Source: Clostridia bacterium (lineage in GTDB: Bacteria; Bacillota; Clostridia; Christensenellales; Borkfalkiaceae). Taken from it: 64,000 bases of DNA. The stretch is taken from the NCBI GenBank assembly GCA_017508485.1, contig JAFVYV010000005.1, forward strand, positions 62,001 to 126,000, in the 5' to 3' direction. The position numbers and the translations under genes are program-made. Under the pieces are notes generated by a model that saw only the letters and a list, made by a program, of their open reading frames with translations, had not been told where the DNA came from and searched no databases. Each line of letters begins with the position of its first letter. The stretch's first letter is position 1. Positions 1 through 64,000 of this stretch are shown here, in pieces.

Positions 1-1182
1 AATATGCAAAGTCCTGACAGAACTTTAAGGGAAAAGACCTTTAAGGAATACTACAAGGCGTATGAAAAACTTATAAACACAATTGCGTCAACCTACTACG
101 GCAACGTAAAAAAGGACGTTTTTATAAAAAATGCAAGAAAGTACAATTCTTGTTTAGAAATGGCACTTCTTGATGAAGACGTTGACGTAAAAGTTTATGA
201 AAACTTAATTTCATCAGTTGGCGACAACTTAAAATTTTTGCATAGATATATGGAACTAAAAAAGAAGGCGCTTTCACTTCCTGACCTTCATTTTTACGAT
301 ATATACACACCTATCATTGAAAACAAAGACTTTAAGTTAGAGTATGAAGAAGCCTACGCTTTCGCTATGGAAGGGTTAAAACCTTTAGGGGACGAATACC
401 AAGCCCTATTAAAAAAAGCGTTTGATGAAAGGTGGATAGACGTTTATGAAACGGACGGCAAAAGAAGTGGTGCATATAGCACGGCAATTTATGGAGTACA
501 TCCTTACGTTTTACTAAACTACAAAAAGACCACGCACGATATTTTTACAATCGTACACGAACTAGGTCATAGCCTACACTCATACTACTCAAACAAAACA
601 CAATGCTACCAAAAAGCCGACTATAAAATATTCGTAGCAGAAGTAGCAAGTACGGTTAACGAAGTGCTTTTATTAAAACATATTTTAAGCACGGTAGAAG
701 ATATTGACCTTAAAAAATACGTTCTATCATACTTTTTAGAAATGATAAGAACAACTTTATTTAGACAAACGCAGTTTGCAGAATTTGAATATGAAGCACA
801 CAAAATGGTAGAAGAAGGACAACCACTTACTAAAGAAATTTTGTCTGACAAATATTTAGAACTAAACAAAAAATATTACGGAAGTGCTTTAACTTACGAT
901 AAAGAAATATCTTTAGAGTGGTCAAGAATACCACATTTTTACAGAGCATTTTACGTTTATAAATACGCAACTGGCATAACTGCAGCAATTTCTATTGCAG
1001 ATAGAATATTAAACGAAAAAGACGGGTTAAAAGACTACTTTAACTTCTTATCATCAGGGGGTAGTAGCGACCCTGTTAGTTTATTAAAACTTGCGGGAAT
1101 TGATTTAGAAACAAAAGAGCCTTTTGATAAGGCAATGAAAACGTTTGAAGATATTTTAACTGAACTTGAAAATCTTCTATAG
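1..1182 (+). CDS. pepF: Oligoendopeptidase F (M3 metallopeptidase), 5' end outside the window
   Basis: C-terminal two-thirds of a cytosolic M3-family zinc peptidase that cuts short peptides. The reading frame is open to the first base of the window, so the start lies upstream; roughly 200 residues are missing compared with the usual length near 600. The zinc site is seen as HELGH, residues 185-189 counted from the first Met in the window, and the further Glu ligand of the family fits the segment FVAEVAS about 20 residues later. The C-terminal helical part looks complete. The next gene starts 8 bases after the stop, with a GGAG element in between, so the two are likely cotranscribed. The family assignment is firm; peptide specificity cannot be read from the sequence. 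Confidence 0.93.
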   Translation, partial: NMQSPDRTLREKTFKEYYKAYEKLINTIASTYYGNVKKDVFIKNARKYNSCLEMALLDEDVDVKVYENLISSVGDNLKFLHRYMELKKKALSLPDLHFYDIYTPIIENKDFKLEYEEAYAFAMEGLKPLGDEYQALLKKAFDERWIDVYETDGKRSGAYSTAIYGVHPYVLLNYKKTTHDIFTIVHELGHSLHSYYSNKTQCYQKADYKIFVAEVASTVNEVLLLKHILSTVEDIDLKKYVLSYFLEMIRTTLFRQTQFAEFEYEAHKMVEEGQPLTKEILSDKYLELNKKYYGSALTYDKEISLEWSRIPHFYRAFYVYKYATGITAAISIADRILNEKDGLKDYFNFLSSGGSSDPVSLLKLAGIDLETKEPFDKAMKTFEDILTELENLL

Positions 1183-1190
1183 GAGAAAAA

Positions 1191-1700
1191 ATGGTAAAAG
1201 CAACCTACAAAAACAATTTAGAAGAATACAAAAAGTATTTTACACACACAATTTTCAACCTAAACGGTGGCAAAAAAACGCTTATAATTTTAGGTGCAAT
1301 AGTGTTAGCGCTGGTAGGAATATCATTTTTATTTCCTATTTTGTTCGTTTTAGCAATTTTGTTTGCAATAGTATTTCTTTTCAAAGTTTTGGGCTATCGT
1401 GGTGGAATAAACAAACACCTAAAAACGATAGAAAAGAACTATAAAGAATTTGAAAAGAACTCAAACGAATACGAATTTTATGAAGAAAACTTTTTTGTTA
1501 TAAATAAAAAAGGCAAAACGGAAGCAAAGTATGAAGACTTAATAAGGGTAGAAGAAACAAAAGAATTTTTCTACCTATACGTAACAAAAGTATTAGCGTA
1601 TATTATAAAGAAAAGCGGTATACAAGAAGGCAGTAGTGAAGAACTATCACTAATATTAAAAAACGCAGTAAAAGAAAAGTACAAAAGAAGGGGTAAATAA
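1191..1700 (+). CDS. YcxB-like small membrane protein
   Basis: A 169-residue protein with two adjacent hydrophobic segments (about residues 31-50 and 51-70), joined by a very short turn, followed by a charged cytosolic C-terminal half. The pattern of two membrane helices plus a soluble domain containing 'YEDLIRVEETKEFFYLY' and a later 'KKSGI' resembles the YcxB-like family, whose function is unknown. It lies 8 bases after pepF behind GGAG and 2 bases before dnaB, so it is part of a tight rightward operon. Nothing suggests an enzymatic site. The membrane topology is clear; the family name is a judgement by eye. Confidence 0.6.
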   Translation: MVKATYKNNLEEYKKYFTHTIFNLNGGKKTLIILGAIVLALVGISFLFPILFVLAILFAIVFLFKVLGYRGGINKHLKTIEKNYKEFEKNSNEYEFYEENFFVINKKGKTEAKYEDLIRVEETKEFFYLYVTKVLAYIIKKSGIQEGSSEELSLILKNAVKEKYKRRGK

Positions 1701-1702
1701 TT

Positions 1703-3172
1703 ATGGCAAAGGCAAAAACCAATGAAATGCCACATACATTAGAGGCAGAACAAGCATTATTAGGTTGTCTATTAATAGATAACGACATACAGTTAGACCT
1801 TTTAAGCAAATTAACGACTGATGATTTTTACGTAGAATCACACAAATATATTTTAGAAGGTATGAAGGAAATTAACAGACAACACAAGTCTGTTGACCTA
1901 GTTACCTTAGTAGACCAACTAGAAAAAACGGCACAACTATCAACAATCGGTGGTATCAGTTATCTAACCGACTTAACGGAAATTATGCCGTCAACTGCAA
2001 ACTATAACCACTATTTTGACATAGTTAAAAGGGATAGCGTACTTAGAAAGTTAATTAAAGCCTCAACTGAAATCATAAAGGACGCAACTGATAGCCAAAA
2101 TCAAGATGAAACTTTAGCCTTTGCAGAAAAGGCAATTTACGATATCGCTGAAAGCGTTGACTCATCTTCAGTTCAAAAAATTAACGAAATTTTACCTTTA
2201 GTTATCAGTAAGTTTGACAAAATTAGTAAAGATAAAAACGCATTTAAGGGGTTAAACACAAGGTTTACTTCATTAGACTATATAACAAACGGTCTTCAAC
2301 CGTCAGACCTTATCCTAATCGCCGCAAGACCAAGTATGGGTAAAACTTCATTTGCTATGAATATAGTAGAAAATATTGCCGCATACTCAGACAAAGTTTG
2401 TATGGTTTTCTCACTAGAAATGAGTAGAGAACAATTAGTACAAAGAATGATTTGTTCAATGGCAGGTGTAAACTCTAAAAAGGCGTTAAGGGGTGAACTT
2501 AGTAAAGAAGACTGGATAAAGTTTGCAAAAGCCGAAGCGCAACTATCAAAAGCAAAAATTTATATTGACGACTCTTCAATGATAACTCCAGCCGAAATGC
2601 TTTCAAAGTGTAGAAGATTAAAAAATAAAGTAGGCTTAGACCTAATAATGATTGACTACATACAATTAATGAACGGAAGTGGCAAAAAGGGTGTTGACAA
2701 TAGACAACAAGAAATTGCAGAAATTTCAAGAATGTTAAAGATAATGGCAAAAGAAATTAACGTTCCTGTAATTGCCTTATCACAATTATCAAGAAGCGTA
2801 GAATCAAGACAAGGTCATAGACCACAACTATCAGACCTTCGTGAATCAGGTGCAATAGAACAAGATGCCGATATCGTAATGTTTATCCATAGACCTGATA
2901 GAAGTGCAACTAAAGAAGAAATTGAAAAGAATCAAATTAAACCAAACGTAGCCGAAATTATAGTAGCAAAACATAGAAACGGTGAAGTAGGTTCATTTGA
3001 ATTATACTTTAAGGGTGAATGTACTAAGTTCGTTAACCTATCAAAGGATGAAGAACCTGCGTTTAGCAAACCAAAAGCAAGTTATGAAGAGCAAAACGCA
3101 CCTATTAACAACGAACCAATGCCAACAGATTACGACGTACCACCTGAAGAAGACGACGGTTTAGAATATTAA
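1703..3172 (+). CDS. dnaB: Replicative DNA helicase DnaB
   Basis: The hexameric helicase that unwinds DNA ahead of the replisome (called DnaC in B. subtilis). At 489 residues it is somewhat longer than the usual 440-460. The N-terminal DnaB domain occupies about residues 10-110, and the RecA-like motor follows a linker. Walker A is ARPSMGKTS (208-216) and Walker B is LIMIDY (314-319). The late motif with RESGAIEQDAD is the family's H4-like element. The extra length is a C-terminal tail of about 40 residues, rich in Glu, Pro and Asp (from about 450). The start is fixed by an AGAAGGGG ribosome site overlapping the end of the preceding gene. tsaC follows after 3 bases. Identification is firm. 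Confidence 0.97.
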   Translation: MAKAKTNEMPHTLEAEQALLGCLLIDNDIQLDLLSKLTTDDFYVESHKYILEGMKEINRQHKSVDLVTLVDQLEKTAQLSTIGGISYLTDLTEIMPSTANYNHYFDIVKRDSVLRKLIKASTEIIKDATDSQNQDETLAFAEKAIYDIAESVDSSSVQKINEILPLVISKFDKISKDKNAFKGLNTRFTSLDYITNGLQPSDLILIAARPSMGKTSFAMNIVENIAAYSDKVCMVFSLEMSREQLVQRMICSMAGVNSKKALRGELSKEDWIKFAKAEAQLSKAKIYIDDSSMITPAEMLSKCRRLKNKVGLDLIMIDYIQLMNGSGKKGVDNRQQEIAEISRMLKIMAKEINVPVIALSQLSRSVESRQGHRPQLSDLRESGAIEQDADIVMFIHRPDRSATKEEIEKNQIKPNVAEIIVAKHRNGEVGSFELYFKGECTKFVNLSKDEEPAFSKPKASYEEQNAPINNEPMPTDYDVPPEEDDGLEY

Positions 3173-3175
3173 TTA

Positions 3176-4162
3176 ATGACAAAAATATTAAAAGCAACTA
3201 AAAACAACTTAATAAAAGCAAAAGAACTTCTTTTAAATGGTGAATTAGTTGGTTTTCCAACCGAAACTGTGTATGGTTTAGGTGCAGACGGCACGAATAA
3301 AAGAGCCGTTAGTGAAATTTACAAGGTAAAAGGTAGACCAAGCGATAACCCTTTAATTGCGCACGTGCATAAAGATTACGACCTAACCAAACTTGTAAAA
3401 AATATTAGACCGTATGCGTTAGACTTAATAAAAGCATATACGCCGGGGCCACTTACTTTGGTTTTTGAAAGTAAAGGGGTTGTCGTAGATGAAGCAACTT
3501 GTGGATTAAACACTTTGGCAATAAGAATGCCTGAAAAAAAGGAAGCGCAAGAACTATTAAAAATGGTAGATATTCCTATCGTTGCACCATCTGCAAACCT
3601 ATCAAAACACGTAAGCCCAGTAACTGCCGAACACGTTTATAACGACTTTAACGGTAAAATTCCGTTGATTATAGACGGTGGCAAGTGTGAAGGTGGAATA
3701 GAAAGCACCGTTTTAGACGTAACTGGTGAAGTGCCTGAAATTTTAAGGGCAGGGCTAATCACTAAAGAAATGATTGAAAAGGTGGTTGGTGCTTGTAAGG
3801 TTGCTGTTCATAAGGAAGGTGAAAAGGCAAAATCACCAGGAGTTATGTATACTCACTATAGACCAAGAACGGAAACGGCGTTATTTACGATAGATGAAAT
3901 AGAAAAAGGGTTAGCGCTATACGAAAAATATGTAAAAGAAGGCAAAAAACCTTACTTTATGTGTGATGAAAGCGTAGCCGAAAAATTAGTTGGTAAAAAC
4001 CTATTATCTTTAGGTAAAACGGATAAAGAAATTGCTTCTAACCTATACTACAAGTTAAGGGAAGGGGAAGAAAAGGCAGATATAATCATAGCGATTGAGC
4101 CAAATGGTTCAAACGGCATATATGAAGGAATATTAAACCGTTTAAGGAGAGCGTGTAGGTAA
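3176..4162 (+). CDS. tsaC: L-threonylcarbamoyladenylate synthase, Sua5/YwlC type
   Basis: Makes threonylcarbamoyl-AMP from threonine, bicarbonate and ATP, the first step of t6A modification at position 37 of tRNAs that read ANN codons. The YrdC domain covers about residues 10-195, with the nucleotide-binding pattern around FPTETVYGLG, the basic KVKGRPSDNPL and the later SANLS. The remaining 130 residues form the extra C-terminal domain that separates Sua5 from the short TsaC form. It follows dnaB by 3 bases and abuts ywlE. The order Sua5-YwlE-RpiB is the same as ywlC-ywlE-ywlF in B. subtilis, with ywlD missing, which supports the call. Function is confident from family knowledge. Confidence 0.95.
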   Translation: MTKILKATKNNLIKAKELLLNGELVGFPTETVYGLGADGTNKRAVSEIYKVKGRPSDNPLIAHVHKDYDLTKLVKNIRPYALDLIKAYTPGPLTLVFESKGVVVDEATCGLNTLAIRMPEKKEAQELLKMVDIPIVAPSANLSKHVSPVTAEHVYNDFNGKIPLIIDGGKCEGGIESTVLDVTGEVPEILRAGLITKEMIEKVVGACKVAVHKEGEKAKSPGVMYTHYRPRTETALFTIDEIEKGLALYEKYVKEGKKPYFMCDESVAEKLVGKNLLSLGKTDKEIASNLYYKLREGEEKADIIIAIEPNGSNGIYEGILNRLRRACR

Positions 4163-4603
4163 ATGATAAAAATTTTGTTTGTTTGCACGGGCAATACGTG
4201 CAGAAGCCCAATGGCAGAATTTATACTTAAACAAAAACTTAAATGGGCAGGAATAAAAAACGTAAGGGTATCGTCAGCAGGATTAAATACTGAAGACGGA
4301 CTACCTATGAACGAAAACAGCAAAAAAGCGTTAAAACTTTTAGGTATACCGTATAGGACTTTTAAGTCAAAAAGAATAAATGAAAGTTTGATAGAAAAAA
4401 GTACCTACGTTATATGTATGACCAAGTCGCACAAACTTTACTTAAAAGAGTTTGAAAATGTTTATACGTTTACTGACTTAACTGGTATAGAAGAAGTTTT
4501 AGACCCATATGGACAAGGCTTAGATGCATACGTACAAACTTCCCATCAACTTGAAGATGGATGCAATATATTAATGAAACATATTTTTGGAGGATTACTT
4601 TAA
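4163..4603 (+). CDS. ywlE: Low-molecular-weight protein tyrosine/arginine phosphatase (YwlE family)
   Basis: A 146-residue cytosolic phosphatase of the LMW-PTP fold. The catalytic loop is CTGNTCRS near the N terminus (C8 to R14), the CX5R signature, and the general-acid Asp is in DPYGQG near the C terminus. In B. subtilis YwlE removes phosphate from arginine and opposes McsB. mcsB lies 2 kb downstream in the same direction here, so an arginine-phosphatase role is attractive but inferred. The Thr in CTGNTC is the residue linked to arginine preference in YwlE, which favours that reading over a tyrosine phosphatase. It abuts tsaC and overlaps rpiB by one base. Confidence 0.9.
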   Translation: MIKILFVCTGNTCRSPMAEFILKQKLKWAGIKNVRVSSAGLNTEDGLPMNENSKKALKLLGIPYRTFKSKRINESLIEKSTYVICMTKSHKLYLKEFENVYTFTDLTGIEEVLDPYGQGLDAYVQTSHQLEDGCNILMKHIFGGLL

Positions 4604-5052
4604 TGAAGATTGCAGTAGCAAACGACCACGCAGGAGTAAACTTAAAACCTGCATTACTAGAATACTTAAAGGAAAGAGGGGACGAAGTTATTGACTTTGG
4701 CACAAACGATACTGAAAAGGTTGACTACCCAGAATATTCCTTAAAAGTAGCCCTAGCAGTAAAAAGTGGCGAGGTAGAAAAAGGCATTTTAATTTGTGGA
4801 ACGGGCATAGGTATGTCAATCGTAGCAAACAAAGTGCCAGGAATAAGATGTGCTTGTTGTAGTGAAGTTTTTTCAGCCGAAGTTACTGTAGCACACAACA
4901 ATTCTAACATAATTTCTTTTGGTGGCAGAGTTGTTGATGAAGAAAAGATGAGAGAAATGGTAAGGGTCTTTTTAGACACAAAGTTTATAGGTGGAAGACA
5001 CCAAGTAAGAGTTGACAAAATAACTGAAGTAGAAAAGACTTTTTCAAAATAA
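4603..5052 (+). CDS. rpiB: Ribose-5-phosphate isomerase B
   Basis: Interconverts ribose 5-phosphate and ribulose 5-phosphate in the pentose phosphate pathway. The 149-residue protein starts MKIAVANDHAG and contains CGTGIGMSIVANK, the conserved phosphate/anion-hole region of the RpiB/LacA/LacB family. A Cys lies in the expected catalytic position (LICGTG). I chose the ATG that overlaps the ywlE stop (TAATG) because it is preceded by a good TTGGAGG site and gives the family N terminus; an in-frame upstream ATG would add 14 residues with no homology. The neighbour order tsaC-ywlE-rpiB is conserved in B. subtilis. Confidence 0.95.
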   Translation: MKIAVANDHAGVNLKPALLEYLKERGDEVIDFGTNDTEKVDYPEYSLKVALAVKSGEVEKGILICGTGIGMSIVANKVPGIRCACCSEVFSAEVTVAHNNSNIISFGGRVVDEEKMREMVRVFLDTKFIGGRHQVRVDKITEVEKTFSK

Positions 5053-5077
5053 AATTTTTATTTTAGGAGAAAAACTT

Positions 5078-5953
5078 ATGAAGGTTAAAAAAGCAATTAT
5101 ACCTGCCGCAGGATTAGGTACAAGATTTTTGCCTATAACGAAAGCGATACCAAAGCCAATGCTAACCGTATTAAATAAGCCGGTTATTCAACTAATCGTT
5201 GATGAATTATTAAATTCAGGCATAGAAGATATAGGTATAATCGTTGGCAAAGATGCAGACGTTATAAAAAACCATTTTGCCGACAATTTAGAGTTAGTAA
5301 AAAGGCTAACTGAAGACGGCAAAACCGAACTACTTGAAAGGGTAAACGCAATTAAAGGCAGGGCAAAAATTACCTTTATTGAACAAAAGGTAGCAAACGG
5401 TTTAGCAGGTGCAATAATCGCTGCTGAAGATTTTATAAATAACGAACCTTTTGCAATGCTACTTGGCGATGAATTTTTATATACTGAAAAGGGCAAGAGA
5501 CCTTGCATAGGTCAACTTATTGACGTATTTGAAGAAAGTGGTAAAAACGTACTATCTACTATGGAAGTATCAGATTTAGACGTATCAAAATACGGCAACT
5601 TAGGTATAGAAAAAATTACCGACAAAGTACATAAGGTTTACGACATAGTTGAAAAGCCAACTAACGAACAAAAACTTTCAAACTACGCAATAATAGGTAG
5701 ATACGTTTTTGCAAGTGGTTTAGTAGAAGAATTAAAGAAATTAACTCCAAGAAACAACGAAATATATTTAACGGATACACTTTTAGACTTAGCAAAACAA
5801 GGCAAAGTGTTATCTTATGAATTTGACGCAACAAGATACGACGTAGGCGACCTATTCGGCTACGTAAAAGCAAATATTGAGTTAGCGTTAAAGGAAGAAA
5901 GTTTAGTAGAAGAAACTAAAAAACTTATAAAGGAATTAAACGAAAAAATATAG
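5078..5953 (+). CDS. galU: UTP-glucose-1-phosphate uridylyltransferase
   Basis: Forms UDP-glucose from UTP and glucose 1-phosphate for cell-wall and glycolipid glycosylation. The 291-residue length is normal. The nucleotide-binding start IPAAGLGTRFLPITK and the following KPMLTVLNKPVIQ are the family signature, and a lower-case copy of the active-site region with GDEFLY and VEKP is present. A TAGGAGAAAAA ribosome site precedes the ATG. It sits between rpiB and the mcsA-mcsB-clpC set, where ctsR would be expected in B. subtilis, and only 6 bases separate its stop from the mcsA start. Identification is firm. Confidence 0.95.
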   Translation: MKVKKAIIPAAGLGTRFLPITKAIPKPMLTVLNKPVIQLIVDELLNSGIEDIGIIVGKDADVIKNHFADNLELVKRLTEDGKTELLERVNAIKGRAKITFIEQKVANGLAGAIIAAEDFINNEPFAMLLGDEFLYTEKGKRPCIGQLIDVFEESGKNVLSTMEVSDLDVSKYGNLGIEKITDKVHKVYDIVEKPTNEQKLSNYAIIGRYVFASGLVEELKKLTPRNNEIYLTDTLLDLAKQGKVLSYEFDATRYDVGDLFGYVKANIELALKEESLVEETKKLIKELNEKI

Positions 5954-5959
5954 TTTTTT

Positions 5960-6274
5960 ATGAGAAACAAAGTTTGTCCAAATTGCCATACAAATTTATA
6001 TGATTTTCTAAAAACGGGAATGCTTGGTTGCCCTACTTGTTATCAAGCTTTTAAAGAAGAAGTTAATGAAATGCTTTTAAAAGTACAAGGCAAAACAATC
6101 CACGTTGGTAAAGAGATAAAAAGGGGCGTAGATGAAGAACTTTTAGCCGAGTACGAAAGATTGTTAAAGGAAAAGGAAAGGGCAGGTCTTAATTCACGCT
6201 TTTCTGAAATGGTTTTAATAAATAGCGAACTTGAAATCTTAAAAGAAGAGTTAGAAAGAAGGGGGTTAAGATGA
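5960..6274 (+). CDS. mcsA: McsA-like zinc-finger protein, short form
   Basis: Activator/adaptor of the protein arginine kinase McsB. At 104 residues it is much shorter than B. subtilis McsA (about 185). It keeps the second zinc-binding module (CPNCH at 6-10 and CPTC about 16 residues later, with the flanking YDFLKTGMLG), the central segment with GKTIHVGK, and a C-terminal UVR-like helix (about 65-102). The N-terminal CxxC module is absent and there is no room for it between this ATG and galU. The start has no clear ribosome site, only a T-run; a TATAGT lies 5 bases before the ATG. It overlaps mcsB by 4 bases, which supports the assignment. Confidence 0.85.
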   Translation: MRNKVCPNCHTNLYDFLKTGMLGCPTCYQAFKEEVNEMLLKVQGKTIHVGKEIKRGVDEELLAEYERLLKEKERAGLNSRFSEMVLINSELEILKEELERRGLR

Positions 6275-7266
6275 CGCCTAACAATAACGTAATTTTAAGC
6301 AGAGTTCGTTTAGCAAGGAACTTAAAAGACCACCCTTTTTATATACAAAACAAGGAAAAGGCAAGGGAAATTGTAAAAAAAGTAAATACTGCGTTAGTAA
6401 AGGCAGACACTTTCAACCTTTACTATATGTCAAACCTTTCACCACTTAAACTTGAAGAGATGAAAGAAAGGTATTTAATAAGCCAAAACTTAATAGAAAA
6501 TTATGAAAACGGTGCAGTTTTAATAAATCAAGACGAAAGCGTATCAATAATGGTTCACGAAGAAGACGTAATAAGAGAACAATGTTTTTTACGTGGTTTA
6601 AGAATAAAAGAAGCGTACGAAAAACTTGACAAAATTGATGATGAACTTTCAAAAAAACTGCCTTTTGCCTATGATGAAAGGCTAGGATATTTAACGGCTT
6701 GTCCAACTAACTTAGGCACGGGTTTAAGAGCGTCAGTTATGATGTTTTTACCAGCCCTTACTGAAAGTGGCAAGATAAGAAGCGTAATCAAAAGGGTAAA
6801 AGAATTAGGTTTAACCGTTCGTGGCGTATATGGTGAAGGCAGTAAGGCAGAAGGTTATATGTATCAAATAAGTAACGAAGTTACTTTAGGAATAACAGAA
6901 AGCGATATCATAGAAACGATAACGGAAACTGCAAAAGAGATTGCTGAACTTGAAAGGCGTGTTCAAGAAACTTTCTATCAAAAAAGAAGGTTAGAAACGC
7001 TAGATAGATGCAAAAGGGCATACGGAATATTAACAAATTCAGCATTACTTAGTTATAGCGAATTTTTAGAACTTATGGCAAGTGTAAAACTTGGTGCAAA
7101 CTTAGGGTTCTTAAAATTTAAAAACGTAGAAGCGTTAGACGACATAATTATAAACGCAAGACCAATGATATTATGCTCTGAATACGGCAAAGAACTTTCT
7201 CCAGTAGAAAGGGACGTGTATAGGGCAGAAGTAGTTAACATTAAACTACAAAAAATAAAGGAGTAA
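6271..7266 (+). CDS. mcsB: Protein arginine kinase McsB
   Basis: Phosphorylates arginine residues on damaged or regulatory proteins and thereby tags them for ClpCP. The 331-residue protein has the phosphagen-kinase catalytic fold. The N-terminal VILSRVRLARNL is the ATP-phosphate binding SxRxR region, VHEEDVIREQ occupies the place of the guanidino-binding loop, and CPTNLGTGLRAS is the active-site Cys-containing segment. It is translationally coupled to mcsA (ATGA overlap) and lies 4 bases before clpC, the conserved order. YwlE, its antagonist, is encoded upstream in the same run. Call is firm. Confidence 0.96.
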   Translation: MTPNNNVILSRVRLARNLKDHPFYIQNKEKAREIVKKVNTALVKADTFNLYYMSNLSPLKLEEMKERYLISQNLIENYENGAVLINQDESVSIMVHEEDVIREQCFLRGLRIKEAYEKLDKIDDELSKKLPFAYDERLGYLTACPTNLGTGLRASVMMFLPALTESGKIRSVIKRVKELGLTVRGVYGEGSKAEGYMYQISNEVTLGITESDIIETITETAKEIAELERRVQETFYQKRRLETLDRCKRAYGILTNSALLSYSEFLELMASVKLGANLGFLKFKNVEALDDIIINARPMILCSEYGKELSPVERDVYRAEVVNIKLQKIKE

Positions 7267-7270
7267 ATAA

Positions 7271-9739
7271 ATGCTAAATAACGATAAGTTTTCTTCAAAC
7301 ACACATCAAGCCATAGAAATAGCAGTAAGCGCCGCAAGAAGATACGGCACTACTTACGTTGGAAGTGAACATATTTTACTAGGTCTTTTAGAAGGCGATG
7401 GTATTGCAAGTACAATTCTAAAAAACAACGGTGTTGATAAAGAAAGATACTTACAATATTTTTTAAGAGTTCTTGATAAAAGCGCTGGCGCAATCGCAGG
7501 GTTTACGCCAAGGGTAAAATCAATGTTTGAAAAGGCTATAGAAGTAGCAATGGATGCTAACGTAGGGTTCGTTGGAACGGAACACGTTTTAATGGCAATA
7601 CTTATTGACCAAGAAAGTTTAGCAATAAGCATACTAAAAGCGTTAAGAGTAAACCTAAGCGCTTTAATAGAAGAACTTGAAAATAGAATATTTGCAACAG
7701 ATGGCGACCCTGAACTTGTTTCTCAAAAGGTTGGTAGAAGTGCTGATAGCAAAAAGGAACAAAACAGGGAAAAAGACGGTAAAGAAGATATAGAAGAACT
7801 ATTAAAATTTGGTGTTGACCTAACGAAACAAGCAAGAGAAGGTAGGCTAGACCCTGTTATAGGTAGAAAAAAGGAAATTGATAGAATTATTCAAGTGCTA
7901 TCAAGAAGAACGAAAAATAACCCAGTTTTAATAGGTGAACCGGGCGTAGGTAAAAGTGCGGTAATTGAAGGTTTAGCACAAGCAATAGTAAAGGGCAACG
8001 TAACCGAACTATTATCAAACAAAACGGTATTTTCTTTAGATATCGCAAGTATGATAGCAGGTGCAAGATACCGTGGCGACTTTGAAGAAAGGTTAAAACA
8101 AGCAATAGACGTTATCAAAAAGAACGGAAATATAATTTTATTCATTGATGAAATTCACACGATAGTAGGCGCAGGTTCTTCAAGTGAAGGCAATTTAGAT
8201 GCCGCAAACATATTAAAACCTATGCTTTCAAGGGGCGAAATTCAAACGATAGGCGCAACCACCATTGAAGAATATAGAAAGTATATTGAAAAGGACGCAG
8301 CGCTAGAAAGAAGATTTCAACCAGTTATGGTAGATGCACCGTCAACTTCAGAAACGGTAGAAATTTTAAAAGGTCTTCGTGACAAATACGAATCACACCA
8401 CAAAGTTTCTATCACGGACGAAGCCATTGAAGCGGCAGTAAACCTATCAGATAGATATATTACCGATAGATTTTTACCAGATAAAGCAATTGACTTAATT
8501 GACGAAGCATCTTCAAGGGTAAGATTAGACAGTTACAACGCACCTGAAGACATAAAAGATAAAGAAAATTTAAGGGTAAAACTTGTAGCGCAAAAGAACG
8601 AAGCAACCAGACACGAAGATTATGAAAACGCAATGAAATACCAAAAAGAAATTGCGCTTTTAGATGAAGAAATTGAGTCTATGCGTAAAGTCCTACAAGA
8701 AAGTAGAATAAAGAAAAATCTTCAAATAACTGCTGAAGATATTGCAAAAATAGTAAGCAGTTGGACGGGTGTTCCAGTAGTAAAACTAACTGAAACGGAA
8801 GCAAAAAAATTACTTGATTTAGAAGAAGTTTTACATCAAAGGGTTATCGGTCAAAGTGAAGCCGTAAAATCCGTTTCAAACGCAATTAGAAGGGCAAGAG
8901 CAGGTCTAAAAGACCCGAATAGACCAATCGGTTCATTTATATTCGTAGGTCCAACAGGGGTTGGTAAAACGGAACTTTCAAAGGCACTTGCCGAAGCCGT
9001 TTTTGGTGATGAAAGTGCGTTAATTAGGGTTGATATGAGTGAGTATATGGAAAAGCACTCAGTTGCAAAACTAATCGGTGCGCCTCCAGGATACGTAGGT
9101 TTTGATGAAGCCGGTCAACTTACTGAAAAGATAAGAAGAAAGCCTTATTCAGTAGTACTTTTTGATGAAATTGAAAAGGCACACGGGGACGTATTTAACC
9201 TATTACTACAAATACTTGACGACGGCAGACTAACCGACAGTAAAGGTAGGGTAGTAAGTTTTAAAAACGCAATAATTATAATGACGTCAAACGTAGGCGC
9301 AAGCGAAGTTAGAAAAACGCCTGTACTTGGCTTTACGCAAAATAAAGAAGCCGAATATGAAAAGATGAACGATAGAATTCGTGATGCCTTAAAAGAACAA
9401 TTTAAGCCTGAATTCTTAAACAGAATAGACGACATTATAACCTTCCATAAACTAACCAAAGAAGATACTGCAGAAATTGCAGAAATTATGCTTAACGGTT
9501 TAAAGAAGCGCTTAAAAGCAATGCTAATTGACTTTGAGTTAACCGATAACGCAATGGATTTACTTCTAAAAGAAGGGCACGACGAAGAGTATGGAGCAAG
9601 ACCACTTAAAAGGGTAATTCAAAAAAGAATTGAAGATAGGTTAGCCGAAGAAATTTTAGAAGGAAAGGTGCTAGAAGGTGCTTTCGTACTAATTGATGAA
9701 GAAAACGGAAACTTTGTTTTCAACACTTCAAAAGAATAA
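7271..9739 (+). CDS. clpC: ATP-dependent Clp protease ATP-binding subunit ClpC
   Basis: AAA+ unfoldase that feeds arginine-phosphorylated and adaptor-delivered proteins to ClpP. The 822 residues are in the normal ClpC range. In order: ClpN double repeat (about 1-140), first AAA module with Walker A GEPGVGKS, middle UVR-like coiled-coil domain (about 415-470), second AAA module with Walker A GPTGVGKTE, and the C-terminal D2-small domain. A TGF-like ClpP-binding tripeptide is represented by LGFTQ after the second module's sensor region. AGGAG precedes the ATG. It is the last gene of the rightward run and ends at a bidirectional terminator. No CtsR box is visible, unlike in B. subtilis. Confidence 0.97.
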   Translation: MLNNDKFSSNTHQAIEIAVSAARRYGTTYVGSEHILLGLLEGDGIASTILKNNGVDKERYLQYFLRVLDKSAGAIAGFTPRVKSMFEKAIEVAMDANVGFVGTEHVLMAILIDQESLAISILKALRVNLSALIEELENRIFATDGDPELVSQKVGRSADSKKEQNREKDGKEDIEELLKFGVDLTKQAREGRLDPVIGRKKEIDRIIQVLSRRTKNNPVLIGEPGVGKSAVIEGLAQAIVKGNVTELLSNKTVFSLDIASMIAGARYRGDFEERLKQAIDVIKKNGNIILFIDEIHTIVGAGSSSEGNLDAANILKPMLSRGEIQTIGATTIEEYRKYIEKDAALERRFQPVMVDAPSTSETVEILKGLRDKYESHHKVSITDEAIEAAVNLSDRYITDRFLPDKAIDLIDEASSRVRLDSYNAPEDIKDKENLRVKLVAQKNEATRHEDYENAMKYQKEIALLDEEIESMRKVLQESRIKKNLQITAEDIAKIVSSWTGVPVVKLTETEAKKLLDLEEVLHQRVIGQSEAVKSVSNAIRRARAGLKDPNRPIGSFIFVGPTGVGKTELSKALAEAVFGDESALIRVDMSEYMEKHSVAKLIGAPPGYVGFDEAGQLTEKIRRKPYSVVLFDEIEKAHGDVFNLLLQILDDGRLTDSKGRVVSFKNAIIIMTSNVGASEVRKTPVLGFTQNKEAEYEKMNDRIRDALKEQFKPEFLNRIDDIITFHKLTKEDTAEIAEIMLNGLKKRLKAMLIDFELTDNAMDLLLKEGHDEEYGARPLKRVIQKRIEDRLAEEILEGKVLEGAFVLIDEENGNFVFNTSKE

Positions 9740-9749
9740 TTTAAAACAA

Positions 9750-9778
9750 AAAAAGCCTTGTTTTTAGCAAGGCTTTTT
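9750..9778. terminator. Bidirectional intrinsic terminator after clpC
   Basis: An 11-base stem (AAAAAGCCTTG with CAAGGCTTTTT) around a 7-base loop, with A-run and T-run on opposite flanks. It separates clpC from the convergently encoded histidine kinase and can serve both. Confidence 0.9.
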
Positions 9779-9790
9779 AATTTACTTTTT

Positions 9791-10948
9791 TTACATAACA
9801 ACGGTAATTTTTAAGTAGTTTTCGTTAGGAATTTCAGCAAAAATTTTCCATTTATTATAAGTTGCAAGGTCTTTTGCAATAGCAAGACCAAGCCCAGAGC
9901 CACCCGTTTGGCGATTTCGTGAACTTTCTCCACGGTAAAATCTTTCAAAAATCTTTTTGCGCTCATCTTGTTTAACCATAGAGCCACTATTTTGAACGGT
10001 AAACACCGTTTTATTATCCTTTTTATAAAGTGCAATTTTAATTTCTTCTTTGCCGTCAGAGTATTTAATTGCATTTTCAATTAAAATTTCTACAATTTTT
10101 TTAATAGAATTTTGGTCGCCGGTATATAAAATATCAGGCTCAATACTACTAATAATTGACTTTTGTTGTTCAAAAGCAATAGCGTCAAAAGAAAGCAAAA
10201 TTCCGTTTATAGTATCGCTTAAATTAAAGTTCTTTTTTTCTAAAACAAAGGTCGTTTCGTTTAACCTTGAAAGGGTTAACATATCTTGAATTAAAGAACT
10301 CATACGCTTTGTTTGGTCTTTAATTCCGTTAAGCCACTTATTGTCTTCATCTTCACTAAGCAAAATATCACAGTTCGCTTGAACTATAGTGATAGGGGTG
10401 TTAAGTTCGTGACTTGCATCGGAAATAAAAGCCTTTTGTTTAGTAAGCGACTCAGCAAGTGGTTGAACGGTTTTTCCTACTAAAAAGAAGGTAAAAACAA
10501 CAAGTAAAACAAACAAAATACCAAGCCCTTCCATAACTCTAAAAATTGTTGCTTTTTGAGTAATAATATGTTCAGTCGCATCAATAGCAACGGCAACGTT
10601 ATCTTTAATTAAAAGGGAATAGTTATCAATTCTAACGTAACCGTTTTTACTTACCTTAACCTTTTCAAAAAGTTCTTCAACTTCTTCTTTAGTAAATTTA
10701 TCACTATGATAAATCGTATCGCCAAAACCAGTTATTTGTAAAATTATTCCGTCAACGGTTTTTAGTTCATCTTGAATAGATTGTGGTTCTTTTTCACTTA
10801 TTTCAAGCAAAAGGTTAAGAGTTTTAACTTCTTTTTTATAAAAATCTTGCTTTATAATTAAAAACATAGTAAAAGATGCTACTGCATAAAGTAGCACCAA
10901 AACAGCCGTTATAATAATAAAAAACTTTCTTCTCTTTTTCTTAATCAT
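9791..10948 (-). CDS. Two-component sensor histidine kinase
   Basis: Membrane histidine kinase of 385 residues. Two membrane helices (about 9-32 and 141-158) enclose an extracellular sensor domain of about 110 residues with no recognisable ligand motif. The phospho-accepting His is H180 in SDASHELNTP, and the ATPase domain shows NAIKYS (N box) and GGSGLGLAIAKD (G2). A canonical HAMP domain is not obvious: only about 15 residues separate helix 2 from the H box region. It overlaps the response regulator gene by 8 bases, so the pair is one operon and almost certainly one signalling pair. The stimulus is unknown. Confidence 0.93.
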   Translation of the reverse strand: MIKKKRRKFFIIITAVLVLLYAVASFTMFLIIKQDFYKKEVKTLNLLLEISEKEPQSIQDELKTVDGIILQITGFGDTIYHSDKFTKEEVEELFEKVKVSKNGYVRIDNYSLLIKDNVAVAIDATEHIITQKATIFRVMEGLGILFVLLVVFTFFLVGKTVQPLAESLTKQKAFISDASHELNTPITIVQANCDILLSEDEDNKWLNGIKDQTKRMSSLIQDMLTLSRLNETTFVLEKKNFNLSDTINGILLSFDAIAFEQQKSIISSIEPDILYTGDQNSIKKIVEILIENAIKYSDGKEEIKIALYKKDNKTVFTVQNSGSMVKQDERKKIFERFYRGESSRNRQTGGSGLGLAIAKDLATYNKWKIFAEIPNENYLKITVVM

Positions 10949-11615
10949 TTTCTTCTAAAATATATCCAACGCCACGAATAGATTTTATTTGAACGGTAGA
11001 GCCAAGCGCAACAAGTTTTTTTCTTAAGAAAGAAACGTAAACTTCAATCGTGTTATACTCTGCTTCCGTTTCAAAACCCCAAATCTTTTCAATAAACCTT
11101 TCTTTATAAATGGTCTTTTTAGGGTTATTAAAGAATATTTCCATAATTTGGTATTCTTTTTTACCAAGTTTTAAACTTTTTTCCCCACAAGAAAGTTCAA
11201 AAGTGTTTACGTTAAACTTAAGGTCACCAAAAGTAAGTTCGTCAGTAGTAAACTCACCATTTCTTCTAAGTAAGGCTTTAACCCTTGCAAGTAATTCAAT
11301 CATATCAAAAGGCTTTGTCATATAATCGTCGGCACCAATATTTAGACCAACAATTTTATCAGCCGTTTGATTTTTAGCAGAAAGAATTAAAACAGGTGAC
11401 TTAACTTTACTATTTCTTAAAACCTTCAAAAGGTCAAGCCCGTTCATTTTAGGCATCATAAGGTCAAGAATAATTAAGTCGTAAACCCCGGTAAGGGCCA
11501 TTTCAAGCCCTTCTTCACCATCAAAAGCAGAGTCAACAAAATACTTGTTTTGCTTTAGAATAGTGGTGATTGCATTATTTAATTGTACTTCATCATCTAC
11601 AACAAGAATTTTCAT
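10941..11615 (-). CDS. OmpR/PhoB-family response regulator
   Basis: A 224-residue DNA-binding response regulator. The receiver domain (about 1-115) has the acidic pair D7-D8, phospho-acceptor D51 in LILDLMMP, and the conserved Lys in DDYMTKPFD. The C-terminal winged helix (about 125-222) ends with RGVGYIL, typical of OmpR/PhoB. I start at the ATG giving MKILVVDDE; a TTG six codons upstream would add residues with no homology. There is no Shine-Dalgarno site before this ATG, and an extended -10 (TGGTACAAT) ends 6 bases upstream, so the message may be leaderless. The kinase gene follows with an 8-base overlap. Confidence 0.94.
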   Translation of the reverse strand: MKILVVDDEVQLNNAITTILKQNKYFVDSAFDGEEGLEMALTGVYDLIILDLMMPKMNGLDLLKVLRNSKVKSPVLILSAKNQTADKIVGLNIGADDYMTKPFDMIELLARVKALLRRNGEFTTDELTFGDLKFNVNTFELSCGEKSLKLGKKEYQIMEIFFNNPKKTIYKERFIEKIWGFETEAEYNTIEVYVSFLRKKLVALGSTVQIKSIRGVGYILEEND

Positions 11616-11621
11616 ATTTAT

Positions 11622-11630
11622 ATTGTACCA
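11622..11630 (-). promoter_or_regulatory. Extended -10 promoter of the two-component operon, likely leaderless
   Basis: TGGTACAAT on the minus strand ends 6 bases before the ATG of the response regulator, which puts +1 on or next to the start codon. There is no good -35 at 17 bases, which fits an extended -10 promoter. Position is by inspection only. Confidence 0.5.
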
Positions 11631-11696
11631 CAAAAATCTTAAAAATTCCTTTAAATTTTAAAAAAATATAAAAACATTTTTTCAGGGCTTAAAAAT

Positions 11697-11725
11697 TTGC
11701 TTTTAATTAAAGGTTATTGTATAAT
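11697..11725 (+). promoter_or_regulatory. Sigma-A-type promoter of the HAD phosphatase gene
   Basis: TTGCTT, 17 bases, then a perfect TATAAT, followed by CGAGGT and the ATG of the next gene 18 bases further on. It is divergent from the response-regulator promoter. Confidence 0.65.
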
Positions 11726-11742
11726 AAAACCGAGGTATAAGT

Positions 11743-12390
11743 ATGTATAAAAATATATTTTTTGATTTAGACGGAACTTTAACGGACTCAAAAGAAGGTA
11801 TAGTAAACGGCATAATTTACGGCTTAAAAAAAATTGGCATAACGGACAGCGTAGAAAATTTGGTTAAGTTTATAGGTCCACCACTTTTTGATTCTTTCCA
11901 AACTGAATACGGTGTTTCACCTGAAGAATCAAGAAAGGCAGTTGAAGGCTACCGTGAATATTTTAAAGATAAAGGCATTTATGAAAATAAAATGTACGAA
12001 GGTGCAAAAAACTTGCTTGAAAAACTTAAAAAGGAAGGTTATAGGCTTGTTTTAGCAACTTCAAAGCCAGAACCTTTTGCTTTACGCATTTTAGACTATT
12101 TTGACATAGCAAAATATTTTGACTACGCATTTGGCGCAACCTTTACACCTGAAAGAGCAACAAAGGCTTTAGTTATAAAATGGGGACTTGAGCATATTGA
12201 CGGCATCAAAAAGGAAGAAACGGTAATGGTAGGCGACCGTGAACACGATATGAGTGGCGCAAAAGCAAACGGACTTGACTGCATAGGTGTTGCATACGGC
12301 TATGGTGGAGAAGAAGAATTAAAAGAGTGCAACGCAACCTTTATAGCAAAAAACTTTGATGAACTTTACAAAATTATAAAAGAAAACTAA
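11743..12390 (+). CDS. HAD-family phosphatase, phosphoglycolate phosphatase-like
   Basis: A 215-residue haloacid dehalogenase-type hydrolase. The catalytic DxD is FFDLDGT (D8 and D10), motif II is the Thr in LATSKP, and motif III/IV is MVGDREHDMSGAKANG. The helical cap between about 15 and 80 places it with the Gph/PpaX/beta-phosphoglucomutase-like subgroup. Substrate is uncertain: phosphoglycolate, pyrophosphate (PpaX) or a sugar phosphate are all possible. It has its own promoter and stands alone between the two-component system and the Mn2+ riboswitch. Confidence 0.85.
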   Translation: MYKNIFFDLDGTLTDSKEGIVNGIIYGLKKIGITDSVENLVKFIGPPLFDSFQTEYGVSPEESRKAVEGYREYFKDKGIYENKMYEGAKNLLEKLKKEGYRLVLATSKPEPFALRILDYFDIAKYFDYAFGATFTPERATKALVIKWGLEHIDGIKKEETVMVGDREHDMSGAKANGLDCIGVAYGYGGEEELKECNATFIAKNFDELYKIIKEN

Positions 12391-12409
12391 CCTTTTTTTT
12401 GGTTTTTTA

Positions 12410-12438
12410 TTGACAATTTGTATATAATAATGTAATAT
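12410..12438 (+). promoter_or_regulatory. Sigma-A promoter of the riboswitch/P-type ATPase transcript
   Basis: Perfect TTGACA, 17 bases, TAATAT. The expected start at about 12445 lies just before the riboswitch aptamer. Confidence 0.8.
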
Positions 12439-12460
12439 AAATCTATAATATTATATATAT

Positions 12461-12576
12461 TTATAGAAAGGGAGTAGTTATATTATACTATCAACAAACG
12501 CGAAGATATCTTCTGGTAGTATAACCTATTTTGGAACGAGACTTTCAGTATTTTTTTACTGAAAGTTTTTATTTTT
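12461..12576 (+). promoter_or_regulatory. yybP-ykoY (Mn2+) riboswitch with terminator
   Basis: The element has the family's marks: GAAAG-GGAGTAG at the 5' side, a junction segment ATCAACA, a 3' segment GGAACGAGACTTTC, and a helix TTATACTA/TAGTATAA (12483-12490 with 12517-12524) capped by a GAAGATATCTTC hairpin. The closing helix P1 pairs GAAAG (12466-12470) with CTTTC. The same CTTTCAGTA is the 5' arm of a terminator (12541-12550 with 12557-12566, then a T-run). P1 and terminator exclude each other, so metal binding should turn transcription on. The downstream gene is a Ca/Mn-type P-type ATPase, a known partner of this class. Confidence 0.85.
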
Positions 12577-12605
12577 TTTGTTAAAAATATATAAGGAGAT
12601 AGAAA

Positions 12606-15275
12606 ATGTATTATTCTAAAGACTATGAATCAGTTTTAACCGAACTTGGTTCAAGAAAAGAAGGTCTTACGGGAAAAGAAGCGGAAGAAAGACTGCTTAA
12701 AAATGGTAAAAACGAACTAGAACAACCAAAAAAGAAGTCTTTAATCCAAAAATTCTTTGCACAATTTAAAGACGTAATGATTTTAGTTTTAATTGCAGCA
12801 GCGCTTATTTCAGCAGCAATCGCAATTTACGAAGGTATCTATACCGAACTATTTGATAGTGGAATCATTATGTTAATCGTAATACTAAATGCGATTATCG
12901 GGTTAGTTCAAGAAAATAAGGCGGAAAATGCGTTAGAAGCCTTAAAAAATATGAACAAGCCTTTCTCCAAAGTTATAAGAAATGGAGAACTTATTTCAGT
13001 AAGGAGTGAAGAAATTGTAGTAGGCGATATAGTTTCACTTGAAGCAGGTGACTTAGTTCCTGCCGACTTAAGACTAATTGACTCACACTCACTCAAGATT
13101 GAAGAAGCGGCTTTAACAGGTGAATCAGTACCGGCTGAAAAGGACGCAAACGCCGTTTGTGATGAAAAAGCACCACTTGGCGACAGAATTTGTATGGCGT
13201 ATAGCGGTGGTACGGTTGCTTATGGTAGAGGCCTTGGCGTAGTAGTTGCAACGGGTATGCAAACGGAAGTAGGTAAGATAGCAAAAATGCTTATTGACAC
13301 CAAAGAAGGTGACACGCCACTTCAAAAGCAACTTGCAGGTGTAACAAAGATACTTAGTATCGTTATTTTAGTAATAGCAGTTATCATTTTTGGCGCAGAA
13401 CTACTTGTAAAATGGGGTAGTGGACTAATTGAAACGGTTATTATTGAATCATTTATGTCAGCAATTGCAATAGCAGTAGCCGCAATGCCTGAAGGTTTAC
13501 CAGCAGTAGTAACTATCGTTTTAGCCCTTGGTGTTCAAAAAATGAGTAAGAGAAACGCAATTATTCGTAACCTACCAGCAGTAGAAACGCTTGGTTGTTG
13601 TGAAGTAATTTGTTCAGATAAAACTGGTACTTTAACTCTTAACCAAATGACCGTTAAAAAGTTATTTACTTTAAGCGAAGGCTTAGTAAATGAAGAAGAA
13701 TTTAAAGGCACTTCTTCACAAAAAATGCTGGTTGAAACAATGGCTCTTTGTAACGATAGTAAAATTAACGGCGACGGTTTTGTTGGCGACCCAACTGAAA
13801 CAGCACTTGTTTACTATGCAAGAAAGGTTGGCTACGACTATGCCGAACTAACCGACACTTGGAAGAGAATTGATGAAGTTCCATTTGACAGTATTCGTAA
13901 ACTTATGACAACGGTTAACAAAAACGGTGAAGAATGTTTTGCAAGAATTAAAGGTGCAACCGACATTTTACTTAATAGATGTAAGTATATTTTAGATGGC
14001 GACACGGTTAGAGATATTACTGAAGAAGATAAAGAAAATATCAAAAAAGCCAACTACGAAATGGCAACAAAAGCCCTTCGTGTACTTGGCGTTGCAATAA
14101 AGAAAGAAACTGCCGATATGGAAAATATTGAACAAGACCTAACTTTCGTTGGTTTAGTTGGTATGATAGACCCACCAAGACCAGAAGTTAAAAAGGCAGT
14201 AGCAACTTGTTTTGAAGCAGGTATTCGCCCTATAATGATAACGGGTGACCACATTGACACGGCAAGTGCAATCGCAAAAGAAATTGGTATTTTAAGAGAA
14301 GGCGACAAGGTTATGCTTGGCGCAGAAATTGACAAACTTTCTGACGAAGAATTTGCAAAGGTTATAAGAGAATATAGCGTATTTGCAAGAGTTAGTCCAG
14401 AAAACAAGGTAAGAATTGTTAAAACTTACAAGAGTTTTGGCAACGTAGTAGCAATGACGGGTGACGGCGTAAACGACGCACCATCTATTAAAGAAGCAGA
14501 TATCGGTATCGGTATGGGTATAACTGGTACTGACGTAAGTAAAGGTGCTGCCGATATGATACTTGTTGACGACAACTTCTCAACAATCGTAGGCGCAGTA
14601 GAAGAAGGTAGAAAAATCTTCTCTAACATCAAAAAGGCAATTCAATTCTTACTATCAGCAAATATCGCAGAAGTATTATGCTTATTCATAGCAACGGTAT
14701 TCTTAAGAGTTGACTTCTTACTACCTGTAATGATTTTATGGGTTAACCTAGTAACAGACAGTCTTCCTGCATTAGCACTAGGAAGGGAAGACGCCGAAAA
14801 AGACGTTATGAAGTTTAAGCCAAGAAAGTCTAATGAAAGTATGTTCCGTGGCAAAATGGGTAAAGATATAATTATCCAAGGTATAATGCAAACTGCTTTA
14901 GTATTAGCATCTTTCTGTATCGGTAACTACGTTTTAGAAGTAGAAAATCACGCAGCCGCAATGACAATGGCTTTCGTAAGCTTATGTATGATTCAATTAT
15001 TCCATAGCTACAATATGCGTTCACAACACAACAGCGTATTTAACAAAAAGATTTTCTCAAATAGGTCACTTAACGTTTCATTTATCGTTGGCGTAGTATT
15101 AATGCTTGCAGTTATTCTAATTCCAGGCGTAAACAACGTATTCGGTACTGTAAACTTAACTTGGGTAGAATGGTTAATAAGCATAGGCGTTTCACTTCTA
15201 ATCGTTCCATTTGTAGAAATCCAAAAATGGATTGAAAGAAGTATTGCTAAAAAGAAAGGCAAGTCAGTGCTATAA
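12606..15275 (+). CDS. P-type cation ATPase, Ca2+/Mn2+ type (SERCA/PMR1-like)
   Basis: An 889-residue P2-type ATPase that pumps divalent cations out of the cytosol. The actuator TGES is at 171-174, the phosphorylated Asp is D338 in CSDKTGTLT, and the hinge is MTGDGVNDAP. Ion-site residues of the calcium-pump class are present: PEGLPA in helix 4 (295-300), SANIAE in helix 5, and NLVTD in helix 6. These favour Ca2+ or Mn2+ over heavy metals; no N-terminal metal-binding CxxC domain is present. An AAGGAG site precedes the ATG. Control by a yybP-ykoY riboswitch makes Mn2+ export the most likely job, as for YoaB of Lactococcus lactis. Confidence 0.93.
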   Translation: MYYSKDYESVLTELGSRKEGLTGKEAEERLLKNGKNELEQPKKKSLIQKFFAQFKDVMILVLIAAALISAAIAIYEGIYTELFDSGIIMLIVILNAIIGLVQENKAENALEALKNMNKPFSKVIRNGELISVRSEEIVVGDIVSLEAGDLVPADLRLIDSHSLKIEEAALTGESVPAEKDANAVCDEKAPLGDRICMAYSGGTVAYGRGLGVVVATGMQTEVGKIAKMLIDTKEGDTPLQKQLAGVTKILSIVILVIAVIIFGAELLVKWGSGLIETVIIESFMSAIAIAVAAMPEGLPAVVTIVLALGVQKMSKRNAIIRNLPAVETLGCCEVICSDKTGTLTLNQMTVKKLFTLSEGLVNEEEFKGTSSQKMLVETMALCNDSKINGDGFVGDPTETALVYYARKVGYDYAELTDTWKRIDEVPFDSIRKLMTTVNKNGEECFARIKGATDILLNRCKYILDGDTVRDITEEDKENIKKANYEMATKALRVLGVAIKKETADMENIEQDLTFVGLVGMIDPPRPEVKKAVATCFEAGIRPIMITGDHIDTASAIAKEIGILREGDKVMLGAEIDKLSDEEFAKVIREYSVFARVSPENKVRIVKTYKSFGNVVAMTGDGVNDAPSIKEADIGIGMGITGTDVSKGAADMILVDDNFSTIVGAVEEGRKIFSNIKKAIQFLLSANIAEVLCLFIATVFLRVDFLLPVMILWVNLVTDSLPALALGREDAEKDVMKFKPRKSNESMFRGKMGKDIIIQGIMQTALVLASFCIGNYVLEVENHAAAMTMAFVSLCMIQLFHSYNMRSQHNSVFNKKIFSNRSLNVSFIVGVVLMLAVILIPGVNNVFGTVNLTWVEWLISIGVSLLIVPFVEIQKWIERSIAKKKGKSVL

Positions 15276-15290
15276 TCAAAAGTAAAATTA

Positions 15291-15318
15291 AAAACGGTTT
15301 GAATTTTCAAACCGTTTT
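15291..15318. terminator. Bidirectional terminator between the P-type ATPase and the U32 peptidase
   Basis: A 12-base stem (AAAACGGTTTGA with TCAAACCGTTTT) around a 4-base loop with A/T runs on both flanks, between two convergent genes. Confidence 0.9.
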
Positions 15319-15320
15319 TT

Positions 15321-17462
15321 TTATTTTCTTAAATCAATTAAATTTTTACTATTTTTTGGCGTTATAGATTCTTCTTTAGAAAGTAGTTCAAAATAACAAT
15401 TTATAATTTTGTACCTTCTTATAAAGTAAGAATTGTTCTTTTCATCAGTATATTCAAGCCTATCAAAAGCACACTCTTTACAACCCTTTTTATTGACTGC
15501 AATAGAAGGACAATGACAAAAAGTCATAAGTGGTAAATTGCCGGTTTTTATACCGATATAGTCAAAATCAAATCCATCACTTTCCATAGAAACTATAATA
15601 TTTTCAGCCCCTAAATTTAGGTGAGCATTAGCCGTTAAACTGTTAAACACGTTTAGGTTATAGCCAATAATTACAGGGTAGGTACTTAAGTATTTTAACC
15701 CCCAGTAATTTTCTGCAACCACGCCAACTTCAAAGTCTAAAGAAGATAAAATATCGTCAATAAACTTAACTTCATTTTTAGTTGCAACTATAGGAAGGTT
15801 TATGTACAATTTTTTGTCGTATCCCATATTTTTAAGTTTATAATAAAAATCTTCAACAACCTTTTTAGAGTAGGTTAAAGGGGATAGAACAATGGTTTCA
15901 TCATTAAAAGAAAAGTCCGTTTCTTCATTAACAATTAAAAGGTTTTTAGTGATAGGGTTAACCTTATTAAAAGTGTAATTTTCCTTTACAATTTCAGGTA
16001 AATTTTTATTATAAGCCGTAATTATTTTTTCTTCTAAAAGAGAGATAACCGTTCTTCTTAATTCGTTCAATTTTGAAGACGGAATAAAAACTTTGTCAGC
16101 GTCAAAATAAAAATTATTTAGGCAAAATGCGCTTTCTTTTAGTTTAGAAAAACTTATGAAAGCATCTTCTTTTAATAAAGGTTTATTTATTGAAGAAGGT
16201 GGAATATCTCCAAAAGAATGGGCTTCAATTTCGCCGTAAACGGCTTTTAAAGATATAGGCTTATTTTCCTTTGCCGTAAAGTAAAAATCAACAGGCAAAT
16301 ACCTTTTATCGCTTAATAATTCTTGTTCAAACTCATAGTCAAGTGGTCTATAACAAAGACTGTTCACAAAAGGTTTACGCGCAGAATAAACAATGGTTAA
16401 ATTTCCCTTTTTTACTGCGTTTCCAACCCCTAAACTAACTTGTTTTCCACTCAAAATAAACTTTAACCCGTCGTTTTTGTTTATTTGTAATTTTGTATCA
16501 ATAGCAATTTCAAAAATATCCTTAAAAGGCTTAACTGAAACCACTTTTCCAACATATTCGCCAAGGTGATTTTGCACCTTTTCGTTAATAATTTTATCAT
16601 TTCCGTTTAAGTATGCGCTATCGTTAAACCCACGAGAAAATATTTTAGAAAGGGTGCTTAAATCATCTTTTTCAAAACCACCGTTAAGTGCTTTTCTATA
16701 AGTTTTAACAACCCCAGCAACGTAAGAAGGTCTTTTTAGTCTACCTTCAATTTTAATTGAATCAACCCCTAAATTTTTTAGTTCGTTTAGCCTTTCAATT
16801 AGGCATAAATCGGAAGGGGAAAGATAATAACCGTCTAACTTATTGCCGTTAGAATTTACCTTATATTTTAACCTACAAAGCTGATAACATTTACCTAAAT
16901 TGCCACTATTTTTATTCTTCATAGCGCTTAAATAACAGTTGCCGGAAAAAGCAACGCACAAAGCACCGTGAACAAAATATTCAATCTCTAAATTAGTGTT
17001 TTTCTTTATGTTGGCGATATCTTCAGGCTTAGTTTCTCTAGAAAGTACAACCCTTTTAAAACCTAATTTTTCTAAAACTTTAGCCCCTGCTAAATTGTGT
17101 ATACCCATTTGCGTACTTGCGTGTAAAACTATGTTTTTATACTTTTTGAGAAGAGTATAAGCAACGCCAAAATCTTGCACGATAAAAGCATCAACTTTTG
17201 CCTTAATTAAAAGGTCAATCATATCAAAAAATTCGCCTAAATTTTCTTCACTAATCAAGGTGTTAACGGTGATATAAACCTTAACGCCGTAAAGGTGAGA
17301 AAACTTAACGATATCACCGATATTTTCGGTTGTAAAATTGTCTGCTTTTATTCTTGCATTAAAGTTTTGAAGTCCAAGATAAACGGCATCTGCACCGTTA
17401 TAAATTGCTTGATAAAAACTTTGTATATCGCCACAAGGGGCAAGTAGTTCTAAATTTTTCAT
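15321..17462 (-). CDS. U32-family peptidase-like protein (RlhA/YrrO superfamily), long form
   Basis: A 713-residue member of the U32 group. The N-terminal catalytic-like domain begins MKNLELLAPCGD and carries the U32 cysteine cluster, HGALCVAFSGNCYLS followed by a CYQLC segment (about residues 160-200). The C-terminal half is the extra region found in the long clostridial forms. Members act in RNA modification (RlhA hydroxylates C2501 of 23S rRNA in E. coli) or are called collagenases; which applies here is unknown, but the RNA-modification role fits the conserved cysteines. I chose the ATG giving MKNLELL; upstream in-frame codons lack homology. No ribosome site is present, and a TATAAT ends 6 bases before this ATG. 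Confidence 0.88.
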   Translation of the reverse strand: MKNLELLAPCGDIQSFYQAIYNGADAVYLGLQNFNARIKADNFTTENIGDIVKFSHLYGVKVYITVNTLISEENLGEFFDMIDLLIKAKVDAFIVQDFGVAYTLLKKYKNIVLHASTQMGIHNLAGAKVLEKLGFKRVVLSRETKPEDIANIKKNTNLEIEYFVHGALCVAFSGNCYLSAMKNKNSGNLGKCYQLCRLKYKVNSNGNKLDGYYLSPSDLCLIERLNELKNLGVDSIKIEGRLKRPSYVAGVVKTYRKALNGGFEKDDLSTLSKIFSRGFNDSAYLNGNDKIINEKVQNHLGEYVGKVVSVKPFKDIFEIAIDTKLQINKNDGLKFILSGKQVSLGVGNAVKKGNLTIVYSARKPFVNSLCYRPLDYEFEQELLSDKRYLPVDFYFTAKENKPISLKAVYGEIEAHSFGDIPPSSINKPLLKEDAFISFSKLKESAFCLNNFYFDADKVFIPSSKLNELRRTVISLLEEKIITAYNKNLPEIVKENYTFNKVNPITKNLLIVNEETDFSFNDETIVLSPLTYSKKVVEDFYYKLKNMGYDKKLYINLPIVATKNEVKFIDDILSSLDFEVGVVAENYWGLKYLSTYPVIIGYNLNVFNSLTANAHLNLGAENIIVSMESDGFDFDYIGIKTGNLPLMTFCHCPSIAVNKKGCKECAFDRLEYTDEKNNSYFIRRYKIINCYFELLSKEESITPKNSKNLIDLRK

Positions 17463-17468
17463 AAAACG

Positions 17469-17497
17469 ATTATAACACATAAAGAAAAGTAGCACAA
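17469..17497 (-). promoter_or_regulatory. Promoter of the U32 gene, likely leaderless
   Basis: On the minus strand: TTGTGC, 17 bases, perfect TATAAT preceded by TGTGT (extended -10). Only 6 bases separate TATAAT from the ATG and there is no Shine-Dalgarno sequence. Confidence 0.65.
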
Positions 17498-17535
17498 CAA
17501 AAAACAAAAAATATTGTATAAAGGGGGTAAAATAG

Positions 17536-17564
17536 TTGACAAAGAAGGGGTTTTTTATTATATT
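17536..17564 (+). promoter_or_regulatory. Promoter of the leucine T-box operon
   Basis: Perfect TTGACA, 17 bases, TATATT (a TATTAT overlaps 2 bases on). Transcription would begin about 20-25 bases before stem I of the T-box. Confidence 0.7.
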
Positions 17565-17589
17565 ATTTATATAAATAAATATTATCCTA

Positions 17590-17848
17590 AGTAAATGCTA
17601 TGACGGAATTAAGTTTTACTTAAATCTTTTTCAGAGAGTCGGTGTTTGGTGTGAACCGATAAAGGTAGGTAATTCAGTCTCGTTCCGGAGCAGGAATTTT
17701 GAACTTGTAGTAAAAATTCTCGGCAGATTCCGTTATCAAAATCAAAGGCTTGTTAGAGTCAAAGAGTGGCTAAATAATTTTAGCAAGTAGGGTGGTACCG
17801 CGATAATTTCGTCCCTAAAGTATATTATTTTACTTTGGGGATTTTTTT
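17590..17848 (+). promoter_or_regulatory. T-box leader, leucine (CTC specifier)
   Basis: Fills the ~400-base gap before the LeuA-like gene. Stem I is closed by TGCT/AGCA and CGGAA/TTCCG with a kink-turn-like ATGA between them, holds AGAGAG and the GGTGTGAA distal loop, and its 3' internal loop carries CTC (17679-17681), a Leu codon. A second stem pairs GAATTTT with AAAAATTC; stem III is GCTAAA/TTTAGC. The T-box is AGGGTGGTACCGCG (17789-17802). The bulge TGGT would pair with discriminator A73, as in tRNA-Leu, and excludes Ser (G73). The terminator is 17812-17822 with 17831-17841 plus seven T. Uncharged tRNA-Leu should switch the operon on. Confidence 0.88.
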
Positions 17849-17864
17849 ATAAAGGAGAAGAAAA

Positions 17865-19262
17865 ATGAAAAAGGTAATGATTAGTGATATTTCTTTATCA
17901 GAAGCATCAAAAAAGAACGGAGCATTAAGTTTTAAGGAAAAGCTGGAAATTGCAAAAAAGTTAAACGACTTAAAGGTAGACGCAATTGAAGTTGGTCCAC
18001 TTCTTGATGAAAAGACGGACGCCGTTTTAATCAGAACCATCTCAACTTTTGTTAAAAACAGCACTATTGCAGTTTTATGTGAACCAAAAACCGACTCAAT
18101 TAAAAAGGCTTACGACGCCGTATCTTCAGCAAAATCAAAAAGGCTAGTAATAAATATTCCAGTATCTTCAGTTCAAATGGAATACACTTACCAAAAAAAG
18201 CCAAAGAAGATGCTTGAACTAATTGAAGAAGTTGTTAAATACGCAAAAACTTTATGTGGTGAAGTAGAAGTTGCATTAAACGACGCAACGAGAAGCGATA
18301 TTGAATTTTTATCATTAGCAATTGATACTGCAGTAAACGCAGGTGCTAATATCGTAACTATCGTTGACCTAAGTGGAACTATGCTACCAAACGATTTTGG
18401 TGCGTTCATAATTGATATTAAGCAAAACACACCAGCCCTTTCAAAAGTAGCGTTAGGCGTACAAACTAACAACGACCTAACTTTTGCAGTAGCAAACGCA
18501 TTTTCAGCAATTAAGGCAGGTGCAAGTTTAGTTAAAACTTCAAGCATATCAAACACAGTTGCATCACTTGAAGCAGTAGTTTCAGGTTTTGTTGCATTAG
18601 GCAACGACCTTGACGTAAAAACAAACATCAACCACACGGAAATAGGCAGAATTATAAGCCAAATTTCAAGAATAACCACAACAAAAGGGGAATTCTTAAA
18701 AACGGTTAGTGATGAAGAAGATAAAGAAGTTTTCAAAAAAGAAACTACTTTAGCCGAACTTACAAAAATCATCAAGAAAAAGGGTTACGTTTTAAGTGCA
18801 GACGATATTCATAAGGTTTATGAAAGTTTTGTTGCATTTGCAAGTAAAAAAGAAGTTGCATCAAAAGAACTTGACGTAATTATAGCAAACACGGCATTAC
18901 AAGTACCTGACACTTACAGTCTAAAAAGTTACGTAATAAATAGTGGTAACATTATTTCTTCAACGGCTATCATAATTTTAGAAAAAGAAGGAACATTAAA
19001 AGAAGGTTTAAGTTCAGGAAACGGTCCAATTGACGCAAGTTTTAAGGCGATTGAAAGTATTTTAGGTCACCACTACGAACTTGACGACTTCCAAATCCAA
19101 TCAGTAACGGAAGGTAAAGAAGCAATGGGTGAAGCGCTTGTTAAACTTCGTGCAAACGGCAACCTTTACTCTGGTAGGGGTGTTTCAATTGACATTATCG
19201 GTGCAAGTATAAGAGCATACCTAAACGCAATCAACAAAATTATCCACGAGGAGAATAACTAA
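17865..19262 (+). CDS. LeuA-like protein (alpha-isopropylmalate synthase fold) with degenerate active site
   Basis: A 465-residue protein with the LeuA layout: TIM barrel (about 1-260), linker, and a C-terminal LeuA allosteric domain (about 350-460) marked by GNGPIDASFKAI. The fold is recognisable from LNDATRSDIEFL and NNDLTFAVANA, but key catalytic positions differ. The DxxLRD start is DISLSE (8-13: Arg to Ser, Asp to Glu), the metal-binding HTH is Q200-T-N202, and the INGxGERxGN loop is gone (226-234). It is probably not an isopropylmalate synthase; a leucine-sensing or structural role is possible. First gene after the Leu T-box, with AAAGGAG before the ATG. Homocitrate or citramalate synthase would also need the lost residues. 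Confidence 0.8.
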   Translation: MKKVMISDISLSEASKKNGALSFKEKLEIAKKLNDLKVDAIEVGPLLDEKTDAVLIRTISTFVKNSTIAVLCEPKTDSIKKAYDAVSSAKSKRLVINIPVSSVQMEYTYQKKPKKMLELIEEVVKYAKTLCGEVEVALNDATRSDIEFLSLAIDTAVNAGANIVTIVDLSGTMLPNDFGAFIIDIKQNTPALSKVALGVQTNNDLTFAVANAFSAIKAGASLVKTSSISNTVASLEAVVSGFVALGNDLDVKTNINHTEIGRIISQISRITTTKGEFLKTVSDEEDKEVFKKETTLAELTKIIKKKGYVLSADDIHKVYESFVAFASKKEVASKELDVIIANTALQVPDTYSLKSYVINSGNIISSTAIIILEKEGTLKEGLSSGNGPIDASFKAIESILGHHYELDDFQIQSVTEGKEAMGEALVKLRANGNLYSGRGVSIDIIGASIRAYLNAINKIIHEENN

Positions 19263-21760
19263 TGAAATTATCATTTTCAACAAGTGGTTGGGATTTAAGA
19301 TTTAAAGAATTCATCTCATCTGCTAAAGAATATAAATTTCAAGGTATAGAAATACACGACGTTTTTAATAAAACTTTTACTTTAGAAGGTGTTTTTTCAA
19401 AAGGTTTAAGCGCTCAAACCTTAAGAACTTTAAGAGAAGAAGGGCTTAAAATTCCTTGTATGGACGTATGCTGTAATATTTTAGACGGCAATAAAGAAAA
19501 TATAAAAGAAACGCTTGATAAAATTGAAATAGCAGTAGATTTAGGTTGCCCTAATATTCGTTTACACGCAATCAAGGTAAAAGAAGATGATGAAAGGGAA
19601 GATGAAAGGGTAATAGAATTTATTAAAGAAGTATTACCAGTTGCAGAAAGCAAAAAAATCAACCTTTTAATTGAAACAATGGGTATCTATGCCGATACAA
19701 AAAGACTTCAAAACGTGTTAGACGTTTTTGCATCTGACTATCTAGGTGCACTTTGGGATATCCACCACACTCACTCTTTTAAGGGCGAAAGCGCAGATAC
19801 CACTATTAAAAACTTAGGTGGTTACGTAAAACACGTTCACGTAAAAGATAGTAAAGTCGTTAGCGGTGAAGTTAAGTATTGTCTAATGGGCGAAGGTAAT
19901 CTTCCTATAAAAGACCTATTCAACGCACTAGCATCAATCAACTACGATGGTTTTTATTCACTAGAACTTCAACCAAAATGGGTAGAAGATTTTGGCGATA
20001 TGGACATAATGTTCTCACAATTCGTTAGTTATTTTTCTAGTTTTGAAGAAATACCATCTTGGAAAAACCGTTTACAAGAAAATAGAAGAAAAACTGGTAA
20101 ATTCATTTGGGAAAAGGACACTTTAATTGACCTAACTTTCCCACAAGTATTAGATAAACTTGTTAAAGAATTCCCTGACCAAATTGCATTTAAGTACACA
20201 ACGCTTGAATACACAAGAACTTACTTAGAGTTTAGAGAAGACGTTGATAGATTTGCAAGGGCGCTAATCGCATTAGGCGTAAAAGCAGGTGATAAAGTTG
20301 CAGTATGGGCAACCAATATTCCAGAATGGTACATAGCCTTTTGGGCAACTACAAAAATCGGTGCAGTATTAGTTACGGTAAACACGGCTTATAAAATTCA
20401 CGAAGCCGACTATCTACTTCGCCAATCAGATACTCACACTTTAATTTCTATTAAAGGTTATAGAGATTCTGACTACGAATCAATAGTAAAAGAACTTATC
20501 CCTGAACTTGAAAATCACAAAGAAGGCGAACCAATCCACGCAAAAAGATTACCTTTCTTAAGAAACGTAATCACGGTAGGATTTAAAATGAAAGGTGCTT
20601 TAACTTTTGAAGAAGCAACGGAATTTGCTAAAAAAGTTCCACTTGAAGAAGTTAAAAGAAGAGCATCACTTGTTAGCATACACGACGTATGTAATATGCA
20701 ATACACTTCAGGAACGACAGGTTTCCCTAAAGGCGTAATGCTTACTCACTACAACATTGTAAACAACGGTAAATGTATCGGGGATAGAATGGACTTATCA
20801 ACGGCAGATAGAATGATGATTCAAGTTCCAATGTTCCACTGCTTTGGTATGGTGCTTTCAATGACTGCCGCTATGACGCATAGCGCAACCATATCTCCAC
20901 TTCCATACTTCTCACCAAAACCGGCACTTGCTTGTATCAATCAAGAAAAGATAACCTGTTTCCACGGTGTACCTACAATGTTTATTGCGCTACTTAATCA
21001 CGAAGATTTTGCTAAAACGGACTTCTCTTATATGAGAACGGGTATAATGGCAGGTAGCCCTTGTCCTGAACCTATTATGAAAGACGTTTTAGACAAGATG
21101 AATATGAAGGAAATAACAATCGTTTACGGTCAAACGGAAGCATCACCAGGTTGTACGATGAGTAGTATTGACGATAGCATTACGGTTAGAGTATCAACAG
21201 TTGGTAGAGCGCTACCTAATATTGAATGTAAAATTGTTGACCCAGAAACGGGCGAAGACTTACCAGATAATCAAATAGGCGAATTCGTTGCAAGGGGTTA
21301 TAACCTAATGAAAGGTTATTATAAAATGCCAACTGCAACAGCCGCAGCAATTGATGAAAACGGTTGGTTACACACGGGGGACTTAGCACTTCGTATGCCA
21401 GACGGCAACTACAAAATCACGGGTAGACTTAAAGATATGATTATCCGTGGTGGTGAAAATATTTATCCAAAAGAAATTGAAGATTTTATTTACACGCACG
21501 AAAAGGTTAAAGACGTACAAGTCGTTGGCGTTAGCGATAAACAATATGGTGAAGAAATTTACGCTTACGTAATCCTAAACGATGGCGAAGAAATGACTGA
21601 AGACGACTTAAAAGCATACGTTTTAGCGCATATGGCAAAACACAAAGTTCCAAGATACGTTGAAATAGTAAAATCCTTCCCAATGAACGCAGCAGGTAAA
21701 ATATTAAAATACAAAATGCGTGAAATGGCTGAAGAAAAAATAAAGAACTTAACTAAATAA
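19262..21760 (+). CDS. Fusion: xylose-isomerase-like TIM barrel + acyl-CoA/fatty-acid ligase
   Basis: An 832-residue two-domain protein. Residues 1-265 form a sugar-phosphate isomerase/AP-endonuclease-2-type TIM barrel with an apparently intact metal site: E138 (LIETMG), D166 and H168 (WDIHH), H191/H193 (HVHVKD), E235 (SLELQ). Residues 285-830 are an AMP-forming acyl-CoA ligase with YTSGTTGFPKG (481-491), YGQTEAS, TGD and the final Lys region AAGKILKYK. Both parts look intact and one frame runs through. It overlaps the LeuA-like gene by one base at TAATG with AGGAG upstream. The ligase would activate a carboxylic acid to its CoA ester; the barrel's substrate is unknown. I do not know this fusion as a described enzyme. 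Confidence 0.85.
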   Translation: MKLSFSTSGWDLRFKEFISSAKEYKFQGIEIHDVFNKTFTLEGVFSKGLSAQTLRTLREEGLKIPCMDVCCNILDGNKENIKETLDKIEIAVDLGCPNIRLHAIKVKEDDEREDERVIEFIKEVLPVAESKKINLLIETMGIYADTKRLQNVLDVFASDYLGALWDIHHTHSFKGESADTTIKNLGGYVKHVHVKDSKVVSGEVKYCLMGEGNLPIKDLFNALASINYDGFYSLELQPKWVEDFGDMDIMFSQFVSYFSSFEEIPSWKNRLQENRRKTGKFIWEKDTLIDLTFPQVLDKLVKEFPDQIAFKYTTLEYTRTYLEFREDVDRFARALIALGVKAGDKVAVWATNIPEWYIAFWATTKIGAVLVTVNTAYKIHEADYLLRQSDTHTLISIKGYRDSDYESIVKELIPELENHKEGEPIHAKRLPFLRNVITVGFKMKGALTFEEATEFAKKVPLEEVKRRASLVSIHDVCNMQYTSGTTGFPKGVMLTHYNIVNNGKCIGDRMDLSTADRMMIQVPMFHCFGMVLSMTAAMTHSATISPLPYFSPKPALACINQEKITCFHGVPTMFIALLNHEDFAKTDFSYMRTGIMAGSPCPEPIMKDVLDKMNMKEITIVYGQTEASPGCTMSSIDDSITVRVSTVGRALPNIECKIVDPETGEDLPDNQIGEFVARGYNLMKGYYKMPTATAAAIDENGWLHTGDLALRMPDGNYKITGRLKDMIIRGGENIYPKEIEDFIYTHEKVKDVQVVGVSDKQYGEEIYAYVILNDGEEMTEDDLKAYVLAHMAKHKVPRYVEIVKSFPMNAAGKILKYKMREMAEEKIKNLTK

Positions 21761-21771
21761 GGAGAAGAGTT

Positions 21772-22836
21772 ATGATAGATTTAAAAATTACAAAAACGAC
21801 AAATCCAAAGGAAAAACCTGATGAAAACAACTTAGGTTTTGGTAAAATATTCACCGACCATATGTTAATGGTTGACTATTCAAGAAAAGAAGGTTGGCAC
21901 GATGCAAGAATTATACCTTTCCAAAACATTTCGTTATGCCCAGCATCAACCGTACTTCACTACGGTTCAGAAATTTTTGAAGGTATGAAGGCTTATAGAA
22001 CAAAGTCAGGTGAAGTTCAATTATTTAGACCAATTGAAAACGTAAGAAGATTAAACAACTCTGCTGAAAGATTAGGTCTTCCACAAATGGACGAACAATA
22101 TTGTTTAGATTTAATTAAAGCAATCGTTGAAATTGATAAAGACTGGGTACCAACAAAAGAAGGCACTTCACTTTACATTAGACCATTTATGTTTGGTAAC
22201 GACCCACACTTAGGCGTACACAGTATTGATAATGCAACTTTCGTTATAATTTTATCTCCAGTAGGTAGTTATTATAAAGAAGGTATCAACCCTGTAAAAA
22301 TTATTATTGAAACTGAAGACGTAAGAGCAGTTCGTGGTGGTACAGGTTATGCAAAATGTGGTGGTAACTACGCAGCAAGTGTAAGAGCAGGTGAAAAGGC
22401 TGAAAAGAAGGGTTATGCGCAAGTATTATGGCTTGATGGTGTTGATAGAAAGTATATTGAAGAAGTTGGCGCAATGAACGTTATGTTCAAAATCAACGGC
22501 GAAATTATCACACCAAAACTAACTGGTTCAGTTCTTCCTGGTATTACAAGAAAGTCTTGTATTGAACTATTAAAAGACTGGGGCGAAAAGGTTTCAGAAA
22601 GACTTCTTTCAGTTGACGAATTAACTGAAGCCGTATTAAACGGAACTTTAGAAGAAGCATGGGGAACAGGTACTGCAGCAGTAATTTCTCCAATCGGTAT
22701 GCTTTCATTTAACGACAAAGAATACGTTATCAATAACGGCAAAATCGGTCCTATTACTCAAAAGTTATATGATGAATTAACTGGTATTCAATGGGGCAAA
22801 AAAGAAGACAATAAAAACTGGATTGAAAAGATATAA
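21772..22836 (+). CDS. ilvE: Branched-chain amino acid aminotransferase
   Basis: A class IV PLP aminotransferase of 354 residues that interconverts Leu, Ile and Val with their 2-oxoacids using glutamate/2-oxoglutarate. The family region HYGSEIFEGMKAYR and the later GGTGYAKCGGNYAASV are clear, the latter including the PLP-binding Lys. EVGAMNVMF near residue 240 belongs to the same family. It is of the longer IlvE type that includes mitochondrial BCATs. GGAGAAGAG precedes the ATG. In this operon it links the oxoacid oxidoreductase to branched-chain amino acids and fits the leucine-responsive leader. It overlaps the next gene by one base. Confidence 0.95.
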   Translation: MIDLKITKTTNPKEKPDENNLGFGKIFTDHMLMVDYSRKEGWHDARIIPFQNISLCPASTVLHYGSEIFEGMKAYRTKSGEVQLFRPIENVRRLNNSAERLGLPQMDEQYCLDLIKAIVEIDKDWVPTKEGTSLYIRPFMFGNDPHLGVHSIDNATFVIILSPVGSYYKEGINPVKIIIETEDVRAVRGGTGYAKCGGNYAASVRAGEKAEKKGYAQVLWLDGVDRKYIEEVGAMNVMFKINGEIITPKLTGSVLPGITRKSCIELLKDWGEKVSERLLSVDELTEAVLNGTLEEAWGTGTAAVISPIGMLSFNDKEYVINNGKIGPITQKLYDELTGIQWGKKEDNKNWIEKI

Positions 22837-23504
22837 TGATTGATAGTAAAAGAGTAACGCTTTTTTTAGGACATTATGGTAGTGGAAAAACTAACGTAGC
22901 CTTAAATTATGCGTTATACCTAAAAAACAAAGGGTTAAAAACGGCAGTTTACGACCTTGATATAGTAAATCCTTACTTTAGAACGCTTGATGGTAAAAGC
23001 ATTTTAGATAAAGAAGGTATTCGCCTTGTAGTTTCTAGGTTTGCAAACTCAAACGTTGACCTTCCATCACTTCCATCAGAAGCATACGCAATTATTGATG
23101 ATAAAACTTCACACGCAGTAGTTGACGTAGGTGGCGACGATAGGGGTGCGTTAGCACTTGGTAGATACTTGCCTGAAATAAAGAAGGAAAACAACTATGA
23201 AATGCTACTTGTAGCAAATAAATATAGACCGGAAACAAGAACGATAGAAGGTTTAATAGAAATCAAGGAAGAAATTGAAAGGGTAACAGGCACTTTGTTC
23301 ACGGGTGTTGTTAACAATTCTAATTTAGGAAGAGAAACTACTGAAGAAACAGTTCTTTCATCAATAGATTTTATGCAAAAATTTTGTGATATAACTAAAT
23401 TACCATTAAAATTTACTTGTGTTAAGAGAGAATTAAGTAGTATAATTATTAAAGACAATAAGATATTGCCAATGGATTTAATAAAGTACGGCAGTTGGCA
23501 GTAG
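22836..23504 (+). CDS. P-loop ATPase of the ParA/MinD/CobQ (SIMIBI) type
   Basis: A 222-residue soluble protein with an N-terminal P loop of deviant form, FLGHYGSGKTN (10-20), followed by DLDIVNPYFR around residue 45 (switch I-like) and VVDVGGDDRGA near 90 (Walker B-like). This is the MinD/ParA/CobB layout. The usual KGGxGK 'deviant Walker A' lysine is absent. It is embedded between ilvE and the ferredoxin subunit of the oxidoreductase with 1-base and 12-base junctions, so it probably serves that complex, for example in maturation, but this is inference. No membrane-targeting helix is visible. Confidence 0.75.
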   Translation: MIDSKRVTLFLGHYGSGKTNVALNYALYLKNKGLKTAVYDLDIVNPYFRTLDGKSILDKEGIRLVVSRFANSNVDLPSLPSEAYAIIDDKTSHAVVDVGGDDRGALALGRYLPEIKKENNYEMLLVANKYRPETRTIEGLIEIKEEIERVTGTLFTGVVNNSNLGRETTEETVLSSIDFMQKFCDITKLPLKFTCVKRELSSIIIKDNKILPMDLIKYGSWQ

Positions 23505-23516
23505 AAGGAGATAAAA

Positions 23517-23723
23517 ATGGCAAAAGTCACTTTTAGAGAAGATAGATGTAAAGGTTGTGGTTTATGTGAAACTGCATGTCCAAAAAACATCATTAAGTTA
23601 TCAAAAGAAAGAATTAATCAAAAGGGTTATCACCCTGCAGAAGTAGTAGACCAAGACGCTTGTATCGGTTGTGCATTTTGTGCAACGATTTGTCCTGATT
23701 TAGCAATTAAGGTAGAAAAATAA
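23517..23723 (+). CDS. 2x[4Fe-4S] ferredoxin, delta-type subunit of 2-oxoacid:ferredoxin oxidoreductase
   Basis: A 68-residue polyferredoxin with two complete cluster motifs, CKGCGLCETACP and CIGCAFCATICP. It carries electrons between the oxidoreductase and free ferredoxin. The order delta-alpha-beta-gamma that follows is the usual one for four-subunit 2-oxoisovalerate or 2-oxoglutarate ferredoxin oxidoreductases. AAGGAG precedes the ATG and the alpha gene starts 13 bases after the stop. Confidence 0.93.
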   Translation: MAKVTFREDRCKGCGLCETACPKNIIKLSKERINQKGYHPAEVVDQDACIGCAFCATICPDLAIKVEK

Positions 23724-23736
23724 GGGGGAGATTAAG

Positions 23737-24804
23737 ATGGCAGAAAAAGTTTTAATGAAAGGTAACGAAGCATTAGCAGAAGCCGCAATAATGGCAGGTT
23801 GTAAGCATTACGTTGGCTATCCAATCACTCCACAAACGGAAATTGCAGCATATATGTCAAAACGTATGCCAAAAATTGACGGTTTATTTTTACAAGCAGA
23901 AAGTGAAATAGCCGCTATCAATATGGTAATCGGCGTATCATCATCAGGTCATAGAGCAATGACAAGTAGTTCAAGCCCAGGAATTTCACTAAAGAGTGAA
24001 GGTATCTCATACCTAGCAGGTTGTGAACTTCCAGCACTTATCGTTAACGTTCAACGTGGTGGTCCAGGTCTTGGTGGTATTCAACCATCTCAATCAGACT
24101 ATTTCCAAGCAACAAAGGGTGGTGGACACGGTGATTATAAACTAATCGTTTTAGCACCTGCATCAGTTCAAGAAATGGTTGACTTAACTTTCAAGGGTTT
24201 TGACCTTGCTGATAAGTATAGAATGCAAACTATGATTTTAACTGACGGTACAATCGGTCAAATGATGGAACCAGTTAGTTTAGAAAAGGGCATACTTAAC
24301 GAATACGATAAATCTTGGGCAACTAACGGTACAAGGGGTAAGAGAGAAAGAAATATTATCAACTCACTTTCACTTGACGCTCAAGAATTAGAACAATGGA
24401 ACATCAATAGATTTGAAAAGTACAAAGTAATTGAAGAAAATGAAGTAATGTACGAAGAATTTATGATGGACGATGCTGAAATTTGTATAGTAGCGTTTGG
24501 TATCTCATCAAGAGTATCAAAGAACGCAATTATGGAAGCAAGAAAGCAAGGCATTAAAGTTGGTATGATAAGACCAATTACATTATGGCCTTTCCCTAAG
24601 AAAGCGTTATTAAAAGCAGCAGACAAGGTAAAAGCGTTTATATCAGTTGAACTTTCAATGGGACAAATGATTGAAGACGTTGAACTTGCAATTAAATGCA
24701 AAAAGCCAGTACTTCTTTGCAACAGAACGGGTGGCGTAATTATGACACCAGACGAAGTACTTGAAAAGATAAAGGAAGCAGATAAAATAGGAGGTAACGA
24801 TTAA
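23737..24804 (+). CDS. vorB: 2-oxoacid:ferredoxin oxidoreductase alpha subunit (VorB/KorA-like)
   Basis: The 355-residue subunit with the pyrimidine-binding domain of thiamine diphosphate and the C-terminal transketolase-like domain II. GYPITPQTEIAAYM near residue 28 and SSSPGISLKSEG are family marks. It catalyses, with the next two genes, the reversible conversion of a 2-oxoacid and CoA to acyl-CoA, CO2 and reduced ferredoxin. Location after ilvE under a leucine T-box favours branched-chain 2-oxoacids (VOR) over 2-oxoglutarate, though sequence alone does not separate VorB from KorA reliably. It overlaps the beta gene by one base (TAATG). Confidence 0.9.
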   Translation: MAEKVLMKGNEALAEAAIMAGCKHYVGYPITPQTEIAAYMSKRMPKIDGLFLQAESEIAAINMVIGVSSSGHRAMTSSSSPGISLKSEGISYLAGCELPALIVNVQRGGPGLGGIQPSQSDYFQATKGGGHGDYKLIVLAPASVQEMVDLTFKGFDLADKYRMQTMILTDGTIGQMMEPVSLEKGILNEYDKSWATNGTRGKRERNIINSLSLDAQELEQWNINRFEKYKVIEENEVMYEEFMMDDAEICIVAFGISSRVSKNAIMEARKQGIKVGMIRPITLWPFPKKALLKAADKVKAFISVELSMGQMIEDVELAIKCKKPVLLCNRTGGVIMTPDEVLEKIKEADKIGGND

Positions 24805-25556
24805 TGGTAGTATTTGATAAACCAAACGGATTAACTGATGCACCTTTCCATTATTGCCCAGGTTGTACACACGGTATAATTCACCGTTTAGTAGCCGAAG
24901 CGCTTGATGAACTTGGCGTAACTGACAAGACTGTCGGTGTAGCACCAGTAGGTTGTTCAGTATTTGCATACAACTATTTTAACTGTGATATGATTCAAGC
25001 AGCGCATGGTAGAGCACCAGCAGTTGCAACAGGCGTAAAGAGAGGCGAACCTGACTGCATAGTATTTACTTACCAAGGCGACGGTGACTTAGCCGCAATC
25101 GGTACTGCAGAAACTGTACACGCAGCAGCAAGAAACGAAAATATTACTGTAATTTTCGTAAACAACGCAATTTACGGTATGACAGGTGGTCAAATGGCAC
25201 CAACTTCACTACCTAACCAAGTAACACAAACTTCTCCTTATGGTAGAGATGTAACGGTTGTTGGTTACCCTGTAAAAGTATGTGAAATGTTATCACAAAT
25301 TGACGGTGCAACTTACTTAGAAAGAGTAGCCGTTAACGACGTTAAGAATATAAGAAACGCTAAAAAAGCAATCAAAAAAGCGTTTAAGTATCAAATGGAA
25401 GGCAAAGGTTTTTCATTAGTAGAAGTTCTTTCAACTTGCCCAACAAACTGGGGTAAAACTCCAAAAGAATCATTAAAGTGGCTTGAAGAAAATATGAAAC
25501 CTTACTATCCATTAGGCGTTTATAAAGACAAGTTCGCTAACGAGGAGGCAAAATAA
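24804..25556 (+). CDS. 2-oxoacid:ferredoxin oxidoreductase beta subunit (thiamine diphosphate binding)
   Basis: A 250-residue subunit that binds the diphosphate of thiamine diphosphate and Mg2+. Visible marks are HYCPGCTHGI near the N terminus (the CxxC cluster-ligand region), APVGCSVF, and the GDGDLAAIGTAETVHAAARNE motif starting near residue 90, which is the TPP GDG...N signature, followed by NNAIYGMTGGQ. Length is normal for VorA/KorB. It is locked between alpha and gamma by one-base overlaps, so the three are translated as a unit. Confidence 0.93.
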   Translation: MVVFDKPNGLTDAPFHYCPGCTHGIIHRLVAEALDELGVTDKTVGVAPVGCSVFAYNYFNCDMIQAAHGRAPAVATGVKRGEPDCIVFTYQGDGDLAAIGTAETVHAAARNENITVIFVNNAIYGMTGGQMAPTSLPNQVTQTSPYGRDVTVVGYPVKVCEMLSQIDGATYLERVAVNDVKNIRNAKKAIKKAFKYQMEGKGFSLVEVLSTCPTNWGKTPKESLKWLEENMKPYYPLGVYKDKFANEEAK

Positions 25557-26086
25557 TGGATTACAAAATTTTAATTGCCGGATTCGGTGGACAAGGTATT
25601 TTATTCTCAGGTAAGGTAATAGCAAACACGGGCTTGATGCTTGAAAAAGAAGTTAGTTGGCTTCCATCATACGGTCCAGAAATGCGTGGTGGTACTGCAA
25701 ACTGTAGTATCAACGTAAGTGACAACCAAATTGGTTCACCAATCGTATCTGCACCAAACGTATTAGTTGCAATGAATCTTCCATCACTTGAAAAGTATGA
25801 AAACGACGTTGATAAAGACGGATTTATCGTTTACGACAGTTCATTAATTGCAAAAGAAGTTGCTAGAACGGACGTAAACGCATCAAAAATACCAGCAACT
25901 AAGCTTGCATCAGACAACGGTCTTGAAGGCTTAGCAAATATGGTAATTTTAGGTAAAGTATTAAAAGAAACAAAAATGTTCACTTTAGAACAAATAATAA
26001 AGAGTATTGAAAAGGTAGTACCTGCTAAAAAGCAAGAACTACTTGGCAAAAACGTAAAAGCAATAGAAATAGGTTATAACTATTAA
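25556..26086 (+). CDS. 2-oxoacid:ferredoxin oxidoreductase gamma subunit
   Basis: A 176-residue subunit with the start AGFGGQGILFSGKV and PEMRGGTANCS near residue 42, the hallmarks of the gamma domain. It completes a four-subunit enzyme with the three preceding genes. The start overlaps the beta stop by one base (TAATG), with GAGGAGGC upstream. Confidence 0.94.
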   Translation: MDYKILIAGFGGQGILFSGKVIANTGLMLEKEVSWLPSYGPEMRGGTANCSINVSDNQIGSPIVSAPNVLVAMNLPSLEKYENDVDKDGFIVYDSSLIAKEVARTDVNASKIPATKLASDNGLEGLANMVILGKVLKETKMFTLEQIIKSIEKVVPAKKQELLGKNVKAIEIGYNY

Positions 26087-26103
26087 TTTTTTGGAGGTAT
26101 ATT

Positions 26104-26655
26104 ATGGCCGATCAATTAAAAGAAATAGGTAAAAGATTAGAAGAAATTCGTGAAGTAAGGGGTTTAATGCCAGACAAAATGGCAAGAAAACTTGGCATTA
26201 CTGAAGAAGAATATTTAACTTATGAAAAGGGTGAAAAAGACTTTTCATTTAGTTTTTTAACAAACGTTTCTTCAATTTTAGAAATAGACGTATTAAATCT
26301 TTTGACCGGACATTCACCACGTATAACGGGCTGTGCAATCGTTAGAAAAGACCAAGGGGTAAACGTAAAAAAGAACGCAAATTACGAATATAAGCCTTTA
26401 GCATACACGTTCAAGAACAAAAAGACTGACCCATTACTTGTAACAATCACTCCAAGTGATGATGAAATTGAACTTCACAGTCACGAAGGTCAAGAATTCA
26501 ACTACGTAGTTGAAGGCAAAATGAAATTTTATTTTGACGACTTAATTTACGAATTAGAAGCAGGCGACAGCGTATATTTTGATTCAAGTGTTCCACACAC
26601 AGAACTTCCAATGGATAATAAGCCTGTTAAGTTCATCGCAATACCTATTAAATAA
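26104..26655 (+). CDS. XRE-family transcriptional regulator with C-terminal cupin domain
   Basis: A 183-residue regulator. An N-terminal helix-turn-helix of the XRE type (about 6-62, with GLMPDKMARKLGITEEEY) is followed by a small cupin barrel (about 100-183) with HSHEGQEFNYVVEGKM as cupin motif 1 and DSSVPH as motif 2. The cupin should bind a small effector, possibly an acid or CoA ester handled by the neighbouring enzymes. It has a strong TTGGAGG site and lies between the oxidoreductase and an acyl-CoA ligase, a pairing often seen in anaerobes. No operator could be identified. Family firm, target inferred. Confidence 0.9.
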   Translation: MADQLKEIGKRLEEIREVRGLMPDKMARKLGITEEEYLTYEKGEKDFSFSFLTNVSSILEIDVLNLLTGHSPRITGCAIVRKDQGVNVKKNANYEYKPLAYTFKNKKTDPLLVTITPSDDEIELHSHEGQEFNYVVEGKMKFYFDDLIYELEAGDSVYFDSSVPHTELPMDNKPVKFIAIPIK

Positions 26656-26670
26656 TAACAAGAGGAAATC

Positions 26671-28356
26671 ATGGCAATTTACGAAGAATATATAGGAAGG
26701 GATAGAGATTCATTTACGTCATTAAAACAAATGCGTGAAGAATTCAAAATTACCTGTCCTGACGACTTTAACTTTGCGTACGACGTAATGGATAGATTAG
26801 GTAAAGAAAAGCCTAACAAACTTGCATTACATTGGGTTTCAAATAACGGAGAAGAAAAGAAGTTTACTTTTGCCGATATGATGAAACTTTCTAACAAATG
26901 CGCTAACTACTTAAAGAGTATAGGCATCAAAAAGGGCGACAAAGTTTTAATAGTATTAAAAAGAAGTTATTTATTCTGGATAACTTTTTTAGCACTACAT
27001 AAGATAGGTGCAATAGGAATTCAAGCAACTCATATGCTTATGACAAAGGACTACGTTTACCGTTGTCAAAAGGGTGAAGTAAAAGCAGTTATCATAACAG
27101 GTGACGGCGATTCAACCACTCAATTTGACCTTGGCGAATATCGTACGGTAAAAATCAAGTGCGTAACAAAGCATAAAGAAGTAGAAGGTTGGCTTGATTA
27201 CGAAAAGGGTATAGAAGAGGCAAGTGACGTTTGGGTTAGACCAACAGGCAAAGATGCAACGACAAAAGACGATATAATGTTTATGGCGTTCTCATCAGGT
27301 ACAACAGGCTATCCAAAACTTATTATGTACGATTTTTCATATCCATTAGGACATATCGGCACAGGAATTTTCTGGCACAGAGTTATTGACGGTGGATTAC
27401 ACTTTACTGTTTCCGACACAGGTTGGCTTAAGTGTATGTGGGGTAAATTCTACGGTCAATGGTTTGGCGAAACTGCAATTTTCGTTTACGATTTTGACAA
27501 GTTTGATGGTGCAGATATCCTTTCTAAGATAGAAAAGTATAAAATAACAACTTTCTGCGTACCACCAACAATGTACAGATTAATTCTAAAAGAAGACGTA
27601 TCAAAATACGACCTAAGTAGTTTAACGCATTGTTGTTCAGCAGGTGAAGCATTAAATGCAGACATCTTTAATAAATGGAAAGATGCAACGGGACTTGAAA
27701 TACACGAAGGCTTTGGTCAATCAGAAACTACAGTTTGCGTAGCAACGTTATATCCGTTTAAGAGCCCAACACCTGGTATTATAGGTAGAGCAGTTCCTGG
27801 TTACGACATTAAACTTCTTGAAGAAGATGGAACGGAAGCATTACCAGGCGACGTAGGTGAAATTTGTATTAAGGCAACACCTAAAGACAAGCCATTTGGC
27901 TTATTCTTAGGATATTATAAAGATAAAGAAGCCAACGACGAATGTTGGAGAGGTGGTTATTACCACACGGGCGACACGGCTTATGCTGATGAACGTGGTA
28001 GAATAACTTACGTAGGTAGAAATGATGACGTTATTAAGTCAAGTGGATACCGTATAGGACCTTTTGAAGTAGAAAGTGCAATCTTAGAACACCCATCAGT
28101 ACTTGAAGTTGCAGTTACAGGCGTACCTGACCCAATCAGGGGCTTTAGCGTAAAAGCAACCATAGTTCTTCGTGAAGGTTATAAGCCAAGCACCGAACTT
28201 ATAAAAGAAATTCAACAATTCGTAAAAACAAATACTGCACCTTACAAATACCCAAGAATAGTAGAATTCGTTGATGCACTTCCAAAAACTTACAACGGTA
28301 AGATTAGAAGAAAGGCAATTAGAGAAACGGATATACTAAATTCAAACGACAAATAA
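26671..28356 (+). CDS. AMP-forming acyl-CoA synthetase (medium/branched-chain type)
   Basis: A 561-residue adenylate-forming ligase that makes acyl-CoA from a carboxylic acid, ATP and CoA. The P loop is FSSGTTGYPKLI (about 210), the A5-like motif GFGQSET, the TGD hinge YYHTGDTAY, and the C-terminal catalytic Lys region KTYNGKIRRKAI. The overall form resembles acetyl-CoA-synthetase-like/MACS enzymes rather than long-chain FadD. With the VOR genes upstream it could supply branched acyl-CoA for reductive carboxylation, or run in reverse to conserve energy. GAGGAAATC precedes the ATG. It is the second ligase of the operon; substrate is inferred. Confidence 0.9.
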   Translation: MAIYEEYIGRDRDSFTSLKQMREEFKITCPDDFNFAYDVMDRLGKEKPNKLALHWVSNNGEEKKFTFADMMKLSNKCANYLKSIGIKKGDKVLIVLKRSYLFWITFLALHKIGAIGIQATHMLMTKDYVYRCQKGEVKAVIITGDGDSTTQFDLGEYRTVKIKCVTKHKEVEGWLDYEKGIEEASDVWVRPTGKDATTKDDIMFMAFSSGTTGYPKLIMYDFSYPLGHIGTGIFWHRVIDGGLHFTVSDTGWLKCMWGKFYGQWFGETAIFVYDFDKFDGADILSKIEKYKITTFCVPPTMYRLILKEDVSKYDLSSLTHCCSAGEALNADIFNKWKDATGLEIHEGFGQSETTVCVATLYPFKSPTPGIIGRAVPGYDIKLLEEDGTEALPGDVGEICIKATPKDKPFGLFLGYYKDKEANDECWRGGYYHTGDTAYADERGRITYVGRNDDVIKSSGYRIGPFEVESAILEHPSVLEVAVTGVPDPIRGFSVKATIVLREGYKPSTELIKEIQQFVKTNTAPYKYPRIVEFVDALPKTYNGKIRRKAIRETDILNSNDK

Positions 28357-28375
28357 TCTAAAAGGGGGTAGCGAT

Positions 28376-29485
28376 ATGTTAAAAAAGTTTTACAAGGTTA
28401 TAGCATTAATATTAATTACTTGTTTTGCCTTTACTTTTTCAGCATGTGATGCTACGTCCTTTTATGCTTTTTTAGAAGAAACTTTTGGCATAGTAATTGA
28501 AACGGGAAAGCCACCTGCATCACCAGTCGTTCCTATTGAAACGGGTGAACTTTCAATTCACTTTATGGAACTTGGCAACGATTATGCAGGGGACTGTGCT
28601 TTAATTGATATAGGCGAAGTAGAAGTTTTAGTTGACGCAGGTTCAAAAACAAACTCTGCAGACACAATAGTGCCTTACATAAATAAGTATTGTACTGACG
28701 GTAAGTTAGAATACGTTATAGCAACACACGCACACCAAGACCATATTGCCGCATTTGTTGACGATAGCAACACAAAAGGCATATTTTCAAGTTTTGTGTG
28801 TGAAACTATAATAGATTTTCCTCTAACAAACGCAACTACAAAAGTTTACCAAAACTACCAAACTCTTCGTGATAAAGAAGTTCAAGAAGGCGCAAAACAT
28901 TACACGGCGTTAGAGTGCTACAACAACCAAAACGGCGCAACAAGAACAATTACTTTAGCAGAAAACGTTTATATAGAAATTTTATATAACACTTATTACG
29001 AAAATAAAACTTCTAACGAAAACAACTATTCAGTATGCTTTTTACTAAAGCAAGGCGCAAACAACTACCTATTCACAGGCGACCTTGAAGAAGAAGGGGA
29101 AGAATATTTGGTTAGAGATAACGACTTGCCAAAGTGCTTACTATATAAAGCAGGTCATCACGGTAGTTATACTGCATCACACAACGTTTTACTTGACGTT
29201 ATAGAGCCGGAAATTTGCGTAGTATGTTGTTGTGCAGGGACAGATGAGTATTCTAAAGATAAAAACATACAATTTCCTTCACAAGACTTTATTACAAGAA
29301 TAAGTAAACATACTGATAAAGTTTACGTGCCAAGCGTAGTTTCAAATAACAGTCAAGGGTTTGAAAGTATGAACGGTGATATCGTAATAATTTCAAACGG
29401 ACTAACGCATAGGGTAGTTTGCTCAAATAACGACATTATATTAAAAGAAACTGCTTGGTTTAAGGAAAATAGAGTTTGGGGCTAA
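28376..29485 (+). CDS. Metallo-beta-lactamase-fold lipoprotein (ComEC C-terminal-domain-like)
   Basis: A 369-residue secreted lipoprotein. A signal peptide of about 23 residues ends in FSAC with the lipid-accepting Cys at 24. The mature part is a metallo-beta-lactamase domain with THAHQDH (117-123), FTGDLEEEG and KAGHHGSYTA, the metal-ligand pattern of the ComEC/Rec2-type hydrolases. It acts outside the membrane, likely on a phosphodiester or related bond; ComEC domains have been linked to DNA hydrolysis. It follows the ligase by 19 bases with AGGGGG before the ATG and no terminator in between, though a metabolic link to the operon is not obvious. Confidence 0.85.
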   Translation: MLKKFYKVIALILITCFAFTFSACDATSFYAFLEETFGIVIETGKPPASPVVPIETGELSIHFMELGNDYAGDCALIDIGEVEVLVDAGSKTNSADTIVPYINKYCTDGKLEYVIATHAHQDHIAAFVDDSNTKGIFSSFVCETIIDFPLTNATTKVYQNYQTLRDKEVQEGAKHYTALECYNNQNGATRTITLAENVYIEILYNTYYENKTSNENNYSVCFLLKQGANNYLFTGDLEEEGEEYLVRDNDLPKCLLYKAGHHGSYTASHNVLLDVIEPEICVVCCCAGTDEYSKDKNIQFPSQDFITRISKHTDKVYVPSVVSNNSQGFESMNGDIVIISNGLTHRVVCSNNDIILKETAWFKENRVWG

Positions 29486-29503
29486 ACAACAAATAAAAAA
29501 CAA

Positions 29504-29545
29504 TTGACATAAAAATTTGATATAAAATATAAACTGTGTTATAAT
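29504..29545 (+). promoter_or_regulatory. Tandem overlapping promoters of the HAD-IIA gene
   Basis: TTGACA with TATAAA at an 18-base spacing, and overlapping it TTGATA with TATAAT at 17 bases, the latter preceded by TGTGT. The second gives a leader of about 15 bases containing AAAGGAGAG. Confidence 0.65.
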
Positions 29546-29565
29546 CATAACCAAAGGAGAGAATT

Positions 29566-30339
29566 ATGCACGAAATATTAAACAAAAAAGGTTTTATATG
29601 TGATATGGATGGCGTTATCTATCATGGTAACGAAATTTTAGACGGAGTTAAAGATTTTGTAAACTGGCTTATAGAAAATAAAAAGGAATTTATATTTTTA
29701 ACAAACAGTCCTGAACGTACCCCTCACGAACTTTCTATGAAGTTAAAGCGTATGGGATTAGACGTATCAGCAGACCACTTTTATAATAGCGCAATGGCAA
29801 CTGCAGAATTTTTAGCATCACAAAAACCAGACTGTACTGCTTACGTTATCGGTGAAGCAGCGCTTACAAAAGCAATGTATGATAGAAAAATTTATATGAA
29901 CGACGTAAACCCAGATTACGTAGTATTAGGGGAAACAAGAACGTATAATTTTGAAAAGATTGAAAAGGCAACTAATTTAGTTAAAAACGGCGCAAAACTT
30001 ATAGGTACAAACCCTGACACAACTGGTGTTATTGAAACGGGTATTATGCCTGCAACAGGTGCAATAATTGCCCCAATAGAAATTGCAACGAGCAAAAAGG
30101 CATACTTTGTAGGTAAACCAAACCCACTAATGCTACGCCACGCACTTAACAAAATTAACCTACATAGTGCTGATATTGCATTTATCGGTGATAGAATGGA
30201 TACAGACATTATCGCAGGTATTGAATCAAACATTGACACGGTATTAGTACTTAGTGGTGTAACTGCAGTAGAAGATATTGAAAAGTTCCCATATAGACCA
30301 AAATACGTACTAAACGGCGTAGGCGACTTACTTAAATAA
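29566..30339 (+). CDS. HAD-IIA family phosphatase (NagD/AraL-like)
   Basis: A 257-residue HAD phosphatase with a C2-type cap. Motif I is CDMDGVIYHG near residue 10, motif II is FLTNSPERTP, motif III/IV is FIGDRMDTDI with the cap between. The group includes NagD (UMP/GMP), AraL and p-nitrophenylphosphatases; the substrate cannot be read here. It has its own tandem promoters and a strong AAAGGAGAG site, and ends at a bidirectional terminator, so it is a single-gene unit or the end of read-through from the leucine operon. Confidence 0.9.
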   Translation: MHEILNKKGFICDMDGVIYHGNEILDGVKDFVNWLIENKKEFIFLTNSPERTPHELSMKLKRMGLDVSADHFYNSAMATAEFLASQKPDCTAYVIGEAALTKAMYDRKIYMNDVNPDYVVLGETRTYNFEKIEKATNLVKNGAKLIGTNPDTTGVIETGIMPATGAIIAPIEIATSKKAYFVGKPNPLMLRHALNKINLHSADIAFIGDRMDTDIIAGIESNIDTVLVLSGVTAVEDIEKFPYRPKYVLNGVGDLLK

Positions 30340-30342
30340 CAA

Positions 30343-30373
30343 AAAAGAACCTAAGAAAAACTTAGGTTCTTTT
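30343..30373. terminator. Bidirectional terminator between HAD-IIA and chromate transporter genes
   Basis: A 13-base perfect stem (AAAAGAACCTAAG with CTTAGGTTCTTTT) around five A, A/T runs at both ends, between convergent genes. Confidence 0.92.
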
Positions 30374-30386
30374 AATTTTAAATTGA

Positions 30387-30971
30387 TTAAAAGAATATAA
30401 TTCCAAGTACAGCCGAAAGAATAATTAAAAGTATAGGGGAAAACCTTTTCTTCAAGAGCTTTTCCACAAGAATTTTTACTACAATAATTATTCCCGCAAT
30501 TATTAAAGAAAGGTAGTTAAAGGTAAGTTTACCACTAACAGCAGGGAATAACACGTTAAATGCAATAGAAATTCCCGTTGCTAAAATTAGCCCAACAATA
30601 ATAGCAAGCATTGCGTTTAACGCACCTTGAACGTACTTGTTGTTAATAATTTTCTTTAGTAAAGTTGCAATTAAAAGTATAATTATAAAAGATGGTAGCA
30701 TAACGGCAAAAGTAGCCACTAAAGCCCCTAAAATGCCACCAAAAACCCCTAATTCAGCCGTACCAACCTGATTTCCAACAAAGGTTGCAAGGTTAATAAT
30801 GAACGGGCCAGGGGTTGATTCACTAATACCAATAAAATCAAGAATTGCGCTTTCAGTAATCCAACCGTGCGCCAACACTTCTTGCTTTACCATAGGTATC
30901 ATAGCGTAGCCACCACCAAAAGAGAAAAGGCTTGTCTTAAAAAACGACCAGAAAAGTTTTAGGAAAGTCAT
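30387..30971 (-). CDS. Chromate transporter, half-size subunit 2
   Basis: A 194-residue hydrophobic protein with five or six predicted membrane segments and one ChrA repeat: FGGGYAMIPMVKQEV near the N terminus and GISESTPGPFIINLATFVG around residue 50. Short-chain ChrA proteins work as pairs encoded side by side, each giving half of the full-length transporter. It overlaps the other half by 4 bases (ATGA). Substrate in natural settings is uncertain; export of chromate or another oxyanion is the family role. Confidence 0.9.
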   Translation of the reverse strand: MTFLKLFWSFFKTSLFSFGGGYAMIPMVKQEVLAHGWITESAILDFIGISESTPGPFIINLATFVGNQVGTAELGVFGGILGALVATFAVMLPSFIIILLIATLLKKIINNKYVQGALNAMLAIIVGLILATGISIAFNVLFPAVSGKLTFNYLSLIIAGIIIVVKILVEKLLKKRFSPILLIILSAVLGIIFF

Positions 30972-31561
30972 TTGTTTTCCTCCTTTTCTTTAACCTTTTT
31001 AGCGGTAGTAATTGCAGTAGTAATAATGCCAACAACTGCGCCAAAAATTATAAAATAAATGGTAGAAACGTTAATTGCAAAATAGTCAACTAATAACGTT
31101 CCAACTAAAGATAATATAATCAATATATATATAACAGGGGTCTTTTTTGTCTTTTTAAGCATCTTAATACCTGCAAGGATAATAAGAATACCAACTCCAA
31201 CAGAAATACCCTTAAAAGCACTATCAACAATAGCTAAACTTCTAAATTCGTTATAGAAGAAAGAAATTATTAAAATAATTATAGTAGGTGGTGTCATAAC
31301 GGCAAGTGTACCAAGTAAAGCACCCCAAAAACCAAGTAGTTTATAGCCTACAAAGGTAGAAGTGTTAAGCGCAATAGGTCCTGGCGTTGACTCTGCAATA
31401 ACTATAATTTGATTAAGTTCATCTTCATTAATCCATTTTTTCTTTTCAACAAGTTCTGCTTGGAACATAGATACCATTGCGTATCCACCACCAAAAGTGA
31501 ACAAACTTATCTTAAAAAAAGTCCAAAAAAGGATTAAAAAGTTCTTAAAAGTCTTTTTCAT
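30968..31561 (-). CDS. Chromate transporter, half-size subunit 1
   Basis: The upstream partner of the pair, about 197 residues, with the same ChrA marks (FGGGYAMVSMFQAEL; VIAESTPGPIALNTSTFVG) and several membrane helices ending in a Lys/Glu-rich tail. Two ATGs lie two codons apart. I take the second because the -10 (GTGTTAAAAT) touches the first and ends 6 bases before the second, and no Shine-Dalgarno site exists, so the message would begin at the second ATG. The first ATG would only add two residues (end at 31567). Confidence 0.88.
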   Translation of the reverse strand: MKKTFKNFLILFWTFFKISLFTFGGGYAMVSMFQAELVEKKKWINEDELNQIIVIAESTPGPIALNTSTFVGYKLLGFWGALLGTLAVMTPPTIIILIISFFYNEFRSLAIVDSAFKGISVGVGILIILAGIKMLKKTKKTPVIYILIILSLVGTLLVDYFAINVSTIYFIIFGAVVGIITTAITTAKKVKEKEENK

Positions 31562-31567
31562 AACCAT

Positions 31568-31596
31568 ATTTTAACACGAAAAACTGCAATTAGCAA
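31568..31596 (-). promoter_or_regulatory. Promoter of the chromate transporter pair, likely leaderless
   Basis: On the minus strand: TTGCTA, 17 bases, TAAAAT preceded by GTGT. Six bases lie between TAAAAT and the second ATG; no ribosome site. Confidence 0.6.
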
Positions 31597-31611
31597 ATAA
31601 TTTATAACAAA

Positions 31612-31636
31612 AAAGGGAAGTAAAGCACTTCCCTTT
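31612..31636 (-). terminator. Terminator after the ACT-domain gene
   Basis: A 10-base stem (AAAGGGAAGT with ACTTCCCTTT) with a 5-base loop and a T-run on the minus strand. It ends the paaK-iorAB-paaK-ACT transcript just before the promoter of the chromate pair. Confidence 0.85.
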
Positions 31637-31650
31637 AAGTTTTAAGTTAA

Positions 31651-32076
31651 CTATTTAATTGAAATTCCAGTATCAATAATTTTTAAGTGTTTATTTTTAC
31701 AAATTTCAATAGTTTCATCAATATTAGCAACCTTAAATAAAATCATAGCCTTGCCATCTTTTTTAACAAAAGAGTAAAGGTATTCAATATTGATACCTGC
31801 ATTATCCATAGTAGAAAGAACGTCAGCAAGTCCACCAGGTTTATCTTCAACTTCAATACCTAATAAGTCGGTAGAAGAAACGGTAAAACCTGCATCTTTA
31901 AGAACTTTAATAGCCTTGTCGTTATCGTCAGTAATTGCTCTTAAAATACCAAAATCAGTAGTGTCTGCAATAGACATAGTAATAAGGTTAATATCAGCAC
32001 TAGAAAGTGCTTTACAAAAATCACTTATTCTACCTTGTTTATTTTCTAAAAAAACTGCAACTTGATTTACTAACAT
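31651..32076 (-). CDS. Tandem ACT-domain amino-acid-binding protein
   Basis: A 141-residue protein made of two ACT domains (about 1-65 and 70-141) with the typical starts VAVFLENKQGRISDFCKAL and GIEVEDKPGGLADVL. There is no enzyme or DNA-binding domain. ACT pairs of this kind bind amino acids and are common beside indolepyruvate oxidoreductase and PaaK genes, where they may sense aromatic amino acids. AAGGAGG lies upstream. Last gene of the leftward operon; function inferred from fold and place. Confidence 0.88.
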   Translation of the reverse strand: MLVNQVAVFLENKQGRISDFCKALSSADINLITMSIADTTDFGILRAITDDNDKAIKVLKDAGFTVSSTDLLGIEVEDKPGGLADVLSTMDNAGINIEYLYSFVKKDGKAMILFKVANIDETIEICKNKHLKIIDTGISIK

Positions 32077-32099
32077 AAATATTTCCTCCTTATATATGA

Positions 32100-33401
32100 T
32101 TATTTAACAAATCTTTTATCGGTAATTCTTTTTGCTTTACCTTCGCTTCTTTCAATTGAATGAGGTGAAACAAGGGTAATTTTTGCAGAAACGCTGATAG
32201 CAGAAGCCATATCTTGAGCAAGTTTATTTTTAAAGTTTTCAATAGTCTTAACTTCATCACTAAATAGTGCTTCACTCATTTCAACTTGAATTTCTAAAAC
32301 ATCAAGGTTGTTAACTCTATCAACAACAATGTGGTAGTGAGGGGAAGCAAGTGGGTTAGAAAGTAATACTGACTCAATTTGAGAAGGGAATACGTTAACC
32401 CCACGAATAATAAGCATATCGTCACTTCTTGCAAATACTTTGTTCATTTTAATAGAAGTTCTACCACAAGCACAAGGGGTGTCGTTTAACGAACATAAGT
32501 CCCTTGTTCTATAACGAATTAGTGGAATACCTTCTTTTGTTAAAGTTGTAAATACCAATTCGCCTTCTTCACCGATAGGTAATGGTTCAAGCGTATCCGT
32601 ACTAATAATTTCAGGGAAGAAGTAGTCGTCTTGAATATGCATACCAGATTGCTTACTACATTCACAAGCAACACCAGGACCACAAATTTCAGAAAGACCG
32701 TAAATATCAATAGCCTTAATATTTAAACGGTTTTCAATAGTTTTTCTCATTTCTTCCGTCCAAGCCTCAGCACCAAAAATACCTGCTTTTAGGTTAAAAT
32801 CTTTTAAAGAATATCCTTCTTTTTCCATTTCTTCTGCTAAAAAGATAGCATAAGAAGGGGTACAACAAAGGATATCGGCTTCAAAATCTTTCATAAGCAT
32901 AAGTTGTCTTTTAGTATTACCTGAAGAAACGGGAACAACGGTTGCACCTAATTTTTCAGTACCGTAGTGCATACCAAGTCCACCTGTAAATAAACCGTAA
33001 CCATAAGCAACGTGAACGGTAGAATCAGGTGTTGCACCTGCCATAACCAATGCTCTTGCATCACATTCAGCCCACATATCAAGGTCGTTTTTAGTATAAC
33101 CAACAACCGTTAACTTACCAGTAGTTGCGCTTGATGCGTGAAGTCTAACGATATCTCTTTTAGGTACTGCAAACATACCAAAAGGATAACTATCTCTTAA
33201 ATCTTGCTTAACGGTATAAGGCAATTTATAAATATCCTTAATACTTTTAATATCAGATGGCTTTAATTTAATAGCATCCATCTTTGCTCTATACATTTTA
33301 ACGTTATCGTAAACTCTTTTAACAACGTCAACAAGTCTTTCACTTTGTAAAGCCTCTTTTTCAGAACGGCTCATACATTCTATTTCTTTATTGAAATACA
33401 T
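32100..33401 (-). CDS. paaK: Phenylacetate-CoA ligase-like enzyme, copy 1
   Basis: A 433-residue PaaK-type adenylating ligase that would make an aryl-acetyl-CoA from the acid, ATP and CoA. The family frame is intact (YPFGMFAVP; YGLSEICGPG; RYRTRDL; RSDDMLIIRGVNVFPSQIE; final EGKAKRITDKR). Its P loop is unusual: HASSATTGKLTVV instead of the HASSGTTGKPT form kept in copy 2. The affinity for ATP may differ or the enzyme may be specialised. AGAGG precedes the ATG. It follows iorB by about 20 bases and the two PaaK copies flank iorAB, so they likely serve different aryl acids. Confidence 0.9.
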   Translation of the reverse strand: MYFNKEIECMSRSEKEALQSERLVDVVKRVYDNVKMYRAKMDAIKLKPSDIKSIKDIYKLPYTVKQDLRDSYPFGMFAVPKRDIVRLHASSATTGKLTVVGYTKNDLDMWAECDARALVMAGATPDSTVHVAYGYGLFTGGLGMHYGTEKLGATVVPVSSGNTKRQLMLMKDFEADILCCTPSYAIFLAEEMEKEGYSLKDFNLKAGIFGAEAWTEEMRKTIENRLNIKAIDIYGLSEICGPGVACECSKQSGMHIQDDYFFPEIISTDTLEPLPIGEEGELVFTTLTKEGIPLIRYRTRDLCSLNDTPCACGRTSIKMNKVFARSDDMLIIRGVNVFPSQIESVLLSNPLASPHYHIVVDRVNNLDVLEIQVEMSEALFSDEVKTIENFKNKLAQDMASAISVSAKITLVSPHSIERSEGKAKRITDKRFVK

Positions 33402-33423
33402 TTTTTAACCTCTTATAAAAAAT

Positions 33424-33987
33424 TTAAGCGTCGTAACCTAACTTTAATGCTAGTTTATTTAATTCTACGAATTTAGAAGGAACTGAAAGTTCAATAGCCT
33501 TAATCATAGTATCAAAATCAAAGTTCATTTTTTTAGCAAGTGCGCCAATCATAACAACGTTAACGGCTTTACTGCTACCTGCTTTTTTAGCAAGTTCAAG
33601 TGCGTTAATAAAGAATAAATTTTTAGAAACGCTTTCTAAACTTTCTTTTATACCGTCAGGGTATTTAACCTTACCCGTAATAACAGGCATAGGGTAAATT
33701 TCTTCATCGTTAACAAGAATAATACCATCTTTCTTTAAAAAGTTAACTGCACGGAGCGCTTCTAACTTTTCAAAAGATAAAATAATATCTGCGCTACCTT
33801 CCCAAATAATAGGGGAGAAGACCTTTTCACCAAATCTAACGTGTGTAACAACGCTACCACCACGTTGAGCCATACCGTGAACTTCAGAAAGTTTGCAGTC
33901 AAACCCTTTTAGTTCAGCATATTTACCTAAAACTCTACTTGTAAGGAGAGTACCTTGACCACCAACACCAACAATTAAAATATTCAT
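33424..33987 (-). CDS. iorB: Indolepyruvate:ferredoxin oxidoreductase beta subunit
   Basis: A 187-residue subunit with VGVGGQGTLLTSRVLG at the start and HGMAQRGGSVVTHVRFG near 45, which is the gamma-domain signature as used in IorB. With IorA it converts aryl pyruvates and CoA to aryl-acetyl-CoA, CO2 and reduced ferredoxin, reversibly. I chose the ATG 8 bases after AAGGAG; the frame has a TTG two codons upstream. It is 12 bases from iorA. Firm. Confidence 0.94.
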   Translation of the reverse strand: MNILIVGVGGQGTLLTSRVLGKYAELKGFDCKLSEVHGMAQRGGSVVTHVRFGEKVFSPIIWEGSADIILSFEKLEALRAVNFLKKDGIILVNDEEIYPMPVITGKVKYPDGIKESLESVSKNLFFINALELAKKAGSSKAVNVVMIGALAKKMNFDFDTMIKAIELSVPSKFVELNKLALKLGYDA

Positions 33988-33999
33988 AATCAAATCTCC

Positions 34000-35712
34000 T
34001 TAATTTTCCTTAAATTTAATTGCGCCAAAAGGACAAACGTCCATACATAACTTACAACCAACGCAAAGTGTTTTATCAATTTTAACCTTGCCGTTATCGT
34101 TAACGAGTGCAGGACAACCAAGTTTTAAACACTTTAAGCAACCCTTACAACCATCAATTTCACAAACAGGCTTATTGCCTTTCTTTAATAGTTCACAAGG
34201 TCTTTTTGCGATAATAACTGAAGGAACTTCAGACTTTAAGTGGTCCTTAATAACCTTTTCAACGTTAGTTAAGTCATAACAGTCAACAACGTCAAGTTTT
34301 TCTATACCACAAGCCTTAACTAAATTGATTAAATCAAGTTTAGGTGCAGGTGTGCCTTTAATAGTTTTACCAGTAGCAGGGTGTTCTTGGTGACCAGTCA
34401 TACCAGTAGTGCTGTTATCTAAAATAATTAAAGTAGTTGCGCTTTGGTTATAAACTGCGTTAATTAAACCGGTTATACCACTATGTATAAAGGTTGAGTC
34501 GCCAATAACTGCAACAACGTTTTCAGCCTTTTCACCTAAAACCTTCTTAAACCCGTGTGACATACCAACACTTGCGCCCATACAAAGTACGGTATCAACT
34601 GAAGAAAGTGGTGCTTGTGCGCCTAAGGTATAACAACCGATATCTGCAGTAACAACGCATTTTAACTTGTTTAAGATGTAGTAAACCCCTCTATGTGGAC
34701 AACCTGCACACATAACTGGTGGTCTTACAGGGGAAGGGATAGGTGCGTTAATGCTTTCGCCCTTTAATTTTTCTAAAATAGTAGCAACGGTAATTTCACC
34801 TTGAAGTGAGAAGATGTTTTTACCTTCACAAGGTATGCCGCTTGCTTTTAATTGATTTTCAAAGAAAGGTTCAAGTTCTTCAATAACGATAAGTCTTTTA
34901 ACCTTTTTGCTAAACGCTTTGATAGATTCAATAGGCATAGGGTAAACCATACCGATTTTAAAGATTGATGCGTTAGGTAATGCTTCTTCAACGTATTGAT
35001 AAACAGCACCTGAACAAATAATACCAAGTTCATCACCCTTGATAATTTCTTTATTGATATCAAAACTTTCACAGTCTTTCTTTAATCTATTTTCTCTATC
35101 TTCAACAACCACGTGGCGTAGTTTAGCAGAAGAAGGCATCATAGTATATTTAGTTACGTCTTTAACGTATTCTTTAACAGGAACTTCTTCTCTATCAAGT
35201 AATTCAACAAAACTTTGAGAGTGAGCAATTCTTGTAGTTATACGAAGAAGAACGGGAGTATCGTATTTTTCAGAAATTTCATAAGCAAGTTTAGTAAAAT
35301 CTTTTGCTTCTTGGCTATCTGCAGGTTCTAACATAGGAATATGTGAACTTCTTGCATAAAATCTTGAGTCTTGTTCGTTTTGTGAAGAGTGCATACCAGG
35401 GTCGTCTGCAACACAAACTACTAAACCACCGTTAATACCAGTATAAGCAGCAGTAAAAAGTGGGTCTGCAGCAACGTTTAAGCCAACGTGCTTCATACAA
35501 GCCATACTTCTAGCACCTGCAACGGCAGCGCCGTAACTAGTTTCTAAAGCAACCTTTTCATTAGGTGCCCATTCTGAATAAATTTCATCATATTTAGCAA
35601 TATTTTCCGTGATTTCCGTGCTTGGTGTTCCTGGATAAGAAGAAACAAAACGAACACCTGCTTCAAAAGCGCCACGGGCGATTGCTTCATTAGTTAATAA
35701 TAATTTTTTCAT
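34000..35712 (-). CDS. iorA: Indolepyruvate:ferredoxin oxidoreductase alpha subunit
   Basis: A 570-residue catalytic subunit. It starts with the transketolase-like domain (FVSSYPGTPSTEI), contains the thiamine diphosphate domain with MCAGCPHRG and GDSTFIHSGITGL, and ends with two ferredoxin-type clusters (CKGCLKC...CP and CVGCKLCMDVCP, about 515-565). This order is typical of IorA. The enzyme acts on indolepyruvate, phenylpyruvate and 4-hydroxyphenylpyruvate. GAGG lies upstream. Flanked by PaaK genes, which supports the aromatic substrate range. Confidence 0.96.
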   Translation of the reverse strand: MKKLLLTNEAIARGAFEAGVRFVSSYPGTPSTEITENIAKYDEIYSEWAPNEKVALETSYGAAVAGARSMACMKHVGLNVAADPLFTAAYTGINGGLVVCVADDPGMHSSQNEQDSRFYARSSHIPMLEPADSQEAKDFTKLAYEISEKYDTPVLLRITTRIAHSQSFVELLDREEVPVKEYVKDVTKYTMMPSSAKLRHVVVEDRENRLKKDCESFDINKEIIKGDELGIICSGAVYQYVEEALPNASIFKIGMVYPMPIESIKAFSKKVKRLIVIEELEPFFENQLKASGIPCEGKNIFSLQGEITVATILEKLKGESINAPIPSPVRPPVMCAGCPHRGVYYILNKLKCVVTADIGCYTLGAQAPLSSVDTVLCMGASVGMSHGFKKVLGEKAENVVAVIGDSTFIHSGITGLINAVYNQSATTLIILDNSTTGMTGHQEHPATGKTIKGTPAPKLDLINLVKACGIEKLDVVDCYDLTNVEKVIKDHLKSEVPSVIIAKRPCELLKKGNKPVCEIDGCKGCLKCLKLGCPALVNDNGKVKIDKTLCVGCKLCMDVCPFGAIKFKEN

Positions 35713-35725
35713 ATATATCCTCTAC

Positions 35726-37018
35726 TTAAATTTTTCTAAGGTCAGTAACTCTTTTTGCCTTGCCTTCAAATCTTTTTAAGGTCATAGGTTCAACAAGTTT
35801 TATATCAGCATCAATTTGAAGAACCGTTCTTAAATTGTGCTTAATTTTTGCAGTTAATTTATCAAGCATTGCATAGTTATGAAGAAGTGATGCATCAACA
35901 AGTTCAACTAAAATTTTAATATTGTCAACGTAGTTTTCTCTGGTAACTACTATTTCGTAGTTGTTGCCGATTTCTTCAATATTACAAATAACGCCTTCAA
36001 TTTGTGAAGGGAACACGTTAACGCCCTTAATAATCAACATATCGTCGCTTCTACCACGAATTTTTTCCATACGAGCAGAAGTTCTACCACACTTACAAGG
36101 TTCGTAATTGATTTTAGTGATATCTTTAGTACGATATCTAATCATAGGTAAACCTTCTTTAGTTAAAGTAGTAATAACAAGTTCGCCGTATTCATCATAA
36201 ATAGGTTCAAGCGTTTCAGGACTAACGATTTCCGCTAAGAAGTGGTCTTCGTTAATATGCATACCACACTTTTCTAAACATTCGCCTGAAACACCAGGTC
36301 CAATAATTTCAGAAAGTCCGTAGTTGTCGGTAGGAATAACGCCTAACTTTTCTCTTAACGCTTCGTGCATTTCAGGGCTTGACGCTTCTGAACCGAAAAG
36401 ACCTATGCGAAGTTTAAAGTCATCTTTAGTATAACCCATTTTTTCCATAACTTCAGCAATATATAATGCGTATGAAGGGGTAGAAACTAGAGCCGTTGCA
36501 CCTAAATCTTTAAGTAGCATAACTTGTCTTTCAGTATTACCAGAAGATGCAGGGATAACTGTAGCACCAATCTTTTCCCAACCTTGGTGAAGACCAAGCG
36601 CACCAGTAAATAAACCGTATCCAAAAGAAATTTGTACGATATCTTGTTTAGTGCCACCTGCCGCAACGATAAGTCTTGCCATACATTCAGACCACATATC
36701 AAGGTCGTTTTTAGTATAAGCAACAACGGTAGGCTTACCACTTGTACCGCTTGATGCGTGTACTCTAACGATATCGTCCATAGGAACGGCTAAAAGCCCA
36801 AACGGATAGTTGTCCCTTAAATCGTCCTTAACAACGAAAGGGAGTTTTTTAATATCTTCTAAACACTTAATATCTTCAGGCTTAACACCTGCTTGGTCGT
36901 ACTTTTTCTTATAAAAAGGCACGTTTTCATAAGCGTATTTAACAATTTTTTGAAGTCTTTCAAGTTGAAGAACTTTAAGTTCTTCTCTACTCATAGTTTC
37001 AATTTTAGGATTAAACAT
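35726..37018 (-). CDS. paaK: Phenylacetate-CoA ligase, copy 2
   Basis: A 430-residue PaaK-type ligase with the standard P loop HASSGTSGKPTVV (around residue 97), YGLSEIIGPG, RYRTKDI, RSDDMLIIKGVNVFPSQIE and the C-terminal EGKAKRVTDLR. It is clearly paralogous to copy 1, with long stretches of identity, and is the first gene of the leftward operon. AAGGAAG precedes the ATG. With IorAB it can either form arylacetyl-CoA for reductive carboxylation, or use arylacetyl-CoA made by IorAB to gain ATP. Direction is not given by the sequence. Confidence 0.93.
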   Translation of the reverse strand: MFNPKIETMSREELKVLQLERLQKIVKYAYENVPFYKKKYDQAGVKPEDIKCLEDIKKLPFVVKDDLRDNYPFGLLAVPMDDIVRVHASSGTSGKPTVVAYTKNDLDMWSECMARLIVAAGGTKQDIVQISFGYGLFTGALGLHQGWEKIGATVIPASSGNTERQVMLLKDLGATALVSTPSYALYIAEVMEKMGYTKDDFKLRIGLFGSEASSPEMHEALREKLGVIPTDNYGLSEIIGPGVSGECLEKCGMHINEDHFLAEIVSPETLEPIYDEYGELVITTLTKEGLPMIRYRTKDITKINYEPCKCGRTSARMEKIRGRSDDMLIIKGVNVFPSQIEGVICNIEEIGNNYEIVVTRENYVDNIKILVELVDASLLHNYAMLDKLTAKIKHNLRTVLQIDADIKLVEPMTLKRFEGKAKRVTDLRKI

Positions 37019-37113
37019 TATCTTCTTCCTTAAAGTATATTATAAATTATTTCACTATTAAAAAAGTATATCACTTATATTAAATTTTTGCAAGTGTAAA
37101 GGGGCTTTTTAAG

Positions 37114-37142
37114 TTGATTTTATTTATAAAATGTGTTAGAAT
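37114..37142 (+). promoter_or_regulatory. Promoter of the Na+/solute symporter gene
   Basis: TTGATT, 17 bases, TAGAAT preceded by TGTGT, followed by AAAGGA before the ATG. It is divergent from the paaK-ior operon, whose likely -10 TATAAT lies nearby on the other strand. Confidence 0.55.
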
Positions 37143-37184
37143 TCTTACTGTTAAAGATTTTTAGCAAAAACAAAGGATACTATA

Positions 37185-38675
37185 ATGGGAAACGAAGTTT
37201 TATACTTAATAATTTTAGGTTTATATATTGCGTCAATGGTTTTAATTGCTTTCTTTTCAAAAAGAAGGTCAAATGCTTTAGGCTCTTTCTATTTAGCCGA
37301 TAGAAAGGTTGGCGCGTGGATGAGTGCTTTTGCGTATGGAACGACCTATTTTTCATCAGTTATAATAATAGGCTATGCTGGTAAACTTGGCGCAAACTTT
37401 GGTTTAGCGGCAATTTGGATAGGTGTTGGCAACGCAATTTTAGGTACGCTTATTCCTTGGCTACTTTTTGCTAAAAAGACAAAGAATTATACAACAAAAC
37501 ACAACGTTGAAACAATGCCTGCTTACTTTGAAAAGCGTTTTGACAGTAAATATATTAAACTTGTTTCAGCAATAATAGTTGCAATATTTTTAATACCATA
37601 TTCAGCATCAGTTTACCAAGGTTTAGGTTCACTATTTTCAAAGGTGTTTGCAATAAGCCCCGACAAAGTAGAAACGGTATTTACAATATGCGTTTTTGCG
37701 TTAGCAGGTTTAACTGCTTTATACGTTTTCTTTGGTGGCTATTTTGGTACTGTTTTAACAAACTTTGTTCAAGCAATAATAATGCTAATCGGCGTTGCGT
37801 TAATGGTATTCTTCGTGTTTAACGATAGCGCAGTTGACGGCATTTCAAGCGCAGTAAACGGTTGGATAACGGCGGATAAATCTATTTTCCCTACGGACAA
37901 AAAGGCTATTTTTGACCTAGTAATTTTAATTTTACTAACTTCAATAGGTCCTTGGGCTCTGCCACAAGTAGTACACAAATTTTATGCAGTTAAAGATGAT
38001 AGCGCAATTAAAAAAGGAACTATCATTTCAACGATATTCTGTTTAGTAGTAGGTGTTGGCGCTTACTTAGTAGGCTCAACAGGTATGCTTTTTGGCGATA
38101 CGATAGGTTTTGGTGACCTTGTTTCTTCTGGTAACTTTGATTCAATAGTTCCTGCAATTATAGTAAAAGCCCTACCACCAATCGTTATAGCAATAACAAT
38201 CGTATTAATACTTTCAGCAAGTATGAGTACTCTATCTTCACTTGCGCTTTCTTGTTCCGTTTCAGTATCGGGGGATATATACAAAGGATATATCAAAAAA
38301 GATGCGGAAACTAAAAAAACAAACTTACTAACAAAAATAGTTTGTTTAGTGTTTATACTTATTTCAGCACTAATTGCAGTATTCAAACCTGCAGGAATTG
38401 TTGAAATGATGAGTTTTAGTTGGGGTACGATAGCCGGTTGCTTTATAGGACCTTTCGTTCTTGGAATTTTATGGAAAAAGGCAAACAAATACGGTGCTTG
38501 GGCATCAATTATCGGTTCTTTACTAATTACTCTTGTTGCAATTATAATTTTTGGTATTAAAGATGCAATAGGTTTATCATCAGTTATCGGTGTAATTTGT
38601 ATGGCGTATAGCCTTATTTCAACCTTTATAGTAAGTTTAATTACAAGCAAAAAAGTAGGCATAAAAGAAGACTAA
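37185..38675 (+). CDS. Sodium/solute symporter (SSS family)
   Basis: A 496-residue membrane protein with about 12-13 helices and the SSS layout: SFYLADRKVGAWMSAFAYGTTYFSS near residues 33-60 and the central GPWALPQVVHKFYA. It uses the Na+ gradient to import an organic solute; SSS members carry proline, pantothenate, short organic acids or phenylacetate. It is divergent from the PaaK/Ior operon, so an organic acid is a reasonable guess but only that. The promoter and AAAGGATA site are clear. The PHP phosphatase follows after 2 bases. Confidence 0.9.
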   Translation: MGNEVLYLIILGLYIASMVLIAFFSKRRSNALGSFYLADRKVGAWMSAFAYGTTYFSSVIIIGYAGKLGANFGLAAIWIGVGNAILGTLIPWLLFAKKTKNYTTKHNVETMPAYFEKRFDSKYIKLVSAIIVAIFLIPYSASVYQGLGSLFSKVFAISPDKVETVFTICVFALAGLTALYVFFGGYFGTVLTNFVQAIIMLIGVALMVFFVFNDSAVDGISSAVNGWITADKSIFPTDKKAIFDLVILILLTSIGPWALPQVVHKFYAVKDDSAIKKGTIISTIFCLVVGVGAYLVGSTGMLFGDTIGFGDLVSSGNFDSIVPAIIVKALPPIVIAITIVLILSASMSTLSSLALSCSVSVSGDIYKGYIKKDAETKKTNLLTKIVCLVFILISALIAVFKPAGIVEMMSFSWGTIAGCFIGPFVLGILWKKANKYGAWASIIGSLLITLVAIIIFGIKDAIGLSSVIGVICMAYSLISTFIVSLITSKKVGIKED

Positions 38676-38677
38676 AA

Positions 38678-39436
38678 ATGAACAAAAAAACTATAAAAAT
38701 GGACCTTCATAGTCATACGACCTATTCTTACGACGGTCAAAGCACTATGGAAGAATACATTAAACAGGCGATAAAAAACAAAGTTGACGTATTATGTTTT
38801 ACCGACCACGCAGAACTTATGAGTTGGTTTAAAAACTTTTACATTTTAAGATACGACAAATACTTTGACGAGTTTAGAAGATTAAAAGAAAAGTATGAAG
38901 GTAAAATTAAACTTTTAATCGGTATGGAATTCGGTACGCCTAATATATTAAAAGAAGAGTTTGATTACGCATCAAAGTATGATTTTGATATGATAATCGG
39001 CTCACAACACAGGGTAATTGATGGAAACCCTGCCTTTGACGACGGTAGTGTTAGTAAAATTCAATACGAATCAACCCTTTTAATGTTAGAATACGGTGGT
39101 TTTGACGTTTTAGGTCATCTTGACGTTCACAAAAGATACGGTTTTAAGGTGGTTGACAGTACGGATTTAGAAAAAGAAGTATATAAACTTTGCTTAAAAA
39201 AGGGTATAGTGCCAGAAATTAACACTTCAACCTTAAGAATGGGTATGAGTGAAACAATGCCTAATATGAAGTCGCTTGAACTTTACAGGTCGCTTGGTGG
39301 TAAGTTCGTTACAGTAGGCACGGACTCACACTCAGCAGACTCAGTTGGTGCTTGTTTTGAACAAGTAGAGAAAACTTTACCAAACGGCATAGAATTATGC
39401 TATTTTGAAAAGAGAAAGTTAAAAACTGAACTATAA
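38678..39436 (+). CDS. PHP-domain phosphatase (histidinol-phosphatase HisK-like)
   Basis: A 252-residue PHP-domain phosphoesterase. The trinuclear metal site shows DLHSHTTYS near the N terminus, CFTDHAE about 30 residues on, the conserved Glu in GMEFGTP, SQHRV, LGHLDVHKR, and GTDSHSADSVG near the end. The length and the final motif match histidinol phosphate phosphatases of the HisK/HisJ class, but nothing else of histidine synthesis is in the window. It follows the symporter within 2 bases with no ribosome site, so it may be translated by coupling. HisK is the best guess, other phosphoesters are possible. Confidence 0.85.
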   Translation: MNKKTIKMDLHSHTTYSYDGQSTMEEYIKQAIKNKVDVLCFTDHAELMSWFKNFYILRYDKYFDEFRRLKEKYEGKIKLLIGMEFGTPNILKEEFDYASKYDFDMIIGSQHRVIDGNPAFDDGSVSKIQYESTLLMLEYGGFDVLGHLDVHKRYGFKVVDSTDLEKEVYKLCLKKGIVPEINTSTLRMGMSETMPNMKSLELYRSLGGKFVTVGTDSHSADSVGACFEQVEKTLPNGIELCYFEKRKLKTEL

Positions 39437-39457
39437 AATAGACTTTTATAAAAATTG

Positions 39458-39486
39458 TTGACAAAAAAAACAATAAGTTATATAAT
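39458..39486 (+). promoter_or_regulatory. Consensus promoter of the tryptophan T-box transcript
   Basis: Perfect TTGACA, 17 bases, perfect TATAAT. Transcription should begin just before stem I of the T-box. Confidence 0.85.
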
Positions 39487-39499
39487 AAAGAAAAAGATA

Positions 39500-39750
39500 G
39501 ATAAACCTATGAGGTAAAGTAGTAGGTAAAGTAACTGTTTTCAGAGAGTTTGTGGTTGGTGTGAACAAACAATAGTCTTTATTGAATGGATTACTGAGGG
39601 CGAGGGTGAACTAAAAGTAGCCTTTGACGGAGCGTTCAACGTTATATGAACAAAGTATGATAGTACTTATAGAGTTAACCGTAAGGTTAAGAAATTGGGT
39701 GGCAACACGGATAAATTCGTCCCAAGCGAGTTTATGCGTGTTTTATTTTT
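39500..39750 (+). promoter_or_regulatory. T-box leader, tryptophan (TGG specifier)
   Basis: Fills the ~340-base gap before trpB. Stem I has AGTAGT/ATTACT below the specifier loop, AGAGAG and GGTGTGAA in the distal part, and GAATGG on the 3' side with TGG at 39587-39589. A GTAA-capped hairpin TTAACC/GGTTAA precedes the T-box TGGGTGGCAACACGG (39696-39710). The bulge TGGC fits discriminator G73 of tRNA-Trp. The antiterminator pairs GGG/CCC and ACGGA/TTCGT. The terminator is a 15-position stem (39705-39719 with 39727-39741, one mismatch, one wobble) plus TTTATTTTT, which puts TCCC in the loop instead of the stem. Confidence 0.9.
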
Positions 39751-39774
39751 AAATTTTTATACGAGGTAATAGTT

Positions 39775-41151
39775 ATGAAAAAGATTCCAACAAAAAATTA
39801 TTTAAGTGAAGAAGAACTTCCTAAATGTTGGTATAATATGAAGGCTGTTATGAAAGAACAGCACGAACCTTTTTTAAATCCTAAAACGCTTGAACCTGCA
39901 ACTGAAGAAGAGTTAAGCAAGGTTTTTTGTAGCGAATTAGTGAAGCAAGAATTAAACGAAACGGACGAATATATTCCAATTCCTGAAGAAATTCAAGATT
40001 TTTACAAAATGTTCCGTCCATCTCCACTAATTAGAGCATACTGTTTAGAAAAGGAATTAGACACACCTGCTGAAATTTATTATAAATTTGAAGGTAATAA
40101 CACTTCAGGCTCACATAAACTTAACTCTGCCGCAGCGCAAGTTTATTATGCTAAGAAGGAAGGTTTAACTTCATTAACTACTGAAACGGGTGCAGGTCAA
40201 TGGGGTACTGCCCTTGCAATGGCATCAGTTTATTACGGCATTGACTTAACCGTATTTATGGTTAAATGTAGTGCAGAACAAAAACCACACAGAAAGGCAG
40301 TTATGCAAACTTACGGTGCAAACGTAGTTCCATCTCCATCTGAAACGACTGAAGTTGGTAGAAAGATTTTAGAAGAATTCCCAGGAACGGGTGGTTCACT
40401 TGGTTGCGCTATTAGTGAAGCGATTGAAAAATCACAAAAAACGCCTAACTGTAAATACGTTTTAGGTAGCGTATTAGACCACGTTTCACTTCATCAATCA
40501 GTAATCGGTTTAGAAGCAAAAACGGTTTTAGATAAGTACGGTGTAACGCCTGACGTTATTATCGGTTGTGCAGGTGGCGGTTCAAACTTAGCAGGTTTAA
40601 TTGCTCCGTTTGTAAAAGATAAGGTTAACGGAACAAAAAATTACAGATTAGTTGCCGTTGAACCAGCATCTTGCCCAAGTTTAACTAAAGGTCAATATAA
40701 GTACGACTACGGCGATACTGGTAGAACGACACCACTTATGAGAATGTATAGTTTAGGTTCAGGTTTTATGCCTGCAGCAACACACGCAGGTGGACTAAGA
40801 TTCCACGGAATGAGTCCAGTTCTTTCAAAACTTTACCACGACGGTTATATTGAAGCCGTAGCAGTTCAACAAACGGAAGTATTTGATGCTGCAGTAAGAT
40901 TTGCAAGATGCGAAGGTATTTTACCTGCTCCAGAATCTTCACACGCAATTAAAGTTGCTATTGACGAAGCGTTAAAAGCAAAAGAAAGCGGGGAAAAGAA
41001 GGTAATTTTATTCAACCTTTCAGGAACTGGCTATTTTGATATGATGTCATATACAAAATTCTTAGAAAACAAGATGGTTGACTACGTTCCAACTGAAGAA
41101 GATTTACAAAAAGGCTTTAATTCTTTTTTAGATATTCCACAAAACAAGTAA
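39775..41151 (+). CDS. trpB: Tryptophan synthase beta chain, TrpB2 type
   Basis: Condenses indole with serine to make tryptophan. At 458 residues it is the longer TrpB2 form (COG1350-like), not the ~400-residue TrpB1. The PLP Lys is in GSHKLNSA (about residue 116), GAGQWG and the phosphate-binding GCAGGGSNLAG are present. TrpB2 proteins lack tight TrpA contact and often use free indole. No trpA or other trp gene is near, and acpP follows with its own promoter. The Trp T-box in front means expression when tRNA-Trp is uncharged. ACGAGGT precedes the ATG. Confidence 0.95.
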   Translation: MKKIPTKNYLSEEELPKCWYNMKAVMKEQHEPFLNPKTLEPATEEELSKVFCSELVKQELNETDEYIPIPEEIQDFYKMFRPSPLIRAYCLEKELDTPAEIYYKFEGNNTSGSHKLNSAAAQVYYAKKEGLTSLTTETGAGQWGTALAMASVYYGIDLTVFMVKCSAEQKPHRKAVMQTYGANVVPSPSETTEVGRKILEEFPGTGGSLGCAISEAIEKSQKTPNCKYVLGSVLDHVSLHQSVIGLEAKTVLDKYGVTPDVIIGCAGGGSNLAGLIAPFVKDKVNGTKNYRLVAVEPASCPSLTKGQYKYDYGDTGRTTPLMRMYSLGSGFMPAATHAGGLRFHGMSPVLSKLYHDGYIEAVAVQQTEVFDAAVRFARCEGILPAPESSHAIKVAIDEALKAKESGEKKVILFNLSGTGYFDMMSYTKFLENKMVDYVPTEEDLQKGFNSFLDIPQNK

Positions 41152-41184
41152 TTAAACGGCTTTAAGTGAAATATAATATACTGC

Positions 41185-41213
41185 TTGACAAATAAAAGGC
41201 AATATATTATAAT
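41185..41213 (+). promoter_or_regulatory. Consensus promoter of acpP
   Basis: Perfect TTGACA, 17 bases, perfect TATAAT, with ATGGAGGG as ribosome site shortly after. Confidence 0.88.
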
Positions 41214-41239
41214 TTCAGTATTATATGGAGGGAAAATAT

Positions 41240-41464
41240 ATGGCTACTATTGATAAGATTAAGGAAATTATTGCAAAACAATTAAACGTTTCAGTTGATA
41301 CAATTACTGAAGAAAAGGAAATAGTAAAAGATTTAGGTGCAGACTCATTAGACGTAGTTGAAATGCTTATGACTATTGAAGAAGAACTTTCAATTACTAT
41401 TGCTGATGAAGATGCAGTAAACATCAAAACTGTTGGCGATATTGAAAAATTACTTAACGACTAA
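41240..41464 (+). CDS. acpP: Acyl carrier protein
   Basis: A 74-residue acidic carrier with phosphopantetheine attached to the Ser of GADSLDVVEM (about residue 36). It carries acyl chains in fatty-acid synthesis. I start at the ATG after ATGGAGGG; the frame contains an upstream ATG inside the ribosome site that would add five residues. It has its own consensus promoter and terminator and no fab genes beside it, so it is a monocistronic unit. A carrier for another pathway cannot be excluded but the sequence is typical AcpP. Confidence 0.93.
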   Translation: MATIDKIKEIIAKQLNVSVDTITEEKEIVKDLGADSLDVVEMLMTIEEELSITIADEDAVNIKTVGDIEKLLND

Positions 41465-41480
41465 TAAAAAAGGCTAATAA

Positions 41481-41508
41481 AAAAACCGTACTTTTTAGTA
41501 CGGTTTTT
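41481..41508. terminator. Bidirectional terminator between acpP and the pyridoxal kinase gene
   Basis: A 12-base stem (AAAAACCGTACT with AGTACGGTTTTT) with a 4-base loop, A/T runs both sides, between convergent genes. Confidence 0.92.
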
Positions 41509-41511
41509 TGT

Positions 41512-42324
41512 TTACAATTTTTTAATAAATTTTTGGTATAAAAGTCCAAAATTACCAGTTTGATTTTTAAAAATGGAGTAATCAACTGCTTTTTTAATAA
41601 ATTTAGTGGCAGTTTTTACTGCCTTTTTATAAGAAACTTTATTTAAGACCTTGCCAAAAATAATACTTGCAAAAAGGTCGCCACTACCAGAAAAATGCTG
41701 ACCGTTATTTTTAACGGAAAAAGCATAAATTTCCTTATCAAACAGTATATTTACTAGCCTATCTTTAACCTTAATGCCCGTTATAAAAATAACTGCGTTA
41801 GTCAACTTTCTTAAAGACTGTAAAAGTGGCTTTATTCCTATTTTTAGGTCGTTTATACTTAAAAAGTTGCAAAAATCTTGATATTTTTGGTTAGACAAAT
41901 AACACGCTTCCGTTAGATTTGGCGTTATAATGTCGGCGCTTTTAATCATTTTTTTATAAAGTTCAACTTGCGCTAAGGTAAAGCCTTTGTAAAGTTCTCC
42001 GTGGTCGCCAAAAACAGGGTCAATTAGTTTTAATCCACCAAAATTTTCCATAAAACTAGATACTGAATTTATGTTTTCTTCCGTTTTTAAGTATCCACAC
42101 AAAACCCCGTCAAAAACAGTTTTATCAGTAAACTTTTCTAAAACTTTTATTAAGCAATCGCCGTTATCTTTTGTATAAAAATCATCAAAGTCAGACTGAT
42201 GGCTTAATATAAAAGAAGGTACTGCGTGAGTTTGTAATTTTAAGTTTTGTAAAACTGCAAGGTTAACGTTAAGAGAGCAGTTTCCAAATGCAGATAAATC
42301 ATTTATTACTAGTGCGTTTTTCAT
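41512..42324 (-). CDS. Pyridoxal/pyridoxine kinase (PdxK/PdxY-like)
   Basis: A 270-residue ribokinase-fold kinase. The start VINDLSAFGNCSLNVNLAVLQ matches the pyridoxamine kinase family, TPNLTEACYL is the conserved mid segment and GQHFSGSGDLFAS (about 230) holds the anion hole and catalytic Asp. It phosphorylates vitamin B6 forms; some relatives act on hydroxymethylpyrimidine. It overlaps the ECF transporter gene by 26 bases, so both are in one transcript controlled by the upstream FMN riboswitch. The pairing with an uptake gene points to B6 salvage. Confidence 0.85.
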   Translation of the reverse strand: MKNALVINDLSAFGNCSLNVNLAVLQNLKLQTHAVPSFILSHQSDFDDFYTKDNGDCLIKVLEKFTDKTVFDGVLCGYLKTEENINSVSSFMENFGGLKLIDPVFGDHGELYKGFTLAQVELYKKMIKSADIITPNLTEACYLSNQKYQDFCNFLSINDLKIGIKPLLQSLRKLTNAVIFITGIKVKDRLVNILFDKEIYAFSVKNNGQHFSGSGDLFASIIFGKVLNKVSYKKAVKTATKFIKKAVDYSIFKNQTGNFGLLYQKFIKKL

Positions 42325-42859
42325 TTAATTTCTCCGTAAGGTTGTTGTTTGAAACGTCCTTAAATAAACCTATTTTAGCAAGTATAAGGGTTAATGCTAA
42401 ACCAAGTGCTAAGTTTATACTACCTTGTATAACGTCGTTTACAATGGAAGCAACGCCTTCATAAAAGGAATAAAGAATAGTATTAGTTAAAAAATAACCT
42501 GCAATCATTATTAAAGCGCCTATAAAAAAACTTATAAAAAGTGAAAGAATTGAGTTACATTTTTTTAACAGTTGTTTTAACAAAACACATACGATAAACC
42601 CTTCAAGCCCTTTAATAATAAAGGTAGGTAGGGCGTATATAAAGTATCCAAGTGAAAGGTCGGCAATTGCGCTACCAACACCTGCAACTACAAAAGCAAA
42701 AAACGGGTCAAAAAAGGAACTTGCAACAAAAATAAAAGTTTCACCTAAATTAGTATAGCCAATTCCGTTAGGAATACTTAAAAAGGCTGTTGCTAAGGCA
42801 ACTAAGGCGGTAAAAACGGCTATATAAGTAATTTTTTTAGTTGTAAAGTATTTTGACAT
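42299..42859 (-). CDS. ECF transporter substrate-binding (S) component, vitamin uptake
   Basis: A 186-residue integral membrane protein with about six helices. YTNLGETFIFVASSFFDPFFAFVVAG-type residues (about 35-60), followed by GSAIADLSLGY and KGLEGFIV, are typical of the ECF S proteins related to PdxU/HmpT. It binds a vitamin and works with a shared EcfAAT module not present here. The FMN riboswitch argues for riboflavin (RibU), the pyridoxal kinase partner argues for B6. I start at the ATG after the terminator's T-run; a GTG inside the terminator stem is in frame but implausible. No separate ribosome site exists; GGGG of the stem is the only candidate. Confidence 0.85.
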   Translation of the reverse strand: MSKYFTTKKITYIAVFTALVALATAFLSIPNGIGYTNLGETFIFVASSFFDPFFAFVVAGVGSAIADLSLGYFIYALPTFIIKGLEGFIVCVLLKQLLKKCNSILSLFISFFIGALIMIAGYFLTNTILYSFYEGVASIVNDVIQGSINLALGLALTLILAKIGLFKDVSNNNLTEKLNEKRTSNK

Positions 42860-42866
42860 AAAAAAC

Positions 42867-43054
42867 CCCAAAGTGTACACTTTGGGTTTAAAATAACTAA
42901 AAAATAGTCTTAATAAAAATATTAAAACTAAAAAACTTTCCCATTCAGACTATACTGGCGGTCACGGATTCACACCGTGTCGGCTGTTGGGGCTGTTGGA
43001 CTTGTTCTATAAAAGACATCACCACCGGTCGGGGATTACACCCTGCCCAAAGTT
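42867..43054 (-). promoter_or_regulatory. FMN riboswitch (RFN element) with terminator
   Basis: The aptamer occupies 42934-43054: closing helix AACTTT/AAAGTT, then GGGCAGGGTG, CCCGACCGG, and the 3' part TAGTCTGAATGGG, all classic FMN-aptamer blocks. The terminator is a 9-base stem (CCCAAAGTG with CACTTTGGG, plus-strand positions 42867-42886) with TTTTTT directly before the ATG. ACTTTGGG in the 5' strand of P1 (43046-43053) is a copy of the terminator's 3' arm and can pair with its 5' arm, so it is the natural antiterminator. FMN closes P1 and so allows termination. Confidence 0.93.
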
Positions 43055-43074
43055 ATACTATTTATTTTTCTTAA

Positions 43075-43103
43075 ATTATATTCCTATAAAAAATTGTTGT
43101 CAA
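43075..43103 (-). promoter_or_regulatory. Consensus promoter of the FMN-riboswitch transcript
   Basis: On the minus strand a perfect TTGACA, 17 bases, perfect TATAAT. It lies just after the stop codon of the upstream short-chain dehydrogenase gene. Confidence 0.88.
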
Positions 43104-43107
43104 GCAA

Positions 43108-43923
43108 TTATTTATATAGTCTATCAAAAAAAGTAAGTTTAGATTTTTTGAAGAAAAAACTTACAATTTTGTTAGAAGATTTAGGGAAGAAGAAGTAAAG
43201 CATTCTAAGTAAAAAAGCATCTTTACCAATAACAATGCGCTTTTTCTTTCTTTTTAACTTTCTAACCATTTTATTAACGGCTTTTTCTGGCTTTGTGGCA
43301 ATTAAGTCAAACATCTTATCGCTTTTTTTATCAATATTATGTTCGCTAAAAAGGTTTGTTTTAGAAAAACCAGGGTAAATACCTGCAACGTAAATTTTCT
43401 TTCTATATTCTTCTTGTATTGCTTCAGTAAAAAATCTAACTGCACCCTTTGATGCACAGTAAGCACTTGCGCCAACTACGGGAACAAGCCCTGCAAGGCT
43501 TGAAACGTTAACGATAGATGCATAAGAAGACTTTTCTAAAACGGGTAAAAGTGTTCTTATAGAATAAATATAACTGTTAAGATTTACGTTAAAAGTTTTT
43601 TCAATTTCTTCATCAGTTAGGTCGGTAAACTTACAAAAAGGTGGCATAACACCTGCATTGTTTATAAGAATATCAACCGTAATATTGTTTTCAACCAAAT
43701 AATCTTTAAAATTAGCCCAATTTTCTGATGCAGAAACGTCAAAAGGGTAAGGGTAAAAGTTTTCCCCAAGTTCATCTTTTAACGCGTTTAACTTATCAAT
43801 ACTTCTTGCAACACCAATAACTTTGCAGTCAAAATTTTTAACAAATTTAGTTGCTAAAAGTTTGCCAAAACCACTTGATGCGCCGGTTACTATAACCGTT
43901 TTTTTATTTAACCATTTACTCAT
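43108..43923 (-). CDS. Short-chain dehydrogenase/reductase (classical SDR)
   Basis: A 271-residue Rossmann-fold oxidoreductase. The cofactor site is VTGASSGFGKLLA (TGxxxGxG) near residue 12, NNAGV at about 90, and the catalytic Ser and YCASK (YxxxK) near 150-160. The C-terminal ~40 residues are very basic (KRKKKR) and hydrophobic, perhaps for membrane contact. The substrate is unknown. It has its own promoter (TTGCAA, 17 bases, TAATAT) and AGGAGG site, divergent from pcrA. There is no terminator after it, so transcripts may run into the FMN riboswitch. Confidence 0.9.
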   Translation of the reverse strand: MSKWLNKKTVIVTGASSGFGKLLATKFVKNFDCKVIGVARSIDKLNALKDELGENFYPYPFDVSASENWANFKDYLVENNITVDILINNAGVMPPFCKFTDLTDEEIEKTFNVNLNSYIYSIRTLLPVLEKSSYASIVNVSSLAGLVPVVGASAYCASKGAVRFFTEAIQEEYRKKIYVAGIYPGFSKTNLFSEHNIDKKSDKMFDLIATKPEKAVNKMVRKLKRKKKRIVIGKDAFLLRMLYFFFPKSSNKIVSFFFKKSKLTFFDRLYK

Positions 43924-43939
43924 AATAGCCTCCTAAAAA

Positions 43940-43968
43940 ATATTACCACAAAACTGAAAAAGTTGCAA
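43940..43968 (-). promoter_or_regulatory. Promoter of the short-chain dehydrogenase gene
   Basis: On the minus strand TTGCAA, 17 bases, TAATAT, followed by TTAGGAGG before the ATG. Confidence 0.7.
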
Positions 43969-43998
43969 TAGTTAAACGGTTTTATTTTATACTAATGC

Positions 43999-44027
43999 TT
44001 GAAAAGGGGTAAAAGGTGTGTTATAAT
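43999..44027 (+). promoter_or_regulatory. Promoter of pcrA
   Basis: TTGAAA, 17 bases, perfect TATAAT preceded by GTGTGT; leader of about 24 bases with TGGGGTAAAG. Confidence 0.8.
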
Positions 44028-44056
44028 TATAATGAATTAAAATGGGGTAAAGTTAG

Positions 44057-48250
<4,194 letters not shown>

Positions 48251-48273
48251 TATTGGGTGGAGAAAATAATCGT

Positions 48274-49146
48274 ATGAAAAGCATGACTGGTTATGGTAAA
48301 AGCGAATATAATAAAGAAGGTTTAGCCCTTTTAGTTGAAGTAAAAACCATAAATAATAGAAATTTAGATATCAACTTAAAAACACCACGTTCTTTCATTT
48401 GTTTTGAAGACATGATTAGAAAGTGTATTCAACAAAAAATTAACAGAGGCCGTGTTGATTTATTTATAACTTTTATTGACTCAAGGGAAACGGAAATTGA
48501 TTTTGCCCTTGATACAGGCGTTGTAAAAGCCTACTATAAAGTAGGGGAAGAAATTGCAAAAACCCTTAATATTCCTAACGATTTGACGGTTAGTAATTTA
48601 ATAAAAATGCAAGACGTTGTTAAACAAGACGCAATGTTTACCGACGTAACTGAATTTGAAGAAATCATTAAAGAAACGGTAGATAATGCCCTTGACAACT
48701 TAAACGAAATGAGAATAGTTGAAGGCGAAAAGTTGAAAGAAGATATGCTTTCTCGTTTAGAGACTATCAAAGAATTAGTTGCAAAAGTGGAAACTAGAGC
48801 GCCTTTAGTTGCAATTGATTATAAAGAAAAGTTAAAAGAAAGAATTACGGAAAGTCTAAAAGACGTAAAGTATGATGAAGTAAGACTACTTAACGAAGTT
48901 GCATATTTTACCGACAAAGCAAATATTGATGAAGAAATAACAAGACTAAAATCTCATATCCGTCAATTTATTGAAATTTCTTCTTTAGAACTTTCAGGCA
49001 AAAAACTTGACTTTTTACTTCAAGAATTTAATAGAGAAAGCAACACAATTTGTTCAAAAGCAAACGACATAGTTGTAACACAATGTGGCTTAGCCCTTAA
49101 AAATGAAATAGAAAAAATTAGGGAACAGGTGCAAAACGTAGAATAA
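48274..49146 (+). CDS. yicC: YicC/YloC-family endoribonuclease
   Basis: A 290-residue member of the YicC family, of which E. coli YicC and B. subtilis YloC are reported to cleave RNA. The N-terminal MKSMTGYGKSE and KTINNRNLDINLK are the family signature, and the conserved C-terminal DUF1732 part contains DEEITRLKSHIRQF and GKKLDFLLQEFNRE with the conserved acidic residues. I start at the ATG 9 bases after GGGTGGAG; an upstream TTG in frame gives no homology. It overlaps gmk by one base. In B. subtilis the order is yloC-remA-gmk; remA is missing here. Confidence 0.95.
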   Translation: MKSMTGYGKSEYNKEGLALLVEVKTINNRNLDINLKTPRSFICFEDMIRKCIQQKINRGRVDLFITFIDSRETEIDFALDTGVVKAYYKVGEEIAKTLNIPNDLTVSNLIKMQDVVKQDAMFTDVTEFEEIIKETVDNALDNLNEMRIVEGEKLKEDMLSRLETIKELVAKVETRAPLVAIDYKEKLKERITESLKDVKYDEVRLLNEVAYFTDKANIDEEITRLKSHIRQFIEISSLELSGKKLDFLLQEFNRESNTICSKANDIVVTQCGLALKNEIEKIREQVQNVE

Positions 49147-49688
49147 TGAACAAATTAGTTGTAATATCAGGTCCATCAGGGGTAGGAAAGGGTACTATAG
49201 CCAAAGCACTTATTGAAAGAAATAAGGATATGGCTTTAAGTATTTCTTGCACTACAAGAGCCCCTAGAATTGGCGAAAAAAACGGTAGAGAATACTTTTT
49301 TATACCTAAAGAAGAGTTTAAAGAAAAGATAGCAAACAACGGTTTTTTAGAATATTCTGAACATTTTGAAAACTATTACGGCACTCCTAAAGACTTTGTT
49401 TTAGAAAAATTAAAAGAAAAAACGGTAATTTTAGAAATTGACGTTAACGGTGGACTAAAAGTTAAAGAAAATATGCCAGAAGCCGTGCTTATAATGATTT
49501 TGCCACCTTCACTTGAAGAAGTAAGAAATAGGCTAATAAAAAGAAACACCGAATCGCTTGAAAAGATTGAAAAGCGTATGCAAAGAATAGAGTTTGAACT
49601 CGGTAAAAAAGAACAATATGATTATTCAGTAGTTAACGACAAATTACAAGTCGCTATTGAAGAAGTTGAAAATATTATTAAAAAGTAA
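49146..49688 (+). CDS. gmk: Guanylate kinase
   Basis: Converts GMP to GDP with ATP. The 180 residues include the P loop SGPSGVGKGT (about 8-17), the GMP-binding SISCTTRAPRIGEKNGREYFF-type region, EYSEHFENYYGT, and the lid with KRNTES. The start is the usual MNKLVVISGPSG and overlaps yicC by one base (TAATG). rpoZ follows after 14 bases, the conserved neighbour. Firm. Confidence 0.97.
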   Translation: MNKLVVISGPSGVGKGTIAKALIERNKDMALSISCTTRAPRIGEKNGREYFFIPKEEFKEKIANNGFLEYSEHFENYYGTPKDFVLEKLKEKTVILEIDVNGGLKVKENMPEAVLIMILPPSLEEVRNRLIKRNTESLEKIEKRMQRIEFELGKKEQYDYSVVNDKLQVAIEEVENIIKK

Positions 49689-49702
49689 AGGAGAAGTTAA
49701 AG

Positions 49703-49903
49703 ATGATACACGAACCACCTATTGATGAATTAGTAAAGAAAATGGGCTCAAAATACGCATTATGCGTTATAGCATCAAAAAGAGCAAGACAACTTGTAGA
49801 ACAATCACAAAGTGCAGTAGCAACTGAACCTTTAAAAGAAAAGCCACTTAGTTTGGCCGCTAAAGAAATACAAGAAGGTAAGCTTGGAATAAGCAACGAT
49901 TAG
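49703..49903 (+). CDS. rpoZ: RNA polymerase omega subunit
   Basis: A 66-residue omega subunit that helps RNA polymerase assembly. It carries YALCVIASKRARQLVE, the conserved omega helix, and the tail with PLSLAAKEIQEGKL. AAAGGAGA precedes the ATG. It follows gmk as in many bacteria and is followed by a hairpin; coaBC, which comes next in B. subtilis, is absent and priA starts 52 bases on. Confidence 0.92.
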   Translation: MIHEPPIDELVKKMGSKYALCVIASKRARQLVEQSQSAVATEPLKEKPLSLAAKEIQEGKLGISND

Positions 49904-49914
49904 TTTAGGTAAAG

Positions 49915-49941
49915 TGTTCAGCTTTTTTTGCTGAACATTTT
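49915..49941 (+). terminator. Hairpin terminator between rpoZ and priA
   Basis: An 8-base stem (TGTTCAGC with GCTGAACA) with a 7-T loop followed by TTTTAATTTT. It ends 14-19 bases before the priA ATG, leaving no obvious room for a separate priA promoter, so it is probably leaky. Confidence 0.7.
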
Positions 49942-49955
49942 AATTTTATTAAAAA

Positions 49956-52151
49956 ATGTACGCATCAGTAATAGTAGATATCGTCAACAGCGAAGTTGAT
50001 AAAATATTTGAATATTCAGTTAACGGGTTAAACGTTGAACTTGGCTCAAGAGTCAGCGTTCCTTTTGGCTATAAAAATATTGAAGGTATAGTTGTTGCGT
50101 TAAACGAAACGACTAATTTTCCTGTCGAAAAAATAAAACCTATTACTAGCGTATTAGATGAAGAACCTGTTTTGACAAAAGAAGGGGTAGGGTTAGCAAA
50201 GTATATACAAAAAAAATATTTTGTACCTTTAGCGCTTTCTTTAAGGTTATTTTTACCTACTGAACTTAGAAAAGGTCAAGTAAAAGCAAAGACTATAAAG
50301 TATGTTAAACTATCTTCAATTCCGTTTGAAGATATGGTTGCATTGGTAAAGCAAAATGCTAGTAGCCAAAAGGGAATTTTAGACCGATTATGTCAGACAG
50401 AACTCATCAAACAAAGCATTTTAACTGAAGAATTCGGCTCTTCTGCCTTAACAACCTTAATCAAAAAAGGCTTTGTTGAAGTTGTTGAAACAAAAGGTTA
50501 TAGAGAACCTTATAAAGAGTTAAACGACGTAAAAAAAGATATAACTTTAACGGAAACTCAACAAAAAGCAATTGACTCAGTTTTATCTACTGATAAGACA
50601 GTTTCATTACTTCACGGGGTAACCGGCTCAGGTAAAACGGAAGTTTATTTAGAACTTATAAATAGGGCTATTGCGCAAGGCAAAACGGCAATAATGTTAG
50701 TTCCTGAAATTTCTTTAACACCACAAATGCTACGCCAACTTCGTGCAAGATTTAAAGATATTGCTGCAATTTTACATAGTGGACTTTCTAAAGGTGAAAG
50801 GTTTGACGAGTGGTGGAGATTGAAAACTGGCAAAGCAAAAATTGCTATCGGTGCAAGAAGCGCAATATTTGCTCCACTTGAAAACGTTGGCGTAATTATT
50901 ATTGATGAAGAACACGACTCAAGTTATTCAAGTGAAAGTTCGCCAAGATATTCAACTATTGATTTAGCAAAGTTTAGGGCTAAAGAAAATAATGCAAAAA
51001 TAGTTATAGGTAGTGCAACTCCGTCAATTGAAAGTTATCTTTTAGCAAAAAACGGGGAATACAACCTAATTGAACTACCTGAAAGAATAAATAAACAACC
51101 ACTTCCTGAAGTTATAACGGTTGATATGCGTGGAGAAGTTAGAAGGGGTAATAACACACCTTTTTCTTACGCATTAAGGGAAGAAATTGCAAAAACTTTG
51201 GAAAAGCAAAACCAAGTTATAATTTTCCTAAACCAAAGAGGATACTCTAAAAACGTTATTTGTACGGAATGTGGAGAGCCAATTAAGTGTAAAGATTGTG
51301 ACGTTTCGCTTACCTATCATATGGAAAACGAATCACTTCTTTGTCATTATTGTGGCGCAAAATATAAAATGGTAAAAGCCTGTCCTAACTGTGGCAGTAA
51401 ATATATAAGATACGGTGGTTTTGGTACGCAAAGAATAGTTATGGAACTAAAAAATCTTTTTCCAAACGCAAGAATACTAAGAATGGATAGAGATAGTACG
51501 CAAAACAAGGAAGGCCACGTTAAAATTTTAGAAAGTTTTGCTAAAAAAGAAGCGGACATTTTAGTTGGAACGCAAATGATAGCAAAGGGGCACGACTTTC
51601 CTTCAGTTACTTTAGTTGGTATTTTAGACGCAGATATGAGCCTACACTTTTCCGACTTTAGAAGTAATGAAAGAACCTTTCAACTTATAACTCAAGTAGC
51701 AGGAAGAAGTGGCAGAGCAAAGGAAAAGGGCAAAGTAGTTTTACAAACCTATTCGCCAGACAACTTTGTGTTAAGAAAGGCACTATCATACGACTATAAA
51801 GACTTTTTTGAAAGGGAAATTTCTTTAAGAAAGGCAACGGGTTTTCCACCGTTTACCGATATAGTTAGAATTTTGATAAGCACGACTGAAGAAGAAAGGA
51901 CGGAAGCCGTTACAAAGGCAATTTTTACCGAACTAAAAGCCGTTTACGAAAGCAAAAAGGAAGAATTTAGGTTTTTTGGTTGTATGAAAGCCCCACTAAA
52001 AAAACTTCAAGGCAAGTTTAGGTATCAAATTTTAATGAGAATTAACAAAAATAATCAAGCATTGCTTGATGAAATATATGAAACAAGTTTAAAATATAAC
52101 GACAGACAAGTTGGCGTTTACGTTGAAGAAAACCCAACCAATTTAACTTAA
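49956..52151 (+). CDS. priA: Primosomal protein N' (replication restart helicase PriA)
   Basis: Recognises stalled forks and reloads the replicative helicase. The 731 residues contain an N-terminal 3'-DNA-binding domain (1-100), Walker A GVTGSGKTE (about 220), DEEHD, SATPS, and the double zinc module with eight cysteines in CTECGEPIKCKDCD, CHYCGA and CPNCGS (about 435-485). GTQMIAKGHDFP and VAGRSGRA are late helicase motifs. No Shine-Dalgarno site is visible before the ATG. It heads the priA-def-fmt-rsmB-rlmN-rsgA-rpe run. Confidence 0.97.
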   Translation: MYASVIVDIVNSEVDKIFEYSVNGLNVELGSRVSVPFGYKNIEGIVVALNETTNFPVEKIKPITSVLDEEPVLTKEGVGLAKYIQKKYFVPLALSLRLFLPTELRKGQVKAKTIKYVKLSSIPFEDMVALVKQNASSQKGILDRLCQTELIKQSILTEEFGSSALTTLIKKGFVEVVETKGYREPYKELNDVKKDITLTETQQKAIDSVLSTDKTVSLLHGVTGSGKTEVYLELINRAIAQGKTAIMLVPEISLTPQMLRQLRARFKDIAAILHSGLSKGERFDEWWRLKTGKAKIAIGARSAIFAPLENVGVIIIDEEHDSSYSSESSPRYSTIDLAKFRAKENNAKIVIGSATPSIESYLLAKNGEYNLIELPERINKQPLPEVITVDMRGEVRRGNNTPFSYALREEIAKTLEKQNQVIIFLNQRGYSKNVICTECGEPIKCKDCDVSLTYHMENESLLCHYCGAKYKMVKACPNCGSKYIRYGGFGTQRIVMELKNLFPNARILRMDRDSTQNKEGHVKILESFAKKEADILVGTQMIAKGHDFPSVTLVGILDADMSLHFSDFRSNERTFQLITQVAGRSGRAKEKGKVVLQTYSPDNFVLRKALSYDYKDFFEREISLRKATGFPPFTDIVRILISTTEEERTEAVTKAIFTELKAVYESKKEEFRFFGCMKAPLKKLQGKFRYQILMRINKNNQALLDEIYETSLKYNDRQVGVYVEENPTNLT

Positions 52152-52160
52152 GGTGAAATT

Positions 52161-52613
52161 ATGGCAATAAGAAATATAGTACAGGTTGGAGACCCTGTTT
52201 TAAGAAAAAAATCTTTTGAAGTAGTTGATTTTGGCGCAAAAACCAAAGAACTTTTAGACGATATGAAAGAAACGCTTATTAAAGCAGACGGCGCAGGACT
52301 TGCCGCCCCACAAGTTGGTGTTTTAAGGCGTGTTTTTATTACTTATATTGACGGAGTTTTTAAGGAATATATAAATCCTCAAATTATAAGTTTTAGTGGA
52401 AAACAAGTAGGCGAAGAAGGTTGTTTATCTGTTAAAGGTAAGTTTGGCACGGTTGAAAGACCACTAAAAGTAACCATAAAAGCGCAAGACAGAAACGGAA
52501 ATTTCTTTACAAACGTTGCAGAAGGTTTTGAAGCCAAAGCAATTTTCCACGAAAACGACCATTTAGACGGAATTTTATACATAGACAAAGCCAAAAATAT
52601 AGGAGAAGATTAA
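52161..52613 (+). CDS. def: Peptide deformylase
   Basis: Removes the formyl group from the initiator Met of new proteins. The 150 residues include GLAAPQVG (motif 1), EEGCLSV (motif 2 with the metal Cys) and FHENDHLDGI (motif 3, HExxH-type metal site). AAGGTG precedes the ATG, 9 bases after priA. It overlaps fmt by one base. Conserved def-fmt pairing. Firm. Confidence 0.97.
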   Translation: MAIRNIVQVGDPVLRKKSFEVVDFGAKTKELLDDMKETLIKADGAGLAAPQVGVLRRVFITYIDGVFKEYINPQIISFSGKQVGEEGCLSVKGKFGTVERPLKVTIKAQDRNGNFFTNVAEGFEAKAIFHENDHLDGILYIDKAKNIGED

Positions 52614-53539
52614 TGAGAATAGTTTATTTAGGTACTCCTGACTTTGCAGTACTACCTTTAGAAAAACTAATTGAAGAAGGATATAATATCGTTGCCGTTT
52701 GCACGAATAAAGATAAGCCTGTTGGTAGAAAACAAATTATGACAGCTTGTCCTGTTAAAGAGTGCGCTATAAAACACGGCATTGAAGTTTTTTCTTACGA
52801 TAAAATAAGGGTAGAAGGGGTAGAAGACCTAAAAAAACTTAACGCAGACCTATTTATTACTTGTGCTTTTGGTCAAATTCTATCACAAGAAATTTTAGAT
52901 ATTCCAAAATACGGCACTTTTAATATTCACGGTTCACTTCTTCCAAAATATAGGGGTGCATCTCCTATACAATGGTCAGTACTAAATGGCGAAAAGGAAA
53001 CTGGTATCACTATAATGAGAACGGATATCGGTGTTGATACTGGCGATATAATTTATCAAGAAAAGGTTGCTATCGGTGAAGATGAAACTTCAGGCGAACT
53101 TTTTGATAGACTTTCAATTTTAGGTGCAAATTGCATAATAAAAGCCTTAAAACTTCTTGAAAATAATGAAATTAGTTATGAAAAGCAAAAAGAAGAAGAT
53201 GCAACCTTAACTAAAATGTTCAAAAAAGAAGATGCAAAAATAAACTTTAATACAACTACTAAAGATATCCATAACTTCGTTAGGGGTATGAATCCTTGGC
53301 CAATAGCCTTTACCGACTATAATGGCGAAGTTATCAAAATTTTTAAGGCTAAAAAGGGCAGTTTAATTGGTAAACCAGGTGAAATTTTAAAATCAAACCC
53401 TAAAGACGGGCTTGAAGTTGGCACACTAGACGGTTCAATTTCTATTTTAGAAGTGCAAAAATCAGGTGGCAAAAGAATGAATATATCAGACTTTTTGCGT
53501 GGTAATAAATTAAACGAAGGGGACTTTTTGGGTAAATGA
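52613..53539 (+). CDS. fmt: Methionyl-tRNA formyltransferase
   Basis: Formylates Met-tRNA for initiation using 10-formyltetrahydrofolate. The 308 residues start MRIVYLGTPDFAV and contain NIHGSLLPKYRGASPIQWS, which holds the catalytic Asn, His and conserved SLLP loop. The C-terminal OB-like domain (about 205-308) binds tRNA. Start overlaps def by one base; rsmB overlaps by 4 bases (ATGA). Confidence 0.97.
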   Translation: MRIVYLGTPDFAVLPLEKLIEEGYNIVAVCTNKDKPVGRKQIMTACPVKECAIKHGIEVFSYDKIRVEGVEDLKKLNADLFITCAFGQILSQEILDIPKYGTFNIHGSLLPKYRGASPIQWSVLNGEKETGITIMRTDIGVDTGDIIYQEKVAIGEDETSGELFDRLSILGANCIIKALKLLENNEISYEKQKEEDATLTKMFKKEDAKINFNTTTKDIHNFVRGMNPWPIAFTDYNGEVIKIFKAKKGSLIGKPGEILKSNPKDGLEVGTLDGSISILEVQKSGGKRMNISDFLRGNKLNEGDFLGK

Positions 53540-54777
53540 TAAACAGTTTTTATGATTCTTATCAAATACTTTCAAAAGTTTATAAAGAAGGTGCTTTTTT
53601 AAAACAAGCACTATCTAACACGATTATAGAAGAAAAAAACAGACCGTTTGTTACAAAAATTGTCTACGGTGTGTTAGATAAAGATATAGAATTAGAATAT
53701 TGCATAAAAGAACTTACGGATAAATCTCCAAAACCAGTTATAAAAATCATATTAAAAATAGCAATGTACGCTATAAAATGGCTACAAAAAAAGCCTTATG
53801 CGGTAATTGATAATTCGGTTGAACTTGTTAAAAAAATGGGTAAAAAGGGTGTTTCAGGCTTTGTAAACGCAACTTTAAGAAGATTTTGCAAAGAAGAAGT
53901 ATCTTTTCCAACCGATTTTTTACAAAACCTATCTATTAAACACTCTTTTCCGTTATTTTACGTTAAAGAATTGGTTAAAGACTACGGCAAAGATTTAGCA
54001 GAAAAAATATTATCTGCTGAAAACGTTTATACAACCGTTTGTTTTTACGGTTGTGACGGGGAAGAATACTTAACTTCAAGGAAAATTGAACATCAAAAAA
54101 CCCCTTTTGATAACGTTTATTTAACAAAAAATTTTATAAGAGATAATAATTACGACAAAGGGTTATACACCTTTCAAAATATATGTTCCGTTGCTATATG
54201 CGATATAGTTAATAGGGGCAAAAATCTTTTAGATACTTGCGCTGCTCCTGGTGGTAAAAGTATTAACCTTTCAAGAAAGTTTGAAAGTGTAATTAGTTGC
54301 GATTTACACGAACATAGGGTAAACTTAATTGAAAAGTACGCTAAAAGAATGAATATCACAAATATTACCCCTAAAATACAAGATATGACGGAGCTACACG
54401 AAGAATTTATTGATAAATTTGACGTTGTTTTATGCGATTCTCCTTGTACGGGTAGTGGCGTTTTTAGTGAAAACCCTGATATGAAGATAAATAAAGGGGA
54501 AGAAAATCTTAACGATTTAGTTCTTCTTCAACAAAAAATATTAAAGAATATTAAAAAATACGTTAAAATAGGTGGGTATTTATACTATTCTACCTGTTCG
54601 CTATTTAAAAGGGAAAATATCTATCAAGTAGAAAAATTCTTAAAAGAAAATAGTGATTTTGAATTAGTACCAATAGAAAGCAAATGGCAAAGCCTAAATG
54701 AAAATGGCACAGTTCAATTTTTACCTAATTTATCAACTGCAGGATTTTTCGTTGCTTGTTTAAGAAGAAAATCATGA
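53536..54777 (+). CDS. rsmB: 16S rRNA (cytosine 967-C5) methyltransferase
   Basis: Methylates C967 of 16S rRNA with S-adenosylmethionine. The 413 residues have an N-terminal NusB-like RNA-binding domain (about 1-130) and a C-terminal methyltransferase domain with DTCAAPGGKS (about 235), CDSPCTGSG (motif IV with a catalytic Cys) and YSTCS (motif VI with the second Cys). It is coupled to fmt by ATGA and overlaps rlmN by 4 bases. Confidence 0.95.
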   Translation: MINSFYDSYQILSKVYKEGAFLKQALSNTIIEEKNRPFVTKIVYGVLDKDIELEYCIKELTDKSPKPVIKIILKIAMYAIKWLQKKPYAVIDNSVELVKKMGKKGVSGFVNATLRRFCKEEVSFPTDFLQNLSIKHSFPLFYVKELVKDYGKDLAEKILSAENVYTTVCFYGCDGEEYLTSRKIEHQKTPFDNVYLTKNFIRDNNYDKGLYTFQNICSVAICDIVNRGKNLLDTCAAPGGKSINLSRKFESVISCDLHEHRVNLIEKYAKRMNITNITPKIQDMTELHEEFIDKFDVVLCDSPCTGSGVFSENPDMKINKGEENLNDLVLLQQKILKNIKKYVKIGGYLYYSTCSLFKRENIYQVEKFLKENSDFELVPIESKWQSLNENGTVQFLPNLSTAGFFVACLRRKS

Positions 54778-55835
54778 AAAAGTGTTTAGCAGATTTTGAT
54801 TACAACGGCATAACCACTCTTTTAAAAGATATGGGTCAGCCTAAATATAGGGGAGAACAACTTTTTAAGGATATTTGTTCTTATAAGTCTTTTGATGAAA
54901 TGACAACCCTTCCAAAATCTTTAAGGGAAAGATTAAAGGAAGAGTATTTTGACAAAGCACTTTATATTGAAAAGTATTACGAGTCAAAAGACGGAACAAT
55001 AAAATTTTTGTTTAGACTAAACGACGGCAACCTTATTGAAGGGGTACTTATGAAGTATAAGTACGGCAATACTTTATGCTTATCTACACAAGTTGGTTGT
55101 AGAATGGGTTGTGAGTTTTGCGCTTCAACAAAAGGTGGCTTAGTTAGAAATATGACGGTGGGTGAAATAGCCACGGAAGTTTATGCAGTCAACGCTTTTT
55201 TAGGTGGTAGCATACAAAAAAGAGAAGTCACAAACCTTGTTTTAATGGGTAGTGGCGAACCGTTTGATAATTATAGCAATTTAGTGGGCTTTTTAAGGGT
55301 CATTATGTCAGACATAGGGCTTAATATAAGTGCAAGAAACATAAGCCTTTCAACCTGTGGATTAGTAGATAATATCTACAAATTTTGTGATGAAGGCATA
55401 CCACTTAATTTAACCATTTCACTTCACAATCCTTTTGATGAAGATAGAAAAAAGGTTATGCCGATTGCTAAAAAATATAGCATAAAAGAAATACTTTCTG
55501 CCTGTGAAGAGTACTTTAAAAAGACAAAAAGAAGGTATATTTTTGAATACGTTTTAATTAATGGAGAGAACGATACAGACGCTCACGTTAAAGAACTTAC
55601 TCGCCTTTTAAAAGGCAAACCTTGCCATATAAACCTTATAAGACTTAATGAAATTAAAGAAACTTCATTAAAATCCGTTACGGATAAAAACGCTTATATT
55701 TTTATGGACAAACTTGTTAAAAACGGTTTATCAGCAACGGTTAGAAGACAAATAGGCGTTGATATTGAAGGCGCTTGTGGACAATTAAGAAGAAGATATA
55801 TTGAAGAGGAACAAAATGAAGGGACAAATAATTAG
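54774..55835 (+). CDS. rlmN: Dual-specificity RNA methyltransferase RlmN
   Basis: A radical-SAM enzyme that methylates C2 of A2503 in 23S rRNA and A37 of some tRNAs. The 353 residues contain the cluster motif CRMGCEFCAST (about 102-112), GSGEPFDNY and the C-terminal catalytic-Cys segment IEGACGQLRRR. I start at the ATG that overlaps the rsmB stop (ATGA); a TTG six codons upstream is in frame but would reach further into rsmB. It overlaps rsgA by 20 bases. Confidence 0.95.
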   Translation: MKKCLADFDYNGITTLLKDMGQPKYRGEQLFKDICSYKSFDEMTTLPKSLRERLKEEYFDKALYIEKYYESKDGTIKFLFRLNDGNLIEGVLMKYKYGNTLCLSTQVGCRMGCEFCASTKGGLVRNMTVGEIATEVYAVNAFLGGSIQKREVTNLVLMGSGEPFDNYSNLVGFLRVIMSDIGLNISARNISLSTCGLVDNIYKFCDEGIPLNLTISLHNPFDEDRKKVMPIAKKYSIKEILSACEEYFKKTKRRYIFEYVLINGENDTDAHVKELTRLLKGKPCHINLIRLNEIKETSLKSVTDKNAYIFMDKLVKNGLSATVRRQIGVDIEGACGQLRRRYIEEEQNEGTNN

Positions 55836-56670
55836 AGTTCATTCAGACACTTTTTACGTTTACGATAGTGAAAACATAATAAGTTGTAGGGCAAAAGGCA
55901 ATTTTAAAATAAAAAAAGACTCTTTAATTGTTGGCGACTACGTTGAGTTTGATGAAAATGAAAAGGTTATAACCAAAATTTTAGAAAGAAAAAACCTTTT
56001 TATAAGACCAAGCGTTGCAAACGTTGACCAAGTATTTATTTTAATTGCACCGTTACCAAAGCCTGACCTTTTACTTATTGACAAACTACTTGTAAACGCC
56101 TTTAGAAAGGGTGTTGAAGTAAGCATAATTATAAATAAAAGTGATTTAGGTGCAAACGACTTATATCAAGAAATTTATAAAGAATATAACGATGCTGGAG
56201 TAAATATATACAAAATATCTTCAAAAGATAAAGAAAATTTAGCGATAATTAAAGAAAAACTAAACGGAAAGTTAACCGTTTTAGCAGGTCAATCAGCAGT
56301 AGGCAAAACTTCACTTATCAATGCACTTTTTAACTATTCCTTAAAAACTGGCGATTTAAGTGAAAAAATAAATAGGGGAAAACACTCTACCACCTATTCA
56401 AACATATATTTCGTTGGCGATATAAAAATAATTGACACGCCGGGTTTTGCCGTTATTGAAACGGAAGAATTTACTGGTGATGACGATATTAAAGATTATT
56501 ACCCAGAATACGTTGAAGTTGCTAATCTTTGTAAGTTTAGAGATTGCAAACACGTAAATGAACCAGGTTGTAAAGTGCTTGAACTTGTTAAAGGACAAAA
56601 ACTTTCTTTTAATAGACACCAAAGATATTTAGAATTATTAAAGGAAAACGAAAATAGAAAAAAATACTAA
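55816..56670 (+). CDS. rsgA: Ribosome small subunit maturation GTPase RsgA
   Basis: A circularly permuted GTPase for late 30S assembly. The 284 residues begin with an OB fold (1-65), then G4 NKSD (about 110), G1 GQSAVGKTSLIN (about 162) and G3 DTPGF, and end with a zinc knuckle CKFRDCKHVNEPGC (about 230-243). I start at the ATG after GAAGAGGAAC, inside the rlmN end; an in-frame TTG is five codons upstream. In B. subtilis prpC and prkC stand between rlmN and rsgA; they are missing here. Confidence 0.95.
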   Translation: MKGQIIRVHSDTFYVYDSENIISCRAKGNFKIKKDSLIVGDYVEFDENEKVITKILERKNLFIRPSVANVDQVFILIAPLPKPDLLLIDKLLVNAFRKGVEVSIIINKSDLGANDLYQEIYKEYNDAGVNIYKISSKDKENLAIIKEKLNGKLTVLAGQSAVGKTSLINALFNYSLKTGDLSEKINRGKHSTTYSNIYFVGDIKIIDTPGFAVIETEEFTGDDDIKDYYPEYVEVANLCKFRDCKHVNEPGCKVLELVKGQKLSFNRHQRYLELLKENENRKKY

Positions 56671-56684
56671 TAAGGAGAAAGAAA

Positions 56685-57338
56685 ATGTCAATCAAAATTG
56701 CACCATCAGTATTATCTGCAGATTTTTCAAAAATGGGTGAAGAAATTGCCACTTTAAAAGGTTGTGGCGCAGATTTAGTGCACCTAGACGTTATGGACGG
56801 TGTTTTTGTTAAAAATATAACTTTTGGACCAAAACTTGTTGAAGATTGTAGAAAGTTTACGGATTTACCATTTGACGCACACCTAATGATAGTTAATCCA
56901 GAAAAGTACGTAGGGGCTTTTGCCGACGCAGGTGCTGATATAATTACAGTTCATAAAGAAGCGTGTGGCGACAAGTTGAAAGACGTTCTAATGCAAATTA
57001 AAGGCTACAACAAAAAATGTGGCGCAGTTATCAATCCAAACACGCCTGTCAAAGATATACAAGACGTAATAGAATATTGCGATATGATTTTATGTATGAG
57101 TGTTTATCCTGGTTTTGGTGGTCAAAAGTTTATTGACGACGTTTTATTTAAGATTGAAGAACTTTCAAATTTAATTATAAAAACGGGCAAACAAATTGAT
57201 ATTCAAGTTGACGGGGGAATTAACCTTGAAACGGTGTCAAGGGCAAAGTCAGCAGGGGCAAACGTTATTGTTGCAGGTAGCACGGTTTTTAACGCACCTG
57301 ATAGAAAAAAGATTATTGAAGATTTAAGAAATTTTTAA
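56685..57338 (+). CDS. rpe: Ribulose-phosphate 3-epimerase
   Basis: Interconverts ribulose 5-phosphate and xylulose 5-phosphate. The 217 residues form a TIM barrel with APSVLSADFS, LDVMDGVFV (metal His/Asp region), DAHLMI, SVYPGFGGQKF and VDGGINLET. AAGGAG precedes the ATG, 14 bases after rsgA. The rsgA-rpe-(thiN)-spoVM order is as in B. subtilis with thiN missing. Firm. Confidence 0.97.
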   Translation: MSIKIAPSVLSADFSKMGEEIATLKGCGADLVHLDVMDGVFVKNITFGPKLVEDCRKFTDLPFDAHLMIVNPEKYVGAFADAGADIITVHKEACGDKLKDVLMQIKGYNKKCGAVINPNTPVKDIQDVIEYCDMILCMSVYPGFGGQKFIDDVLFKIEELSNLIIKTGKQIDIQVDGGINLETVSRAKSAGANVIVAGSTVFNAPDRKKIIEDLRNF

Positions 57339-57381
57339 CCTTTTTATACTAACGAGCGTATAATTATTTAGGAGGTTTACT

Positions 57382-57459
57382 ATGAACTGTAAAATTATTT
57401 GTATAAAACCACCTAAGATAATTAGAAGTATTTTAAGATTATTCGTAAAGAATAAATAA
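57382..57459 (+). CDS. spoVM: Stage V sporulation protein M (SpoVM), 25 residues
   Basis: A tiny gene, too short for ordinary ORF calling. A perfect AGGAGGT lies 5 bases before the ATG; the 25 codons end at a TAA, followed within 15 bases by a terminator. The peptide MNCKIICIKPPKIIRSILR... is a basic amphipathic helix with a Pro pair at 10-11 and the pattern IK-P-K-hydrophobic-LR, like B. subtilis SpoVM (MKFYTIKLPKFLGGIVR...). SpoVM binds the convex forespore membrane and anchors the spore coat. The place right after rpe is the B. subtilis locus (rpe-thiN-spoVM). Promoter is not clear; a TATAAT sits at 57359-57364. Confidence 0.78.
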   Translation: MNCKIICIKPPKIIRSILRLFVKNK

Positions 57460-57471
57460 AATGCTTTTATT

Positions 57472-57497
57472 AAAAACCCTTTTTTAAGGGTTTTTTT
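57472..57497 (+). terminator. Terminator after spoVM
   Basis: A 9-base stem (AAAAACCCT with AGGGTTTTT) with a 6-base loop and a run of seven T. Confidence 0.88.
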
Positions 57498-57517
57498 ATT
57501 TTTTAAGACTAAAAGTG

Positions 57518-57546
57518 TTGAAATAGTGTAAAAATAGTGTTAAACT
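57518..57546 (+). promoter_or_regulatory. Promoter of mscS
   Basis: TTGAAA, 17 bases, TAAACT preceded by TGT; AAAGGAG follows at about 57560. Confidence 0.65.
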
Positions 57547-57570
57547 TATAAAAAACAAAGGAGAAAACCG

Positions 57571-58395
57571 ATGAAAGAAAAACTTGAAAATATAATAAAC
57601 ACGGTTATTGAGTGGGCATCTCATACGGGTATAAAAGTAGTAATATCTTTACTAGTTTTACTTATTTCTTTTAGAATTATAACCGTTGTAACAAGAAAAA
57701 TTGAAAAGAAACTTATAAACGGAAAGCATAAGGTTGACAAGACTTTATCACATACCCTTTTATATGCGTTAAAAATTGTTCTAAAAATTTTAATAGTACT
57801 TTGCTTAGTTTCTTATTTAGGAATTGACACAAGTGGTATTACGGCATTAGTTACTTCACTTGGTGTTTGCGTAGGCTTAGCAGTAAACGGTGCGCTTTCA
57901 AACCTAGCAGGTGGGGTAATGATTATAATTACAAGACCTTTTAGGGTAGACGACTATATTGAAGCGCAAGGTTATGAAGGTACTGTAGAAGATGTTCGTA
58001 TAACATCAACAAGAATTCGTACGGCAGACAATAAAATTGTTTATATACCAAACGGCTCACTTTCAGCAGGTTGCATAGTAAATTATTCTGAAAAGGATAT
58101 TCGCCGTGTAGATTTAAATTTTTCTATCGGTTATGCTGACGACTTTGAAAAGGCAAAAAACATTATTCAAAACCTTTGCGACAAGCACGATTTAGTGTTA
58201 AAAGACCCTGCACCTTTTATAAGAGTAAGCGAACACGGGGCAAGTAGCATAAACATAACAACAAGGGTTTGGACAAAACAAGTAGACTACTGGACTGTTA
58301 AGCACGATTTATTGGAAAGCGTAAAGACTGAATTTGATAAGGAAGGAATTGAAATTCCGTTCAATCAATTAGACGTTCACGTAAAAAACGACTAA
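57571..58395 (+). CDS. mscS: Small-conductance mechanosensitive channel (MscS family)
   Basis: Releases solutes on osmotic downshock. The 274 residues start with an amphipathic helix, then three membrane segments (about 20-40, 62-85, 90-110); the pore-lining third contains GVCVGLAVNGALSNLAGG, the Gly/Ala-rich MscS pattern. The cytosolic beta domain has IIITRPFRVDDYIEA and VYIPNGSL. Own promoter and AAAGGAG site; ends at a bidirectional terminator. Typical length. Firm for family. Confidence 0.94.
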   Translation: MKEKLENIINTVIEWASHTGIKVVISLLVLLISFRIITVVTRKIEKKLINGKHKVDKTLSHTLLYALKIVLKILIVLCLVSYLGIDTSGITALVTSLGVCVGLAVNGALSNLAGGVMIIITRPFRVDDYIEAQGYEGTVEDVRITSTRIRTADNKIVYIPNGSLSAGCIVNYSEKDIRRVDLNFSIGYADDFEKAKNIIQNLCDKHDLVLKDPAPFIRVSEHGASSINITTRVWTKQVDYWTVKHDLLESVKTEFDKEGIEIPFNQLDVHVKND

Positions 58396-58413
58396 AATAA
58401 AAAAGCAAAAAGA

Positions 58414-58440
58414 AAAACACTCTAAAATTTAGAGTGTTTT
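58414..58440. terminator. Bidirectional terminator between mscS and upp
   Basis: A 13-base AT-rich stem (AAAACACTCTAAA with TTTAGAGTGTTTT) with A and T runs on opposite sides, between convergent genes; the single-base gap means the inner pairs must open as the loop. Confidence 0.88.
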
Positions 58441-58456
58441 TTGTTTTAATTATAAA

Positions 58457-59089
58457 TTATTTCGTTCCAAAAATTCTATCACCAGCATCACCAAGACCAG
58501 GTAGGATATAGCCGATTTCATTAAGTTTTTCATCTCTTGATGCGCAATAAACAGGAACGTCAGGGTGTGCGTCGGTAAACGCCTTAATTCCTTCAGGTGC
58601 GGCAATCATACACATAAACTTAATATCTTTACAATTTCTTTGTTTTAAGAAGTTAACTGCGGCAATAGCAGAACCACCGGTTGCAAGCATAGGGTCAAGT
58701 AAAACAACCTTTCTATTTGCAATATCTTCAGGTAATTTACAGTAGTATTCTTTAGGTTCTAAAGTTTCGTGGTCTCTATACAAACCAATGTGTCCAACTT
58801 TAGCGGTAGGGAATAGTGCTAAAATACCGTTAGTCATGCCAAGCCCTGCTCTTAAAATAGGAACAACTGCAACGTCTTGACAAGCAAGAACTTTTGTTTT
58901 TGCAACTGTTAACGGAGTTTTGACTTCAACTTCTTTTAAAGGAAGGTCCCTAAAAACTTCGTATGCCATAAGCATAGCAATTTCTTCAACTAACTCTCTA
59001 AATTCTTTAGAAGTAGTTTTTTCATCTCTTAAAAGTGAGATTTTGTGAGTAATAAGTGGATGTTCAAAAATAGTAACGTTTGCGTTCAT
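58457..59089 (-). CDS. upp: Uracil phosphoribosyltransferase
   Basis: Salvages uracil to UMP with PRPP. The 210 residues contain [13 protein letters not shown] (about 73-85), the PRPP loop [12 protein letters not shown] (about 125-136) and the uracil-binding tail [21 protein letters not shown] precedes the ATG. It lies downstream of spoVG on the same strand, separated by a hairpin terminator, so it depends on read-through or a promoter I cannot see. Confidence 0.97.
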
Positions 59090-59112
59090 AAAAAACCTCT
59101 CATTTTAATAAA

Positions 59113-59137
59113 ATCGCTAGCTTTTTTGGCTAACGAT
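59113..59137 (-). terminator. Terminator/attenuator between spoVG and upp
   Basis: A 9-base stem on the minus strand (ATCGTTAGC with GCTAGCGAT, one wobble) with TTTTATT after it. upp begins about 25 bases further on. Confidence 0.75.
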
Positions 59138-59140
59138 TCC

Positions 59141-59410
59141 TTATTCTTCCTTTAATTGTTCTTCTTTGAATGCGTCAAGAATGAGTTTAATAATTTCTTC
59201 CCTTGTAGAAGTTTTGATTGGATGGGCAATATCTTTATATTCTCCATCGTTCGTTTTTCTGCTCGGCATAGCAATAAAATACCCTTCACTACCTTCAATA
59301 ACCTTGATGTCATGAACTGCGAAACAATCATCAATAGTTATAGAAGCAACTGCTTTCAACTTGCTGTCTGATTTCTTCACCATGCGAACACGTACACCTG
59401 TAATGTTCAT
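59141..59410 (-). CDS. spoVG: Septation/sporulation regulator SpoVG
   Basis: An 89-residue nucleic-acid-binding protein of the SpoVG family, needed for septation and cortex formation in spore formers and acting as a wider RNA/DNA-binding regulator elsewhere. It starts [11 protein letters not shown] and contains [18 protein letters not shown] and [20 protein letters not shown], the family core, then a C-terminal charged helix. GAGAGGCG precedes the ATG. Its promoter is divergent from murC. Presence alone does not prove sporulation, but fits with spoVM. Confidence 0.97.
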
Positions 59411-59445
59411 TGTGAAAGCGCCTCTCTTATCATATCATTATTTGT

Positions 59446-59474
59446 ATTTTAGCATAAATAAAAAACAATTTCAA
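59446..59474 (-). promoter_or_regulatory. Promoter of spoVG
   Basis: On the minus strand TTGAAA, 17 bases, TAAAAT preceded by TATGC. This is a sigma-A form; I see no sigma-H type promoter as used by B. subtilis spoVG. Confidence 0.72.
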
Positions 59475-59559
59475 CTACTTTTTTAAAAAAAGTGTTGTTT
59501 TTTTTCAAAAAAATGGGGAAAAATACAATTTTTTACATCTTTTTTTCATAAAATGTGAT

Positions 59560-60882
59560 ATGAGAACATTTAGCGATTTAAAAAAAGAAACAAAAATACA
59601 TTTGATAGGCATAGGTGGAATATCTATGAGTGGTATTGCAAAATGGCTTTTAGAAAACGGATATAAAGTTAGTGGTAGTGATATAAATAAATCGGATATG
59701 GTTTTAGGCCTTGAAAGGCTTGGCGCAAAAATTTATATCGGGCATAGGGAAGAAAATGTTTTAGATGCAAATTTAGTAATTTACACTTCTGCTATACAAG
59801 ATGATAATTTAGAAATTTTAAAAGCAAAAAAACTAAAAATTCCACTTATTAAAAGAAGCCGGTTTTTAGGCGAGATTATAAACTTACATAAAAATAAAAT
59901 AGGCATATCTGGTTGCCACGGCAAAACAACCGTTACGGCTATGCTAACACACGCTTTTAACGACGGTGGTCTTAACCCGACCTGTTTTATCGGTGGAGAA
60001 GATAAGGTATATTCAAACTTTGTTAGTGGTAAAAAGGAATACGCTATTTTTGAAGCGTGTGAGTTTAGAAAAAACTTTTTAGACCTAAAAACAGATATTG
60101 CAGTCGTTCTTAACATAGATAACGACCATTTAGACAGTTTTAGTTGTTTTGATGATTTAGTAAAAACTTATAACGATTTTTCAAAAAACGCAATACTCGT
60201 TTATAATGCTGATGATAAGCATTGTAAAAAACTAAACAACCTATCGGCAATTTCTTTTGGAATTGAAAACGATGCAATGTATATGGCAAAAAACATAAAA
60301 GAAAGTGATGGTAAATACTCTTTTAATCTTTACGAATACGGTAAAAATTTAGGTAAAGTAGAGTTAACCGTTGTAGGTAAACATAATATTTATAACGCAC
60401 TTGCTACAATAGTCGTTGCAAGAAAGTACGGTTTATCTTTTGACAAAATTAAAAAATCGTTAAAAACCTTTACTGGTGTTAAAAGAAGAAACGAATTTTT
60501 AGGGGAGTTTAAGGGTAAAAAGTTTTATGCAGATTACGCACACCATCCAACTGAACTTGAAGCCACTTTGAAAAACTTAAAGGAAGACTTTTTAATAGTT
60601 TTTCAACCACATACCTATTCAAGAACAAAATTACTTATGGATGAATTCGTTAGAGTGCTTAAAAATAAAGACCTAATAATATACAAAACCTATTCTGCAA
60701 GGGAAATGTTTGATTTAGAGGGTAGCGCTTATGCGTTAAGAAAGAATTTAACAGGCTCTTTTTATGCAGAAGATAAAGAAGCGTTAAAAAAACTGATAAC
60801 AAACTCTAATAAAAAAAGCGTTATGTTTTTAGGCGCAGGGGATATTTACGATATAGCAAAAGAAATTATTAATGAAAGATAA
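59560..60882 (+). CDS. murC: UDP-N-acetylmuramate-L-alanine ligase
   Basis: Adds L-Ala to UDP-MurNAc in peptidoglycan synthesis. The 440 residues show the Mur ligase layout: N-terminal HLIGIGGISMSGIA (UDP-binding), ATP loop SGCHGKTTVTAML (about 116-128), FEACEFRKNFL, and the C-terminal DYAHHPTELEATL. ATG has no Shine-Dalgarno site; TAAAAT ends 5 bases before it, so a leaderless message is possible. It is divergent from spoVG and ends at a terminator before the hrcA operon. Confidence 0.96.
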   Translation: MRTFSDLKKETKIHLIGIGGISMSGIAKWLLENGYKVSGSDINKSDMVLGLERLGAKIYIGHREENVLDANLVIYTSAIQDDNLEILKAKKLKIPLIKRSRFLGEIINLHKNKIGISGCHGKTTVTAMLTHAFNDGGLNPTCFIGGEDKVYSNFVSGKKEYAIFEACEFRKNFLDLKTDIAVVLNIDNDHLDSFSCFDDLVKTYNDFSKNAILVYNADDKHCKKLNNLSAISFGIENDAMYMAKNIKESDGKYSFNLYEYGKNLGKVELTVVGKHNIYNALATIVVARKYGLSFDKIKKSLKTFTGVKRRNEFLGEFKGKKFYADYAHHPTELEATLKNLKEDFLIVFQPHTYSRTKLLMDEFVRVLKNKDLIIYKTYSAREMFDLEGSAYALRKNLTGSFYAEDKEALKKLITNSNKKSVMFLGAGDIYDIAKEIINER

Positions 60883-60891
60883 TTTAAAGTT

Positions 60892-60921
60892 AAGCACTTG
60901 CTAAATAGTAGGTGCTTTTTT
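60892..60921 (+). terminator. Terminator after murC
   Basis: A long imperfect stem (AAGCACTTGCTA with TAGTAGGTGCTT, two wobbles) followed by TTTTTT; the innermost pairs must open to form a loop. Confidence 0.85.
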
Positions 60922-60955
60922 GTTGTAAAATTTTTATTTTTTTTATCATAAATAG

Positions 60956-60984
60956 TTGACAAAGGTAAATAATAATAGTAATAT
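60956..60984 (+). promoter_or_regulatory. Promoter of hrcA-grpE-dnaK
   Basis: Perfect TTGACA, 17 bases, TAATAT, with the CIRCE operator starting 8 bases after the -10. Confidence 0.85.
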
Positions 60985-60991
60985 AAACGTG

Positions 60992-61018
60992 TTAGCAGTT
61001 AAACGTAAAGAGTGCTAA
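60992..61018 (+). promoter_or_regulatory. CIRCE operator (HrcA-binding site)
   Basis: TTAGCAGTT, 9 bases, GAGTGCTAA. The right arm is the exact consensus; the left arm differs from TTAGCACTC at the last positions (GTT for CTC). It covers the expected start of transcription, so HrcA should repress its own operon and release it on heat shock. Confidence 0.92.
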
Positions 61019-61051
61019 CAAATTAAAAGTCGCATTGCTAAAGAGGGATAA

Positions 61052-62071
61052 ATGAAGTTATCTGATAGAAAGAAAAAGATTTTGCAAATAGTTGTTGATG
61101 ATTATATTTCAACTGCGCAACCTGTTTCAAGTAAAAGTATAACCGATAAGCATATGAAGGACGTAAGTTCAGCAACTGTTAGAAGTGAACTTGCTCAACT
61201 TGAAGAACTAGGCTTTTTAGACAAGCAACACACTTCAAGTGGTCGTGTTCCATCTGCTGAAGCGTATAAACTTTATGCTAACGAACTTATGAAGAAAAGT
61301 AAACTTTCTTCAAAAGAACTTGCCGTTATAAAAAACACTTTCTTAAATGAAGTAAACAATTTAGAAGCAGTTGTTAAAAACACGGTAAAGGTTATAAGCG
61401 AACTTACTGATTACACTTCTTTAGGGTTTGCTAAACACGATGAAGAAGAAAAGGTGCAAAAGGTTAACCTATTTAGATATAAAGAAAACCAAGCACTTTT
61501 ACTAATCGTTACGGAAAACACCCTTATTAAGGACAAGTTTATTACAATTCCTAAAGAAATGGCAGACGAACAGTTAGAAGTTGCAAACAATTTGGTTAAC
61601 AGATTATTTGTCGGTAAAGACTTTGCAGAGATTTTAAGTTATGCCGATAGTTTTTTAGAAGAGTTTAACGATTACAGAGATATCTTTACAGGTGTTATAA
61701 AGGCAATTGAGTCTTACTTAAATAACGACAATGCAGAAGTCGTTTTAGAAGGGGAAGAAAAGATATTAAATTCTCCTGAATACGAAGACGCAAATAAGAT
61801 AAAGAACTTTTTATCAGTTGTTAACAGTAAAGACAAGGTTGCATCATTACTTGCTGAAAATAGTAGCAATATTGAAATTAACATTAAAATCGGTGGCGAC
61901 AACGAAGAAAGTATTAAAGAGTGTTCTTTAGTCACGGCATCTTATAAAGCAGGTGGCGTAAACCTTGGAACGTACGGTGTTATAGGACCACTTAGAATGG
62001 ATTACAAAAAGGTTGTTTCCGTTTTAGAAAGCGTTGGTAAGGTTTTAGAAGATATGCTAAAAGATAAATAG
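61052..62071 (+). CDS. hrcA: Heat-inducible transcription repressor HrcA
   Basis: Represses CIRCE-controlled chaperone genes and is kept active by GroEL. The 339 residues have an N-terminal winged helix (about 1-75, with SSATVRSELAQLEELGFL and HTSSGRVPSAEAYKLY) and a C-terminal GAF-like dimer domain ending with GPLRMDYKKV. AGAGGGAT precedes the ATG. CIRCE lies in front. It heads hrcA-grpE-dnaK, the standard order. Confidence 0.97.
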   Translation: MKLSDRKKKILQIVVDDYISTAQPVSSKSITDKHMKDVSSATVRSELAQLEELGFLDKQHTSSGRVPSAEAYKLYANELMKKSKLSSKELAVIKNTFLNEVNNLEAVVKNTVKVISELTDYTSLGFAKHDEEEKVQKVNLFRYKENQALLLIVTENTLIKDKFITIPKEMADEQLEVANNLVNRLFVGKDFAEILSYADSFLEEFNDYRDIFTGVIKAIESYLNNDNAEVVLEGEEKILNSPEYEDANKIKNFLSVVNSKDKVASLLAENSSNIEINIKIGGDNEESIKECSLVTASYKAGGVNLGTYGVIGPLRMDYKKVVSVLESVGKVLEDMLKDK

Positions 62072-62081
62072 GAGAATAAAA

Positions 62082-62618
62082 ATGGAAGTTGAAAAAATGA
62101 CTTTGAAAGAGGCTAAAGAAGAATTAAAAAAGGCTTTAGAAATTAAAGACGCTTTAGCAAAAGAAAATGAAGAACTCTTAAAAGAAATTGAAGAATTAAA
62201 ACCACAAGTTGATGAATATAAAGATAAGTGGGTAAGAAACGTTGCTGAATTTGATAACTACAAAAAGCGTAACGCAAAAATTTGGCAAGAAGCGTTTACT
62301 GAAGGCAAGGTTGACATCATACTAAAGGCGTTAGCAATAGGCGATAATTTAGAAAGAGCAATCGCTATGGATATTGATGAAAAGACTAAAGAAGGTTTGG
62401 TTTTATTATATAGACAGTTTAACGATATTCTAAAGGGTATGGAAGTTACGGAAATTAACCCTGTAGGCGAAAAGTTTGACCCGCTTTATCACGAAGCAGT
62501 TATGCAAGTTGAAGGAAGTGACGGGGAAGAATCAGATATTGTTAAACAAGTATTCCAAAAGGGATATCAATTAAAAGATAAAGTTATAAGATACGCTAAA
62601 GTTAGCGTTATAAAATAA
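62082..62618 (+). CDS. grpE: Nucleotide exchange factor GrpE
   Basis: Releases ADP from DnaK. The 178 residues start with a long coiled coil (about 5-70, EELLKEIEELK), followed by the conserved KDKWVRNVAEFDNYKKR and a C-terminal beta wing with NPVGEKFDPLYHEAVMQVE and VFQKGYQLKDKVIRYAKVSV. GGAG precedes the ATG. It sits between hrcA and dnaK. Firm. Confidence 0.97.
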   Translation: MEVEKMTLKEAKEELKKALEIKDALAKENEELLKEIEELKPQVDEYKDKWVRNVAEFDNYKKRNAKIWQEAFTEGKVDIILKALAIGDNLERAIAMDIDEKTKEGLVLLYRQFNDILKGMEVTEINPVGEKFDPLYHEAVMQVEGSDGEESDIVKQVFQKGYQLKDKVIRYAKVSVIK

Positions 62619-62648
62619 AAAAAGACAAATTAAGGAGATATATAGATT

Positions 62649-64000
62649 ATGGGAAAAACAATAGGTATTGACTTAGGTACAACAAACTCATGCGTAGCAA
62701 TTATGGAAAACGGCGAACCAGTTGTTATCGCAAACGCTGAAGGCGCAAGAACTACTCCATCAGTAGTTGGTTTTCAAAAAGATGGTGAAAGACTTGTTGG
62801 TCAAGTAGCAAAAAGACAAGCAGTAGCAAACCCTGATAGAACTATTAGTTCAATTAAAAGACATATGGGTTCTGACTATAAAGTAGATATTGACGGCAAA
62901 AGTTATACTCCACAAGAAATATCTGCAATGATTTTAACAAAACTTAAAAAGGATGCCGAAGCATATTTAGGTACTACTGTAACTGAAGCAATTATCACTT
63001 GTCCTGCATACTTTACTGATAGCCAAAGACAAGCAACTAAAGACGCAGGTAAAATTGCAGGTCTAAACGTTTTAAGAATTATAAACGAACCAACTGCAGC
63101 TGCTCTTTCATACGGACTTGATAAAGAAGGCAAAACTCAAAAGGTTATTATTTATGACTTAGGTGGCGGTACTTTTGACGTATCCGTTATGGAAATTGGA
63201 GACGGTGTATTTGAAGTTTTAGCAACTAACGGTAACAACTTACTTGGTGGTGACGACTTTGATAAGAGAGTTATGGATTACCTTGTTAGTGAATTCAAAA
63301 CTCAATCAGGTATTGATTTATCTAACGACAAACTTGCACTTCAAAGATTAAAGGAAGCAGCAGAAAAGGCAAAAATTGAACTTTCAGGCGTTATGAACAC
63401 AAACGTTAACCTTCCTTTCATTACTGCAGATGCAACTGGTCCTAAACACTTAGACGTTGACATTACAAGACAAAAGTTTGATGCGTTAACTGCTGATTTA
63501 GTTTCAGCAACTATTGAACCTTTAAAGAAGGCAATGGCTGACGCAAAATTAAGTTATAACGATATTGATAAGGTAATTTTAGTAGGTGGTTCAACTCGTA
63601 TTCCAGCAGTTGTTGATGAAGTTAGAAGAGTTACTGGTAAAGAACCTTTCAAGGGAATTAACCCTGATGAATGCGTTGCTATTGGTGCGGCAATTCAAGG
63701 TGGTGTTCTTTCAGGCGAAGTTAAAGACGTATTACTTCTTGACGTAATGCCATTATCACTTGGTATTGAAACGTTAGGTGGTGTAGCAACTAAACTTATT
63801 GAAAGAAATACTACTATTCCTGCTCACAAATCACAAGTGTTCTCAACTGCACAAGATAATCAAACTCAAGTTGATATTCACATTTTACAAGGTGAAAGAG
63901 AATTTGCTAAAGACAACAAGACTTTAGGTCGTTTTGAACTTGTAGGTATTCCACCTGCACCAAGAGGTGTTCCTCAAATTGAAGTTACTTTTGATATTGA
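62649..64000 (+). CDS. dnaK: Chaperone DnaK, 3' end outside the window
   Basis: Hsp70 chaperone; 450 codons are seen and the frame is open at the window end. It starts [17 protein letters not shown] (phosphate 1 motif), with [13 protein letters not shown] (phosphate 2) and [13 protein letters not shown] (adenosine motif). The nucleotide-binding domain is complete (to about 365), the linker shows [15 protein letters not shown] and the substrate-binding beta domain is cut. AAGGAG lies 12-17 bases before the ATG. The missing part should be about 160 residues plus possibly dnaJ beyond. Confidence 0.98.

Follow-up and report, generated by a model that had tools for sequence, protein, structure and literature searches.

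Why should a response regulator gene that lacks a usable Shine-Dalgarno (SD) site carry a box resembling a promoter -10 element just six nucleotides before its start codon? We asked this of a 64,000-nucleotide stretch of Clostridia bacterium DNA (hereafter the window; 34% GC), in which an earlier note, made from the sequence alone, had remarked on such boxes 5-6 nt before several genes and had suggested a class of leaderless messages in a lineage where they are not commonly expected. The window belongs to genome G000, a 1.11-Mb assembly of 17 contigs that is 87% complete. The genes concerned stand apart from their neighbors, for which the note had claimed good ribosome sites; this held, as in 306 of 396 sampled G000 open reading frames (ORFs) some start within the first 15% of the ORF is preceded by an SD match of 4 bases or more. 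Other leader elements of the window are two T-box leaders and an FMN riboswitch (17591-17819 and 39500-39727, plus strand, and 42929-43059, minus strand), all scoring above the gathering score. From the GC content, the McsA- and McsB-like genes, the T-boxes and the prevalence of SD-led genes we would place the DNA in a Gram-positive, Bacillota-type lineage. The four genes that retained our attention and their putative promoter elements, the latter read from the sequence, are as follows.

11613..11630, minus strand: extended -10 TGG-TACAAT, a gap of 6 nt (ATAAAT) and the ATG (11613-11615) with which the response regulator gene starts; TACAAT-N6-ATG spans 11613-11627
10941..11615, minus strand: predicted leaderless gene for a response regulator of the OmpR type, 224 aa when read from the ATG at 11613-11615 (Response_reg and Trans_reg_C domains)
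17460..17477, minus strand: extended -10 TGT-TATAAT (box at 17469-17474), gap CGTTTT and ATG (17460-17462) of the U32 gene, spacing 6 nt
17492..17497, minus strand: U32 -35-like TTGTGC, 17-nt spacer
15321..17462, minus strand: predicted leaderless gene for a 713-aa protein of the peptidase U32 family (PF01136, E 4.6e-68)
31559..31576, minus strand: chrA-like extended -10 TGT-TAAAAT (box at 31568-31573), gap ATGGTT and ATG
31591..31596, minus strand: chrA -35-like TTGCTA, 17-nt spacer
30968..31561, minus strand: chromate transporter half gene (chrA), 197 aa, predicted leaderless (PF02417, E 6.9e-48)
30387-30971: second chromate transporter half, downstream of the first
59549..59562, plus strand: murC -10 TAAAAT (box at 59549-59554), 5-nt gap GTGAT and ATG (at 59560)
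59560..60882, plus strand: murC gene, 440 aa, predicted leaderless (TIGR01082, 390 bits, cut-off 335)

The boxes are where the earlier note had placed them, 6 nt before the ATG in the response regulator, U32 and chrA genes and 5 nt before it in murC, which had been called the weaker case, and none of the four genes has a usable SD site. The protein family matches agree with the gene names given in that note. The first T of the box thus lies 12 nt before the start codon in the first three genes, in all of which TGn extends the -10, and 11 nt before it in murC, which has neither TGn nor a recognizable -35. No -35 was recognized upstream of the response regulator -10. In chrA another ATG directly abuts the -10 box, and it is the second ATG (31559-31561) that lies 6 nt from it; all 18 bases of this element (31559..31576) are identical in the congeneric genome G001.

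The window holds McsA-like and McsB-like genes, and mcsA had been tentatively put forward as a further leaderless member on account of its own box.

5949..5954, plus strand: TATAGT ahead of mcsA, not accepted here as a promoter

This candidate was discarded, because the box takes in the TAG stop codon (5951-5953) of the upstream ORF 5078-5953 and its spacing is not conserved, being 5 nt in G000 and 4 nt in G001.

One objection is that, at 34% GC, such boxes are TA-rich hexamers that arise by chance, the real messages having longer SD-less 5' untranslated regions that originate at promoters farther upstream. The simplest searches fit this explanation. The sequence TAnnnT is common at every spacing, without a clear peak, in 464 kb of G000 (the window plus 20 further stretches), and the bare TATAAT followed after 5 or 6 nt by ATG showed no excess, with 37 occurrences versus 49 for the reversed control. 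The extended motif behaved differently. When TGnTAnAAT was scored before the first ATG of the 396 ORFs of the same 464 kb, at spacings from 0 to 39 nt, there were seven occurrences at a spacing of 6, one at 7 and zero to two at every other spacing. In the whole of G000 the strict motif, TGnTAnAAT-N6-ATG, was found 23 times versus 6 for the identical motif at a single control spacing of 9 nt (p 0.001). The excess at 6 nt is real for TGnTAnAAT and missing for TAnnnT and bare TATAAT.

The strict motif could then be examined for features on which it had not been selected. We collected 102 strict sites, 23 from G000, 19 from G001 and 30 each from G009 and G041, which represent other genera (G041 has 32 sites in all). 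Eighty of the 102 sites head an ORF of at least 60 aa, including 28 of the 30 from G009 and 25 of the 30 from G041. In G000, an ORF of 60 aa is lacking at 9 of the 23 sites, and at one of the remaining 14 the ORF is of 65 aa only and was counted as chance; the strict motif alone is therefore insufficient to call a gene. The base immediately preceding the ATG (-1) is a pyrimidine at all 80 ORF-heading sites (69 T, 11 C), versus 14 of the 22 sites without such an ORF (Fisher p 1.5e-6); at SD-led G000 genes the count is 128 of 239. The TTG of a -35 element occurs with a 17-nt spacer at 47 of the 80 sites, whereas no other spacer length between 10 and 30 nt has it at more than 7 of them. Both the -1 pyrimidine and the -35 TTG lie outside the search pattern, so they are independent promoter signs, and their company with the motif is not what chance hexamers would give. 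Among the 22 sites heading no ORF, 9 have a -35 score of at least 4 matches, versus none of 22 at an offset control, and thus a few of these sites may serve as promoters for other transcripts.

Using 53 sites from G009 and G041, we trained a weight matrix and ran it over 578 candidate ATGs belonging to 370 G000 genes. Eleven genes (3%) scored 8.3 or more and the next candidate scored -0.9, whereas off-register frames, where ordinary promoters lie further upstream, gave a mean of 1.4 and a maximum of 6 genes at a threshold of 8. Inclusion of the congeneric genome G001 in the training set returned the identical 11 genes: nadD, U32, chrA, tilS, cca, mutS2, the response regulator gene, radC and three genes without a Pfam family. 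Predicted leaderless genes would thus account for about 3% of the sampled G000 genes. The products of these last three, L125 (100 aa), L077 (169 aa) and L127 (185 aa), had no Pfam match at 1e-5.

The register is also kept between genomes. Eleven orthologous pairs of G000 and G001 have the motif at a spacing of 6: tilS, radC, cca, rsmG, nadD, a dtxR-like gene, dut, ruvX, the response regulator gene, U32 and chrA; only two or three ORF-heading sites in each genome lack a partner in the other set. The -10 bases are alike at 87 of 88 positions, a figure that is partly forced because both sets were picked by the motif. The rsmG and nadD genes have the motif at spacing 6 in G009 as well, although that genome is of another genus. 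Among U32 loci, where the start could be set mechanically in 29 of 30, TAnAAT at spacing 6 was found in 9 of the 29 (our own genome included), none of the nine with an SD match of 4 bases or more; in two further loci (L003 and L015) a box was seen by eye 6-7 nt ahead of an earlier ATG. Of 30 response regulator loci examined, 4 have a leaderless-type box at spacing 6 and 24 are SD-led. Those with the box include the G001 orthologue (L032), which reads TGATAGAAT-N6-ATG, and loci L034 of G024 and L050 of G007. When the two families are taken together, an SD match of 4 bases was found in none of the 13 loci with a box at spacing 6, versus 7 of 20 U32 loci and 24 of 26 response regulator loci without one. 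Given the spike at 6 nt alone, the unselected -35 and -1 pyrimidine signals, and a register kept in the 11 orthologous pairs and in some distant U32, response regulator, rsmG and nadD genes, we consider it highly unlikely that the boxes arose by chance.

The murC gene follows a variant of this layout. TAnnnT lies 5 nt before the start in four of the five family loci that could be read, those of G000 and G001 (both TAAAAT), G009 (TATTAT) and G021 (TATACT), but not in the fifth, that of G024; the G004 locus, incomplete at its start, was left out of the comparison. An SD site was found in none of the five. The one relative of MurC that a scan of genome contigs gave is distant, at 41% identity, and is labelled uncultured Tenericutes. 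From its sequence murC would be a weaker member of the leaderless class, given its 5-nt spacing and the lack of an extended -10. Upstream of the murC start we also saw, by eye, GTGCATTTTT in both G001 (L265) and G009 (L268), which is possibly a regulator site.

Even if the promoters are real, the ATG at +1 might go unused, translation starting instead at a downstream SD-led ATG, or at an upstream start codon carried on a longer transcript. Several genes offer such starts. The response regulator, U32 and chrA genes have upstream in-frame start codons, that of the response regulator gene (a TTG at 11633) being preceded by an SD-like match of 6 bases, and a downstream ATG with a 4-base SD match is present in tilS (+75) and chrA (+84). 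These are the exceptions among the 13 G000 genes: in ten, reading upstream in frame reaches a stop codon before any start; in nine, an in-frame stop lies no more than 15 nt ahead of the ATG; and in eleven, the next 30 codons offer no start preceded by a 4-base SD match. Moreover, the G001 counterpart (L032) of the response regulator TTG is an ATG that is followed directly by TGA, and recognizable N-terminal motifs begin exactly at the proposed ATG codons, MKILVVDDE in the response regulator (ATG at 11613-11615), MEKIGIFGGTFDP in NadD and MRILALDIG in RuvX. We therefore give very little credence to initiation elsewhere. In 7 of the 13 genes (L126, L128, L131, L134, L135, L138 and L143) the TAA of the TAAAAT box is in frame and forms a stop codon at -12, and in this way the promoter sequence ends the reading frame ahead of the predicted leaderless ATG.

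A further possibility is mixed expression, in which the leaderless start is an extra one and the working message comes from a second promoter upstream. There is precedent: such an arrangement is reported for leaderless starts of Clostridium phytofermentans, where the genes generally keep a ribosome binding site and another upstream transcription start (PMC5171806). The genes described here differ in lacking the SD site and in having a conserved register. At 74 of the 80 ORF-heading sites no SD match reaches 4 bases, and at the remaining 6 the match involves the TG of the extended -10 itself, 12-13 nt away. A longer transcript of these genes would carry no SD site either, and mixed expression seems to us unlikely.

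We return to the leaderless reading. Of the explanations considered, a leaderless class as the earlier note had suggested, less mcsA, is the best fit to the comparative data, that is, to the fixed register, the promoter elements with their -35 sequences, the -1 pyrimidine, the missing SD sites and the conservation among orthologues. A -10 hexamer at -12 to -7 from the A of an ATG is placed as is usual when that A is the first transcribed base, and leaderless mRNAs take up the ribosome at their 5'-terminal AUG. The boxes are very probably sigma-A-type promoters giving leaderless mRNAs. A sigma-A-type polymerase, directed by a -10 at -12 to -7 that is mostly extended by TGn and often accompanied by a -35 at a 17-nt spacer, would start transcription at the A of the ATG. 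The resulting mRNA would have neither a 5' untranslated region nor an SD site, and so initiation would have to use the bare 5' AUG. The position of the 5' end at the ATG, the nature of the sigma factor and ribosome entry at the 5'-terminal AUG are what we infer; the register, the promoter elements, the -1 pyrimidine, the missing SD sites and the conservation are seen in the sequences themselves.

How widely is this layout distributed? We counted the strict motif at spacings of 6 and 9 nt in 37 genomes of the family, 24 genomes from other families of the order and 248 other genomes of the phylum. Within the family, 591 sites were found at spacing 6 versus 253 at spacing 9, with more at 6 in 33 of the 37 genomes, although genomes of one family are not independent. 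Individual genomes with a pronounced excess besides G000 were G001 (19 versus 3), G009 (30 versus 3), G041 (32 versus 2), G038 (19 versus 1) and G049 (24 versus 3). The other families of the order gave 280 sites versus 155, with more at 6 in 15 of 24 genomes, whereas the other phylum genomes gave 2329 versus 2188, with more at 6 in 123 of 248; the seven of these that are of the same class gave 73 versus 75. At least 10 sites together with a twofold excess were found in 21 of 37 family genomes, 7 of 24 from the rest of the order and 18 of 248 from the rest of the phylum, and a single-genome p below 0.001 (uncorrected) in 8 of the 61 relatives and 2 of the 248 others. The pattern has gaps, since 4 of the 37 family genomes and 9 of the 24 others of the order had no excess at spacing 6 (e.g., 4 versus 14 in G013 and 3 versus 13 in G048).

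Smaller samples gave sparse counts. At a threshold of 8 the matrix called 3 genes in 18 stretches of nine family genomes (off-register mean 0.67, maximum 4) and 5 genes in 20 stretches of ten order genomes (off-register mean 0.57, maximum 2); in both sets strict sites were too few for per-genome histograms. Strict sites are absent from the ten stretches taken from each of G009 and G041, so their zero strict counts are uninformative, and TAnAAT at spacing 6 precedes 4 of 168 and 2 of 163 genes there, respectively. In a phylum control of 20 stretches from five genomes the strict motif at spacing 6 preceded none of 350 ORFs. The 6-nt promoter layout is marked in the family and in part of the order and is near background in most of the sampled genomes of the phylum. 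The two single-genome excesses with p below 0.001 among the 248 others, G276 (10 versus 0) and G308 (43 versus 15), perhaps mark separate leaderless-rich lineages.

Leaderless genes in this phylum have precedents, and so the earlier view that they are not commonly expected in the lineage is half right. Zheng et al. (2011) predicted TA-led (leaderless) genes in 56 of 209 Firmicutes genomes, at a mean of 4.2%, concentrated in Lactobacillales and Mycoplasma (PMC3160421), but 5'-end mapping in clostridia found few: leaderless starts were 4% of intergenic starts in C. phytofermentans (PMC5171806) and there were 15 candidate leaderless genes in C. difficile (PMC7438776). The TA-led genes resemble ours in having TANNNT some 12 bp ahead of the start codon, in the TG that precedes the box in several of the low-GC genomes and in a relative abundance of information-processing genes (PMC3160421); our cases differ in belonging to what is apparently another lineage, at about 3% of sampled genes, and in keeping both register and gene identity within the genus and partly beyond it. 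C. phytofermentans and C. difficile are likewise low-GC Gram-positive hosts with few leaderless messages (PMC5171806, PMC7438776). The -10-motif genes of Deinococcus-Thermus also have a -10 beside the ORF and give leaderless mRNA, but there they are about 30% of ORFs and were tested with reporters, whereas here they are a small minority predicted from sequence (PMC12340547). Cappable-seq of gut bacteria found leaderless starts at 10 and 15% in Akkermansia and Bifidobacterium, two of the four species analyzed (PMC4782308). No paper on leaderless genes of Christensenellales was found among the matches listed, a weak test of novelty. As far as the literature search shows, we would regard the finding as a known phenomenon, predicted leaderless Firmicutes genes, in a new lineage.

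The predicted set consists of genes for the processing of tRNA and rRNA, for repair and for nucleotides and cofactors, together with a few that encode regulators and transporters. We entertain, as a long shot, the idea that the SD-free leaderless maintenance genes of the order (tilS, cca, rsmG, nadD, dut, ruvX, murC and others) are a selected set and form a regulon that responds to the state of translation. If so, their messages would be favored when the initiation machinery is in short supply or changed, as may be the case in slow growth, and promoter placement alone would bring the regulon under translational control. Gene callers that expect SD sites may misplace the starts of such genes. 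The response regulator loci, divided between 4 of leaderless type and 24 that are SD-led, provide pairs that could be used to ask how a gene switches its mode of initiation. Among bacteria that use SD sites there would be a lineage in which defined core genes are predicted to be leaderless, with a register that matches in related genomes.
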